A DNA stretch of 64,000 bases from assembly GCA_032622095.1 (NCBI GenBank), contig CP136064.1, positions 181,508,011-181,572,010 on the forward strand, given 5' to 3'. Under the pieces are notes generated by a model. The model ran no database searches, was not told the DNA's origin, and saw nothing but the letters and a program-made list of their open reading frames with translations. Shown here in pieces: positions 1 through 64,000 of this stretch; within the stretch, counting starts at the first letter, position 1, and every line of letters begins with the position of its first letter. Origin of the DNA: Siphonodentalium dalli. Its lineage: Eukaryota > Mollusca > Scaphopoda > Gadilida > Siphonodentaliidae. A program made the position numbers and the translations under genes.

Positions 1-382
1 TGATTCTTACACATGGAATATAAGTAGTGACTCACCTTGTCGGATCTGAGCGATTGTCATTTTGTTTATCGCGATGAATCCGTCCCACCAATAAAGAAGT
101 ATTTATTTATTAACGCCCCTCGGGTGTATACTGTGGTACAGGTTTGAGAAAGCTGTGGTTCGCTGGGCATTTTATAAATAGATAATGGTTTTTTTCCGGT
201 TGTGACACTTCGCAGTAGGTCGCTATTTGCGGACGTCTATTTGCGGAGGTCCCCAAATTCGCGGAGCTCCCCTAAAATTGTCGAAATATGTTGATTTTAA
301 TTAGGGAACGGGTGTGTATATGTCAATTGATTTAAACAAATAACGACACGATCATTATAATAGTGATTTGTTCTATCAATCT
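1..382. other. No gene recognised
   Basis: AT-rich unique-looking DNA. I see no conserved ORF, RNA gene or clear repeat here. The (CAT)n run at about 387-407 belongs to the minus-strand LINE tail that follows. Confidence 0.5.
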
Positions 383-845
383 TATCATAATCATCATCAT
401 CATCATCTTTACTTGTGAGTCACTTGAACATAATACTTCTCGTCGAACTCGTATTTTTTATAATAGAAGAATGAGTCTATGTATATTTTGAATTTATCGA
501 GTGTTGGAGCCTCAACAGCGAAGTCTGGCAGAGAGTTCCAGCTATTTACCACCCTCTGCGTGAAGAAATATTTTCCTATGGCCTTGTTAACAATAGGCAT
601 CTGTAGCTTTTTATTATGTCCCCTTGTTCTTGCTGATGAATGTCTTTCTAATAGGTCACAAGCATTGATATTGTAATGACCATTCAACAGTTTATATACC
701 TCGATTAGATCTCCTCTAAATATCAGATTGAGTCTTATCATTCGGTCTCGGTAGCATAGCGTTTTGATTTGACGAACTAGTTTCGTTGCTTTTCTTTGTA
801 TTTCTCTAACACAATGCATTGATATTTGTGATGTGGGCTCCATGC
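383..845 (-). mobile_element. 5'-truncated CR1/jockey-like LINE, 3' end
   Basis: The minus strand encodes about 144 residues (409-843) that match the extreme C-terminus of ORF2 in CR1/L2/jockey-type non-LTR retrotransposons. The visible landmarks are REIQRKATKLV, YRDRMIRLNL, IEVYKLLNG, a basic RTRGHNKKL stretch and FFTQRVVNSWNSLP. No polymerase motif is present, so this is only the tail of the protein. Past the stop codon the element ends in a short (GAT)n simple repeat, read as CAT repeats at about 387-407 on the plus strand. A microsatellite tail is usual for this LINE group. I infer a dead 5'-truncated insertion. The ORF is intact, so it may be fairly young. Confidence 0.75.
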
Positions 846-2149
846 ATAGTTACATTATTCGATGAAATGTCTGACCATGCTTATGTAGAGCGATTAGGAA
901 GTGTCGATGTCCAAGTTCGTGAAAGTTCTATTGACTATGCCGATCATTTGAGAAGCTTTATTGTTTTAGGATATTGTAGGACCGTGTCAAATTGAGCTAT
1001 AGCGATGGGATTTCTCGCAGGACAACACATTTCGGGTTTTCGTGGGGTGTGTATTCGCTGGATGTCTTATAGTTGCAGTATGCAACTATTATGACCGCGT
1101 TAATTGCTTTCGATGTTTAGGTATGAACAATCGCTGGGCCACGCACTCTTGGTGGGAACACAATGCCTCCGATTTTTGATCCGCATTTAAAAGCTTTCTG
1201 GTGTTGTGAATGAGAAACCTGCAGTAATAAGTCGTAGTTTTTTTGTAATAAGTTGAAGGATTAGTTGTTTTAACGGAATTCTGAGGCGTGCATTCATGTA
1301 ACCAATATATTTTATATTATAATTTATATTTATGGCTAATAATATGATATTGAGGGCGTTACCATTTCTGATTATGGTTTTATTGTTTACAACTGCGTAT
1401 ACTTTGGACGTTATAACATGAGACATGAACATCATAAACACATTAGTTCGCAAAATTAAAGACAACAATAGGGTTTTACATAGAGATGTATCAATCAGTC
1501 TAGTGGGCTTGACTAAGATTTTTAGGACACCTGGTTATCCTATCTCTGTGAAGATACAGATGTTTTAAAGAAATATCCAGGTGCTCCTCTGTTCATGTTG
1601 CTATATACTGGCTAATTATTCTCAGTGTAAAAGAAATGTTGCTATGCATGTACATGTATATCAGCTACATGTGCCCGACACAATGAGTCTGTTCTACAAC
1701 ATGTATGAAATAATCTAAATCGGTCATATATACCTTTGTCAGATGTCAGTATTGGATGATCCTGAAAAGTAATATGCTACTAACTGCGTTTTCTTTTTAT
1801 CTCAGAAGAAACTATATTTGACTGCACACTGTGACCACTATTTTTGAACAGGTCTTCTATACATTTCCATATCTCTTGACAAATTGTAATATTTTTGTAG
1901 AAACTATATTGAATGGGACAGACTCAATTGTGTTATAATATATACATGAGCCATTATAATATCCAATCCTCTGACGATTCAAGGTCCCTTAGTTTGCAAG
2001 AATATATGTACCTCTTAAATAGAATGATAAATATACTTTTAATGCTTTATTCAATGTATCTGTTTTGCTAGCTCATTATATGAATTCCCTGATTCCCACT
2101 CCTATAAATATGACAGTTGAGAAGATATAATTGTTCAAGTGACTTAATA
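846..2149. other. No gene recognised
   Basis: AT-rich intergenic DNA. The minus-strand frame at 1187-1468 shows no recognisable domain and has low-complexity composition. No repeat family from elsewhere in the window was recognised here. Confidence 0.4.
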
Positions 2150-2626
2150 CGGGCGGCGTTGGCAGTGGGTATGCTATTAAAATATTCACCTCCGTCAAAA
2201 ACCGCCATAAACAGAAAGAATAGTAAAATATAGACAGACCTTGTTCTTATACCAATCAGAAATATGGCATAAACAGTATGTTATTGTCAATTTTTCTCCT
2301 TTGCTATGTAAACAAAAGCAAAAAAACGTTACGTTACCTGGCTTTTGTTTAGATCCGGATATGGTAAACATAAAGAGCGTTTATATCATTTGTGTGGAAT
2401 TAACCAATATAATTTAGCTGTGGTATGTAAACAGAAGCATAACGTCTGTAACAAGAACATGCTCTTGTTTACGTACACCATCGTACGTCTTGACGACAAT
2501 ATACTATTTACGCGCTGATTATGTTTGGCATATGAACAAAGCTATATATATTTTAATATTCCTTCTGTTGACGGCGATTTGAACAAATATGAATATTTCT
2601 GCAACGAAAGCCGCCCGCGTGCCTTT
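2150..2626. repeat. Foldback (inverted-arm) repeat, copy 1
   Basis: The two ends are imperfect inverted copies. The left end starts CGGGCGGCGTTGG and continues TATTAAAATATTCACCTCCGT. The right end, read in reverse complement, starts CGGGCGGCTTTCGTTG and continues through related sequence. The centre holds ATAAAGAGCGTT and GTAAACA motifs. A related copy in reverse orientation lies at about 37900-38410, and a partial copy at about 59745-59960. This suggests a non-autonomous foldback or MITE family; no coding capacity is visible. Confidence 0.55.
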
Positions 2627-2699
2627 AATTCGGTCACAATTTGTCGAGATTGTGAAATTTGAACGCCAAAAATCTCCTTAGAGCGATATGATCATGACT

Positions 2700-3347
2700 G
2701 GGAGATCACTATATATCTAACTTTGTAGGATCTCGGCGAATAGAACAATCATACCAATGCTAGTGCATCTCCTCTCGCCATTCATGACCCAAACGACACC
2801 AAATGTGATTAAATTCATTGTATCATTAGAGAAGAACGTGTATGAATTGATGGAAATTAGTGCTAAATATATTTGTATCAGCTTTGGTGTAACTCCCCTC
2901 CTCATGCATGACTTGAACGGCGCCACTTTAAAACTATTTAAACCACGTCTATTAGACTCATGCATGCATGATATAATGGAGATGATTATTTATAAGTTTG
3001 GTGGTAATCGGTAACTAAACAAATTCTTATCATAGTTATTACCCCCCCCCCCCCCCATCACTCACCCAAACGGCACCAATTTGGCGTCTTTAAATAACCC
3101 GATTATATTCCTCGTAAAAAAAATAGTTTTTAAAACCAATTGTTGGTTCCCCGCCTGCACCCCTGACTCGAACGGCGCCATATCATGGAGGTGATTATGT
3201 ATAAGTTTGGTGGAAATCGGCGATAGAACTATTTCATTTTTTTGCCCCTCCCCTTTTCTGTCCATGACACCAACAGCGTCACTTTAGAAAATTTTAACCG
3301 GCACCATTATTTTCCTCGTAAAAAGTTACCCCTGTTAGACCGCCGTG
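2700..3347. repeat. ~145-bp tandem array, left part
   Basis: Degenerate units share a GGCGCCACTTT core, a TTTAAACCACACCATTAGA-type segment, ATCATGGAGATGATTAT and AAGTTTGGTGG. The same units continue at 7615-8790 on the other side of the LINE, so one array was split by that insertion. The ORFs at 2757-3014 and 3062-3265 are chance frames in repeat DNA. Confidence 0.65.
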
Positions 3348-3357
3348 AAGTTATATA
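3348..3357. repeat. Target-site duplication of LINE (left copy)
   Basis: AAGTTATATA occurs here and again at 7605-7614, immediately flanking the LINE. Both copies lie inside the interrupted ~145-bp array. This is a typical length for target-primed reverse transcription. Confidence 0.6.
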
Positions 3358-3500
3358 TTGTTGATAAAAAAACTAAGATCATGCATACATTTCATCGTTC
3401 ATTACTTTATTTGAACTCTTATACATGTTACAATATAAAAAATGAAAGCAGATATTTAAGACGGATAATCCATGATATGATTGTTATCTTGATATGAATA

Positions 3501-4240
3501 TTGAAAATGGCTAATATATCAATTGGAGCCATGAACTGTCGTGGGTTGTCGTCTGACCATGTAAAGCGTAGAGATTTATTTAATAGATGTAGAGCTAGGT
3601 ATGATATTTCGTTGTTAATTGATACGCATTCAAGTAAAGAAACAGAAAAGATGGAATGGGGTTATGAAGCCATTTTTTCTTCATTTTCCAGTGCTAAAAG
3701 AGGGGTGGCCGGCCATTATTTTTAAAAATTCAATCCAATATGAAATACACGAAATAGTGGCTGATGACGGTGGAAATTACATCATTGTTGATATTAAAAT
3801 CCAACATCAGAGACTTAGCCTATGTGCTGTATATGGGCCGAACGAGGACAGCCCAATGTTTTTTGAAAAACTTTTTAACAAAATTGACAAATTGGAAAAC
3901 TCTTCTATGATAATTGCAGGAGACTGGAATGTACCTCAGGACTATTCAATAGATACAATCCATTATAAACAGAAAAACAACACAAAATCAAATGAAAAAA
4001 TGAAGTTCTGGCAAATGAGGTTAGGTTTACACGATACATGGAGGCTTCATAACCCAGGCATTAAACGATACAGTTGGAGGGGCCCAGGAAGTAAAATGGC
4101 TAGTCTCGACTACTTTCTGGTCTCCTCTGATCTTCAGTCTTTCATAAAAACAATCTGATATACATACTAGTTATAAATCAGACCATTCTCCAGTGAGCTT
4201 AACTATACAATTTGTGAGTCATCCCAGGGGCAGAGGGACA
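3501..4240 (+). pseudogene. LINE ORF2 endonuclease domain (broken)
   Basis: This is the apurinic/apyrimidinic-type endonuclease that would nick target DNA for retrotransposition. Motifs in order are NCRGL near the start, DTHSS (usually ETH), VYGPNEDSP, AGDWNVPQD, YSWRGPGSKMASLDYFLVS and finally SDHSPVSL at about 4170-4205. The reading frame shifts near 3700, where the frame starting at 3501 gives way to the one starting at 3619, and again near 4160-4190. The catalytic Glu position reads Asp. The family normally keeps one frame through endonuclease and RT, so this copy is dead. Confidence 0.8.
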
Positions 4241-7200
4241 TGGAAATTTAACAACAGTTTATTGAGAGACAAAAAGTATATAGAATTAGTTAAAACTATA
4301 ATTGCTGAGGTAGTAGACCAATATGTAAACAATAACACTGAAAATATACGCATTGGGGAGGAAAATCTTTTTAAAATCAATGATCAACTATTTTGGGAAA
4401 CCCTAAAAATTATGATTCGTGGCCAAACTATTGCATACTCTTCAAATTTGAAAAAGGGAAGAAATGAATCTGAAAATAAACTTGAGACAGAAATTTCAAG
4501 GCTTTCGGAAATACTCGACAATGGTGATGAATCGGTCGCTGCAAAAATAGATAAATTAAAATCAGAGCTAGTCGAATTAAGAGACAAGAAAATACAGGGA
4601 ATAATTCTGAGAACAAAAGCAAAATGGAAAGTAGAAGGAGAAAAATCAATTTAGAAAAAAGAAGCTACACTGAAAAAACTATTGCCAAACTAATTAAGAG
4701 TGATGGATCTGAAATAACCGAACTTTCTGACATAATTGAAGAACAACACAATTTTTACAAAAATCTATATGAATCAAAGATTGAACCAACAGCTGGAGAT
4801 GAAGAAAATAATTTTCTTGATGTTGAAAACCCTTGAATTTCTTGGATACGCAGGAAACTGAATCCTTGGAGGGACAACTAACTGAATACGAATGCACAGC
4901 ATCATTAAAAAAGATAAAAAATGAAAAATCCCCAGGATCAGATGGATATACAGCAGAATTCTACAAATTTTTCTGGAAAGATCTGGGGCAATTTGTTGTT
5001 AACTCATTGAACTATGGTTTTCGTACACAAAAATTATCAGTCACACAAAGATGTGGAATTATAACATGTCTGCCAAAACCCAATAAACCTAAAGAATACA
5101 TTAAAAATTGGAGGCCTATTTCGCTTCTCAATGTTGATGTTAAAATTGGATCAACAGTTATTGCTAATCGGGTAAAGAAAGTCCTCCCAAAACTTATTGC
5201 AGATTCACAACTTGGATTTCTAGCAGGGCGTTACATTGGGGAATCATCAAGGCTTACATTTGATTTATTAGAAAAATGCGAGCAAAGAGATATACCTGGA
5301 TTACTAGTACTACTTGATTTTGAAAAAGCTTTTGACTCCTTAGAATGGAGTTATTTAGAAAATTGTTTAAAATTTTACAAATTTGGACCAGATATCATCG
5401 GTTGGGTAAAAACCTTTTATACAGATATTTTCAGGTATATTGTCAATAACGGAAACCTATCTAACAAGATAGATATACATAGAGGGGTAAGACTTACCTG
5501 TTTATTTTAGCGGTAGAAACTCTTAGCGCATCTTTAAAAAATAATTTAGATATAAACGGGATAAAAATTAACAAAACTGAATACATGGTCTCACAATATG
5601 CAAATGACAGGAACCTCTTCCTCAGGAATGACTCACACTCATTAAACGAAGCCCTTAATACAGTCCGAAATTTCGCAAAGATAACAGGAATAAAAGCAAA
5701 CTTCCAAAAAACTCAAGTCTTATGGATTGGATCGAAACGGGGCTGTGGTGAAGAAATTCCAACAGAAGAAAATATCCTATGGAATCACTCAAATTTGGTC
5801 ACTATACTTGGTATTGAATTCAACCTCTTCAATGACGACTACATTGAAAATAATTACAAGACAAAAATAAAAAAGCTAGAAAATCTACTGAATGACTGGT
5901 CCTTCAGACAACTAAGTCTTACTGGAAAAACAACAGTAATAAAGACTCTTGCACTTCCAATGTTAATTCACTGTCTATCAGTACTACCTCCCCCTTCAAA
6001 AGACACATCTCTAAAAATCCAACAAATCTTTTATCGCTTTTTATGGTCTGGTAAAAATGATAAAATTAAACGTAATGTTATAATAAATAAAATTGAAAAC
6101 GGAGACTTGAAGTTTCCACATATTGACTCGTTTGCAAATGCATTAAAAATGACCTGGATACAAAAATTGCTAGACACTTCCAATAATGCCAGCTGGAAAA
6201 ATTTAATCTTAGATGACTTGGAGCCCTTTGGTGGTCCAAAAGTTTGGTTCTTTCAAAATGAAGCACTGACTATTATGGCAAATAAAGTTAATCCATTTTG
6301 GAAAAGTGTTATACATGCTTGGAGTTTGGTAGATCAAGATATCAGCACAGCCCCACAAGACATCCAATCCCAATCCATTTATTGGAATAAATATATAAAA
6401 ATAGACAATCATATGCTCTTAAACACTAAATGGATAAAGCAGGGTGTATTTTTTATAAATGACTTGATGAAAGATGATGGTGGACTCTTGACTATCCATC
6501 ATTCTGTAGCACTTATAAATTACAAATTCCTTTCACATACTATCAAGGACTGTTGAATGCGATACCATCCCAATGGAGAGCATGTTTGAGAAATAGTGAG
6601 AAACTTGAATCAATTAAAAAAGCAAAAATAGAAATTCTCGGGAATGCCTTAAAACCATGTAAGATTTTTTACCCAATTATTCTTAGACAATATGTTGAAA
6701 CACCTTCCCACAACCAAAAAAAATGGTCTAATAGACTTGGAATAGCTTTATGTGATTTGGATTGGAAACAAATATACAGGAACCCATATCATATCACAGA
6801 TGATACTGGCCTGATAAGTTTTCAATACAAAATTAATCAAGACATACTTTATACAAATTCAAAATTATTCAAGTGTAAACTGTCAGAAACAGAATTATGC
6901 TCTTTTTGTGGGAACACGAAAGAAACAATTATACATCTCTTTTGGGATTGCCCCATTTCAAAATCAGTTCTACTTCAACTCCAACATAAGTTAAAAGAAA
7001 AGTGTGATATTACATTCGAATTAAAACCAGAGTATACTGTCTTAGGTATGCATGGAGATATACATCCCAATGATACCCTTGGTATCTGTACAATACTGTA
7101 TAGAAAATTTATATACTCATGTAAAACGAGGGCTACCAACCCAACTATAAATGGACTTCTTGAATTGTTTAAATATTATAAAAGAATTAAAACTCTAAAC

Positions 7201-7275
7201 ACACATTCCTTGAATGATAGAAGTAAAAAATATGGGGAAAGATGGGAAGATCTGGAAGCAATTCTTAGCAATTGA
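4193..7275 (+). pseudogene. LINE ORF2 reverse transcriptase and C-terminal knuckle (broken)
   Basis: This continues from the endonuclease. A linker at 4193-4836 is rich in Lys and Glu. The RT follows from about 4900, with KSPGSDGYTAEFYKFFW, NWRPISLLNVDVKIGS, LGFLAGRYIGES and VLLDFEKAFDSLEW. The RGVRQGCPLSP block is cut short, reading RGVRLTCLF and then a frame change near 5505. The active-site YADD reads YAND at about 5600, so the first catalytic Asp is lost. The C-terminal part has CSFCGNTKETIIHLFWDC at about 6898-6950, a CCHC knuckle typical of L1/Tx1 elements. Frames break near 4640, 4835, 5510 and 6553. It is a pseudogene. Confidence 0.85.
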
Positions 7276-7604
7276 AAACAAGGCAATATCTACTTTTCAG
7301 TGAAGCTATTACTCAAACATGCTCATAATATGGATTTAATAACTTCCCCCCCCCCCCCCCACGACAGTTCAGAAATAAGTGATCATAAGTATCCACGTTT
7401 CACAAATACACTGATTATCCAAAAAAAATTACTTGTTTTATATTTTGTTACTTTATATCTACAAATTACATTTAATCATATATACATGTATGTTCATATA
7501 TACCTCAAAATATTTGAAAATGTTATACAATACTGAATAAGACATGATGTCACATGATGAAATTTAAAAAATGATCTGAATAAAAAATATTAAAACAAAC
7601 AAAA

Positions 7605-7614
7605 AAGTTATATA
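7605..7614. repeat. Target-site duplication of LINE (right copy)
   Basis: AAGTTATATA, identical to 3348-3357. After it the interrupted ~145-bp array resumes. Confidence 0.6.
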
Positions 7615-8790
7615 GAGAACACACACAGGCAGATATTCGCAAATATATCTAGGCACCACATGTGGCGTTTTTAACACGCACGATTTGTTTCCTCGTATCA
7701 TTTGAGCAGAACGTGTATAAATTTGATGGTAATTGGCACTAAATATATTTTTATCAGTTTTGGTGACCCTCTCCCTTACAGTGCACCCCTGAATCGAATG
7801 ACGCCACTTTGGCAGATTTAAGCCACAACATTAGACTCAGACTAAAACGGTGCCACTTTTCAAGACTTTTGACATCATTAAACCTCACCCTCTATACACC
7901 CCTGACTCGAATGGCCCCAATTTTGACATCTTTAAACCACACAATTAGACTCCTGATATCATGGTGATAATTATTTATAAGTTTGGTGCTAATCGGCGAC
8001 TAAACAATTTTTTATCAGATTTAGTGACCACACCACTCCCCCATCTCTCACCCAAACAGCAGCAACATAGGGGGTTTTAAATCACACGATTAGATTCCTC
8101 GTATCATGGATAAGAATGTGTATAAATTTGGTGGAAATTGGCACTAAAATATTGTGTATCAATTTTGGTGACCCTCTCCCTTTCAGTGCACCCCTGAATC
8201 GAATGACGCCACTTTGGCAGATTTAAGCCACACCATTAGACTCCTCATACCATGGGGATGAATTTTTGCATCAGTTTGGTTGCAATCGGCGAATAAAACA
8301 ATTATTATCAAATTTAGTGCCCACCCCCATCCCAATCTCTCACACAAACGACACTAATTAGGCGTCTTTAAATCACACAATTAGATTCTTTGTATCATGG
8401 AGAAGAATGTGTATCAATTTGGTGGAACGATAGCGCTTAAATATTTATATCTATGTTGGTCCCCCCCCCCCCTTCATTGTATCCCTGACTCTAACGGCGC
8501 CACTTTTGACATATTTAAACCACACCATTAGATTCCTCATATCATGTGGATGATTATATATAAGTTTGGTGGCAAATATTTCTGCCCCTCCCCCTTTTCT
8601 GCCCCTGACAACAACGGTGTCACTTTAGAAAATTCTAACCCGCGCCATTATCTTTCTCGTAAAAAGTTACCCCTGATAGACCCCTTTTGTGTTATCTAGA
8701 TGGTCCCCTGTGAATTTCTATAGAACACAGACAGACAGACAGATATGCAGACAGACATTCGCAAATATAGATATAGATTCTGGTCTGGTA
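7615..8790. repeat. ~145-bp tandem array, right part
   Basis: About seven degenerate units. The phrase CACAxxATTAGAxTCCT recurs near 7815, 7940, 8085, 8225, 8375 and 8525, a spacing of roughly 143-151 bases. Each unit ends in ATCATGG...AAGTTTGGTGG. The array ends in a short CAGA/GACA simple repeat at about 8727-8757. Same family as 2700-3347. Confidence 0.65.
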
Positions 8791-9756
8791 CATGATTATA
8801 TCATTTCACTTAAATATAATAACAAATTTAGCTAATTTACAAAAAAAAGTTGCACATAGTTAAGCAACCCAGATAGAAAACATATCTGATATTCAAAATT
8901 TGTCTCATTTTGTTGGTTTTCCTGATTATACTGAAATTTGCAGGTCAAAAACACTAAAAATGTCCACAAAAAAATATATATTTTCCACCTGCTCCGCCAT
9001 GGATACCTCAGTGTTTTGGAACCACCATGGGGCAAGGATAATTGGAGATAGCTTCAAAATGTTTACAATTTCGTATGACACAACACTCATCTGGGTGCCG
9101 GTCTAATAGAGATTACAATACAACACACGTGTAATAATATGTGTATGTATTGTATGGTGTATACATATATATATACACGTTTACAATTCAAGTTGCTCAA
9201 CTTATTCAGCTTCGGTTGTACACCCAACAGTGACGAGAGTAACTGTTGCTGTACCAGAACCCGACTCAATGCATATGCAGGTGTATAGGTTATAATACAC
9301 CAAATACAAATTAGTATCTAGAGTGATTTCCCCTGGGACTGTTAATAATTTAAGGCAGGGGTTCAGGGTTGGTGATTTTTTCGATGCCATTTTTTCTCCA
9401 TTTTAAGGGTAATGTGACGTTTGTCAAACTGCAGCGTTATGCAATACGTTGACAAGTACTTTTGGGCACATGTTCCTGTGTCTAAAAGGGCGTTCTTCAA
9501 TTTTTGATACTCGTGTAGGGTCAAATAACCTATATTTTGTGCAAAAATATCCATCTCGCAGAGGAGTAGATTTTTACAAAGTGTAATAAGTAACTGCCTA
9601 GAAGCACGTGTAACCGGCAATAAGGAGAATCCCGTACAGAAAAGTTATCCCATTTTCAGGTTAGGTAACTCCAATAAAAGAAATAATCATTACCGCATGT
9701 AGCGCTATTTCCCCCCCCGCAGGCAATTTATTGTGTTATTTGATATTAATTTTTTT
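8791..9756. other. No gene recognised
   Basis: AT-rich DNA with a small TATA-rich patch at about 9160-9180. The several 60-85 residue frames on both strands have no recognisable domain. Confidence 0.4.
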
Positions 9757-10905
9757 TTGGCAATATATAACTGGTGCTGCTCTGGTACGAACTGATGCGA
9801 CACTGATTGAAGTTACAGGGACCTTATTTGGCAATATCAAACTGGTGCTGCTCTGGTATAAACTGATGCGACACTGTTTGAAGTTACAGGGACCTTATTT
9901 GGCAATATAAAACTGGTGCTGCTCTGGTATAAACTGAGGCGACACTGATTGGAGTTCCATGGACCTTATTTGGCAATATATAACTGGTGCTGCTCTGGTA
10001 TGAACTGATGCGACACTGATTGGAGTTACATGGACCTTATTCGGTAATATATAACTGGTGCTGCTCTGGTATGAACTGATGCGACACCGATTGGAGTTAC
10101 ATGGACATTATTTGGCAATATATAACTGGTGCTGCTCTGGTGTGAACTGATGCGACACCGATTGATATTACATGGACCTTATTCGGTGATATATAACTGA
10201 TGCTGCTCTGGTAAGAACTGATGCGACACCGATTGATATTACAGGGACCTTATTCGGCGATATATAACGGGTGCTGCTCAGGTAAGAACTGATGCGACAC
10301 CTATTGATATTACAGGGACCTTATTCGGTAATATATAACTGGTGCTGCTCTGGTATGAACTGATGCGACACCGATTGAAGTTACATGGACATTATTTGGC
10401 AATATATAACTGGAGCTGCTCTGGTGTGAACTGATGCGATACCGATTGATATTACATGGATCTTATTCGGTGATATATAACTGATGCTGCTCTGGTAAGA
10501 ACTGATGCGACACCGATTGATATTACAGGGACCTTATTCGGCGATATATAACTGGTGCTGCTCAGGTAAGAACTGATGCGACACCTATTGATATTACAGG
10601 GACCTTATTTGGCAATATATAACTGGTGCTGCTCTGTTATGAACTGAGGCGACATTGATTGGAGTTACATGGACCTTATTTGGCAATATATAACTGGTGC
10701 AACTCTGTGATGAACTGACGCGACACCTATTGATATTACAGGGACCTTATTTCTGCGATATATAATTGGTGCTGCTCTGGTATGAACTGATGCGACACGG
10801 ATTTGAGTTACAGGAACTTATTTCGCAACATATAATTGGTGCTGGTCTGGTATGAACTGATGCGACACTGATTAGAGTTACATGGACCTTATTTGGCAAT
10901 ATAAT
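9757..10905 (+). repeat. ~71-bp satellite array, forward half
   Basis: About 16 head-to-tail units of roughly 71 bases. The core reads AACTGGTGCTGCTCTGGTAT, then GAACTGATGCGACACCGATT, a short variable segment, and GGACCTTATTTGGCAATATA. Units differ at a few positions (GATATTACAGGG versus GGAGTTACATGG). Some blocks of three to four units look duplicated as higher-order repeats, for example around 10120-10320 and 10390-10600. Confidence 0.9.
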
Positions 10906-10954
10906 ATGATCATACGCAAGCGTAATTAACGAACCAAAGCTAAAACAATCACAT

Positions 10955-11590
10955 AGGCCGGTGTCGCATCAGTTCATACCAGTGCAGTACCAGTTATGTC
11001 GGCGAATAAGGTCCCTGTAATACGAATCGGAGTCGCATCATGTCATACCTGAGCAGCAGCAGTTATATATTGCCAAATAAGGTTCCTATAACCCCAATCA
11101 GTGTCGCATCAGTGGGTACCAGTGCAGCACCAGTTATATATTGCCAAATAAGGTCCATGGAACTCCAATCGGTGTCGCCTCAGTTTATACCAGAGCAGCA
11201 CCAGTTATATATTGCCAAATAAAGTCCCTGTAACTCCAAACAGTGTCGCATCAGTTCATACCAGAGCAGCACCAGTTATAGATTGCCAAATATGGTCCAT
11301 GTATTTCAAATCAGTATCGTATCAGTTCATACCAGAGCAGCGCCAGTTATATATTGCCAAATAAGGTCCCTATAATTCCAATCAGTATCGCATTTGTTCA
11401 TAACATAGCAGCACCAAATATATATTGTCAAATAAGGTCCCTGTATTTCCAATCAGTATCGCATCAGTTAATAGCAGAGCACCACCAGTGATATATTGCC
11501 AAATAAGGTCCATGTAACTCCAATCAGTGTCGCATCAGTTCTTACCAGAGATGCACCAGTTATATATTGCCAAATAAGGTCCATGTAGCT
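10955..11590 (-). repeat. ~71-bp satellite array, inverted half
   Basis: About nine units of the same satellite in reverse complement (ACCAGTTATATATTGCCAAA, TAAGGTCC, GTGTCGCATCAGTTCATACC). They are separated from the forward half by only about 50 bases of unrelated sequence (10906-10955). Together the halves form a very large inverted repeat. Confidence 0.9.
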
Positions 11591-11624
11591 CAAATTACTA
11601 TAGCTAGTTATGGTATAGTGTGGT

Positions 11625-11745
11625 CGTCGGGAGGTTGAACCTGGAAAAAATGTTTTAAAGCTGGTTTTGGTCTCATTTTGCGCGCGCACAAGTATCAGGA
11701 ATAACATATCCAAAATCAGCTAAAATCCGCCTTGGGGAAAAATTC
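11625..11745 (+). repeat. Left terminal inverted repeat of nuclease-like element
   Basis: From GAGGTTGAACCTGG through AATCCGCCTTGGGGAAAAA this segment is the reverse complement, with mismatches and one divergent stretch, of 15513-15640. The pair brackets the minus-strand pseudogene at 12181-14760, which suggests transposon termini of about 120 bases. Confidence 0.6.
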
Positions 11746-12180
11746 AGGATTCAAGATGGCATCCAGTGTGGCGGCCAACAATTAGAAATATTCCCCAATC
11801 AGCATTAGTCCGTTGTGAGGTAGGGGTAATGGGCTTGCTCTTTACAAATGTCATCACGATTGACAAAGGATTCCACGGGAGTCACACTGACCAAATATCA
11901 GTCTCAGATTCAAAAGATGGCCCCCAAAATGGCCACCAAAATGACAATTATTTCTTTTGTTTATTTCGTTGATCGAAATCAGCCATTGATGACCAGAATG
12001 AGAAGTACTTCACGATTTCGACACTAGGCGGTCAAATATATCAATATACTCAAACCTCATCCTCGTCATCTATCAGAACCTCTTCTGAATTATTCATGCA
12101 GCCATCTCCACGACAATCTGTACAAGCGATATTTCAGACCATGTTTGCGACATGTACACACAATTATGTCACATGGTTTT

Positions 12181-14760
12181 TTATGACATCTTACACTTGC
12201 GCCGTACAAACTTGAGCAATTCGTCTGGGGCTGCATTCTGGTCAGTCTGACTCAGTCGTGACTGGGGACAGATCAGCACTACATTTCTGCATGAATGATG
12301 ATATTTTGCGAACTTCAGCAGACTCGTTTTTCTTTCTGACGATACTTGTTTTCCCATATCCGAATATTGCAGAGGTGGTGTCACAGCCTCCACATACATC
12401 TGCAAACATGATATGGGAAGTTGTGAACTGTCCAGCCTTGCGCACGATGTCACCGATTCGCCATATGGCAGCACTGCCTTTGCCAGATTTCCGAGCATCA
12501 GATTGGAAAAATAAGTCGGCCATGTTGGATTTCCAGTGATGGATCGAAAGAATAATCACATCTGAGTCATCCGCGATAACTCTGACGTTTCTTCCGTGTG
12601 ATGCAAACTCTAGGGCATGAGAAACTATCTGAGTATCTGCGTCACCACTGCTGTTGTGAACTACATATGTTCATCACCCGATAAGAGGCGGCCAATCAAG
12701 TTGGTGAACTGATGTTTCTCTCATTTGAGAGGAAAATTTGCTGGTTATTGTGGCTCGATGTTGTTTCAGTGACCCGAACTTCGGCACATGTTTTGACAGA
12801 TCGCCTGTGCTCGTGATCTCTAATAGGCGGGCCATGACCATAACCATCGAACACGATGCAACTCGAGCCATACTTTGTTCTGACGTAGTTCTGATATTGA
12901 ATGGCTACTTCCTTGTATGTTGAATTTTTGATCCGCCATCAAGAACGGTCGCAATTCCCTTCTGGAAATATTCTACTTCCGGAATGGAATCAGTCATAGC
13001 CTTCGCTAGCAGTGATTTTGCTGGTTTTCGCATTGTTCTTTGAACAGAGAAGTTGGTATGGTCGTCAATTCGTAAGAACAAAATTTCCTCACGCTATGCG
13101 ATAGCTATCAATCGTGAGAACAACAGCGTTGGATTGAATTGAACTCGCTCGTTATCAACTCGAATTCCCGGAATACAGATGATCCAGAGACTTTATGTAA
13201 TCTTTCCTTTTAATTGACGCCTCAGTGATGCTCACATTGTCAACTTTTCTCTGGATTGTCTGGCCAACACTCTCAGAATCTAAACAATTCTAATAATTCT
13301 AATATCATTTGGAAATATAGTCTGCAGCTATTTGCGTAAGTTATATGACCAGCGGCTGCAAAGAGGTTCAGCATCTTCCCTACTGTTACAATATGCAAAT
13401 TCCAATCCCTTGTTCGTTCAGCACGGATGAAGTTCTTTAGGGTTTGCACATAGTCCATATACTGCACCCACATTTTTTGCTGTGATGGATTCTATGACAA
13501 GCAGTGATTTATAACAATTGATACATTACTCGAGCTTCAACAGTTCAGTTGAGTCCGCAGCCGCAGATATAGGCACAACACCAATTTCAATCTCTTCACA
13601 CAGTTTTTGTATTCTATCCATTTCACTCTGGTTCAATTTGCCCATCGTGTTTTCACTAACAACGTGTGCATCACCCTGTTGCACGTGTGAGGCTTCTGTG
13701 TTATCTTGTTCCCGTACCGATTCGATGTCCGCATAACTGCCGTCCTTTTCAACTGGGACAACTTAAGCTATCAACTTATTGAAACGCGCAGCTAGGTAGT
13801 GACCACGCAATGCCATCGACACTGCCTTTCCAGATATCACATGGGTCACTGTGTTCTGATCGTACATTTTCTCCAAAGCTTCTAAACCCGGCCAAACCGA
13901 TAGTCCCCATGAAGCTCATTACAGTGTGAGCCTACACACTATGCTCATCGACTTAGAACTTACTATGTTTACAGCCTTGAACCACAACGGCTGGTCGGAA
14001 GTTATACATGGCGTGTGGATGTTCAATCTACTTGCCTGTTCCTCAATATACATGAGTGTAGAATAAATGCAATCGTCGTCTGACGGATTCAGATCGATGA
14101 TGGGAAGGAACAGAACGTCTGATTTCTCAGCGGTCATAGTGTCGTCCTGCGAGTAAGCACTTTGCATGAAACCTGTAGGGTGTGGCCAAACGAAGAAGAG
14201 GTTTCAACTTGATATTGGAAATTCCTTTGCCAATAACATCAACATATTATTTATCCTTCACGAGCTCATCAACCCCCAACCGCTTTTTTCGCATGATTAC
14301 ACGCGACTTCACGTTCAGTGCGGATTGGTTCATGGGTACAGATATTGCAACTATCCCCATTCCATGGAACGTCATCTGCAATCCAGAGTTGTTATGTTGT
14401 GGTCAACATTATCGGCCACCCACTGAACGAAGGCACCGGGTGCATAGTCAGTTGGTATTTGACTGGCCGTTTCGGTCTGAATGACGGATTGCTTGTATCT
14501 CTCAACTTCATCGTTGGTAACAGAAAATCACAATCGGGATAACTCGTTTACTAGCCATTTGGAACCAAACACATGCTCCTTTCTACACCCAGTCCAAAAC
14601 AACGTTGGTGTTATAACCGAATGTGGACGAGCACCCTGCACAATGGAATGACCGATGCTATTCTGCTTGATATCGGAGTCGGACGAAATTAAAATCTTTA
14701 GTAGGCTTTGCAGGTGACTAGGGATCCAATTTCGCCCCTGATTAATACTAGACATAGCGT
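12181..14760 (-). pseudogene. Invertebrate multicopy gene with FEN1/XPG-like motif series (broken)
   Basis: Fragments in order along the minus strand match a recurrent, uncharacterised invertebrate protein family. They are IPSHLQSLLKILISSDSD, QNSIGHSIVQGARPHS and HVFGSKWLVNEL (14755-14530), AFVQWVADNVDHN (about 14425), FLPIIDLNPSDDDCIYSTLM and TSDQPLWFKAVNIV (14110-13950), IVFDGYGHGPPIRDHEHRR (about 12860-12805), SSGDADTQIV (about 12650), VRVIADDSDVIIL (about 12590-12550) and GGCDTTSAIFGYGK (about 12390-12350). The last four resemble, in order and spacing, the FEN1/XPG signatures FDGxxP, EAEA, DxD and GCDYxxGIxGIG. The D-to-D spacing of about 25 and then 60 residues is close to the FEN1 layout. 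Frames change and stops intervene, so it is inactive here. Family recognition is from memory; the nuclease reading is my inference. Confidence 0.65.
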
Positions 14761-15219
14761 CACTGGGTGGATAATATTCGCGACTGTAATCGGCCTCCCT
14801 TATTTGTGCTTTTATTACCTTTCAAACTTTTAACAGTATAAACCTCTGACTCGCCTGCGAATTTAACCAGTCTGGAATGTAACTCACTAACAGTCTATAA
14901 TTCAGCACCAGCTTCTGTCTCGAGCCAATTACACATATTTGCGAACCAATGTATCATACCCTGATCTGATCTTCGACCTGCTGAAACAGAACACGAGAAC
15001 AATGAATGAAGCAATCAAATTAACCAAAACAAATCTCTTGCGTATGTTGTCGCCGTAAGGTTTCAACAAGAAACATGTGTCCTACTCCTAAAAAAGCTAC
15101 TTTTACAACTTTCACAATTAGTGATACAAAATCGAAGTGATACATGTATATGAGAAAGAACTGAACAATGCGACTTGTGGTTCGCACAGCTGCAGTGAAG
15201 TGCGTTATGTCGTTCTATG

Positions 15220-15320
15220 ACAACGCTCTTTATCACTGGAGCGCATAATGGCTTATTGTGGTGTTTTCCTCCAACGCTCGTATAACGCTCTTTGGCATTT
15301 TACGCAACGCTCTTTATTGG
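15220..15320 (+). repeat. AACGCTCTTTAT motif cluster
   Basis: Three copies of (A)ACGCTCTTT(AT/GG) and one of AACGCTCGTATA lie within 100 bases. They are followed by a G homopolymer at about 15321-15334. The same dodecamer recurs near 28370, 28575, 28713, 38149 and 38183, and inverted near 2370. Confidence 0.5.
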
Positions 15321-15512
15321 TGGGGGGGGGGGGGGCAAATATGGCTTACACTGTGGTCGGTCATGCTATCGTATCATCATATGACAATTATCCACGCGGA
15401 TTTGCCACGCATAGGTGGTTTGCGAGCTAACACAAGTAAACTGTTTGTATTTATCTGAATTACGAAATTGTGTGGCATAATGACGAAACGTTCTGTGTTC
15501 AAATGACTGTGA

Positions 15513-15640
15513 AAAGTTTTCCCCAAAGCGGATTTTAGCGGATTTTGGATATATTATTGTCCAAACAAGCCCGGTCAAAATGACACCAAAACTGGCTTTA
15601 TAACAATTTTTTCTACGTTCAACCTCCAAAATCAATACAA
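15513..15640 (-). repeat. Right terminal inverted repeat of nuclease-like element
   Basis: GTTTTCCCCAAAGCGGATTT through ACGTTCAACCTCC is the inverted partner of 11625-11745. The implied element is about 4.0 kb. Confidence 0.6.
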
Positions 15641-15659
15641 CGACTGTAATTGTCGTATT

Positions 15660-16390
15660 GTGGTAATTTGTGATAGTCTAGATAGCAAGCTACTAAAGTT
15701 GCCACTTCATCTAACCAGGGTGGTAAATCTATATAGTCAGTGGCAGTAATTACTACAGCTAGTCATTGGCGTTATTCAGTATATAGTGGCAGTAATATTG
15801 GTAATAGTAACTAGCTGTGGTGGAGCTAGTAAGAGTATATAATCTAACTAGCCAGGGTGGCAAGTCTAACTAGCCAGGTACATTCGTCAATATCGGTAGT
15901 CATTGTGGTTATTCAGTGTATTCAGACAGTGATATTGATCACATTAGCTACCTATGATGGATATTCTATACAGCAAGCTAGTAAGAGCAGTCAATATAGC
16001 TAGCCAGGGTGGTAAATCGACCTATCTATCCAGTTACATTATTCACGATAACTAGTCATTGTCTGTGTTCAGACAATATAGATAAAACTATTGGTCAACA
16101 TAGCTAGCTGTGGTAGCTCGTCTATCTAGCCAGCATGTAAGAATAGTCACTATATATACAAGGGCGATATGTCTATATAGCCAGTTAAATTAGACACAAT
16201 CGATATTGTAGTTACTCAGTTTATTTAGGCAGTAATATCGATCAATATAGCTAGCAATGACGGATAGACTATATACAGCTAGTAATTATAGTCACCACAG
16301 CGAATCAGTGTGGTATTTATAACTAGCTAGTTAATTAGTCACTATAGCTAGTCATGGTGGTTATTTGGTATGTATGTTGTCAGTAATAGT
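15660..16390. repeat. TAGC-rich degenerate minisatellite
   Basis: Repeated short phrases such as AGCTAGCCAGGGTGG, GTCATTGTGGTTATTCAGT, CAGTAATATTGAT and CTATATAGCCAG recur irregularly at roughly 90-100 base spacing. No coding content is visible. Confidence 0.6.
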
Positions 16391-16394
16391 GATC

Positions 16395-17250
16395 CCGTAT
16401 TGGATCCCGTGCAGTGAAAACATAAGTCAACTATACCTGAGTCATGTCCAGATGCACGAGGGTACATATATGTCCCAACATCCATATTATATGCCCAGAT
16501 TCCAACGATATAGACACTTACCCATTTTTTATTATTGGACCTTAAATGTCTGAACCCCAAATTGGAGCCCGTGCAGTGAAAATATAAGACAACTATACCT
16601 GAGCCATGTCCAGTAATGACAGTAGACATATGTCCCAACATCCATATTATATGCCCAGATTCCAATGATATAGGCACATATCCATTTTCTGTGATGGGCC
16701 CTTAAATGGCTGAACCCCAAATTGGAGCCTGTGCAGTGAAAACATAATTCAACTATACCTGAGTCATGTAGAGATGGATGAGGATACATATATATCCCAA
16801 CATCCATATTATATGCCCAGATTCCAACGATATAGGCACTTACCCATTTTCTATGATGGGCCCTTAAATGTCTGAACCCAAAATTGGAGTTCGTGCAGTG
16901 AAAATATAAGACAACTATACCTGAGCCATGTCCAGTAATGACAGTATACATATGTCCCAACATCCATATTATATGCCCAGATTCCAATGATATAGGCACA
17001 TATCCATTTTATGTGATGTGCCCTTAAATGTCTGAACCCCAAATTGGAGCCCGTGCAGTGAAAACATAAGTCAACTATACCTGAGTCATATAGAGATGGA
17101 TGAGGATACATATATATCCCAACATCCATATTATATGCCCAGATTCCAACGATATAGGCACATATCCATTTTCTATGATGGGCCCTTAAATGTCTGAACC
17201 CCAAATTGGAGCCCGTGCAGTGAACACATAAGTCAACTATATCTGAGTCA
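16395..17250. repeat. ~162-bp tandem repeat, five to six units
   Basis: The phrase CCCAAATTGGAGCCCGTGCA recurs near 16395 (partial), 16557, 16718, 16880, 17041 and 17203. Each unit also carries CCCAACATCCATATTATATG and a GATATAGGCACxTA segment. Because 162 is a multiple of three, long minus-strand frames run through the array (for example 16532-16999) and encode a 54-residue repeat. Nothing suggests that these are translated. Confidence 0.85.
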
Positions 17251-17740
17251 TGTCCAACGTATAGACTATCAACAATAGCTTTATATCAATAAATATGACT
17301 GCACATATACACTGAATAACCACCATGACTGGCTATAGTGACTAATGTAGCTGTATATAGACTTAACCGCCTTGTTAGGTATAGTGACCATTCTTGCTTG
17401 CTGACTAGAGCGATAGGCCACTAAAGTTTTGACTACCTGATCAGAATCGAACTTGTTATGTGTGTTCTGGGACTAATATAACACATATATATTAGTCCCA
17501 TGTATGTTTTACAGTTGAAATACATGTCTATTGTGGTGGTGCAATTGGAAATGGCTAGCAAGCATGTTGTGTCACGCCCCACCGATCGATGCGTATGTCC
17601 CATAAGATAAGAAGTTTACACGCTTTATTGATAATTCATTTTATCCCTTAAAGTAGCTTGAGGTCAACGACATCTATTTTGTAGATATGGCAAGAAACGT
17701 GAGCAAAAAGTTAAGGGGGTATGTTTTTGTCCCATGTAGA
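17251..17740. other. No gene recognised between satellite arrays
   Basis: AT-rich spacer between the ~162-bp and ~82-bp arrays. It contains a short inverted repeat around 17471-17501 (GGGACTAATATA / TATATTAGTCCC). Confidence 0.5.
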
Positions 17741-19430
17741 AAGCCTTGATACAGAGCGGGACAAGCGTTACAGAAGCTGCCAAAATATGTTTTTATTTCT
17801 CATCGTTATCTGCGTCTCAGTAGTAACCCTTGATACAGAGCGATACAAGCGTTACAGCAGTTAAAAAATCGTTTTTATTTCTCATCGTTATTTGCGTCCC
17901 AGTAGTAACCCTTGATACAGAGCGATACAAGCGTTACAGCAGTTAAAAAATCGTTTTTATTTCTCATCGTTATCTGCGTCCCAGTAGTAACCCTTGATAC
18001 AGAGCGATACAAGCGTTACAGCAGTTAAAAACTCGTTTTTATTTCTAGTGATTATCTGCGTCCCAGTAGTAACCATTGATACAGAGCGATACAAGCGTTA
18101 CAGCAGTTAAAAATCGTTTTTATTTCTCGTCGTTATCTGCGTCCCAGTAGTAACCCTTGATACAGAGCGATACAAGCGTTACAGCAGTTAAAAAATCGTT
18201 TTTATTTCTCATCGTTATCTGCGTCCCAGTAGTAACCCTTGATACAGAGCGATACAAGCGTTACAGCAGTTAAAAATTCGCTTTTATTTCTCATCGTTAT
18301 CTGCGTCCCAGTAGTAACCCTTGATACAGAGCGATACAAGCGTTACAGCAGTTGAAAATCGTTTTTATTTCTAGTGATTATCTGCGTCCCAGTAGTAACC
18401 CTTGATACAGAGCGATACAAGCGTTACAGCAGTTAAAAAATCGTTTTTATTTCTCGTCGTTATCTGCGTCCCAGTAGTAACCCTTGATACAGAGCGATAT
18501 AAGCGTTACAGCAGTTAAAAATCGTTTTTATTTCTAGTGATTATCTGCGTCCCAGTAGTAACCCTTGATACAGAGCGATATGTACAAGCGTTACAGCAGT
18601 TAAAAAATCGTTTTTATTTCTCATCGTTATCTGCGTCCCAGTAGTAACCCTTGATACAGAGCGATACAAGCGTTACAGCAGTTAAAAAATCGTTTTTATT
18701 TCTCATCGTTATCTGCGTCCCAGTAGTAACCCTTGATACAGAGCGATACAAGCGTTACAGCAGTTAAAAATCGTTTTTATTTCTCGTCGTTATCTGCGTC
18801 CCAGTAGTAACCCTTGATACAGAGCGATACAAGCGTTACAGCAGTTAAAAAATCGTTTTTATTTCTCATCGATATCTGCGTCCCAGTAGTAACCCTTGAT
18901 ACAGAGCGATACAAGCGTTACAGCAGTTAAAAAATCGTTTTTATTTCTAGTGATTATCTGCGTCCCAGTAGTAACCCTTGATACAGAGCGATACAAGCGT
19001 TACAGAATCTTACAGAGTTGATTTTATTTCTCATCGTTATCTGCGTCCCAGTAGTAACCCTTGATACAGAGCGATACAAGCGTTACAGAAGTTTAAGGAA
19101 TCGTTTTTATTTCTAGTGATTATCTGCGTCCCAGTAGTAACCCTTGATACAGAGCGATACAAGCGTTACAGAATCTTACAGAGTTGAGTTAATTTCTAGT
19201 GATTATCTGCGTCCCCGTAGTAACCATTGATACAAAGTGATACACGCGTCACAGCAGTTAAAAATCGTTTTTATTTCTAGTGATTATCTGCGTCTTAGTA
19301 GTAACCCTTGATACATAGCGATACAACCGTTACAGAATCTTACAGAGTTGATTTTATTTCTCATCGTTATCTGCGTCCCAGTAGTAACCCTTGATACAGA
19401 GCGATACAAGCGTTACAGAAGTTTAAGGAG
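17741..19430. repeat. ~82-bp satellite array, about 20 units
   Basis: Head-to-tail units: CCTTGATACAGAGCGATACA, AGCGTTACAGCAGTTAAAAA, TCGTTTTTATTTCTCATCGT, then TATCTGCGTCCCAGTAGTAA. Two variants alternate, TTTCTCATCGTTATCTG and TTTCTAGTGATTATCTG. Units toward the right end carry an alternative CAGAATCTTACAGAGTTGA segment. High unit identity in the middle and divergence at the edges is usual for arrays homogenised by unequal exchange. Confidence 0.93.
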
Positions 19431-19688
19431 CGACATTGATTTTCTTCAATTTTCGAGTATACAGACACACCATATGAGGGAAGAAAGCCCTCGGTGACAC
19501 CACATTCACACTATATGATCATGGAAATACTATAGATTTGTGCAAGAGATGCTGATTTAGTAAGAAAAACTAGAGCTACAGGACTGAGACACCAAAGCTA
19601 CAGTAATTACACACCATTTTTTGGACAGGGATGTTAATAATATGAAAATAGGGTTTTTCCCCCTGATTTAAGTCAATAAGTAAACCAT
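19430..19688 (+). repeat. Dispersed repeat, copy 1
   Basis: TTTTCTTCAATTTTCGAGTA through GTCAATAAGTAAACC is found inverted at 35455-35695 and 34899-34930 (the inverted copy is split by other sequence). A diverged part in the same orientation lies at 20641-20825. Confidence 0.6.
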
Positions 19689-20645
19689 ACAGTAATGCTC
19701 TAATTAATCAACTCCTTAACCACAGCAGAATTATGGATAACTTTTCAGGATTTAGTCGGAAATATGGCTCGAGAGCTTTTCGATGAATGGCAACAAGCCA
19801 TATTTCCGACTAAATCCTGAAAAGTTACCCATAATTATGATGTGGTTAAGAAGTCGATGCAGAAATAATAATGAGAACATCTCACATATATTCTGGGACT
19901 GCGCATGCGTACAACAATTCCTATGTGAGCTTAACGATTGGTCAACCAAAAATAACCTTAATCTCAAATATTCGAAAAAGATAATTATTCTTGGTTCTCC
20001 ACAAACAGAAGGAAATTATACCACCAATTTGTTTTGGCTGCTTGTCAAACAATACATATATCGAACTAAATTCAACCCAGACATGCTATCCGTCAATGCT
20101 TTTATAACAGCCCTCAAATACAGGTATAGATGTGACAAATTCAATGCTCGTTGTAATATGAAAATTGCAGAATTTGAGAAAAACTGGTTTCAGATAGAAA
20201 GCGCTATAAATAAAAATAAAGCAAAGATTTCTTGCTATATACTCATCAGACTCGCGGTTTTTCCTTTAAGAATTATGTTTCCGTTCTACCTCTTACTCTC
20301 TTCAATTGTAATTATAGAAATTATAGTCACCCTTCAGTGAGTGTCGTGTTAAACCGAAACAAAAATGAAAATAACATGTTTTAACGTGAATTAAAACTCC
20401 AACTCATTGCCCGATCGACTGTTTAGAGCCACCGAATGCCCGTTGATGTAAGTAAGAGTGCAAGCGTGAGCGAGTGAATGGGTGTATGCCTGAATGTATG
20501 TATCAGATGATTATTATCTATCTATATTTTGTATTTTGTACAACCATTCATTATGTATGTTAAATCATCTGACTGTATCAATAAAAATTATAAAAAACAA
20601 AAAAATAAAAAAAAGAGGCGATTAATTAGAGCATCACTGTATCAG
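19688..20645. mobile_element. Palindromic TA-MITE interrupted by a LINE
   Basis: The left end is TACAGTAATGCTCTAATTAA and the right end AATTAGAGCATCACTGTA. The arms pair through TTTTCAGGATTTAGTCGGAA / TTCCGACTAAATCCTGAAAA around a short loop (GAGAGCTTTTCGATGAATGG). A TA-flanked CAGTAATGC terminus suggests a Tc1/mariner-type MITE. The right arm is interrupted after TTAAGAAGTCGA by a LINE 3' end and resumes at GGCGATTAATTAG. Other copies: 41557-41730 (nearly complete) and 43600-43725 (right part). Confidence 0.75.
19853..20622 (+). mobile_element. 5'-truncated L1/Tx1-like LINE 3' end, nested in MITE
   Basis: An open frame (from inside the MITE arm to 20340) includes NENISHIFWDCACVQQF, the Cys/His knuckle seen near the C-terminus of the LINE at 3358-7604 (TKETIIHLFWDC). 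It then reaches a stop and a 3' UTR ending in AATAAAAATTATAAAAAACA and an A-rich tail. The flanks AAGAAGTCGA and AAGAGGCGA look like a slightly decayed target duplication of the MITE sequence TTAAGAGGTCGATTA. The insertion therefore postdates the MITE. Confidence 0.75.
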
Positions 20646-20825
20646 ATAAGAAAGCTCTCATGCAGTGACACCGCATGCATGTATAGGATATTACCATAGT
20701 AAAGGCTAAAATATATGCAAAAATACATTAAAAACATCATACAAAAAAATACTAGAGTTCCGGGAAGGAGACATCAATTCTTTGGATAGAGGGATGCTGA
20801 TAATATGTAATTAGGGATTCTCATT
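20641..20825 (+). repeat. Dispersed repeat, diverged copy 2
   Basis: Shares GACATCAATTCTTTGGATAG, AGGGATGCTGATAATATG and a CTCATGCAGTGACACC segment with 19430-19688. Confidence 0.45.
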
Positions 20826-21508
20826 GTTGAACACAAACTCACAGTTGACTGTTGAGTACATGTTAAAATTAGCTCAATGCTCATCTTTTGTTGCTAGGTG
20901 ATACACCAGGTCATGCTAATAGTTTATGGGTAGGTTAGGTAGTAGTCACAATTACGCTTAAGCGTAAATGCCCTATTTGCGCTTAAGCACAATTCATTAT
21001 TAAATGTGAAGTTGGCCTCCCATACAATGCATATGACTCACACCAAGTGGATTATCCATATGAATGTGAGCCACACAAGAACACACATAGCGAAGACAAA
21101 TAGTATAAATATAAAATAATTGCAACATGGCTTTAAGAATAGACATGTAATCCATACAACTGACCCCAAGCATGTGGTGTAGGATAGGATAGGATAATTT
21201 TATTTACAATACACACACATGGAAAGTACAATTACAAATAAATATAATATTAATAGACTATACATGTATATTGCTAGGGGTGATATAGTCATGGCTGACT
21301 GTCTTCCTATCACCCCTGATAAACCACTAAGGTCCATGACAATAAATATATGAATACATGAATATATAAATACGAATAATGAAAATCCAACATTGGTGCA
21401 TACACACATGATGGCGTCACAAATCAGAAACAGAGCACTGACCACCAAAACGACGCAAATGTCGAAATAAAACAATTATATATACAAACGGCCACTCAAA
21501 TACACACA
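20826..21508. other. No gene; short palindromes and small repeats
   Basis: Contains inverted GCTTAAGC motifs at about 20953-20990 (ACGCTTAAGCGTAAA, GCGCTTAAGCACAA), a (GGATA)n run at about 21180-21197, and a frame at 21200-21475 without recognisable domain. Similar CACTTAAGTG palindromes occur at 37855-37870 and 38530. Confidence 0.5.
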
Positions 21509-21510
21509 TA

Positions 21511-21570
<60 letters not shown>

Positions 21571-21601
21571 TATCAATATATATATATATATATATATATA
21601 T
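21509..21601. repeat. (TA)n microsatellite
   Basis: Long TA dinucleotide run with few interruptions. It directly abuts repeat A1 and is the left flank of the tyrosine recombinase element. Confidence 0.95.
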
Positions 21602-21829
21602 AATAAATTTTACGATGGAAAAGATTTTTATAGACGGTCGACCTTAATATTGTATCGACCTGCGACCGGGGTCAGCGGTTTAGAAATTTCGAGGTCAAGT
21701 GAACATCTGAGCGCCAACCACGAGAAAGTCGGGTACCTTAATTGATTGATTGTCTTCGTGGTGACGTTGTCGATATCCGACTGCCCATTCAAACGAATTT
21801 CGCACAGACCACAAGGTCAATAATTTCTA
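21602..21829 (+). repeat. Terminal repeat A1
   Basis: 228 bases beginning AATAAATTTTACGATGG and ending CAAGGTCAATAATTTCTA. It is identical to 33242-33469 except one base (GATGG versus GAAGG), at a constant offset of 11,640. The left flank is (TA)n. Confidence 0.95.
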
Positions 21830-24800
21830 GCTCCTGTTTCGAGATACCTTTGGGTCTACTGTTGTATCATCACCATCTATGTGTTTGCTATGTGTGCAGT
21901 CTATTCCAGTCTGGGGATGCTGTCTTGAAATGATTGTCTGTGTTCATGTGAGATGCGTGGTTAACCAGAGCGGTGTTAGGCTTATGCATGACGTTTGCAA
22001 AATGCTATGAGGTCTTATACAGGTAATATGAACTTTCCATTGACCCTGCCCACCAGGAATGAGAATTCATTGACTGCCAAAGCTGACTCAATCGATTTAA
22101 TGTCAAAGGCTCGAGGACAGTTATCTTGAATGGACCACTATACCCCTTTGACTAGTTTCTAGGGCTATGTTTGAAGATTAAGGTTTTCGTCATTCCATTC
22201 TTATTTTTCACAGGTATATTTGGATTGAGACATTTGACTTGGCATTCAGCTAGGTTTCCCGGAGGCGGGAGCCCACCTTGTTAGGAGCTCCATCACTGTT
22301 TTAGCTCCAATTCATCGGGGCAGCCACCCTTTATCCGTTGCACGCGAATATGTGGCGATTTGCTTTTTATGACTACTTTGTGGTGGATTGCCAGGTGCGC
22401 AATGCAGTGGGCTGGCTCTTCAGCGGATGGCAAGTTTGGTCAATGTGGCCACGGCGGATTACACCCTACATCCCGATGATCACTAATTACTCACCGGCCT
22501 AGAATGGATGAACTTAATGTTTTTCACACATAATATTCAATAATCAACATAGTTCTCGTCAGTATAAGCTCTGTTTGTGTCTGATAACCGACAATTTCTC
22601 GATTACTTTATATTTCCATTTTATAAACCGTACTTTTCTTCGCGATTGTTTTCTTCCAGTGCACCAAACTAGCATTGACCGGAAGCGAACCCCCACCGTG
22701 AGTCCGTCGTGAAATATGACATATTTCGTCGGAATACGGTACTTTCCCATTTATAAATTTGTTTTTTAATATATAAAACATGTAAGTTTTCTAGTTATGT
22801 ACTTTGGGTCATAATACGACATCTTGTAATCTCGCTTTCGACTGGAGTAGTAATTCTAATCTTTTAGAGTATCAACATTTTCATCTGTAAACGGTACAAA
22901 ACTTATCTAAATCGTGGATAATCAGGCGATGAAATTAATTCCAACGACTTGAACAAACGGTCAGCATCTATTTCACATCTTACATTTGCCCGATAGACGG
23001 ATCGATTTGCTTTCGTGGCAGAATTTCATGTACCTGCCACGAATTCATAAATGACAACATCAGGAACATGTGTCTACAATAGTAATATGGCGACTAGCTC
23101 CCCAAGAAAAACTGACTGACAGGTTTTAGCGGACGTTTTTCACACGTTACCGTAAACACTAATCAAAAGAATTGTTCCATGGCTCTTCATTGTATGTCAC
23201 TTTTCATAATGGGCTGCCTAATGTTACTGTTGAGATATAGTTTTTTTTTTACATTTGACTGCCCAAACATTGTCATAATAGTGCAGATATCTTCTGTTTC
23301 CAAGTCACTTTTCTGGTACATAAAGCTTTTTAGTTCACATCTATTAGTGCCCCCCCCCCCTTTACCACGATGTATGCTCTAATTTTTCTCATGTTGTTAT
23401 GTCTATTTATGTCTGATTTTAGGTGGACAGGGGCATTTTTGTCAGCCCGTTTGTTCGACATTTTTCGTGAAACGGACTTTTCCATCCCCTTAATTCAATT
23501 CCGTTGGGTTATTCTGGTCATCATATAGGATATTCGCGTTGTTCCTATTACAAAATCTGTGACATAATAGTTATGTATGCGGGCACATAGGTTATCATGT
23601 AGATTGAGCGGATTTCTACGACACTATGGTCATGTTCAAAATAATTATTATTTTAGATTTGATCATTGTGGTCCAGCGAGCGGGGTTTTGTGCTATGAGG
23701 GCTAATTAGCCTCACGAGGACTGAACTCGTTTGGGTCGTGATTCTTTCGCGTTAACTTTACTCAGACGAGATTGGTTGCATACATGCTTACTTATCAATG
23801 AATTTATAGTAACTTATGCCTTCCTTCAAGGTTGGGGCAGACCATTTGCCATGGCAGGATTCTCATCGTGACAATTCATACTATATGGGTATCACCCGCA
23901 GTCTATCAATATCCTAGGAATTTTGGGTAGATCCCACCACATTGCGACCGGTTGCCATAGCACCTTCTTTGCGGAAATTTATGAGGTTGGGGGCTGTAAT
24001 TTCGCTATATGCTGTTATGTTTGAATATAATATAAATGGTTTTTCTAAAGCTAAATGATCCAGGGCTATTTTCCAACATCTGAAACTAACCTTGCTCTCA
24101 AATCTTCCTTCAGCCTGTGGGCGCCATTCAAAATGGCCACCGAACCACCCTTTCTAATGTTACAATGCTTACTTTTCTATAACTTTATAGCCATGTACGC
24201 GTTAATTTCATGCTGTGTCCGACTATTTGGCATGACGGAATTATCCAGGGACAACTCATGTTATACGGGTCATCAGTCGTGGTCTATACATCCTCCAAAA
24301 TAATTTGGTCACTGCCCCCAATTTGCGTCCGGGTGACGGGGCAACCCATTTTCGGAAAGTTATGCGTTTGGGGGCTGTATTTGCGCTTTCCGAGATGTCG
24401 ACATGCGACATTTTGAAACAAAAGCAATTAATTGCCACAAACTAGGGTCCAGGAATATATTTAAAATACTCGCGTTTCTTGTCTTTCCGCGGAAGTGGTA
24501 AAGATTCGCCTGCCATGGAGATTTCCAACCGAAGTCTTGTCTGCGCGTCTATGACTTCGGCTTCTCGGCGCCAACATTTTGGAACAATGACGTCACGGAG
24601 TCACGCGACCCCCGCGTGCCGCCAAAGATAGGTTACATCTTCCTGGACCCCTCGCTGCGTGATCGGCCTATCGACCGAATACCTGATACTAGGCGCAAAC
24701 ATTTAATTATAACCGATTCATTCGCTTCTTTCAAGTGCATGGATGGGGAAACCAACAACAAGTCTCAGCCTTTTCCGACGACATTCGGCAAGTTCCTTGT

Positions 24801-26081
24801 TCCGTGCGCTCGCGCAACAGTATGGCGATCAGACGGATTCGAACCTTGGTGTCGCTCTACTCCGTTTCACTCCATGACGTCACCATAAAACGACGTAAAA
24901 CCTCGTGGCGTTCTGACAATTTTACTGTGCCGCGTTTTTGCTATGTTTATTTTATGTGTTTTCGATTATTTGTTTGTCGCCGATTTCGCCATTTGTCGGG
25001 ATTCCCTGTTTCTATATTTAAAACTGGCATGCTCGTAGTGAGCCTCGGTTTCGATTTTTTCTCCCAGGTCAAAATTCGTCCGAGTTATGACAATAATAGA
25101 TCGACCTACATTTTCTCCATCAGAACTCTACATCAAAGAGTCTATGGACTCCTTCGGGACCTACCTAGACTTCATTTGGGTATTTTTACTTATATTTGGG
25201 AAGTTTGATCGTTTTTGGTTCGTGCGAAGACCTCTTTTTATCATGCGGGAAAAGACATTCAAAACGCGATTTCGTAATTCGACGCAATTGGCTGCATAGC
25301 CTAACCGTCAACCGAGTTCCGGGTCACATACGACGAATGACGTAACGCAAAACTATACGCATTGGTTGACATCGTTTGAAGAGTTTATTGTTACATAAAA
25401 TGATCGTTATTGATTAATTATTGATTAATTCTTGATATTTATTGTTGCATATTGGCTGTTATCAATATTTACATCAATGGTTTTAATTATTTCTTATAAT
25501 TGCTCCTTCGGTCGACTTTGACTATCGGAAAATGAAAATGAAAATATGCCGCTGTAAATACAAATGTAATCGATATTAAAGTCTCATCCTTTCGGCAACA
25601 TGGAATTGGTTTTAATTAAATGATTAATATTGTAATTTGCCTTTTATCGGTGATGAAATGCGATATGGTAATTGTCTTGTTTTGCTAACATTAAATTAAA
25701 TTACATAAATTAAGTAATATACAGTGAAATTATTTTTTAATTATTACCTTGTTGCGCACGTTGGCATCTCTCTGAGTGCATTTTAGTTTCTTTTTGGTTT
25801 CGTGAGTTACGTAATTGCAGTAGGGTCCTCAAGCTAATCGGCCGTAGCTCTTTACATAAATCATCACCAGCAATACGCTCAATTGTAGATATTTACTTCT
25901 CGATTCGGGACGCAGATTTCGGCGACTATACAACAAACCCATTTGTCATGGAGGGCCGCTGGATTTAATTAATCTATCATAATGACAGTGTCTTCTATCA
26001 GTTTGGATTTAAATAAAACACAAACGTAACAATACAAAACAAAACACAAGATGTCAGCATAACTCACTTTCTAACAATCGT
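21830..26081. other. Interior of the recombinase element; no gene recognised
   Basis: No ORF here has a recognisable domain. Two diverged direct repeats are visible at about 23826-24010 and 24190-24400; both contain a GxGGTTGGGGGCTGTA-like or GTTTGGGGGCTGTA phrase and a CATGGCAGGATT / CATGACGGAATT phrase. The frames at 24616-24888 and 24735-25208 overlap each other and match nothing I know. A C homopolymer occurs at 23350-23359. Confidence 0.45.
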
Positions 26082-26960
26082 GTGAGGAGGTACTCACAAG
26101 TGAGTCAGCACTTCTCCTTCTTCCCCCGGGCGGACAGCTCGGGTGACCCGTACACTCGTATGGTTACAGGTTGTACAAAATCGGTCCCCCATGATAGGTT
26201 GCTCTTTGAACTCGAATGGGAGAAGCTGGACAGTAGGCGGTATGTTAAACGAATGAGTATATTTTACGATATTGCAAACAGCAAAGCCCCCGCCTACTTA
26301 ACTCGGCTTCTTCCGTCAAAGGTTACGGATAACTGATTACGAACTGAGAAATACATCAAATTTATATCGTCCCATTTCAAATAGCAAATGAACAGATAAC
26401 ACTTTCTTCCCCATATGCGTTATGGATTGGAACAAATTGGCGGACAAAATAAATAACACAAAAAAAACATACAAACAAACAATCACAGGATGAACCATTC
26501 CACTCGATAGGTTCAAGAAAGCACTAGTAACTAAGCCATTCCAACTACCAACATGTTTTTCATATGGTAAACGGCTATTAAACATCCTTCATTGTAAACA
26601 GTGGTGTGAATGTGTTAATCTCCAAGCTGATAAACTTAAAAATTATATAGCAATTTCTGCTACAGGTAGGTGGGGACATGCTGTAGCGAATGCTTTCCAC
26701 TAATGTTTTGTATGCCAACCACACTTTGAAGAAAGAATTACACGCCGTAATAATCTTCTGCGCTTTCATATACAGTCAGTTATGGCACTTATATTTGGGG
26801 ACCCGAACTTCGAACAATTATAAACTGAACATATATCTTTCAAGCTGTGCAAAATTACTTCCGAGATACAACTTAAGAGGAAAATCCGACAAAGTTCTGT
26901 TAAGGCGCTCGAATCTTTTGAATGCAAATTGTACAAATGTTAACAATGCACCATGAGGTA
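26082..26960 (+). pseudogene. Decayed CR1/jockey-like LINE RT C-terminus inside the element
   Basis: The opening frame contains a basic run and then PHDRLLFELEWEKLDSRRY, KRMSIFYDIANSKAPAYL and TRLLPSKV, the C-terminal region of non-LTR RT proteins. Past the stop at 26334, other frames continue the same protein: FSYGKRLLNILHCKQWCECVN (about 26550-26615) resembles the conserved FGKRxxNILHxRLR block that precedes the terminal zinc knuckle. Several stops and frame changes make this an old fossil. Its decay contrasts with the near-identical ends of the surrounding element. Confidence 0.65.
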
Positions 26961-29559
26961 CATGTATCACATTTAAAACAGCTACTTGCAATCATTAATG
27001 AAATTATTTAGAATTGGTGGGGTGCTGAGACTATACACTATACTTCAAATAATATACAATGATCCACTGTCTGTATACACTTGTACATTATGTTATACCT
27101 ATCACGACAACCCACATTCTTATGTATCGGTGTTAAAACGGAAATTGGGAGAGGGGGTTATGTATAAGTGGATCGCACTTGTCCTCCAATCCCAATATGT
27201 ATTGTTATATACTTATTGGTAATAAATATGTTTACAGGAATACGGTCCTGAAAAAACAACAATAATATTTTCTTTCAATATACCGATAATATATATATAA
27301 AATGTCCATTGGGCGCATATAATCTAATATTCGGCCGCCAATCGTTCTTTTTATAACGACTAAATAAAAAATTCCGAAGTTAGCCGAAGATTTTGTTGTA
27401 GACGTAGTCACGTGATCGGCCCGATCACGTGATTGTCACATGTACACAGAAGCATAGCACGTGTTCGATCACGTGATAACTCATTGACAACGCATAGATC
27501 CGCATCGGCGGTGTTTTAAGTTTGCATGTAGTCGATCGCGGCCTTTGAAGATTGTCGTGTTATCACACTGCGAATGCAAAACTTCGCCGAAAACATCGCC
27601 GTTCTCGTAATTAACTGTCTTTATCGTGTTATTATTTTTATATGCATCGCGATGTGCTGTTACTATAAAGCCATGCCTGTATATTATTCAGTTTGGCGCG
27701 CATTTATCTATATAAACACGTGATGCATTTATATATTTTTTTTCGTTACCGGAATAGTCCAAGTTATATTATATATTCATATAAAGATTGCATATATATG
27801 CGAAGACTTGCACAGTTATTAGGCAATTATCATCTCGTAAACATTCCAATTTCCAGATGCCCTTAGTCGTGTGTGAATAAAGAGCGGTTCGTTTTAATTT
27901 GTTGTAACGCGGTAGAAAGAAAAAAAAAAAAAAATTCGGTTTATTGCTGTCGGATTTAATCAATTATAATCAATTCATTCATTACCAATATGATATGATA
28001 AATTCATTTTTTCTTGGTTATGAATCGTGTATATATTTGGGCAATATGGTGTTTATATATATTTCGGAATATTGCTTCCCACACCCCAACAATCTTGCCG
28101 ACTGTCACTGATGGAAATTCACTGCGTCTATGCATGGTTATTGGCCTATATAATTAGCACTCTAGCGATGCGGTCTATTGAATATCCAGGTCATAACTCG
28201 ACCTATGTGTCAATTACGCATAACAATAGGATTATAAAATATATAAACGTTCGCCGTGGTTCGTTTAAACACCCAGTCATATATAACACTTTTTGAAGAA
28301 GGGATAATAATCCAGTTTAATATGTAATCACATATACAAGCACTCTTTATTCGAAATATATCGTACTAGTGAACGCTCTTTATTGCGTCAAGGTAAAGAG
28401 ACTCGACTTAGAACAATTGTCATCGTGATTGTTTATTGATTACACAAATACAGGTCAATACAATCATGTACACGTATTTCCTATATGCATGCTTTATATA
28501 TCCTTCCAAGTCATAGCAATTCCCGCTTTATTAAACTCTTTTTATTCGTACCATATTAGGAAACCTATTAACATGGAACGCTCTTTATTGAGCCATGGTG
28601 AAGGAAATGGGGACTCGACTTAGTACAGTTGTCATCGTGAATTATTCATCAACATACTCCCCACTTTAACTGCAACTGTATGTATTAGTAACCATGACTG
28701 ACTCGTCAAATTAAACGCTCTTTATTTGGTGTATGTAATCGGTTTCTGATTTTGCGCAACGGGTTTCCCACAGGAATCCCGCCAAATGTCACGTAAACGA
28801 TCATCGTTTGGAAATGAATACAGCATTATACCTAACCGAGAGTCACTAGACCGGCCACAGCCGAAAACGCTGCATTTATATGGCATTGTCACGAATGAAT
28901 GATTGTAAATACGGGAATCTGGATTGCTTTATTCTTTGATCCAATTAAATAACATGAATAGATATTGAGAAAACGATTTTATATACATAAGATGGACAGA
29001 ATTACGAAAAGTATTTATATACAATATATACAGTGTGACAGATATACAACATCGCGAACACGCACCCGAATAATGTTCACTTGCCGGCTCGTGTTTTCAT
29101 AAGCTTTATTTTTGACACGAAAGTGTTATCTACCCCGCTCAATCGGCCTTCTATAGTTTTTGTCAAAACATTACCTTTCCAAACAGCACTTAAGATAAAT
29201 CACATGTGAAGATAACTCACCGTGCGATGACAATTCACCATGTGTACACAATGCTATTGATATGCCCCGCAGTAATTACATTACACTATCGCGCTGATAA
29301 TTAACTCCGACTCCGATTCCCTGTTTTTATATTAGTTTACCTCGCTTGACGTCATGCGAGGTTTTGCGACGGAGATAGCCGACAACCGATGGTGGTATTA
29401 TTTATTTATTTCTCGGCTTATTTATTACGCGATTTTTATGGGACTTGGATCATTGTGATCACAATAGGGGTGGCTTTCCGATGGAGTTTTTGTTGTTTCA
29501 TGAGGATAGTAATCCTTTAAACCAAACTCGGTTAGGCAATATTCCTCATGGGGAGTGGT
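26961..29559. other. Interior of the recombinase element; palindromes and motif repeats, no gene
   Basis: AT-rich. Noteworthy pieces: CACGTG palindromes at 27408-27472, an A homopolymer at 27918-27932, and a cluster of AACGCTCTTTATT motifs at about 28371, 28575 and 28713. The ORFs present are short and unrecognised. Confidence 0.45.
27408..27432. repeat. 25-bp perfect palindrome with CACGTG cores
   Basis: TCACGTGATCGG, one central C, then CCGATCACGTGA. Further CACGTG sites lie near 27459, 27468 and 27718. It could be a protein-binding cluster (E-box type) or a recombination-related structure; function unknown. Confidence 0.7.
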
Positions 29560-29890
29560 GTCGCGGTGATCGCATGGTATCCATAGGGTCGTGGTCCGGT
29601 TTTACCACTTGTTTGTCCGTCTGTCCGTCCGTCCGTCTGTCTGTAGACACTTTACGCATGGTGCTATAACTGACATCTTTTCACGCTGATCGGTGCCAAA
29701 TGTTGTGTATGCATTTCTCCGCACTAAATACAGATCGAAATCCGATATATTTTAAAGGATTATGGCCCATTGCCATTGCAATCATGCATGCTTCGACAAT
29801 TCACCCATTTTTCAGCTGTTAGGTTCCATATACTTGGTCTGAGTTCTCAACGCACGACTATAGATCGAGTTCGATTTTGGTTTGCTCCGA
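29560..29890 (+). repeat. GTCT-bearing dispersed repeat (copy inside element)
   Basis: A GGTCGTGGTCCGGTTTTACC segment, a TCTGTCCGTCCGTCCGTCTG run at 29615-29645, then TAGACACTTTACGCATGGTG and CTATAGATCGAGTTCGATTT. The same layout is seen at 47818-48290 and 51330-52060. Confidence 0.65.
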
Positions 29891-30344
29891 TATTCTTCAT
29901 GCCGTTCTGCCCCTTTGATTATTTTCTTCCTGTCTAACCATATATCTTAGTTGCATAGTATGCACTGTCCCGGTAGTCTGTTATAAAACCGGTTTACAAT
30001 GCCATGCAGTTTTTCCCCACATGTGTGTTGGCCATCATATGCGATATCATTGAGGGGAAGGTTTCTGCTATCATTTTTATACCCATGGTTAATTCCATTG
30101 CAGCTTAGAGGCCTAACCTGGTTTTACTGTTTAGTAGCATTACTGTGGGTGGTTAATGCAGTGATTGTGTTAAGTAGATGGTTGGTTGCTTCGGCTACCC
30201 TAGTTGGTGTGGGCGCTCGCCATGATGTACCGGTGGGTTTTGGTGCATCATACGGTGGTCTCCGGGCTATAACGGTCGTCATCCGGTACGGCGTGCTGGC
30301 CGGGGCGTCGGTTACGCCTCTTTTTATGACCTTAGTACTTGTTT

Positions 30345-30360
30345 TCTCCTTTTTTTTCAG
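30345..30360 (+). promoter_or_regulatory. Candidate splice acceptor before recombinase ORF
   Basis: CTCCTTTTTTTTCAG immediately precedes an ATG at 30361. The long pyrimidine tract plus CAG fits an animal 3' splice site, so the recombinase transcript may carry an upstream intron. No donor was identified. Confidence 0.4.
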
Positions 30361-31877
30361 ATGCCAAAAGCGACAGCAATGACCAGACACCGATTAGTAC
30401 CCGACGTCCCGGTGGAAGTGGTTGGGCCATCGCGGGGGACCATGCATGCATTACCAGCCGGCGTCCCTGCCCGTTCGAAGGGGATGCCCGCCAGGAGTGG
30501 TACATATTCTACGGCCGCGCCTTCAATTGTTCGTCCCGTACGGCCGCGGGTCACGCGTGTGCCTGGCAGTGTGCGTCATAGGTCGGTGCGGTCGACTCCA
30601 GCGTCATCGGTTGGTGCGCGATCGTCGTGTGGTCGGGTGCGTGCTGTGGTCATGTCCGAAGAGGTTGCAGCGGTCGCTGCTTCGGCCGATATTCGCGGGG
30701 AAGACGAGCAGTGTGTTTTCCGGGTCAGTATAGCGGGCCTCTCCTCTCAATCCCGTTAGTGCTTTCTGCAGAGGACAAGGCGCGTCTGGCTCCAAAGTTG
30801 CAGGACGCATGGCTGGGACTTGGTGGCATCGTCTCCCGTTCAGGGTGCCGCGGTCCCTCGTCGGCATTAGGACAGCCACAGACTTACGCTACTGTGGCTT
30901 CTGATCTCGATTTTCCACCGGCTGGCCCCATGGGCCGACCCGGAACAGACTCCGTTGCCTGCGTCGCTGACCATCGACACCTTGTGGGAACTATGACTCG
31001 GTTACTCGATGCTGCCCTTACTTGTTCATCTCGGCAGTATACGCCCGAAAGGGTTTTTTTTGTTCAGTTTGCTTCCCGCTTTAACGTCCGTCCATATCCG
31101 CCCGTTCACGTGAGCACGCTGGGGCTCTTTCTCGCACATCTTTTCCAGATCGGGTATAGCACCGCCACGGTGCGTAGTGTTTTGTCGGTCATCGCATATC
31201 AGCACAATATTCAGGGCTTAGCGACTCCCACTACACATTTCCGGATTCACAAAATGCTCGCGGGCTTTCAACGCTTGCGCCCGAGCGGCGACCCGCGCCG
31301 ACCAATTACTGTTCCCATGTTACACTCTATGATCGCTGTATTGCCCTGTTGCGTGGCATCACACACGGAATTGTCCTTTTACGCGCACTATTCGTATTCG
31401 CGTTCTACGCGCTGGCCCGTATTGGCGAAATGTGCACTTCACTCTCTGCCCCTCATCTAACTGTCCTGCTCGTTTCCGATGTCACGGTCACGCCCGCCTC
31501 CATCGACATCTGCTTCCGGCATGTCAAGCACGGAGTTAATAGATTGCCCCAAGTGGTCGCTATTGGCAAGTTAGAGGATCCCACCTTTTGTCCGCATTCC
31601 CATTTCCGTCTTCACTAAACATCGCGTTTCGACGGCGGGCCCCTTCTTCTGCTCACCGGACGGTCGGGGCATAACACGGGCGCATTTCAATGCCGTTCTC
31701 CGGAGAGTGTTGTCAATTCTGCGATTGGATGACCGGGATTTCAAGTCTCACTCCTTTCGGATAGGCGGGGCATGCTTGGCAGCATCGCGGGGTTACTCCG
31801 ATGAACAAATCCGGATGCTCGGGCGCTGGACATCCGATGCGTTTCGCAAGTACATCCGTCCTCCGCCGTTGTCATAA
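30361..31877 (+). pseudogene. Tyrosine recombinase (frame-disrupted)
   Basis: Encodes a tyrosine-type site-specific recombinase, which would cut and rejoin DNA through a 3'-phosphotyrosine. The start is taken as the ATG at 30361 after a splice-acceptor-like tract. The N-terminal ~130 residues are Arg/Pro/Ser-rich. The SAM-like core-binding domain (about 31035-31285) includes FVQFASRFNV, LGLFLAHLF and STATVRSVLSVI. The catalytic domain has ALARIGEM (first Arg codon at 31418), HSFRIGGA (His 31749, Arg 31758), LGRWTSDAF (Trp 31827) and KYIRP (Tyr 31851), with stop at 31875. The frame changes near 30720-30760, near 31335 and back near 31590; the last two cancel. All key residues survive, so sequencing error or recent decay are both possible. 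The gene is GC-rich, unlike its AT-rich surroundings. It resembles recombinases of DIRS/Ngaro and related animal families. Confidence 0.85.
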
Positions 31878-32290
31878 CAAGAGTTCCGCGATTGGCCGTT
31901 TCCGTTCGTGCGTCTTGCCACCCTCGTATATCAGTCACAGCGGCCGAGCGGGCACCCTTCCATCAATGCCGGGCGTCGTTATCTGCAGTTCCGTTTGCCG
32001 ACTCGACGGGCACGCACAGTCAGATTTCCGCGACTGGGAGGGGTTTGGCAGGGTTATCCGGCCTGTAAGTCGTGTCGCAGCACGCGTGGGGGATCTCGCT
32101 GCCCGGTCTCTCCCTGTCCTTTGTTTTCATGTTTTCCGACCCCCCCCCCTAATTTTCTGTTTCAAGCAGGGCCCGAGCGTTGTCCGCGTATGCGCTACCC
32201 AGTTTACATGTACTTCATGGCCCGGTTTCCGTTTCATGTCCGACCGACATCCGCCCCCTGCCTCTGCTGGTGGTGCGCAATGGTTGCACT
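31878..32290 (+). other. GC-rich 3' flank of recombinase gene
   Basis: High-GC continuation with overlapping frames (31801-32376, 31908-32306) that show no domain; I treat these as shadows. A C homopolymer lies at about 32140-32148. Confidence 0.5.
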
Positions 32291-32299
32291 GGTTGCACT

Positions 32300-32930
32300 G
32301 TGCTAGTGATGGTTTTTTGGTTGTTAATTGTAGCGCCGGTTTCACTGTTCCAGTGATGGTTTGTTTTGGTGGTTAATATTTAATTTTTTTAAGCGCTCAT
32401 CAGTCTCTGGTGGCGCCGGTTTCACTGTTCCCCAGTGATGGTTTGTGTTTTCTTTTTCACTGTTACAGTGATAGTTTTTTTTTGGTTATTCTTCACTATT
32501 GGTTTTTTGGTGATTCACTTTTATAGTGATGGTTATTTGGTTGCGCTCACCAGTCTATGGTAGCGCTGGTTTCACTGTTACAGTGATGGTTTTTTGGTGG
32601 TTAATATTTATTTTTTTTCAGCGCTCATCAGTCTCTGGTAGCGCCGGTTTCACTGTTTCAGTGACGGTTTTTTGGTGGTTAATATTTATTTTTTTCAGCG
32701 CTCATCAGTCTCTGGTAGCGCCGGTTTCACTGTTCCAGTGATGGTTTGTGTTTTCTTTTTCGCTGTTACAGTGATAGTTTTTTTTTGGTTATTCTTCACT
32801 ATTGGTTTTTTGGTTATTTTTTTTCCGCGCTCATCAGTCTCTGGTAGCGCCGGTTTCACTTTTATAGTGACTATTTTTGGTGGGTTTTTTTCAGCGCTAA
32901 TCAGTCTCTGTGGTTGCAGTGGGTTTTTCT
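32300..32930 (+). repeat. Tandem hairpin array downstream of recombinase
   Basis: About eight copies of a ~75-base unit: CAGCGCTCATCAGTCTCTGG, TAGCGCCGGTTTCACTGTT(A/C)CAGTGATGG, then a T- and G-rich stretch. In each copy CACTG and CAGTG form a small stem (TCACTGTTACAGTGA). Copies are near 32330, 32410, 32460, 32570, 32650, 32728, 32765 and 32860. The array lies between the recombinase gene and repeat B1. Confidence 0.75.
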
Positions 32931-33060
32931 CATTTCCGTAATTTGCGTAATTTTACACTTTCTTTTTATAGGTGGGTTCTTTTCTCAGTCTTTATACTGG
33001 TTTTTGTATTGGCTTCTGGTGGGTGTATGCCGAGCTCGCGTCCAACACTTCACTCGGCAA

Positions 33061-33242
33061 GTGGCGTGGTACACCCAGGTTGCATATTGTTCAATCGGGG
33101 CCGCGCCACATGCCGATGGTCGTCTTAATTTCGGTAATTCGATTAAAGAATTGCCATTACGCAAATATGTCTTAGTCTTTAATTATTTAGCCCAACAGTG
33201 GTACCCAGGGAATTGTCGTAAAGTAGGGAGATAGGATATAAA
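33061..33242 (+). repeat. Terminal repeat B1
   Basis: 182 bases from GTGGCGTGGTACACCCAGG to AGATAGGATATAAA. It matches 33592-33773 except one base (GGTCGTC versus GGTTGTC). It joins A2 directly, giving GGATATAAAATAAATTTT at the border. Confidence 0.95.
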
Positions 33243-33469
33243 ATAAATTTTACGAAGGAAAAGATTTTTATAGACGGTCGACCTTAATATTGTATCGACC
33301 TGCGACCGGGGTCAGCGGTTTAGAAATTTCGAGGTCAAGTGAACATCTGAGCGCCAACCACGAGAAAGTCGGGTACCTTAATTGATTGATTGTCTTCGTG
33401 GTGACGTTGTCGATATCCGACTGCCCATTCAAACGAATTTCGCACAGACCACAAGGTCAATAATTTCTA
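33242..33469 (+). repeat. Terminal repeat A2
   Basis: 228 bases, one mismatch to A1 at 21602-21829. It follows B1 with no spacer. Confidence 0.95.
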
Positions 33470-33544
33470 CCCGCCATCCCACCCTTTCAGGTGTGGGCTT
33501 CTGCCCCCCCCCCCCCTCTTCCTCCAGTGACTGGTTAGTGCTTA

Positions 33545-33573
33545 GTATGGCACGGCCCGGTGCCGTGCCATAC
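33545..33573. repeat. Perfect 12-bp hairpin between A2 and B2
   Basis: GTATGGCACGGC (33545-33556), loop CCGGT, GCCGTGCCATAC (33562-33573), followed by TTTTTT. The shape, a GC-rich stem then a T run, stands out in this AT-rich DNA. Confidence 0.85.
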
Positions 33574-33591
33574 CTTTTTTGGTTTAGGCGT

Positions 33592-33773
33592 GTGGCGTGG
33601 TACACCCAGGTTGCATATTGTTCAATCGGGGCCGCGCCACATGCCGATGGTTGTCTTAATTTCGGTAATTCGATTAAAGAATTGCCATTACGCAAATATG
33701 TCTTAGTCTTTAATTATTTAGCCCAACAGTGGTACCCAGGGAATTGTCGTAAAGTAGGGAGATAGGATATAAA
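33592..33773 (+). repeat. Terminal repeat B2
   Basis: 182 bases, one mismatch to B1. The right flank begins TACACTTACACATTTG. Confidence 0.95.
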
Positions 33774-34898
33774 TACACTTACACATTTGCGGGTTTGTAA
33801 TTTGGCGGGTTTGTAATTTGGCGTTCGAGTTCGCAATGAAAATCTGGTCACGATTATCGGGGAACATCACTGAACGATGAGAATAAAAACACCACCCACT
33901 GGTCCATCACCGTTATATCACCCCGTGATACACATGTAAAGTGTAGTTTAGCTCTTTTTTAGCCACAGCAGGAACAGTAGCGTGGGATTACTCTATTAAA
34001 ACCCTCTGATTGTGTTGTAAGTTTTGCTCGAATGGACCTAATTGCATGAACCTGTGTATAGTCATACCTGATATCGTGTTTAGTTTTTCGCGGTTATTCC
34101 ACCAAACTACGTAAGAATGTTTGAGGTTTTCCGGTTTCGACTGCTCGGTTGTTTCAAAATCTCAGCATGATATTTTACATGAAACATGATATTTGTGAAC
34201 ACTGGTGCAACAGTTTCTGTTGGGGATATAACAAGGATAATGACCTATTAATTGCCATAAACCAACCAACTATGTCACATTCCAGGATTGGCCACAATTA
34301 CAGTTACACAATCAAAATACGTTCGACAATCATTTCCTGAACAAGAATTGAGCGTTTGTTATCAGTTATATCCAATAGAACACATGGAAATAATTATAGA
34401 TTACATAGTTCACTCATATAGTCCCCATTGCGTTTGCTACCCCTGAAATACGTGATTAAACGAACACAGTGTGCCTTTATGGACGTATATGCGACCCAAA
34501 ATAACATATTAAGTTTATTACCCCCTAACCAACGCATACTATTTAGTATTTATTCGCTTTTTTGCTTGTTATAGCACAATACATGATCCTGGGGAGAGCA
34601 CTTGACTATTGGGAGAGCACTGAGCACTCTGTAAAGTATCGGAATATAAATATAAAATGTCGATTTACGGGCATTCCAATGGGATTTCTTACATTTTCTC
34701 ACATATCAATGTGAACATCAATATAAATAATCCATTGGTTAAAAGAAACCTGCGATATACTTACATAATCTATAATTTTTCTTCACTTTTGTGCTGCGAA
34801 AATAAAAAATCCCCAGTAAAGCACCGGAATGTCACCATACAAATTGCTAAAAAAATTGGTAGAGCACCACATGCCTAGGAATAGATCCTCCACAGTGG
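33774..34898. other. No gene recognised
   Basis: AT-rich DNA with a small direct repeat (TTTGCGGGTTTGTAATTTGG / CGGGTTTGTAATTTGG at about 33787-33824). No domain is visible in the short frames. Confidence 0.45.
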
Positions 34899-35695
34899 TT
34901 TACTTATTGACTTAAATCAGCAGGGGGGGGGGGGGTCGGACAAAAATTCAGACACGTATCATCGATGGCATTTTTTCCCTTTCGATCATTTTTTGTACCC
35001 ACCCACCCCCACCGCCAAATTTTTTTCCGTTTTCGGCAGTTTTTTCCGACCTATTTTTGACACCCACCCCCTTTTAACACTAAAACAGAGATTTGCGGGG
35101 GAAATTCACTGTAAATAGCTGTATATGAATTTCTGTGCATACTATTTATCATGGATGTTAACATGGACATGTAAATAGGAATGAGTCATTTTGAGGTCAT
35201 TCGGCCAAAAAAACATGGCTGCCAGCGGCCATCTTGGATTTCAAAATTTGCAACAAAATACAACACGATAACTGCCTGCAATCAGTTTACAGTTAGAATT
35301 ACATTATTTCTCTCATTCAAAGTGGTTTTGAAGCCCAACTCATTGCCAAAACACTAAAAAACAAGCAGGACATTTTTTTTTAGTTGCGGAAAAAATTGCT
35401 TGTTGGTGGCTTTGACCACCCACCCACCCCGGCATACGTGCCGGAATTTTTTTTTCACCCCCTGAAATCAGGAGAAAAAACCCTATATTTTAATATTATC
35501 AGCATCCCTGCCCAAAAATTGGTGTTTCATTCCTGGAGCGTTTGTGTCTCAGTACTCGAGCTTTAGTTATTTTTATTAAATCAGCATCTCTTGCACATAT
35601 CTATAGTATTTCTATGGTCATATAGCGCGAATGTGGTGTCACTGAGGGCTTGTGCCTGTATACTGGAAAATTGAAGAAAATCAAAGTCGCCCCAA
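34899..35695 (-). repeat. Dispersed repeat, inverted copy, split by other repeats
   Basis: The outer parts (34899-34930 and 35457-35695) are the reverse complement of 19430-19688 (for example AAATCAGCATCTCTTGCACA and TTACTTATTGACTTAAATCA). The inserted middle includes G, C and T homopolymers and one unit (about 35150-35245) of the family at 40172-41010 (GGAATGAGTCATTTTGAGGT, GGCCATCTTGGATTTC). Confidence 0.6.
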
Positions 35696-35815
35696 CTATA
35701 TACAGAAGGTAATGCTACTGCGAGTATATATAGCCCCAACTAATACAGAAGATAATATAATGCTATCACGAGTCGCCCCGACTAACAGAAGGTAATACTA
35801 TTGCGAGTCAGCCAT
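35696..35815. repeat. Short tandem repeat, CGCCCCAACTA units
   Basis: Three degenerate units of about 40-55 bases: CGCCCCAACTATATACAGAA, GGTAATGCTACTGCGAGT. Confidence 0.6.
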
Positions 35816-35884
35816 TTTGATAAAGAAGTTGGGCTAGCTCCCTACCCATCCAAACTAATGAAAACAATATGAGTTAAGGCTAAG

Positions 35885-36690
35885 TTATGGATAAACCGAG
35901 TGGCAATCCTCTTCAACAATAATTTTAGCTTTGAACTACACAAAAGAGTAAAAGACAAAAATGGGAATTACCTTATACTCGACATAACTATCGAGACAAT
36001 CCGATTTAAACTAGCTAATATTTATGGTCCAAATGATGACAATCCTGAATTTTACAATAAAATCAAAGATATTATAACCGAACTGGGAAACACACAAATT
36101 ATCATCTGTGGCGACTGGAACCTAGTCCAAAACCAACAGAAAGATACCTTTAATTATGTAAACTGTAATAACCCCCGAGCAAAACTAGCAGTCAGTGTCC
36201 TTGTCGACAAGCTAGAGTTAGTAGACGCATGGAGGATAAATAATGAAAATGAAAAACGATTCACTTGGAGAAGAAAGTCACCAATAAAAATGGCAAGACT
36301 TGACTATTTTCTCATGTCTAAAGAGCTGGTAAATTTAACCGGACAAGACGCCACCGATATATTGCCGGGTTACAGAACTGATCACTCAATTATTACTCTC
36401 AAAACTTACTCTTAATAATATAAAACATGGTCAGGGTTTCTGGAAGTTCAATACTTCTCTTTTACATGACGAAAAATATATTCAACTAGTAAAAACAATT
36501 ATCGAAACTATCAAAAAACGATACGACTATGTTCAAAACAAAGTTGACAACAACGATTTTACGTGCAAAATTAGTAAACGTCTATTCTTGGATACCCTTT
36601 TACTTGAAATTAGAGGAGAAACAATAAAATATTCTTCTAAACGTAAGCGGGAACGCGAATTTCAAGAAACCGCACTTAAAGGGATAGTAC
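35885..36690 (+). pseudogene. L1/Tx1-like LINE endonuclease fragment
   Basis: The frame at 35900-36415 carries NIYGPNDDNPEFYNKI, ICGDWNLVQNQQKDTFNY, FTWRRKSPIKMARLDYFLMS and TDHSIITL. These match the APE-type endonuclease of the LINE at 3358-7604 block by block, but at clearly diverged sequence. After a frame change, GFWKFNTSLLHDEKYIQLVK and IRGETIKYSSKRKRE continue the linker up to about 36690. There is no RT and no 3' end; the fragment stops abruptly in unrelated DNA, so it was deleted after insertion or rearranged. Confidence 0.8.
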
Positions 36691-37200
36691 TCAGATGACC
36701 GGTGGTACGTCGATCGCAAGTTGCAAAACAGAGTTCAGTCCCCTCGCCACGCGATGTCCTCCGACTGCGTGACTTTAAGCACTGTCTGATTTGTTTACCT
36801 CCGGGTTGGGGAAAACCCATAAATTGTAACTTCCGCATTTGTTACTTCCCAATTTAACGACGTTTGTTGTGAGAAATTTGCACCACAAAGACAGCATATA
36901 TTGCAGAAATTATACTAGCAACGCTTATGTGATATGGAAATGCGACATTCCACGGTCAGTGTCCGTTTAATCGTACCGGTACTCAAGTAATCCTAGACAG
37001 TTGACAGCAGCCAGCAGGTTAAACTTGGAATGATCTGGAATGGAAGACGAGTCACAAACAAGTTTCCATTATTGGCATGAACTGATGGATGAATACGTTG
37101 CAGTATATCGGCTGATGTCAACCCCATGCAGACTTGGAAGGTTGCGTAAGTTTGTGTCTTAATTGTATGGGAAAGGGAGCCCAAATTCACATTTAAATAT
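36691..37200. other. No gene recognised
   Basis: Unique-looking sequence. The minus-strand frame at 36993-37190 lacks any recognisable domain. Confidence 0.4.
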
Positions 37201-37870
37201 CAGGTCTGGGTGAAAACCAATTGATCGAAATCCAATAAAACATGGCTGACACTGACATGCCGAGTCAGTCACTGTCAGTAGCCGAGAGGTGCTTTCTCCA
37301 ATTCTTGAATATTTAAATGGTGTTTGTTTGAAGATTTTTAAACGTTTATTTATATTCTCATTCTCTCAAAAGAAATCCAAATGTTTTTAAGTAGTTACCA
37401 AGTTGAACGATATCATGGAACAGTTTAGTGTGACTCCCCTTATCTCAGATGCATCTAGGTGGTGTAAGACCAGTCTATATTAGATCGATTAGTCTAAATA
37501 AAGATCTATTGGTGGTTCACCCAGACCTGCATGTTTATTAATAATCGCATTGAATGTACCGAAGCTCAACAATCATATGCAGGTCTCGGTGAACCACTGG
37601 TTGATCTGTATAAAACTGATCAGTCTATCTTTATATTGAATATATTCACTAAATAATTATTCCGTGTCTTTCAACAGAAATTATAATTATCTCTTTTTAA
37701 GTATTGGATGTAATATAATTACCAATATAGAACAGTTCAGAGTGACTCGACTTATCCCCAATGCCTGCATATGATGAATGACCAATCGGTCTATTCTATA
37801 GCGATTAGTCTAATAAAGGTCGATCGTTGGTTCACCATGACCTGTTCATTTGCACTTAAGTGCAAATTAT
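37201..37870. repeat. Inverted/direct repeat cluster, CAGGTCTxGGTGAACCA
   Basis: The phrase CAGGTCT(G/C)GGTGAAxACCA and its reverse complement TGGTTCACCCAGACCTG recur at about 37201, 37510, 37580 and 37827. They are associated with AGTGTGACTCCCCTTATCTC-type and GATTAGTCTAAATAAAGATC-type segments that also repeat. This suggests overlapping copies of a small palindromic repeat. Confidence 0.55.
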
Positions 37871-37889
37871 TTAAACAGCGTAAATCATT

Positions 37890-38410
37890 TGCACATTCAA
37901 AGTGCTATTAAAGGCACCTTAGTTGTCGAAAATATTGATATTTGTTCTAATCACCGTAAACAGAAAAACATTAAAACGCATACAGTTTCGTTCATATATA
38001 CCATGACCATCACGTAAACAGCATGTTATCATAAAGACCTACAATATTTTACCTAAGCAAGAGCCTGATTGTGTTACAGAAGACAGCACAATATTAATGC
38101 AACTCTTGAACTGGCTAATCACCCACACAAATGGCATAAACGCTCTTTATTAGTTCCATATCAGGAATTCACCAACAAAGAACGCTCTTTATGTTTACCA
38201 TCATAATATAAACAAACACCAGAAAAGTAACTTTTTATGCTTTTGTTTACATAACAATGGTCAAACATTTGACAATAACATACTGTTTATGCGATATTTC
38301 TTATTTGTATATGGACAAAGTCTACATTTTGATGTTCTTTATTTTTGTGGCGGTTTTCGAAGGGTGGAAATATTTTCACAGGATACCCACCACCAAGGCC
38401 AACCATACCT
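37890..38410. repeat. Foldback repeat, copy 2 (reverse)
   Basis: Reverse-complement relative of 2150-2626. The right arm GTGGCGGTTTTCGAAGGGTG, GAAATATTTTCACAGGATAC mirrors the left arm of copy 1. The centre contains AACGCTCTTTATTAG and AACGCTCTTTATGTTTAC. Confidence 0.55.
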
Positions 38411-39931
38411 TTAAATTATCTGTATCTGGAATATGTACCATACATGAAAGGTGTTCATAGACCCAATCATTTAATTATGCTCTATGTAAAAAAAACATTT
38501 ATTTGAGCTCAATTAAGCGCACATCATTTGCGCTTAAGTGTAAATAAGACATGAGACTATCATACATGTATTTAATAATATATACTAGTCCACCTATTTG
38601 TAATTCCTTTCTCAGAGTCTAATTCACTCTTTTTTTATTTCTAGACAATCTGATTTATGCTCAAGCTCAAATAGATGAATTTTACTTTTAAAAGAGCAAA
38701 TAAATTAATTCGCTTAAGGCACTTTAAGAGCAAATCAAATCTGTCAGATTATCACTTGGCCTTACATATGGGTGTCTTTTGTTTTGTTATATCTCCTCCC
38801 AAAATATGCATTACCCCAACCAATATCATAAGAACTGCTGAACATATGCAGTTAACAGGGATGGGTATATATCCTGTGTACCTGTTAGGAAATTGTGGAC
38901 TACAAGTGGAACAATTTTCCTCTACCAACATTGGTATATCCCACCCACATAATATTTTTCCACTTATTTTACCCTCACAATCACATATTTTGCTTTATAT
39001 AGTGATGATATGGCAAGAAATTAACTATATCTGAGAAAAATTTGGTTGAGTCTGGGTTTGTGAGGGGGTGGACTCTGGGGAGATACCCAGGACTGATAAT
39101 CTTCTCCGCCGCCCATCTAGTAGCTGCATATGACCAAAACATCATCTATAGCTTATTTTGCTTTATATACTTCATCCGAGAAAAAGTTTATTAAGTTGGG
39201 GATTGGGGGAGATACCAAGTCCTGATTATCACTTATTTTGCTTTATATAGTCCAAAAATTCTCATATGTAGCTCAGGGAAGAATCCAGAGATAATTTGGG
39301 GACACCTGTTTCCAGCAGAGGAAAATACGGCTTCTACACCGAACCAACACAGATACAGACACATATATTATAAATAGGACATAATATTTCTGATTTAAAA
39401 ATTCAACATGCAAATGAAGGCTGTATTGCAACTGCAGATTTTTTAATACAGCGCTTATTTTTGAATTGCCTTGAAAATTCAGGTTGATTCAATACTGTCC
39501 ACTGGGAATTTGGGGTCATTTGGGCTTCTCAAGTTTGGGCACCCATACCTGTAACAGCTATCAAAACAGCCCTGGAAATTTCCCTGATGTAGCTTCTGCG
39601 TGAGTGGGGGGATTATAATCAGCCTGCTCATACTTGGGTAGCACCCATCCATCCAAACACCAACACAATCAACTCAATAAAGTTAATTTCTCACCATTTC
39701 ATGACTATATAAAGCAATAATAAGCAATAAAATCATAAGTTTATATTTTCTCATATGTAGCTACTAGGTGGTAATTGGTTACTCAGGTCCTTTTATCTCC
39801 CCCCCCCCCTCCCCATACCTGTTAGGAAATTATCGAGTACCGGTATATGAGACATAGGTTTGTCATGATATTTTAAGTTTAATATCTTTGTAGAAGTAAG
39901 ATGTTCAACTATCAAGGTGAATTTCTTCGGG
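38411..39931. repeat. No gene; TTTGCTTTATATAGT repeat segments
   Basis: The phrase TTATTTTGCTTTATATA(G/C)T, followed by a GAGAAATTAAC- or GAGAAAAAGTTTA-type stretch and GGGGAGATAC, recurs at about 38990, 39160 and 39235, and again at 58080-58150. The frame at 38675-39034 crosses the first unit and has no known domain. Confidence 0.5.
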
Positions 39932-40176
39932 TTAACCCTTTCATGACTGCATCTTCTTGAAATTTTGTGAAAACCCTGTTCCAATGCATTCTCTTATATT
40001 TAAGAGAATTAATGCATTCTCTTATATTTAAGAGAATTCATTGGCTTAACAATATTTACCTTGACCTTGTAAGCCAGTGCATTCTCTTATAAATTCGAGG
40101 CTCCATATATAATAGAATGCACTGGCACAGGATCATTAATGCTGAACCAGCATGGCTCCAGTCATAAAAGGGTTAC
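39932..40176. mobile_element. TTAA-type MITE (piggyBac-like termini)
   Basis: Starts TTAACCCTTTCATGACTG and ends CAGTCATAAAAGGGTTA(C), an inverted terminus next to TTAA on the left; the right TTAA reads TTAC. The interior has inverted GCATTCTCTTATATTTAAGA copies. There is no ORF. Confidence 0.65.
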
Positions 40177-41010
40177 GACCTGTAGCCCGTGCCAAAGGAT
40201 TTAGTCATGCAAAGAGTAAAATCCAAGATGGCTGCTGGTGGCCATGTTTTTTGCCGAATGACCCCAAAATGACTCGTTCCCATCTACATGTCAATACCAA
40301 CAGCTATGGCAAATTTTATAATGATCCAATTTTATAATGACCAAAGGTACGACCTGTAGCCCGTGCTAGAGGAAATTGTTGACGAGTCACACACAAACAC
40401 ACATGTGTGATTCGTCAACAATACAGGCTACAGGTGCTACTTGTGGTCGGATCATTTTGAAATTTGACATAGCTGTTGATATCAACATTTAGACCAGAAC
40501 CGTTCATTTTGGGGTCATTCTGAAGAAAAAAAACATGGCCACCAGCGACCATCTTGGATTTCAATATTCAATCCATTAGCACGGGCTACAGGTCGTACTG
40601 TTCTTCTGATTATCATGAAATTTGTCACGGATGTTAACAATGACATGTAGATACGAACGAGTAACTTTGGGGTCATTCGGCCAAAGAAATGGCCACTGGC
40701 AGCCATCTTAGATTTTACTGTTTGCATGACTAAATTCTCTGGCACAGCCTACAGGTCGTAGCTTTGTTTGGATCATCATGAAATTTGTCACGGATGTTAA
40801 TATTGACATGGAGATGGGGAATGAGTAATTTTGGGGTCATTCAGCTACATTAGTGGGGTCGGTCGGCCAAAAATCATGGCCGCTGGCAGCCATCTTGGAT
40901 TTTACTCTTTGCATGACTAAATCCTTTGGCCAGGGTTACAGGTCGCATCTTTTGTCAGATCATTGTGAAATTTGTCATGGATGAGATCGAGTCATTTTTT
41001 GGTTATTCGG
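40172..41010. repeat. ACGACCTGTAGCCCGTGC repeat array, both orientations
   Basis: Units of about 150-190 bases pair ACGACCTGTAGCCCGTGCxA with TTTAGTCATGCAAAGAGTAA, AATCCAAGATGGC, TGGCCATG, AATGACCCCAAAATGACTCG and a GTCAATACCAACAGCTATG-like stretch. Copies near 40173 and 40348 point right; those near 40440-40590, 40600-40750, 40760-40930 and 40940 point left. Confidence 0.7.
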
Positions 41011-41556
41011 CCAAAATCATGGCTGATGGTCAAAAACTCAAAATGGACAAAATGAATTTTTATTCCAAACCAATTGCAGCACATCTCACACCATGTCATA
41101 TGTCATCTTATATGATGCACATTCTTTATTCAATATTCCAATGATGTTATAGATATTTTTTTCTGACAGAAAAGTATTTAAAAATGTATGCCGTTTCATG
41201 TTAAACCAAAAATTAAATAAACTTTTCTTATATTTCAGATCAGTTGTTCATGCACTTGTAGCCCAGTCCAAGCACAGAATATGAATAGAAGGAATGAAAG
41301 AATGATTGAGACCGATGGGTGTCAGCATGGTTTGAGGATTGCACCACTAGAATATTGACAGGTACATACATGTACATTAGAATTCTGAGAGCGGACATTT
41401 GAAACATTTTTTTTTTATAACTGATGTAGTTTATATCTACATCTTAGCTTGTCAAAGGTTCTTTACTAAATACTCAGTGACAAGTAGTTCCCTTAGGATA
41501 TTTTCTATCTGTTGGTGTATCCTGAATTCCCTCCAAATGAATAATAGACATACAGT
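41011..41556. other. No gene recognised
   Basis: AT-rich. An acceptor-like ATATTTCAG at about 41231-41239 is followed by a short open stretch but has no recognisable protein match. Confidence 0.4.
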
Positions 41557-41735
41557 AATGCCCTCAGTATTCGACCTCTTAACCAAAGCAGAATTATGGG
41601 TAACTTTTCAGGATTTAGTCGGAAATATGGCTCTCGGGAGAGCTTTCCGATGAATGGCAACAAGACATATTTCCGACTAAATCCTGAAAAGTCACCCATA
41701 ATTCTGCTTTGGTTAAGAAGTTAAAAGGCACCACT
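41557..41735. mobile_element. Palindromic TA-MITE, nearly complete copy
   Basis: TACAGTAATGCCCTCAGTAT, TCGACCTCTTAACCAAAGCA, then TTTTCAGGATTTAGTCGGAA, a loop (GAGAGCTTTCCGATGAATGG), and the inverted arm through TTCTGCTTTGGTTAAGAAGT. The last bases of the right terminus are lost. Confidence 0.75.
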
Positions 41736-43600
41736 CAACAGACATTTCCGTCACTAGAAATATATATTGTGGGACAAAAATATTACGATGTTTAGAACAC
41801 AATTTATTTGGCAGTGGCACATGTATTTTATTTGATTCAATATCTAGGAATGAATATATGAGACAGCATATATGTTTCTTTCATGTTTTGATGATAACTG
41901 CACTTATATAATCATGTTATCAAAACAAGTTTCATAAAATGTCTGTTGTTGTAAAAAAAATTGTCTGAGGGCCAGTATAGATTAGACATCAAACTTTACA
42001 ATTTTGCCAACCTTAATATATAACATTGCTGGTGGATTGATATTACAAGAATTGTTAATTTATAATTTTAATGAGAATAACAATTAAACTAAACTGAAAG
42101 TTATTGTCTTTTGCACTGTTTGTTGGCCTCGACTGAAACTATTAACTTTTTCTGGTTACTAACATTCAAGATCTGCTATCCAAAACTTGATGCCAATTCC
42201 AGTGAGTCACACACTCCATGAGTTAGGCAGCACCAGTCTCCTTTATATAGTGATGTTGGTTTCTATAACATAAAATATTATTATCGTTCTATTATAGGTT
42301 CTAATGGAGAGAGAGATGTAGATATGGCTGGAAGGACAAGACTCCAAGTAATTGCACAACTGCAGTTCATTAAACACACTTGAATTTAGCGAATTGCCAC
42401 ATGTACAATCATTACATTCTTACAATGTTACCAGCAGTTTTGTGAAGTAACACAATAATGACAATGATATTGAAAAAGATATATTGCTATGTTCGATGCA
42501 CTTTCTCAGCAATGCCATGAAGAAAATCTCATTCCTGATTAACATGCAGATCAAGCAATGTTAGTTCAAATGATGTCATACTGTGCTTTTCAATTTAAAC
42601 TGTGTCCATCTTGGTTATCGGAATGAATCTGGAAGAGAAAGCTCTATGGCTGAGATGATATAATTGTCTACTACAAATTAAATATGCTATATATTTTTGG
42701 AATAAATATACATGTACCATATACATGTACGATATTTAAATACTAGTACACATCTTTTGATTTAGGAATTCTGATTCCTTATTCATGCCCAATACTGACT
42801 GAACTACTAGGATCCCCTGTATATCAATTGTATACCTTACTCATATTTGAATTTGTGCAGTACTATGTTTCGCTCTATTTTAAATTCTGAGCGACTTCTA
42901 AACTTACAAATATTTTTGTATATGATGACAATTTCAGTTCTTCATTATCGCTGAAAACACTTGTGCATATTAAAGATCATCTTGACAAAAATTCCTTCAG
43001 TCTGGAATATATATATTTATATTTTAGAAGAAATTCAACTTAAAATATCTAACCATGATTTAGCTATACACATGTGAATAATAAATGCACACTAGCGAAA
43101 AATAGTACAATGTACTGCACAAATTTAAATATGACTGAAGAATATATTCTATAATCTGACAGGATACTTTGACCCTGAGAATGTGACAAAAGTAAAAACA
43201 GTCTATATACCACATAATATATATTTACTTCAGCAGATAATTGTAGTCTCTGGGATTAATATAAAAAAGTCAAATTTGTTCACCAAAAAAAGTCATTATC
43301 ACTAATATTGGTATTAGTTAGTAGTTTAATCTCTTTAATATATCAACAAAAGTAGATTATATAGAAATATGTTTTTATCCCAAAAGTCATTGATTTATGG
43401 CTACATATACAGCTACATGTACATTGTACCAGTCAGTGCTGATTGTTGATGTTACTAAAGATCTGCATGCAAAATACAATAATCATTTATGCTTATCATT
43501 ATGGTACTCACATTATTACATTCTAATGATTTGTCCTGATGAGTTAATCACATCTCTCGTTCTCCATCATTAATATAGTCTGAAAATAGAAATGTATAAA
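41736..43600. other. No gene recognised
   Basis: AT-rich DNA with no supported ORF, RNA gene or repeat that I can name. Confidence 0.4.
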
Positions 43601-43725
43601 GGTAGTGAATCTCGGGGAGAGCTTTCTGATGAATGGCAACAAGCCACATGACTAAATCCTGAAATGTTACCCATACTTCTGCTTTGGTTAAGAGGTCGAT
43701 TACTTAGGGCATTACTGTATAACTT
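43600..43725. mobile_element. Palindromic TA-MITE, right half
   Basis: Begins at the loop (GAGAGCTTTCTGATGAATGG) and runs GACTAAATCCTGAAATGTTA, CTGCTTTGGTTAAGAGGTCG, ATTACTTAGGGCATTACTGTA, the intact right terminus. Confidence 0.7.
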
Positions 43726-44208
43726 GGCTAATTTAACCCAACATCTGCCTCACAAGTTCACAACTTATTATGCTGATACTGCGACTTGTGAAATCCATCA
43801 AATTATCACTCTCTGTGAGTCCAATAGCTATTCACCTAATTAAACATTATATTTACCAGTCATGGTCCTTGCTGGTTTAAAGCATGGGCACAAAACATAT
43901 GTTTCAAGCATTTGTGACCAGGAAGTAGTATTTAAAACAACTATCAGTTGTGTTAATCTAACATATTCATGATTTAGGTCCAGTGCACCATTCCATGACC
44001 ATACATGATGGGACAGGACCTCATTTTTGAAGATTTTTCAAACTCTACCCACAAGACGAGAACATTAGGGAGCCATAGCAACCATTTATTCACACAAATT
44101 ATGGTTCAATCAATGCCTAGGACATCCCCCATGCCAGAAATACAGATACAAAAATATCTGCCACAAGGGCTTCCAGTGCATCCATGCAGTTGCATATAAA
44201 TCAGAATA
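43726..44208. other. No gene recognised before gap
   Basis: No recognisable coding content. The ORF at 44005-44199 is low in information and matches nothing I know. Confidence 0.4.
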
Positions 44209-44308
44209 NNNNNNNNNNNNNNNNNNNNNNNNNNNNNNNNNNNNNNNNNNNNNNNNNNNNNNNNNNNNNNNNNNNNNNNNNNNNNNNNNNNNNNNNNNNN
44301 NNNNNNNN
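44209..44308. other. Assembly gap (100 N)
   Basis: Exactly 100 N, a conventional scaffold gap of unknown true size. Missing desaturase exons or repeats could lie in it. Confidence 0.98.
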
Positions 44309-44699
44309 AGTGATGCAGAAAAGTGTTTACCAAATAACGCACACTGAGATTATAGTGATATCTAGACACCAATATGCATGTCTAGTACACTCGCACCAGC
44401 CACAAGAGTTGGTCACCATATTTAAATTAACATTTATTTTAACATGAAACGCTCTGATGATGATCTTGCGTACAATACTAGATGCTTAATTCTAGTATAA
44501 CAAACAGATCGAAACACATAAAGATATTATTCTTTGACTATATATATAGCGGTGTAAGGTGTTACATGGAATATTATTGCCGACCTAGTAGGCATGATGT
44601 GGGTATTCATCAACCCTCTCTTGAAAAAAATCACCAACCCTGTCGGTCAGATACCAAGTTTGTCAGGCTGAAAAGTCTCATTCGAGATCACTGAATAAA

Positions 44700-44955
44700 G
44701 ATCCGAATGCAAAAATGCCGACTTCCCCCCATTACAACACTTGTCCAGGTATGTTGTCGTGGGTGCAGTACGCTGTCCGATTGGTCGCGGACATTAATGG
44801 CTGACCCGTGTACACGCCTCGGTGTGTGCACGTTAAAGAACGCTACTGGAGTCACCACAGGGTTATAAAGTTACTCGGCCATGGTAGCACCTGGACCTCC
44901 ACATAATCCTCAGCACATCGAGGGCGATGGAGTATCAAGTAGATAGATAGATAGG
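44700..44955 (+). repeat. SINE-like repeat ending in (TAGA)n
   Basis: GGTGTGTGCACGTTAAAGAACGCTACTGG and ACTCGGCCATGGTAGCACCT, then a 3' tetranucleotide run AGATAGATAGATAGG at 44941-44955. The GTGCACGTTAAAGA phrase is common in marine invertebrate SINE-like repeats. No A or B box was confirmed, so the class is uncertain. Confidence 0.4.
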
Positions 44956-45829
44956 CGTGTCATTAAAAAAATGAGTAAAAATCTAAAGTAAAAATGAGCC
45001 TGTCAACAAACTTTGTCAAAGACATCACTTTTAATTTAAATTTAATATAATATGATACAAGGGATAAACTAGATAGATTTTCAATGATAACTCTGCAAAT
45101 ATTAATTATTGCCCCATTTGGACTGGCAAATCCTGAATCGTGGGCACTGACCCCCCCCCCCCCCTTTGTCCGCCATTCACCACCTCCATTTATAAAACCG
45201 GGTGTATGACACCTCGTCTTATGACAACTCGTCTTATTGACACTTCGCAGCTATGACAAAATGACAGTGCCGGGGGCACACCTGGTCTTCATGTTGCTAA
45301 GTCGTAAGACAGAATGTCTTATTATTTAGACAAAATGAAGACAAACTTTATAACTATATATATTGATAATACACGCTTGGCAAATGTGATTTGCAAAAGT
45401 TGCTGCGATTATTTAGGAACATTACGAAGAACCTACGCAAGCATTCTGAATTATTCGACCCTTGACCTGTATACAGTGCGGAGACTGACGAGGTTTGCCG
45501 ACTACTACCGACTGTATTAAAATATGGAAAACCAGAGTATGGAATGTAGGTAAACGAACATATGGATTTCTTGACAATCTGTTGCAAGTTATTAGAGCGC
45601 GACCAATTCGCCAATTTGGAACTAGATACTTATACATTTTTACAGTTAAACTAGGGATTTAATTACGCTACCCACGGATCAAAATAGATGACGAACGCTT
45701 GGGGACTTGAAAAAAAATTTTGCACCAACAATATGCTGGCGTTATAATTCCATAAAACAATAATATGCAGTCTACCTCAAACTGTCCTCGCTAATGGCAA
45801 TTCACAGTTACTGCGCTAATTGAGACTAG
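44956..45829. other. No gene; small repeats
   Basis: A C homopolymer at 45151-45164 and a CTCGTCTTATGACAACTCGT direct repeat near 45213-45240. Overlapping frames at 45314-45637 have no known domain. Confidence 0.45.
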
Positions 45830-46765
45830 TTGCAACAAAGACAATCATGCTATAGACATAGTGTCGGATTACCCAAGTGTCGCGTAGACAAAAAGTCGCC
45901 GAGACATTATGTCCCTACGGCAATATGTCGCGGTGGACAGTATGTCACGTGGACCAGTTGGATTAAGACGAATAGTCGTGCACCGATAAAACCAACATAT
46001 CAAGCCTGGCCCAAGTGAATACAGGAGAAGTCGGCCCCGCTACGAAGACGGCCCAAAACAAAGTCGGCCCAGGAGAAGTCGGCCCCGTATGAAGTCGGCC
46101 CAGCTATTCAAATTTAGCATTTTATCTATGTATATCCATCATTTGTCTCATCGTCAACAGAAGACGCCCAACAGCCACATGCAAAGCGAAAGCGACACAA
46201 ACGTCAGGTTCGACCAAAGGGTCCAACACCAATTATAAATACATTCAAATGTTCCTATTTACAACTGTGTGTACAAACTGATAATTTTACTACATAGAGA
46301 ATCATCACTAGTTCAAATTCAACATCAGCTTGTCAAGGAAGGAAAGTTAAAACGCATTCAAAGAACGCAAACCACGAACACAGAAGGCTAGATATTACAG
46401 CTTTTGTCCGACTATAAACAGAAACATATATCAGCTATGTAATAGACATAGTATATTTCCTGTGTCTTAAATTCACCTTTAATGAACCATATCGACATAT
46501 ATGCGAAAAGCCATGACAGTGTGCGATAAGCAAGTGGAATGGTACAAGGTGATATAATCCCCTTTGACACCATGTGGCGAAAACATGGTCACAGAAAATG
46601 GAATGCTACGAGGTGATATAATCCCTTTTGACACAATAATGTGGCAAAATGTTGGTCACAATTGCATAATGTAAACGCCGCAACCATAAACTATATATTT
46701 ACATACACCTGATATCTCTTCCGATTTCCCCATAGGGTTACGGTATACACGCCCCCTTATTCAAT

Positions 46766-46829
46766 GCGTTCATAAACCTATGAACGTTACATGACGTCAC
46801 TTTCAATGTCGTTCATAGGTTTATGAACA
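46766..46829. repeat. Hairpin with GTTCATAAACCTATGAAC arms
   Basis: GTTCATAAACCTATGAACG and, after about 24 bases, GTTCATAGGTTTATGAAC. Each arm is itself nearly palindromic. Confidence 0.75.
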
Positions 46830-47286
46830 CATTGGTCCCGGAAATCACCGGGGATTGTCGGACATTACCGACTGCTTGAGTATCTAGTCAGCCAATACGC
46901 CAAGGATTTGATAGCAAACAATATGTAATCGAGTTTCACGATTGGATGGCTAGTGGCATCTAATCGCGAGCATGGGTGGCACGAGATGTTCGATTGACTA
47001 TCAGAATGTTGGTTATCATATAATCCCATATCCCATAATATGTCAAATATAGCGAATTATCGAAATATGAAATACAACGAAAAAGCGTAATATGAAAATA
47101 CAGCGAAATAGCAAGAAAAATCGAAATAGGAAAATACAGCGAAATAGCGAAAAGGGGCGAAATAGGAAATTATTTTTATAAACAGAATAACGGAGATATT
47201 TGAAAAAGTGTTTTTGACGAAATAACGGACATATTTGGAGAAGTGTTTTAAAGAGCGTAAGTATAATATTAATATAAATAATAAAC

Positions 47287-47421
47287 GGTGGAGTCAACGT
47301 GGTCATGGGTATTGACCGCGATAAAAAATCAGCAAACTCCACATGAACCCCTTCGGGGTTCATGCAGTTTGCTGAATTTTTCTTGCGGTCAAATCCCATG
47401 ACCACATTGAAACCGCCGTTC
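47287..47421. repeat. Long imperfect palindrome with nested hairpin
   Basis: Arms of about 60 bases pair (CGGTGGAGTCAACGTGGTCA, TGGGTATTGACCGCGATAAA against TTTCTTGCGGTCAAATCCCA, TGACCACATTGAAACCGCCG) around a centre CATGAACCCCTTCGGGGTTCATG, itself a perfect hairpin. Confidence 0.85.
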
Positions 47422-47649
47422 ATTTCTTATATAAACACCTGTTTGTGCCAGTCATTAACAAGAATTACAAAATAATGGGGACGACTTCTCTTGAGAAATC
47501 TTTATAATTTACCCGGGCCGACTTCTCTGAGACCGACTTTGTTTTGGGCCGACTTCTCCAGATACCGCCCAAAGCCACGTTCTCAAGAGCCAAAGTCCTT
47601 GCTGCCTAGAAAATTGGGTCATTGAAGTAGTATTTATCTCAAATTTCAG

Positions 47650-47739
47650 GATGCTTGGTATGGATTCCATAATGACCATGATCATGTGAACAAGTATATG
47701 AAATCAATATATGTTGGTGAAGTTTCCAACCTGGAAATT
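47650..47739 (+). CDS. FADS: Desaturase exon: end of cytochrome b5 domain
   Basis: Preceded by TTTCAG and followed by GTGAGT. 30 codons in phase 0, including [17 protein letters not shown] and [10 protein letters not shown]. These correspond to the DATxxFxxFHxxxxxVxKYM...IGEL part of FADS cytochrome b5 domains, just after the haem-binding HPGG. Too short to appear as an ORF by itself. Confidence 0.85.
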
Positions 47740-47902
47740 GTGAGTATAAACTAATTGTCATAGTTATTTAGAATCTCTGTTCTGACCTTTTAGTTTGTTC
47801 TTATAGCATCTATTTCCTTTTTATGTTTACCCATACCATAGTATGGTAAACATAGTGTCGTTGCCCGGATTGACCACTCGTCGTTAGTCCGTCCGTCCGT
47901 CC

Positions 47903-47956
<54 letters not shown>

Positions 47957-50900
47957 AGACACTTTACGCATGGTGCGATAACTCGAACATTTTATATCTG
48001 ATCGGAACCAAATTTTGTATATGAATTTGTCAGCACCAAATACAGATCGAGTTCGAATATGGGTTCGATCCGAGTTTTTTTCACGGAGTTAATGGCCCTT
48101 TTTCGACTTAGAATTCATGCATGCTACCATAACTCAAAAAATTTTTATCTGATCAGAATCAAATTTGGTATGCAAGTTTCTCGGACCAAAATACAGATCG
48201 AGTTCGAATATGGGTTTGATCCGATATTTTTCAATGGAGTTATGGCCCTTTTTCGACTTAGAATTCATGCATGCTGCCCAGTCTGAGTAAACTCATACCT
48301 AAATATTCATTACAACATTGAATATAAGGTCTGACGGATAACATCGATATTTCATTTCCAAGTCCTCGGGATTCCGTAATCTGATTGATTGCGTAAATTA
48401 TTTTCCGTCCAATGAAACCGTATGGGTTAATAAACAAGTGTCAGTGGGCGGAGCTAGACTCCCATAATGTCACCTCTAAATATAGTAACAGAGCGGAATT
48501 TCTCCGATCGAAAGCGATGCTTGCAAATACAACAGACAGAAACAATGGCTTCGAAATTATATATTCGGTACGATTCGGATTAATTTGAAGGATGTGCTAG
48601 ACCTGATAGATAGGCCTGCGCATGGTACCAACTTGGCCTCCCATAAATATAAATAGAACTCACTCACGTCCGTGTATTTGATTCACTTTATTGTACCATG
48701 GTTTGCAAATCAAATTATTTGTCGTAAAAAAGTCATCTGAAAGTTAACACCGAGGAAATGACTTAATTTTATGCTTTTAAATAGTTCTAAAGCATCATTT
48801 TTGATGACGACCTTATTTTTTGCTCTCGGATGCAGCTTTCCGGTTGATGCAGCGAGTTAATTCATCTCCCGAAAAAGAATAGTCGCACACACGACAAATA
48901 TTATCTGCTGTAATCTTATGTCGCGACACAGGCCATTACTATTATTGCGAAGCACAACAAATAACACGTGGGGACACCTGTCAATCATCGATGTATTTTT
49001 TTAAATCCGTGACGTCATTTTGGGGAAGCTCTTCGCTGAATAGAAATGGTTTTGGCTACATAAGCTCCAGACTCTATATTTCAAATATAGAGTCGACGTT
49101 CACTCAGACTGCATGCTGCCATAACTCAATTTTTTTTTATCTGATCAGAACCAAATTTGGTATGCGAGTTTCTCAACTCAAAATACAGATCGAGTTTGAA
49201 TATGGGTTATATCCAACATTTTATACCAGAGTTATGGCCCTTTTTCAACTAAGAATTGAACAGATAACCATAGCAGTCTACAATTAATTACCAGTGGTAT
49301 CAGTTTAGCTCTGAGAGCAGTAAATCTGTATTATGGGAATTAGAGTTATTTTTTACTCCCATGTTTATGATGACACACTCCTCACCTGTATAGTTTTTGG
49401 TATCGATCGGTTGATCGGTTTAGAAATTATTAACACTTTGCATCCGCACATAGGCATGAGCTATCCGATGCTGTAACCAAATTATTTTTTGTCCGATTGT
49501 TTTCATATTTGATATGTAGGTTTATAATGACACACCCCTCACCTGTATAGTTTTTGGTATCGATCGGTTGATCGGTTTAGAAAATAATTAACCCTGCACA
49601 CAAATGCTATCTGATCCATCTAAGTCAAGCTGTTTTCTTCTGATATGCCTCATATTTCTTACCAAGGTTTTTCTTAGCACGTTCTTTATCTGTATGGTTT
49701 TTGGTATCGTTTAATTAACCCTTTTCAAACTTATGTTTACTTAGAACTCAAAACATTTTTCATCTGATCTACACCAAATTTGGTACATGTGGTCCTCACC
49801 CCGAAATACAGATCAAGTTCAAATTTGGGTTTGATCCGATATATTTTAACAGAGTTATGGCCCTTTATAATTCAAGTAATTTACTACCTATTGTATATGC
49901 CCTGTGAGAATTTAAGACAAACAACTTTACACAGTAATCTGCTTTATTGGGATCAGAAAATGACACTGGATACTCTTTGCTAAACCACTGCTGCTCCCAG
50001 AGCTGTCAAATTTAAGTGATTGATGATACTTTACTCCAGTTTGTGTGCAATAGTAATTTAACCCAACCTGTTGAAACATGTTCATGGCATTAATACAAAT
50101 AGTCCATTGTCCATGTGAAGGATTTTCTGGAGCATGGCTGTTTAGAGAATTTTTGTTTACAGAGACACTGTTGTCTTATCTTGAGAAAACAATTTATCCA
50201 CACATTAGTTCCATCATATGATGTCATTGAAAATGATTAACACTCTCCACACATCATATTTTCATTCTCCTATTCTATGTCCAGGTTGATCGTGATCCAC
50301 TTTTCACTTGCATGTATTTCAGGATTAAAATTAACCTATTCCATAGACACATCATATCTGATACGCAGATTTTAAATTATCTCTTTCGCCTTAGGCCAGG
50401 TTCACTAAGAATTTCTATTAATTATAAGCCACCAATTGAATATTCATCATTTGAGGATATATCTTATTTTGAAATTCCCTCTATTGCATTTGGGCTGCAG
50501 GATAATAATAATGGTTCTGGTATTCTTGAAGCTGACTTTTGGTCAAATATTTTTCACCCAATCACTTTTATAATCTCATTCAGGTTGATTGTGATACATT
50601 CTTCATGTGTATAGATTTTGGTATTGATTGAATGGTTTTGAGAATATTAACCCAATATTTAATAATATTTCTGCTGTTACAGACATTGTATCTTTCCAAT
50701 GATCAGCTTAGAATAAAATTAACCATAGGTACATGTATACTGTACGCGATCCAATGTTATGACTCTAATATTTTCAATTTGACCCTTCTCATATCTCTCC
50801 TTTAGTTATCTGATAATTCTGTATTAAAATATTTTATATCCAACCATTATCAATCATATTTAATATCAAGGTCTATACACCCCTCACTTATATAGATGTT

Positions 50901-51409
50901 CAGGTGTTTGTTGGTCTCTAATCTCAATCATCCCATAACTTTTACTATGCAGCTAACACAACAACATAATCTGTTATGACTCAGGTTCCATTGTAAGAAT
51001 TAAATAAATAGAGTTATTATGATGTTAATATTGTAACAATTATATCTTTAACAGCTATGGTGCATCTGTCTGACTGTGTTTGGGTATAATTATCTTTATC
51101 AATCTATCACACATACATGTATCTCTGTTGGAGTGACCGAATAGGTTGAAATCGAATGTCATATCCATCTTCCTATTGTGTTTAAATGAGCAAGTTGCTC
51201 AATATGTCTGATTCCACTATGAAACTAATAAATAATAGTACGCTGTGAATTGTTGAAATTCTTGCACTCATAAAAAGATCGCTATCGCCAAGGTATGGGT
51301 TAAACATCTGCCGATCGTGATCGGCCTCTCGTTATGTTTACCCATACCATAGTATGGTAACATTAATGTCGACGTCCGGATTGACCACTCGTCGTCCGTC
51401 CGTCCGTCC

Positions 51410-51444
<35 letters not shown>

Positions 51445-54400
51445 CGTGGACACTTTACGCATGGTGCGATAACTCAAATATTTTCTATCCGATCGGAACT
51501 AAATTTTGTATATGAGTTTCTCAGACCGTAATACAGATCGAGTTCGAATATGGGTTTGATCCGAGTTTTTTTTACGGAGTTATGGCCCTTTTTCAACTTC
51601 GAATTCACGCATGCTGTCATAACTCAAACAATTTTTATCTGATCGGAACCAAATTTGGTATGCGAGTTTCAGAGCCCAAAATACAGATCGAGTTCGAATA
51701 TGGGTTTGATCCGAGTTTTTTTTACGGAGTTATGGCCCTTTTTCGACTTAGAATTCATGGATGCTACAATAACTAAAAAAAATATTATCTCATGAGAACC
51801 AAATTTGGTATGTGAGTTTCTCTATCTAAAATACAATTCGAGTTCGAATATGGGTTTGATCAGATTATTTTTAATGGAGTTATGGCCCTTTGATATAGAA
51901 TTCATCCATGCTTCGATAGCTCAACCAGTTATCGTCTGATAGGAACCAAATTTGGTATGTGAGTTTCTCTACTCAAAATACAGATCAAGTTTGAATATGG
52001 GTTAGAACCTGTTTTTTATACCAGAGTTATGGCCCTTTTTAACTAAGGATTGAACAGATTCGATATTTTTATGCTTATCATGTAGAACCATAGCAGATAT
52101 ATAACCCCTGTGATATCAGTTAGCACTGAGAGAGAGAATAGATTAACTTGTATTATTGGAAATTAGAGTTATTTTTATCCATCATATTGTCAGGGCACTG
52201 TGGAAGCTGTAATTGGACAGAGAACCATCTGTTGTTTATTGTATTTCCATACAGCTCTCTGGTTTAGGATATCAATGCAGTGTTCCAGTGACATACCTGT
52301 ACCTAATTTTATTGAGTTAAAATTGTTAACCCTTGTCATCAATTTTATGCTTTTGTATATTTTTCATGTAATCATTCTCCTATTATATCCCTTTCACTTG
52401 TATGGATTTTTGTGGTTAAAATGAACCCTTAATTCTCAACATTCCTTATACTTAGCAGAAATACCTTTCATCTGATATATCTCATTTTATTGAGATGTAT
52501 GTAAATTTTGTATGTGAATTTCTCAGCCCAAAATACAGATAGGTTTCGAATTTGGGTTTGATCCATTTTTTTATGGCTTATGGATTTTCGTGTCAGAACT
52601 GAAAATAGCTGATCACTATCGCCAAGGTATGGGTTAAACATCTGCCGATCGTGATCGGCCTCTCATTATATCTATGGGTATACACATACAGTTGACATTC
52701 ATACTCACCTTCCATCATTTACCTGTATGTCTTGCTGTCTGTGCACTAGACAAAAATCGGACAAAATTGCATATGAAGATGGATAACTCTAAAAACAAGT
52801 GGTAATACAGTCAAATTTCGAGAATACTCAAGTGATAATACGGCCATATTTTGTTGAACAAAATGTTGATAAATATAACGTTTTGGGAAATTTGACACCA
52901 TAGAGTTGACAGTGGAAAAGCATTATTTTGTTGCAATTAATCGATTCTGATAAATAAAGCATAATTTGAAGAAATATTGTTGTTGTTGTATCTCGATTAT
53001 ATGGGGACCCTCTGATCAGATTGAGTACCTTTAATATACATGTAGTTAATTGATTGTGTGCAAGCAACAACAACATAGCTGTTTATTGATGGATTGTGAC
53101 AATTTTTTGTGTGTGATTTAAGTGTCATTTGTGATCCTTGTTACTTGAGTTATGGTTGATAATATCAGAAAGGATATGAGCAAAGTTCTCTATACAGAAA
53201 TGGTTTTGGTTGATCTACAGAAAGCTTTTGACACAGTGGACCACAAAATTATGTTGGAGAAATTGAAAGCCTGTGGATTTGGTAATAACACAGTAAATTG
53301 GTTCGAAGGCTATCTTTATGATAGAACCCAGGTTGTTGATATAAATGGAACCTACTCTGGCAAAAATGAGATTACATGTGGAGTGCCTCAGGGCTAAATT
53401 CTAGGGCCGCTAATGTTTTTAATCTACATGAATGATGCAAGCACAGCCGTTACATGTCGTCTCTTGCTATATGCTGATGTCTCATCTATTCTCATCGGGA
53501 CCCTAAGATTATTGAGAAGGTACTCACTAAAGAGCTTAACCTCCTTAACAACTGGTTTATCAGATCAAAGCTCTCTATTCACCTGGGTAAAACTGAATCC
53601 AAATTATTTGGAACCCGGAAGCGTCTGAAAGCATGCAGTGGTCAACTTCTCGGTAATATTAAATGACCACACTATCATACAGGTTGAGAAAGTCAAATAT
53701 TTGGACAACACTGTAATTTCCTCTATCTGGTGAAATCATAGCAGTGTCAGTCCTTAACAAAGTGAACAGCAGATTGAAATTCTTGTATCGAACAAGAGAA
53801 TTTCTTATTGACAAACTAAGAAATTACTTGTAACGGCTCTCATTCAGTGTCATATGGATTATGCCAACTTATCATGGTATTTTGGATTTGGTGCCACCTA
53901 TAAAAACAAACTACAAGTAGCACAAAACAAAATTATTAGATTTATTTTGGATTTGAAAGCTCGTCACAGAATTACGGTTAAAGAGTTTAGAGAAGTAAAA
54001 TGGTTACCGGTAAAATATACAGTTGAAAATAGAATTCTGCTACTTCTGCATAAAGCTAGGACAAGTGCCAATCCATCTTACTTGCTACAAGACTTCAATT
54101 CAGTAAATCAGATGCATACACATGATACAAGATTTAGTAGTGGAAATTACTTTGTGCAAGAGGCTAACCCCCAAATCAAGAAAACATGTACAATGCAATG
54201 AAAGCATGGAACAATCTAGATAAGGGGCACAAGTTCTTTGATGATTATCCCACCTTTAAGACACTGATTAGCCTGCATCTATTTCAAATAATAGTAGATG
54301 AGGGAGACTGTGATCTCTAATATATATTTTGGGACTTCTGTCTGTCTGTGTCTTTGCTATGGCCGGGAAAACTGCCAGACGGATTTTGACGAAATTTGAT

Positions 54401-57400
54401 ACCTAGGGGTAATTTTGTCTAGGGAGTGTTTTGGATGGGTCAAATCGTGACCCCGACCTGACCTTGACCTTCAAAAAGATCAATTCAAGGTCAAAACGGG
54501 ACGGATTTTGACGAGATTTGATACCTATGGGTACTTTTGTCTGGGGAGTGTTTTGGACGGGTCAAATCGTTGACCTGACATTGACCTTCAAAAAGGTCAA
54601 TTCAAGGTCAAATCGTGTAAAACGGACGGATTTCGACGAAATTTTATACCTAGGGATACTTTTGTCCGGGGAGTGTTTTGGACGGGTCAAATCGTGATCC
54701 CGACCTGACCTTGACCTTCAAAAAAGGTCAAAGAAAAGCCACTGTCAAATCGCGAATTTTGACGGGATTTTCAACGAAATTTGATACCTAAGGTTACTTT
54801 TGTCCGAGGAGTGTTTTGGACGGGTCAAATCGTGACCCCCCCCCCCAACCTGACCTTGACCTTCAAAATGGTCAATTCAAGGTCAAATCGGGTAAAACCA
54901 GACGGATTTCGACGGGTACTTTTGTCAAGTACTTTTGTCCGGGGAGTGTTTTGGACGGGTCAAATTGTGACCCCGACCTGACCTTGACCTTCAAAATGGT
55001 CAATTGAAGGTCAAATCATGCAATTCGCCAAAAAGCAGAGGGGAAACGGCCCGGACAAAGTTTTATATATTACCCGGTACCGGTACTGAAATTGTTCTTA
55101 GCCTTGCATATTGTTTTAGGTTGAGGTATGACTGCTGTGTGGAAATAAAATGCTGTATTGCAGGGGTGTTTTAATTTTTTCCAATTTTTACTAGTTATTT
55201 AACAAATTTCTATGTTGTCCCAAGGGGGGCGAGTAGTTTCTGTGATGAAGTAAGTGATCACTAGGGTAGCAATATGCTTGATACGCAGCGATAAGCTGGC
55301 GCTCGCCATACCACACTCATAAAGCTGCTGAAACCTCACAGAACCCACTGACTTTCCGGGGGATGGATAGCTATTTGGTTATACGTGTGAGTCGTCTATA
55401 AGCTTAGACTTATGGAAATGGTGTTATTAGCTTACTTTGATCTTCACTTGGCAGCCATATCATACCATATATTATAGCTAGATATAGCTACTATACAGCC
55501 ATTCATACCATTTAAATCATGCTATACTGCACAAATTAGCACATGTATACCATATACCGGTATGACGACTCATAAATTATGCTGATACTTCTAGACTGGT
55601 ATTTTTATACTTTCATGTTGTTAGGATTAAAATATTGTCCTATAAAGCACACAAATTTTCATAGTAATGTGATACATATATATGTGTATGTAATATTGGT
55701 TTTTGATCTATCTCCACCTGACCATATCCTTTTAAGACTGGACAGTCTTCGTAATTGAACCTATCATAAGTATTGGGGACCACTATGGAAATAAGAGGGA
55801 TTTTTTTGTCCTTTAAGTGCTATCCCTTGTAATGATATATTTAATTATAGAGGCTGACCAGTATTAATAATAAAATTTATTAATATTAATACCACCGACT
55901 AACCATCTTAACACGTTCACTGCCGAAAACCAATGGGTAATTCCATCCTGTATGCCAACATGGGATTTGATATTTTGACGATAGTAGATGATATTTTACG
56001 TATGTATGAGTAATGGTTCGACCAATATCGGGTCATATGATGATGAAACATGTTATAAGACTACTACGAGATAACTCGTAGTGGGCACCTGGGACGGAAT
56101 TTATTAGTGTTTCATCCCTGGTGCCAGCTACGAGTTATCTCGTAGGTAAATACAATTACGTTGTCAGTGTCTTAGATGACGAAGAGTGCTATACATGTAC
56201 AAGCATATCGTATGTAAGACATGGTAAATGAATTTATATATGATAATTGGTACAGACTATGTCGAATAAGACATCAAAAAACGTAATATGTATTTACCTA
56301 CGAGTTATCTCGTAGCTGGCACCAGCGATGACCACTGGTGAGTTTCATCCCAGGTGCCGACTACGAGTTATCTCATAGGAGCTTTATAACATGTTTCATC
56401 TTTCATTTGATCGACAAAAATTGTATAAAGCACGATAATTCCTTTATATATACACAATGTGTCCGAGAATGGTCTAGTTGCACATGTATATCATGGTTCA
56501 GGGACGTACAGAAGAGGTCCTGGTGAATTGGAGTATCCTACCAAGAATGGGATCGTTGGGCATATATTGGCGCATACACCAACATTGCTTGCGGTTTGTG
56601 TTATTATTTATGTGGTATGAACATTACTACGAGTTAACTTGTAGTAGCAGTCCCCATGGAACCGTTTACTACGAGTTAACTCGTAGTGGCAGTGAACGTG
56701 TTAAAACTTTATTGGTTAAATCTTTTTTTGATTATATACATCTAGATAGTGAGGTGACAGAGATATGTAAATGTCGACCGCTTTTCCATCCAAAACTATT
56801 TACATTGCTATTTCAATATGTATACATTTGTCAACTGTGTATAAATTGTATAGATATATATCATTGCCATTAAAGGTACTCAATCCGATAAAACTCCTCT
56901 CAATTACTATTTCAATGGCTTTGGGAATTCGGGGGTCAAAAATATTTGATTCGAGTCGAGGAAGTCACCCATCAAAGCTCAGATTTGTTAGATATCGATT
57001 TTAGAAATCTATTATTTTTCATTATCGGGAATACTTTCTGGCCCAGAACTCAGTCAAAATTGCGTTATTATTACCACTTGATTTTAGAGTTATCCATCCT
57101 TGTCTGTTTGAATATATTTTGGTGTACACATCCCGACAGATTACGGCAGTTGAAGGCAATTATTAGTACTCATCTCGAGTAAATAACAAATTTCAAAAAT
57201 CAATATCTAATAACTCTGAGCTGTGTTTGATGGGTTCCTCGACTCGAATCAAATATTTTTTACCCCCAAAGCCAAAGAAATAGTAATATAGGACCCTCTG
57301 ATCGGATTGTTGTTGTTGGAATCTGTTGAGATGGGGACCCTCTGTTCGGATTGAGTACCTTTAAATAATCTAAAAAAAAAAGCAGAAAATACCCTTTATA

Positions 57401-60400
57401 TATAGTTTGTCTATTTTTAGCAATTTTATGACTATTAGTGCGAACACTTGAACAAGTGTCAACCAAGTCCATTCATATTGGGTATATGTATCTTCTCAGT
57501 CGAATAGATTCACTCTTGTGGACAAAAAACTTGACCAGAGCCATCTTTGATGCGCAAAACATTGTCTTGTTTCTGGGAAGCAAATGCACAATAGAATCAC
57601 CTTTCTTGAGGGGAACTGTATGGAAAATTAGTCTGTTATCTATACATTAACCTACCGGTAATTTCTACTCAATTACCAGACTGAGCTGCAAAAAGATTTC
57701 CGAGAACTGAGGTCGAAGGTCGAGGATATGAATTTGATGAAAGTGAATCCTATATTTTACGTCCTTCACGCTGCTCATATTATCATGCTCGAGGCTGCTG
57801 CAGTATTTGTTTTCTGGTATTTTGGAACCGACTGGCTCCCATATATTGCTGCTGCGCTACTGATGGTGACATCACAGGTGAGATCAGCCTTCTTGCACTT
57901 TTCTTTTTGCAACCCATTCTTTAAATAACCCTTTCATGTCAGAAGCAGCTATGGTCTAGCATTAAAGACCCTGTGCCAGTGCAATCTCTTACATGTATAT
58001 ATGTGCGTTTCCCACTTGTTAACCCCTCACAACAACCCAGTAGAGTACATGTGCCAAAATATCACCTTATGATTTTATCGCTTATTTTGCTTTATATAGT
58101 CATATGAAACGGCGAGAAATTAACTTGGAAAAAGAAAAAGGGTGGGGGAGATACACCCGTGGATCTCCCCCCAGAACTAATAGTGACACGGTAGACATTT
58201 GTTTACAAGCAAGTTTTATTTGAACTGATCTCAAGTGACAAGTGAAGTGAAACACTCCATTTCCAATGGGTATAAATTTGTTGAACAAATAGTTATTTCC
58301 ATAAAATTTGCATCTAAGTAAATTAGCAGCACACAATGTCATTATTTTACATACATTATACGTAGTGACCTTCTTTGGCGGAATCATCCATGATTATTAG
58401 GACCGAGTTAGGACATAAATAATTACATTTTTACGTAGTTAAGATGTCATGTTTTACAACATGGTGCAACCGATGGAAAGTTTTCAGAAATAATAGTTGG
58501 AATATTTCATTCTTCAAACATGAGCAGTGCCTGAATAGGAAAATATCTTGTTTTGATTTGTGAAATGAGCACATGATTAGTATGTCTTTAAATTATTTCA
58601 GGCTCAAGCTGGTTGGACACAACATGACTATGGCCATTTATCAGTCTTCAACAGCAGGAAACTCAACCATTTTTGTCATCAGTTAACCATAGGTTTCATG
58701 AAGGTGAGTGCAGATGACTTGGCCATAGATAGTGATTTGTTTGTTTGTCACTCAAGAAGAAGCCCCTTCTGGAAACATTTTATCAGCCCCATTGAGATGA
58801 ACTTTTATTTTTTGATTCAGTCAAAGATTATAACTGCAATTTCACAAAACTTTGAATTTGCTTGATTTGATAACATTTTGGTTTCTGAACCATAACTCCA
58901 GTCTAGATTATTTTATCAGAATTAATGTTGGTATGTGTGTTTCCCAGCCAAAAATACAGGCCGAGTTAGAATATGGGTTCTGTCCAGTTATGTTTACATG
59001 AGTTACGACCATTTATCGACATAACATTTACTTGATTTGATAAAAAATTGGTTTACGACTGATAACTCTAGTCTGGATTATTTTATCAGAATAAGTTGGT
59101 ATGTTTGTTTCTCAGCCAAAATACAGGTCAAGTTCGATTATGTGTTCTGTACAGGAGAATTCACCTGATGTGATAACAGTTTAAAGAAATGGGAGTAATT
59201 AGTCACGCCCCAGCAATGTTCTTGTTTTTTTAAATAATAAATTCAGCTAATGTAATCTGGATTGTAAATTAAATAAATAAAACTCTAAAACAAACTACAT
59301 GCAAATGCTATTATCTCACAGAATCCTGGAACATAAACACATCGAGATACACTGGTTCTGACAGGGTTCCAATGGACTAATTTCTTAGCTTCTGTTATGA
59401 ATGATGGCCGACTGCTAGTGTACTCAAGTAGGCTAAGTGTACTCAAGTAGGCTATAATCGTGCAGACACATAGCACATTGTCACATTTTATTTTCGAACT
59501 CAGTACTGATTTATAGCAACCAAGAGCTTAATAGTTTTAGTAGGCCTGAACATTAATTTTTAGTGGCAACAAAGAATAATAACGGAGGAAGATAAAATAC
59601 ACACACACATGCATTCATGCTCTCAATCCAAGACATGGAATAGCGAAACTCTTCCATGCCCTGGCCTACTTTCTTATCTGAACGACATGAGTCTCTTTAG
59701 CCACAGATGCTCTTGAATAAATAGCACAAATTTGCTTTTAAAGATATGGTAAGCATTGCGGCGGGTATTGCTTTTAAAATAGTCACATCTGTTAAAACCG
59801 TCATAACAAAATGAATATTATATTAAATAAAAAATTTTGTTCTTATACCAGCTGCTTATACCAATCATAAATATTGCGTAAATTGCATGTTATTATCATG
59901 CTAGTAATCTGTGTTATGTAAACAAATGCCATGTTATGTAAACGAACAGTACATAAAGATTATGTGATAAGCAAACACTCAATGACAGGGAGACCCCAAT
60001 AATATGAACTTTGGTTATAAATGCCACCAAGTTGTTTACAACATACCAGTTTTGTGCTCGCTATTCTTTGCATTTCAAGATTTAGGTGTTGAATGGGAGA
60101 CCGTGATCGAATCCCTTGCCTAAAAAAATTTCCTTGGTGTTGAGTGTTTTGCTTAATGCTCACTTTTATATGCTACGTATAAACATGAAGAATTTATACA
60201 TGTACTTCTATTTTAGGGAGCATCTTCACACTGGTGGAACTTCAGACATTTCCAGCACCATGCCAAACCAAATATGGTGAAGAAAGATCCAGACATTGAT
60301 GTCGCCTACCTTTTCTTACTCGGCCGGCATATTCCTGAGTGGTGGGGAAGCAGAAAGAGGGGGTTCATGCCATATAATTGGCAGCATGACTACTTCCATA

Positions 60401-62177
60401 TAAGTAAGCCTATTGTATGGTTCTTCCATCTGTTTAGGGTTTAACCCTTTCTATACCAAATGGATTCTCTCATTCAGCCTTCAAAGGTTACATTGGAACA
60501 GTTGATTATTCATTTGGAGGGGATGATCAAGCAATAAAAATAGATGACAGACAGAAAAACAGATAATACAAAAGTAGAATGATTCATATTCTTTGGTGAG
60601 AAATGTTTAGATAATAAGTTCAACAAACAACCTATTTTGTTGATTTTATTGAATGAAAATTTCCTGTAGTAACTATTCATCAATGAGTTTATAGTATATA
60701 ACGGGTTAATATTTTCTCAGTTTTCAGGTAACTGGCAACAGGAATGAAAATACCCTCAAAACCAGAAATTTTGATAATATAAAAGATTGAAAAATTTACA
60801 TGATTTCTACAGAAGTGGATGAACATAGGCAATCAGTCATAGCATAGGGTATTAGGGTTCCGACATCTGTAACCAAGGCTAGCTAAGTTTGACAGATGCG
60901 ACAAGGTTGCTGACAGCCATCTTGTATTATACTCCTTGCATGACAAAATACTTCACCACACCCTACAGCCAGGAGTTTTCATCAAATTGATCTCAAATTT
61001 CAAATGGCTCTTCGTGTTGACCTCTGCTATTGCTTAAACATTTAAACTTTCCGCATTCTTTATCGCTCCACTGACAGTATTGTATTACATTATGCCCTTG
61101 CCAAATTGAGCTACACTGTCATTGACACTTTCATTTTTGGGACCCATTAGCGCACCCACATGCCATCTGCATTTTGGAAAGTAAATTCCTTTGCTAATTA
61201 ACCCTTTCTATACTAAATGCTCATTGATGAGTAGGAACTGTTCAGATAATAATTTAAAATCTGAACATTTCCCACCAAAGGGTATGCTATTTGTCTGCCT
61301 GTCGTCTGTTTTTATGCCCTGAACTTCACTCCAAAGGAATAATATAGCTGATGGGAGAATCCATTTAGTAATGAAAAGGTTAACATATAATAATCTTCAA
61401 TGTTCTGAGGATCGTAGTGGACTGTAGCTTGGTAACTACATGAACTATTTTATACATACCTTATATTGACTCTAAGAAAGTTGAGCAAAGTGATAAAGAG
61501 TTTATTAGCTTATCCTTGTTGGTTTCCATATTATTTTCACGATTTACAGATTTATTTCTCTTTGGTCATGTGGGGGCCTCGGTGGCTCAATCGGTTAGGG
61601 GTACAACTCCAAGCCGTTTCGCCTTCCAGCGCTGGTGATAAGGGTTCAAATCCACATGTTTCCATCGATTACTTTGTAACTCGAAATCGTTATCTGGGAA
61701 AGTTGCCAGTTACTTGCCGATGGCCGGTGGTTTGCCTCACATGTTCGACGAGTTTATCAGCCATTGAAATCACTGTTAGATTAGCCGTAAGTGTGTGGAT
61801 TTCCTCCACCATTAAAACTGGCAATGTCGTGATATGGCCTTAGTGGCTAAAGCGACATAAAACCCCAATCCATCAATTAATCAATCTTTGGTCATGTGGA
61901 AATGAAGATATTTAGGCTTACACTGTTTCCTTCCATATAGCTCAACATTGATTTGTCACAATATTAGTGATACATTATTTCTACTTGTTTACCCCATCTA
62001 ATTTGTAAGTGGGGGTGTATATCTATAGTACTCCTTCGTACAACTTCTTGTATAATGTGATGACTAGTTACCTAATACAGGTGGTTTGTTTTTTTTACAG
62101 TTGGACCACCATTGCTGTTGCCAGTGTACTTCCATTTGGAGAATATGTACTTTGTATTTAAAAGAAAAGATTGGTTT
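47650..62177 (+). CDS. FADS: Front-end fatty-acid desaturase gene, partial (five exons)
   Basis: Encodes part of a membrane desaturase that would put a double bond between an existing one and the carboxyl end of long-chain fatty acids, using cytochrome b5 electrons in the ER. Exons: 47650-47739, 57680-57877, 58602-58703, 60217-60403 and 62101-62177. All have AG/GT borders and the frame is consistent across junctions (phases 0,0,0,1). Visible parts are the end of the cytochrome b5 domain, the KDFRELRSK linker, two hydrophobic segments, histidine box HDYGH, box HFQHH, and the [11 protein letters not shown] segment. Exon order and borders match vertebrate FADS genes. The HPGG b5 motif lies upstream (not found, possibly in the N gap) and the third box QxxHH downstream of the window. 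Substrate position (delta-5, -6 or -8) cannot be told from these pieces. Confidence 0.93.
47818..48290 (+). repeat. GTCT-bearing dispersed repeat, copy
   Basis: A palindromic head (TTTACCCATACCATAGTATG, GTAAACAT), (GTCT)n at about 47895-47955, TAGACACTTTACGCATGGTG, then two ~125-base subunits with CCAAATTTTGTATATGAATT, AATACAGATCGAGTTCGAAT, ATGGGTTCGATCCGA and TTATGGCCCTTTTTCGACTT. Confidence 0.8.
49100..49265 (+). repeat. Subunit of GTCT-type repeat
   Basis: GCATGCTGCCATAACTCAAT, AACCAAATTTGGTATGCGAG, AATACAGATCGAGTTTGAAT and GTTATGGCCCTTTTTCAACT, without the microsatellite head. Confidence 0.7.
49380..49870 (+). repeat. TTTTTGGTATCGATCGGTTG units and another subunit of the GTCT-type family
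   Basis: ACCTGTATAGTTTTTGGTAT, CGATCGGTTGATCGGTTTAG occurs at about 49386 and 49542. A third, diverged form is at 49690, leading into a subunit (AATACAGATCAAGTTCAAAT, AGAGTTATGGCCCTTTATAA). Confidence 0.65.
51276..52060 (+). repeat. GTCT-bearing dispersed repeat, long copy
   Basis: Opens with ATCGCCAAGGTATGGGTTAA, ACATCTGCCGATCGTGATCG, then the ACCATAGTATGGT palindrome, (GTCT)n at 51406-51442, and about five ~125-base subunits. The CGCCAAGGTATGGGTTAAAC segment reappears at about 52620-52665. It may mark the other end of this repeat. Confidence 0.8.
53140..54320 (+). pseudogene. CR1/L2-like LINE RT fragment (broken)
   Basis: The frame at 53152-53397 has [35 protein letters not shown] and ITCGVPQG ending in a stop where Ser is expected. 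It then resumes as [13 protein letters not shown] and [11 protein letters not shown], where the catalytic YADD reads YADV. Later frames give [31 protein letters not shown] and [13 protein letters not shown] (53854-54201), the thumb and C-terminal region. Stops, frame changes and the missing Asp show that it is inactive. It lies in sense orientation inside the desaturase intron. Confidence 0.85.
54375..55045 (+). repeat. GACCTTGACCTTCAAAA tandem repeat, five units
   Basis: Units of about 115-145 bases: GACGGATTTTGACGAAATTT, GATACCTAGGGGTACTTTTG, TCxGGGGAGTGTTTTGGACG, GGTCAAATCGTGACCCCGAC, CTGACCTTGACCTTCAAAAA, GGTCAATTCAAGGTCAAA. The short frames at 54781-55007 are repeat-driven. Confidence 0.9.
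55908..56704. mobile_element. TTAA-flanked MITE with TACGAGTTATCTCGTA palindromes
   Basis: TTAA at 55908-55911 and 56701-56704. Perfect inverted ends CACGTTCACTGCC / GGCAGTGAACGTG. The interior carries repeated near-palindromes (CTACGAGATAACTCGTAG, CTACGAGTTATCTCGTAG, TACGAGTTAACTCGTAGT) near 56065, 56130, 56300, 56360, 56625 and 56670. TTAA duplication fits the piggyBac group. No transposase ORF is present. Confidence 0.8.
56870..57364. mobile_element. TTAA-flanked foldback MITE
   Basis: TTAA at 56870-56873 and 57361-57364 with perfect inverted ends AGGTACTCAATCCGA. The arms continue to pair over much of the element (AAATATTTGATTCGAGTCGA, GGAAGTCACCCATCAAAGCT with their inverse near 57215-57260). 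A related right end alone is at about 52977-53034. Confidence 0.8.
57680..57877 (+). CDS. FADS: Desaturase exon: linker and first membrane segments
   Basis: Acceptor CAATTACCAG, donor GTGAGA. 66 codons in phase 0. [20 protein letters not shown] is the conserved linker after the b5 domain, followed by a hydrophobic region ([34 protein letters not shown]). Confidence 0.9.
58602..58703 (+). CDS. FADS: Desaturase exon: first histidine box
   Basis: Acceptor TTATTTCAG, donor GTGAGT. 34 codons in phase 0: [16 protein letters not shown] carries the first iron-binding box HDYGH, followed by [15 protein letters not shown]. Confidence 0.93.
58870..59150 (+). repeat. Diverged subunits of the GTCT-type repeat in intron
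   Basis: Two units with CATAACTCCAGTCTAGATTATTTTATCAGAA, AAAATACAGGCCGAGTTAGAATATGGGTTC-like sequence (second copy at about 59060-59150). Confidence 0.5.
59745..59960 (+). repeat. Foldback repeat, partial copy 3
   Basis: GCGGCGGGTATTGCTTTTAA, TTAAAACCGTCATAACA, TTGTTCTTATACCA and ATGTAAACAAATGCC parallel 2155-2310. Located in a desaturase intron. Confidence 0.5.
60217..60403 (+). CDS. FADS: Desaturase exon: second histidine box
   Basis: Acceptor CTATTTTAG, donor [26 protein letters not shown] holds the second box HFQHH, then [18 protein letters not shown] and [12 protein letters not shown]. It ends with one base of the next codon (phase 1), completed by the following exon as Ile. Confidence 0.95.
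60441..60719. mobile_element. TTAA MITE in intron, copy 1
   Basis: TTAACCCTTTCTATACCAAA at the left and TATAGTATATAACGGGTTAA at the right. The ends match those of 61198-61383 in inverted order, so both belong to one family. Confidence 0.65.
61198..61383. mobile_element. TTAA MITE in intron, copy 2
   Basis: TTAACCCTTTCTATACTAAATG at the left and CATTTAGTAATGAAAAGGTTAA at the right. The right end in reverse complement equals the left end of the copy at 60441 (CTAAATGGATTCTC). Confidence 0.7.
61571..61888 (+). repeat. tRNA-derived SINE
   Basis: The head resembles a tRNA with an A box (TGGCTCAATCGG) and a B box (GGTTCAAATCC). A core follows with GATGGCCGGTGGTTTGCCTC and TTTCCTCCACCATTAAAACT, then a 3' part GTGGCTAAAGCGACATAAAA, CCCCAATC and a short (ATCAATTA)n tail. 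The layout resembles bivalve V/Deu-type SINEs. The frame at 61466-61843 overlaps it and is not a gene. Confidence 0.8.
62101..62177 (+). CDS. FADS: Desaturase exon: [11 protein letters not shown] segment
   Basis: Acceptor TTTTTTACAG, donor GTGAGT. Reads (I)[25 protein letters not shown]. It corresponds to the IGPPLLxPxYF membrane segment of FADS proteins. The next exon was not found before the window ends. Confidence 0.92.
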
Positions 62178-64000
62178 GTGAGTTTCACTTTAGCTCAGAC
62201 TTATTTCACAAATAAAGTGGATTCATTGCCATTTAGCAAACATCAGCATTGATGCCTTAATTTTCATGATGATTACAATACCTTTAATACAGTACAGCCC
62301 GCATCCATCATCAGATCTTCAGGAAACTTGACATTCTTCGGACAACATAATTTAGCACAGTTTAATTTCAATTTCATTTCAATCAACTTACGGTCTAAGG
62401 ACTTTTATGGTCAAAATTATTCCAAATAAGATAAATCTAGCCAATATGCAGCGAGCAATGCCTTGCTTGGCCAATGAATAGCTTCCTGCATATTGAATTA
62501 ATATTCACTTATTCATACAAGCCACACCCGTGGCATTTGACTGCAATCTCATGAAGTTATCGTATAAACTACATGTTAGCATCGCGTATCTTGACTGACC
62601 AAACGTCGTATGTTCAAAATTAAAACTAACGTACGTATAATCATAATTGGGGAATGATCAGACAGAACAAGTATACATAATAGAATTGTATTTGCAAAGA
62701 TATTAAAAAAACTAGTATTTTCTCCTAACCTATGGATATTACGTCACGTGCCAAATAGGGATTATTACAACTTCGTAGTAAATTCCAAGCACCAACATGA
62801 CCATGGTACAGCTCAATAAGATTTATCATAGCATGCTTATCACTATGTTTTCATTACATTGTTCTTTATAATATAGCATTTGAATGGCGAAACTTGTATT
62901 CTTCATGTATAGTGAAGAAATTAACCTTGAGAGCATTTTATTGCATGGAAATTGGTTAGAGGAAGAGTGACAAATCTTAAATGTTTACATGACCTCGGGC
63001 GCACATATGTAGATATGTGTGTGTATCACAATGATAAACACTGCCTTATGAATATTAATGAGTTTTCACACAAAAAAGGGAATTCCCCCTTCATCTCTGA
63101 AATCAGATAGAATCCCGGTGTCCTCAGACGTAGATGAAGGTAATAACTGAATTTAGCATTCGTCTGCCACCATAAAACCTGGAGCAGCTTTGAATTTGAC
63201 AAATAAGCCTTCAAGGAATGGAAAATGTTTTAATTGTGTTTGGGTGGGGGATCTTGAATAGCCTTGACTTTCAGCAACATTTGCACCACTTAAGTTTCTG
63301 AACTTGTGATTGACTCTGATAACATTTTAGCATATTTATGTGATCACTCAGATCCAAGAGACACTACCCCCACCAGTGACAGCCCTGCCACTACTGCACG
63401 GAATATTTAAACGACAACACATGAGTGGGGTATGATCTCAGCTTTAATGCAACATTATAAGCTTGTCCTGCAGATAGCCCATACGCATGGAAAACCAATT
63501 AAGCAGAGCCTTCGCTCTGACGAGAAGCCGAAGCAGAGAACGCTGAAGAAATACTGCTGTACAGCGCAGGCATGAGCATGGCCCGACGAGCTAAGGTACA
63601 ATTCGGAGCCGGCGCCCAAGAATTGCTATGAGGCGCCCTAAGCAATAAGCACACACGGCCAACAGGGAGAAGCCCAACGAGTGCGACGCAGGAATGGCAG
63701 TAGAGACCACTGGACAGCCCAACTCCCTATGGCTAAGCACCGTGGTATGGGCAGGTAACACCAAAGTTACCCCTGCAGGACGCACCAAGGCTGGATCAAT
63801 GGCACTGATGACACAGCACCTGAAAGGGAAAACAAACAGCAGCAACGAGATGCAAACACACAGGGCCCTAGGCCCAAAACAAAACAGGCATCACAGAACA
63901 ATGAATATGGCGTGCCACTCGGGACGCCGAACAAAGCGGGGCATGGAGCTCCAAGGGGGGGAGGGAGGGAGCGCGATGCATATAATTCAAGAGTGAATTG
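62178..64000. other. Probable desaturase intron; no exon recognised
   Basis: No continuation of the desaturase was found. From about 63470 the base composition becomes clearly more GC-rich (AGAAGCCGAAGCAGAGAACG). Overlapping frames at 63591-63845 (-) and 63694-63996 (+) carry no domain that I know, and the region may be the start of another repeat. Confidence 0.45.

What the first reader, a model, noticed from the sequence alone, without database searches (positions are those of the whole stretch)
21602..33773. Large tyrosine-recombinase element with near-identical A/B ends but no reverse transcriptase
Seen: A (228 bp) at 21602 and 33242, B (182 bp) at 33061 and 33592, each pair with one mismatch; a recombinase gene with R, HxxR, W and Y residues inside; no RT, RNase H or gag of the element. 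Known: Ngaro/PAT retroelements use A1-ORFs-B1A2B2 split repeats and always encode RT in full copies; Crypton DNA elements have a recombinase but lack such ends; fungal Starships are large recombinase-driven cargo elements. Inference: this may be an animal DNA element that moves as a circle, formed by joining B to A, and carries about 8 kb of passenger DNA.
Basis: partly seen in the sequence, partly recalled or inferred. Interest (0 to 1): 0.85.

Follow-up and report, generated by a model that had tools for sequence, protein, structure and literature searches.

The report
Large retroelement borrowing its copying enzymes
A 12-thousand-letter jumping element, present in dozens of similar copies in one animal genome, has lost its own copying enzyme and its joining enzyme is broken in the copies examined, yet it has spread recently, apparently using enzymes of related elements, and its copies carry an odd excess of changes at the letter A on one strand.

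Summary
The repeats are real and mark a mobile family. Of eleven other loci fetched, ten hold the same unit A1-interior-B1-A2-B2 (nine of 11.7-12.8 kb, one 5.8-kb deletion form) at different sites; the eleventh is a 529-bp A-spacer-B. The genome has 185 A and 167 B matches. The 8.7-kb "passenger" is a fixed part of the unit. No RT, RNase H or SGNH was detected; a possible gag-start remnant precedes the recombinase, whose frame is broken in 30 of 30 loci compared. Related recombinases (40-51% identical) have an RT hit just upstream in 20 of 39 cases, against 0 of 77 for hits of this type. Variants found twice in A or B always lie in both repeats of one copy: 6 of 6. Private interior changes hit sense-strand A about 2.5 times as often as T, whichever way the copy is inserted. 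Both fit copying through RNA better than a DNA circle. Best reading: a large non-autonomous derivative of Ngaro-like retrotransposons, mobilised in trans. The adenine bias is the least expected part and lacks a control family.

The parts
21602..33773 (+). whole element, A1-interior-B1-A2-B2
   Evidence: collinear in nine other near-full copies plus one deletion form; exact ends at twelve different sites
21602..21829 (+). repeat A1
21830..30354 (+). interior of unrelated DNA ('passenger'), fixed part of the family
   Evidence: present in nine other near-full copies with small indels
28725..28886 (-). THAP-domain exon within the interior; belongs to an abundant separate repeat
   Evidence: Pfam THAP E 0.0014; open in 10 of 10 copies, altered at its end in one; genome hits
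30355..30378 (+). possible remnant of the start of gag
   Evidence: eight identical residues with the gag start of L059 (E 8.5, not significant alone)
30924..31877 (+). tyrosine recombinase, frame broken at two places
   Evidence: tblastn 38.6% over 329 residues, E 2e-64; frames
32266..32901 (+). array of partly alike ~75-bp repeats between recombinase and B1
   Evidence: family D2
33061..33242 (+). repeat B1
33242..33469 (+). repeat A2, directly joined to B1
33470..33591 (+). spacer between A2 and B2
33592..33773 (+). repeat B2

Best explanation
A large non-autonomous derivative of a Ngaro-like tyrosine-recombinase retrotransposon. An ancestor lost RT-RH and most or all of gag ahead of the recombinase and carries about 8.5 kb of other DNA 5' of it; its recombinase frame then broke and drifts near neutrality. 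The A1...B1-A2-B2 ends remain. Inferred cycle: a sense RNA runs from within A1 to within B2; RT-RH (and Gag) of related autonomous elements copy it; the internal B1-A2 junction is the template that rebuilds the outer ends, so A1 equals A2 and B1 equals B2 in each new copy; a recombinase supplied in trans inserts the product at short A/T-rich sites. Shown: multicopy unit, anatomy, no detectable RT, broken recombinase in the loci compared, end homogenisation, strand-asymmetric private changes, RT-bearing relatives in the same genome. Inferred: the RNA intermediate, which elements help, and the circle.
For: Ten other loci with the same arrangement at different sites. No RT/RNase H/SGNH in six frames or by tblastn. 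Recombinase relatives at 40-51% have RT within 4 kb upstream in 20 of 39 hits, against 0 of 77 hits of this type (the RT search scored 67 of 2633 candidates). L059 encodes gag, RT-RH, recombinase and SGNH. First frame break in 30 of 30 loci, second in 22 of 30; replacement:silent alleles 26:18 against about 2.3:1 expected if neutral. Six of six doubleton variants lie in both repeats of one copy; none separates A1 from A2 or B1 from B2 across copies. Changes at sense-strand A 167 of 2647 sites against T 87 of 3470, in copies on either chromosome strand, 7 of 8 copies, 9 of 9 bins. Ends like Ngaro: A 236 and B 152 bp in a Xenopus family (PMC9210276, passage).
Against: No helper sharing the A/B ends was found; L059's own ends were not covered and its sequence near the recombinase does not resemble A or B. 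Gene conversion could also homogenise repeats. One of eight copies (C7_206) does not show the A bias. No control family for the bias. The gag remnant is eight residues, E 8.5. Some recombinase hits lie in longer open frames (293-385 aa), so the family may still have carried a working recombinase. Two or more copies end at B1 and lack A2-B2, which the model needs an extra event to explain.
Confidence: 0.75

Rival explanations
1. One reading: a DNA element that excises and integrates as a circle by its tyrosine recombinase, carrying cargo, with no RNA step.
For: Recombinase without RT in the loci read; B1-A2 is a B-to-A junction; simple A-interior-B copies and short A-spacer-B copies exist, as expected if circles are resolved at such junctions.
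Against: Recombinase frame broken in 30 of 30 loci; copy-by-copy homogenisation of A and B; strand-asymmetric private changes in element orientation; recombinase relatives are RT-bearing.
Confidence: 0.12
2. The same A/B family still has full-length members with their own RT, and this is their deletion derivative, not a family using other elements' RT.
For: Such derivatives are usual in retroelements (general knowledge); recombinase hits at 62-77% identity were not read.
Against: No RT hit within 20 kb of any of 77 recombinase hits at 62% or more, though only 67 of 2633 RT candidates were scored; no RT in 62 held loci.
Confidence: 0.1
3. Segmental duplication or satellite-like spread, not transposition.
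For: Two short A-spacer-B copies share both flanks.
Against: Twelve of twelve copies compared have different flanks and the same exact ends.
Confidence: 0.02

Closest known systems
Ngaro-like retrotransposons (Xenopus DIRS-53_XT, PMC9210276; Cafeteria Ngaro, PMC8547959; passages read)
   Same: A1-ORFs-B1A2B2 split direct repeats of nearly the same size (236 and 152 bp in Xenopus), recombinase gene last before B1, related recombinase of RT-bearing elements in this genome
   Different: No RT-RH, at most the start of gag, broken recombinase, twice the usual ~6 kb length with 8.5 kb of unrelated DNA
SIRE, short derivative of VIPER (PMC6681497, passages read)
   Same: SIRE corresponds to the A2-B2 part of VIPER, like the 529-bp A-spacer-B units here
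   Different: SIRE is about 0.4 kb and from trypanosomes; no 12-kb derivative is described in the passages read
LARD (large retrotransposon derivative; concept recalled, named in PMC8498967)
   Same: long non-autonomous retroelement with a non-coding or foreign interior
   Different: LARDs have LTRs; this has split direct repeats and a recombinase relic
Crypton (PMC3212892, passages read)
   Same: recombinase without RT; non-autonomous derivatives known
   Different: animal Cryptons have no terminal repeats; no DUF3504 match here; recombinase relatives carry RT

Membership tests
Ngaro-like retrotransposon | split direct repeats A1 ... B1-A2-B2 | tested here: met
   window copy and ten of eleven other loci fetched
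Ngaro-like retrotransposon | encodes RT and RNase H | tested here: not met
   six-frame Pfam and tblastn negative
Ngaro-like retrotransposon | encodes gag | tested here: not met
   at most eight residues of a gag start
Ngaro-like retrotransposon | tyrosine recombinase downstream of RT-RH, related to Ngaro recombinases | tested here: inconclusive
   related to recombinases that follow RT in this genome; no reference Ngaro, PAT or DIRS sequence was available for a tree
Ngaro-like retrotransposon | no methyltransferase-like domain (distinguishes from DIRS/PAT) | tested here: inconclusive
   relative L059: Pfam shows RVT_1 and weak RNase H only; the element itself has no RT region to judge
Ngaro-like retrotransposon | A1/A2 and B1/B2 near-identical at insertion | tested here: met
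Crypton | DUF3504-type recombinase, no long terminal repeats, DNA only | tested here: not met
   long A and B repeats; no DUF3504 match at E <= 0.1; that DUF3504 is in this Pfam copy was not checked
Starship (definition recalled) | DUF3435 captain as first gene at the 5' end of a fungal element | tested here: not met
   no such Pfam match; recombinase lies at the 3' end

The most novel reading that the evidence does not exclude
Copying of this animal element is adenine-error-prone: each of eight copies carries 8-31 private changes at sense-strand adenines, to C, T and G alike, spread over the whole unit. This would be an adenine-biased reverse-transcription signature, outwardly like that of bacterial diversity-generating retroelements (recalled), in a eukaryotic tyrosine-recombinase retroelement, and it would let RNA copying be read from genome sequence alone.
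Probability: 0.25. Interest if true: 0.8.

Novelty: new variant of a known kind. Interest (0 to 1): 0.5.

Why it matters
How tyrosine-recombinase retrotransposons replicate rests largely on models. A multicopy family with no detectable RT and a broken recombinase, but with ends that look rebuilt in each copy, suggests that the ends can be reconstituted in trans, and it gives a natural marker: copy-private variants shared by A1/A2 or B1/B2 trace the templating step. The sense-strand adenine bias offers a sequence-only test for an RNA step that can be applied to any such family. It also shows that these elements can fix and spread kilobases of unrelated DNA. In the listings of searches, and in a phrase search for non-autonomous DIRS or Ngaro that found no paper, I saw no report of a large derivative of this kind; the library is open-access only, and repeat databases were not searched.

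Tried and rejected
Splice test: the deletion joints that printed (27.36-27.59 kb in C5_74 and C8_130; 23.73-23.97 kb in C5_74) lie at short direct matches (CGA, TTTG), not GT-AG; three other joints did not print. Structure prediction of the L059 recombinase without an alignment failed (mean pLDDT 38.7), so no fold search was made; no PDB sequence match at E <= 0.1. Rfam at gathering score: none; tRNA genes: none. Cargo as a chosen host gene: rejected for the THAP piece (150 matches scored of 1352 candidates, many outside the family); one such locus did not match the element 0.3-0.7 kb and 1.0-1.4 kb away from the exon. Strong conservation of the ends: they vary less than the interior, but those copies were picked through A matches; in loci picked by recombinase B1 differs from the window at 1-5 sites in 27 of 29 other loci, one was cut short and one has no B1. 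Short A-B units as an independently replicating family: not shown; the two that were read and share a deletion also share flanks, so they are one insertion. Low transition share as evidence of RT: dropped, since tandem repeats in the window and flanks also give ts 3275 to tv 3828 (131 overlapping pairs). The organism could not be named.

Element positions in the full-copy alignment are one base too high; counts are unaffected. L009 is the window locus, so it was counted once with the window (30 loci, 31 rows). In one search the second set (13 loci) shares seven copies with the first; in the third set L027 and L038 were dropped. In one search the 529-bp unit and the three outermost columns were left out.
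Full report
The observation. The window lies in a 2.23-Gb assembly of nine contigs of 190-301 Mb. At up to three mismatches the A pattern occurs 185 times and the B-end pattern 167 times; the reversed controls gave 0.

Family anatomy. I fetched eleven other A-bearing loci, chosen among the best A matches. Ten have A1-interior-B1-A2-B2: nine of 11.7-12.8 kb and one of 5.8 kb with an internal deletion; the eleventh is a 529-bp A-spacer-B unit. Eight copies including the window differ by 0.70-1.08% in nearly star-like fashion; two others differ from these by 2.4-2.7%. In the twelve copies compared the flanks differ and the ends are the same, at A/T-rich sites, with no target duplication beyond an ambiguous one to three A.

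Other forms. A script grouped 113 A, 101 B and 71 recombinase positions (exact-match lists cut at 100 rows, plus additions; gap limit 16 kb), so the classes are lower bounds and some lone A or recombinase entries are effects of the cut: 17 complete chains A-recombinase-B-A-B, 16 A-B pairs, 18 lone A, 16 lone recombinase, 6 lone B, and smaller classes. The 529-bp unit, for instance, counted as a lone A. Two copies have other DNA right after B1 and right before A1. One copy has an extra A-spacer-B at its 3' end. Two of the 16 pairs were read and share both flanks, so they are one insertion copied with its surroundings. These forms fit recombination between repeats as well as resolution of circles at B-A junctions; I cannot tell which.

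Genes. Six-frame Pfam scans at E <= 0.1 found THAP (E 0.0014, minus strand) and Subtilosin_A (E 0.07), nothing else. The recombinase sits in three frames. In 30 loci compared (4 kb round the recombinase) the first break is in all 30 and the second in 22. Over the three pieces, alleles seen in two or more copies are 26 replacement and 18 silent, near the neutral expectation of about 2.3 to 1. Some genome hits lie in longer open frames of 293-385 aa, so less broken copies exist.

Relatives. A protein search (1150 candidates, 150 scored) gave, by locus, 77 hits at 62% or more and 39 at 40-51%. Of the 39, 20 have an RT hit within 4 kb upstream on the same strand; of the 77, none has one within 20 kb. 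The RT search scored 67 of 2633 candidates, so absence is not proved. One relative, L059, has open frames for gag (420 aa), RT-RH (663 aa, RVT_1 E 9e-14), recombinase (338 aa) and, 5' of them, a GDSL/SGNH protein (258 aa, E 3e-7). Its recombinase matches the window element at 38.6% over 329 residues. Its gag begins with eight residues also found at 30355-30378 (E 8.5); otherwise its gag, RT-RH and SGNH have no match at E <= 1e-3 in 62 held loci. L059's ends were not covered; no likeness to A or B was seen.

RNA or DNA. Two tests favour RNA. First, in eleven composite copies A and B hold 14 variants: six occur twice, each time in both repeats of one copy, eight occur once, and none marks A1 against A2 or B1 against B2 across copies. 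[quoted passage not shown] Gene conversion remains possible. Second, among eight copies isolated private interior changes number 338 on 10,690 sites, hitting 5.97% of A, 2.36% of T, 2.24% of G and 2.05% of C sites. Without the isolation filter the counts are A 167 of 2647 and T 87 of 3470 (chi-square p 7e-13 treating sites as independent). A exceeds T in 9 of 9 bins, in copies inserted on either chromosome strand, and in 7 of 8 copies; C7_206 is the exception. A second set of 13 recombinase loci, seven of them the same copies, gave A 8.0% against 3.4-4.1%; a third of 15 older loci plus the window gave A 14.0% against 5.7-6.6%. A process tied to element orientation is needed. Sense strands of this element and of L059 are T-rich (A 0.25, T 0.32-0.33) while the window flanks are even. 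RT error at adenine, base modification of the RNA, or damage to single-stranded DNA could all produce it. No control family could be fetched.

Known relatives. Ngaro-like elements match in ends and order (PMC9210276, PMC8547959, passages); length, missing RT and gag, and broken recombinase differ. Membership as a Ngaro element proper fails on RT and gag; it is filed as a non-autonomous derivative that works like one. SIRE, which corresponds to the A2-B2 part of VIPER (PMC6681497), parallels the short forms. Cryptons and Starships do not fit on repeats or recombinase type.

Judgement. A large, recently active, RT-less derivative in a known class. The adenine-biased, strand-specific pattern is the part most worth following.

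Noticed in passing
window 28725-28886 (minus strand): THAP-domain exon of 54 residues inside the interior; the genome has very many near-identical matches outside this family (150 scored of 1352 candidates, identities 87-100%), so an abundant THAP-bearing repeat exists.
   Followed up: partly
G000 C3:25100872, C6:125545705, C3:57716444; L064, L065: Three related recombinases (49%, each with one TGA) lie 10.6-11.1 kb from short A-spacer-B units in opposite orientation; two of those units were read and share both flanks, so a second large mobile unit may carry the short unit as a passenger. No RT hit near them in the capped list.
   Followed up: partly
window 26013-26336: Open frame whose sequence looks to me like the end of a non-LTR retrotransposon RT, within the interior (resemblance recalled, no call identifies it).
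   Followed up: no
window 9753-11595 and 17729-19423: Tandem arrays with spacings of about 71 and 82 bp, the first with an inverted part.
   Followed up: no
window 30350-30363 and L059 gag start: Pyrimidine run and CAG directly before the ATG at the presumed gag start, like a 3' splice site; seen in the window DNA and hinted at in L059 by the shared residues.
   Followed up: no
G000 C2:156393637: Unusual chain: recombinase-B-A-B followed 445 bp later by a second recombinase and B.
   Followed up: no
G000, RT hits: Many Ngaro-like RT frames without stops (604-664 aa) occur in this genome at 47-50% to L059, several with the same score, suggesting young families.
   Followed up: no
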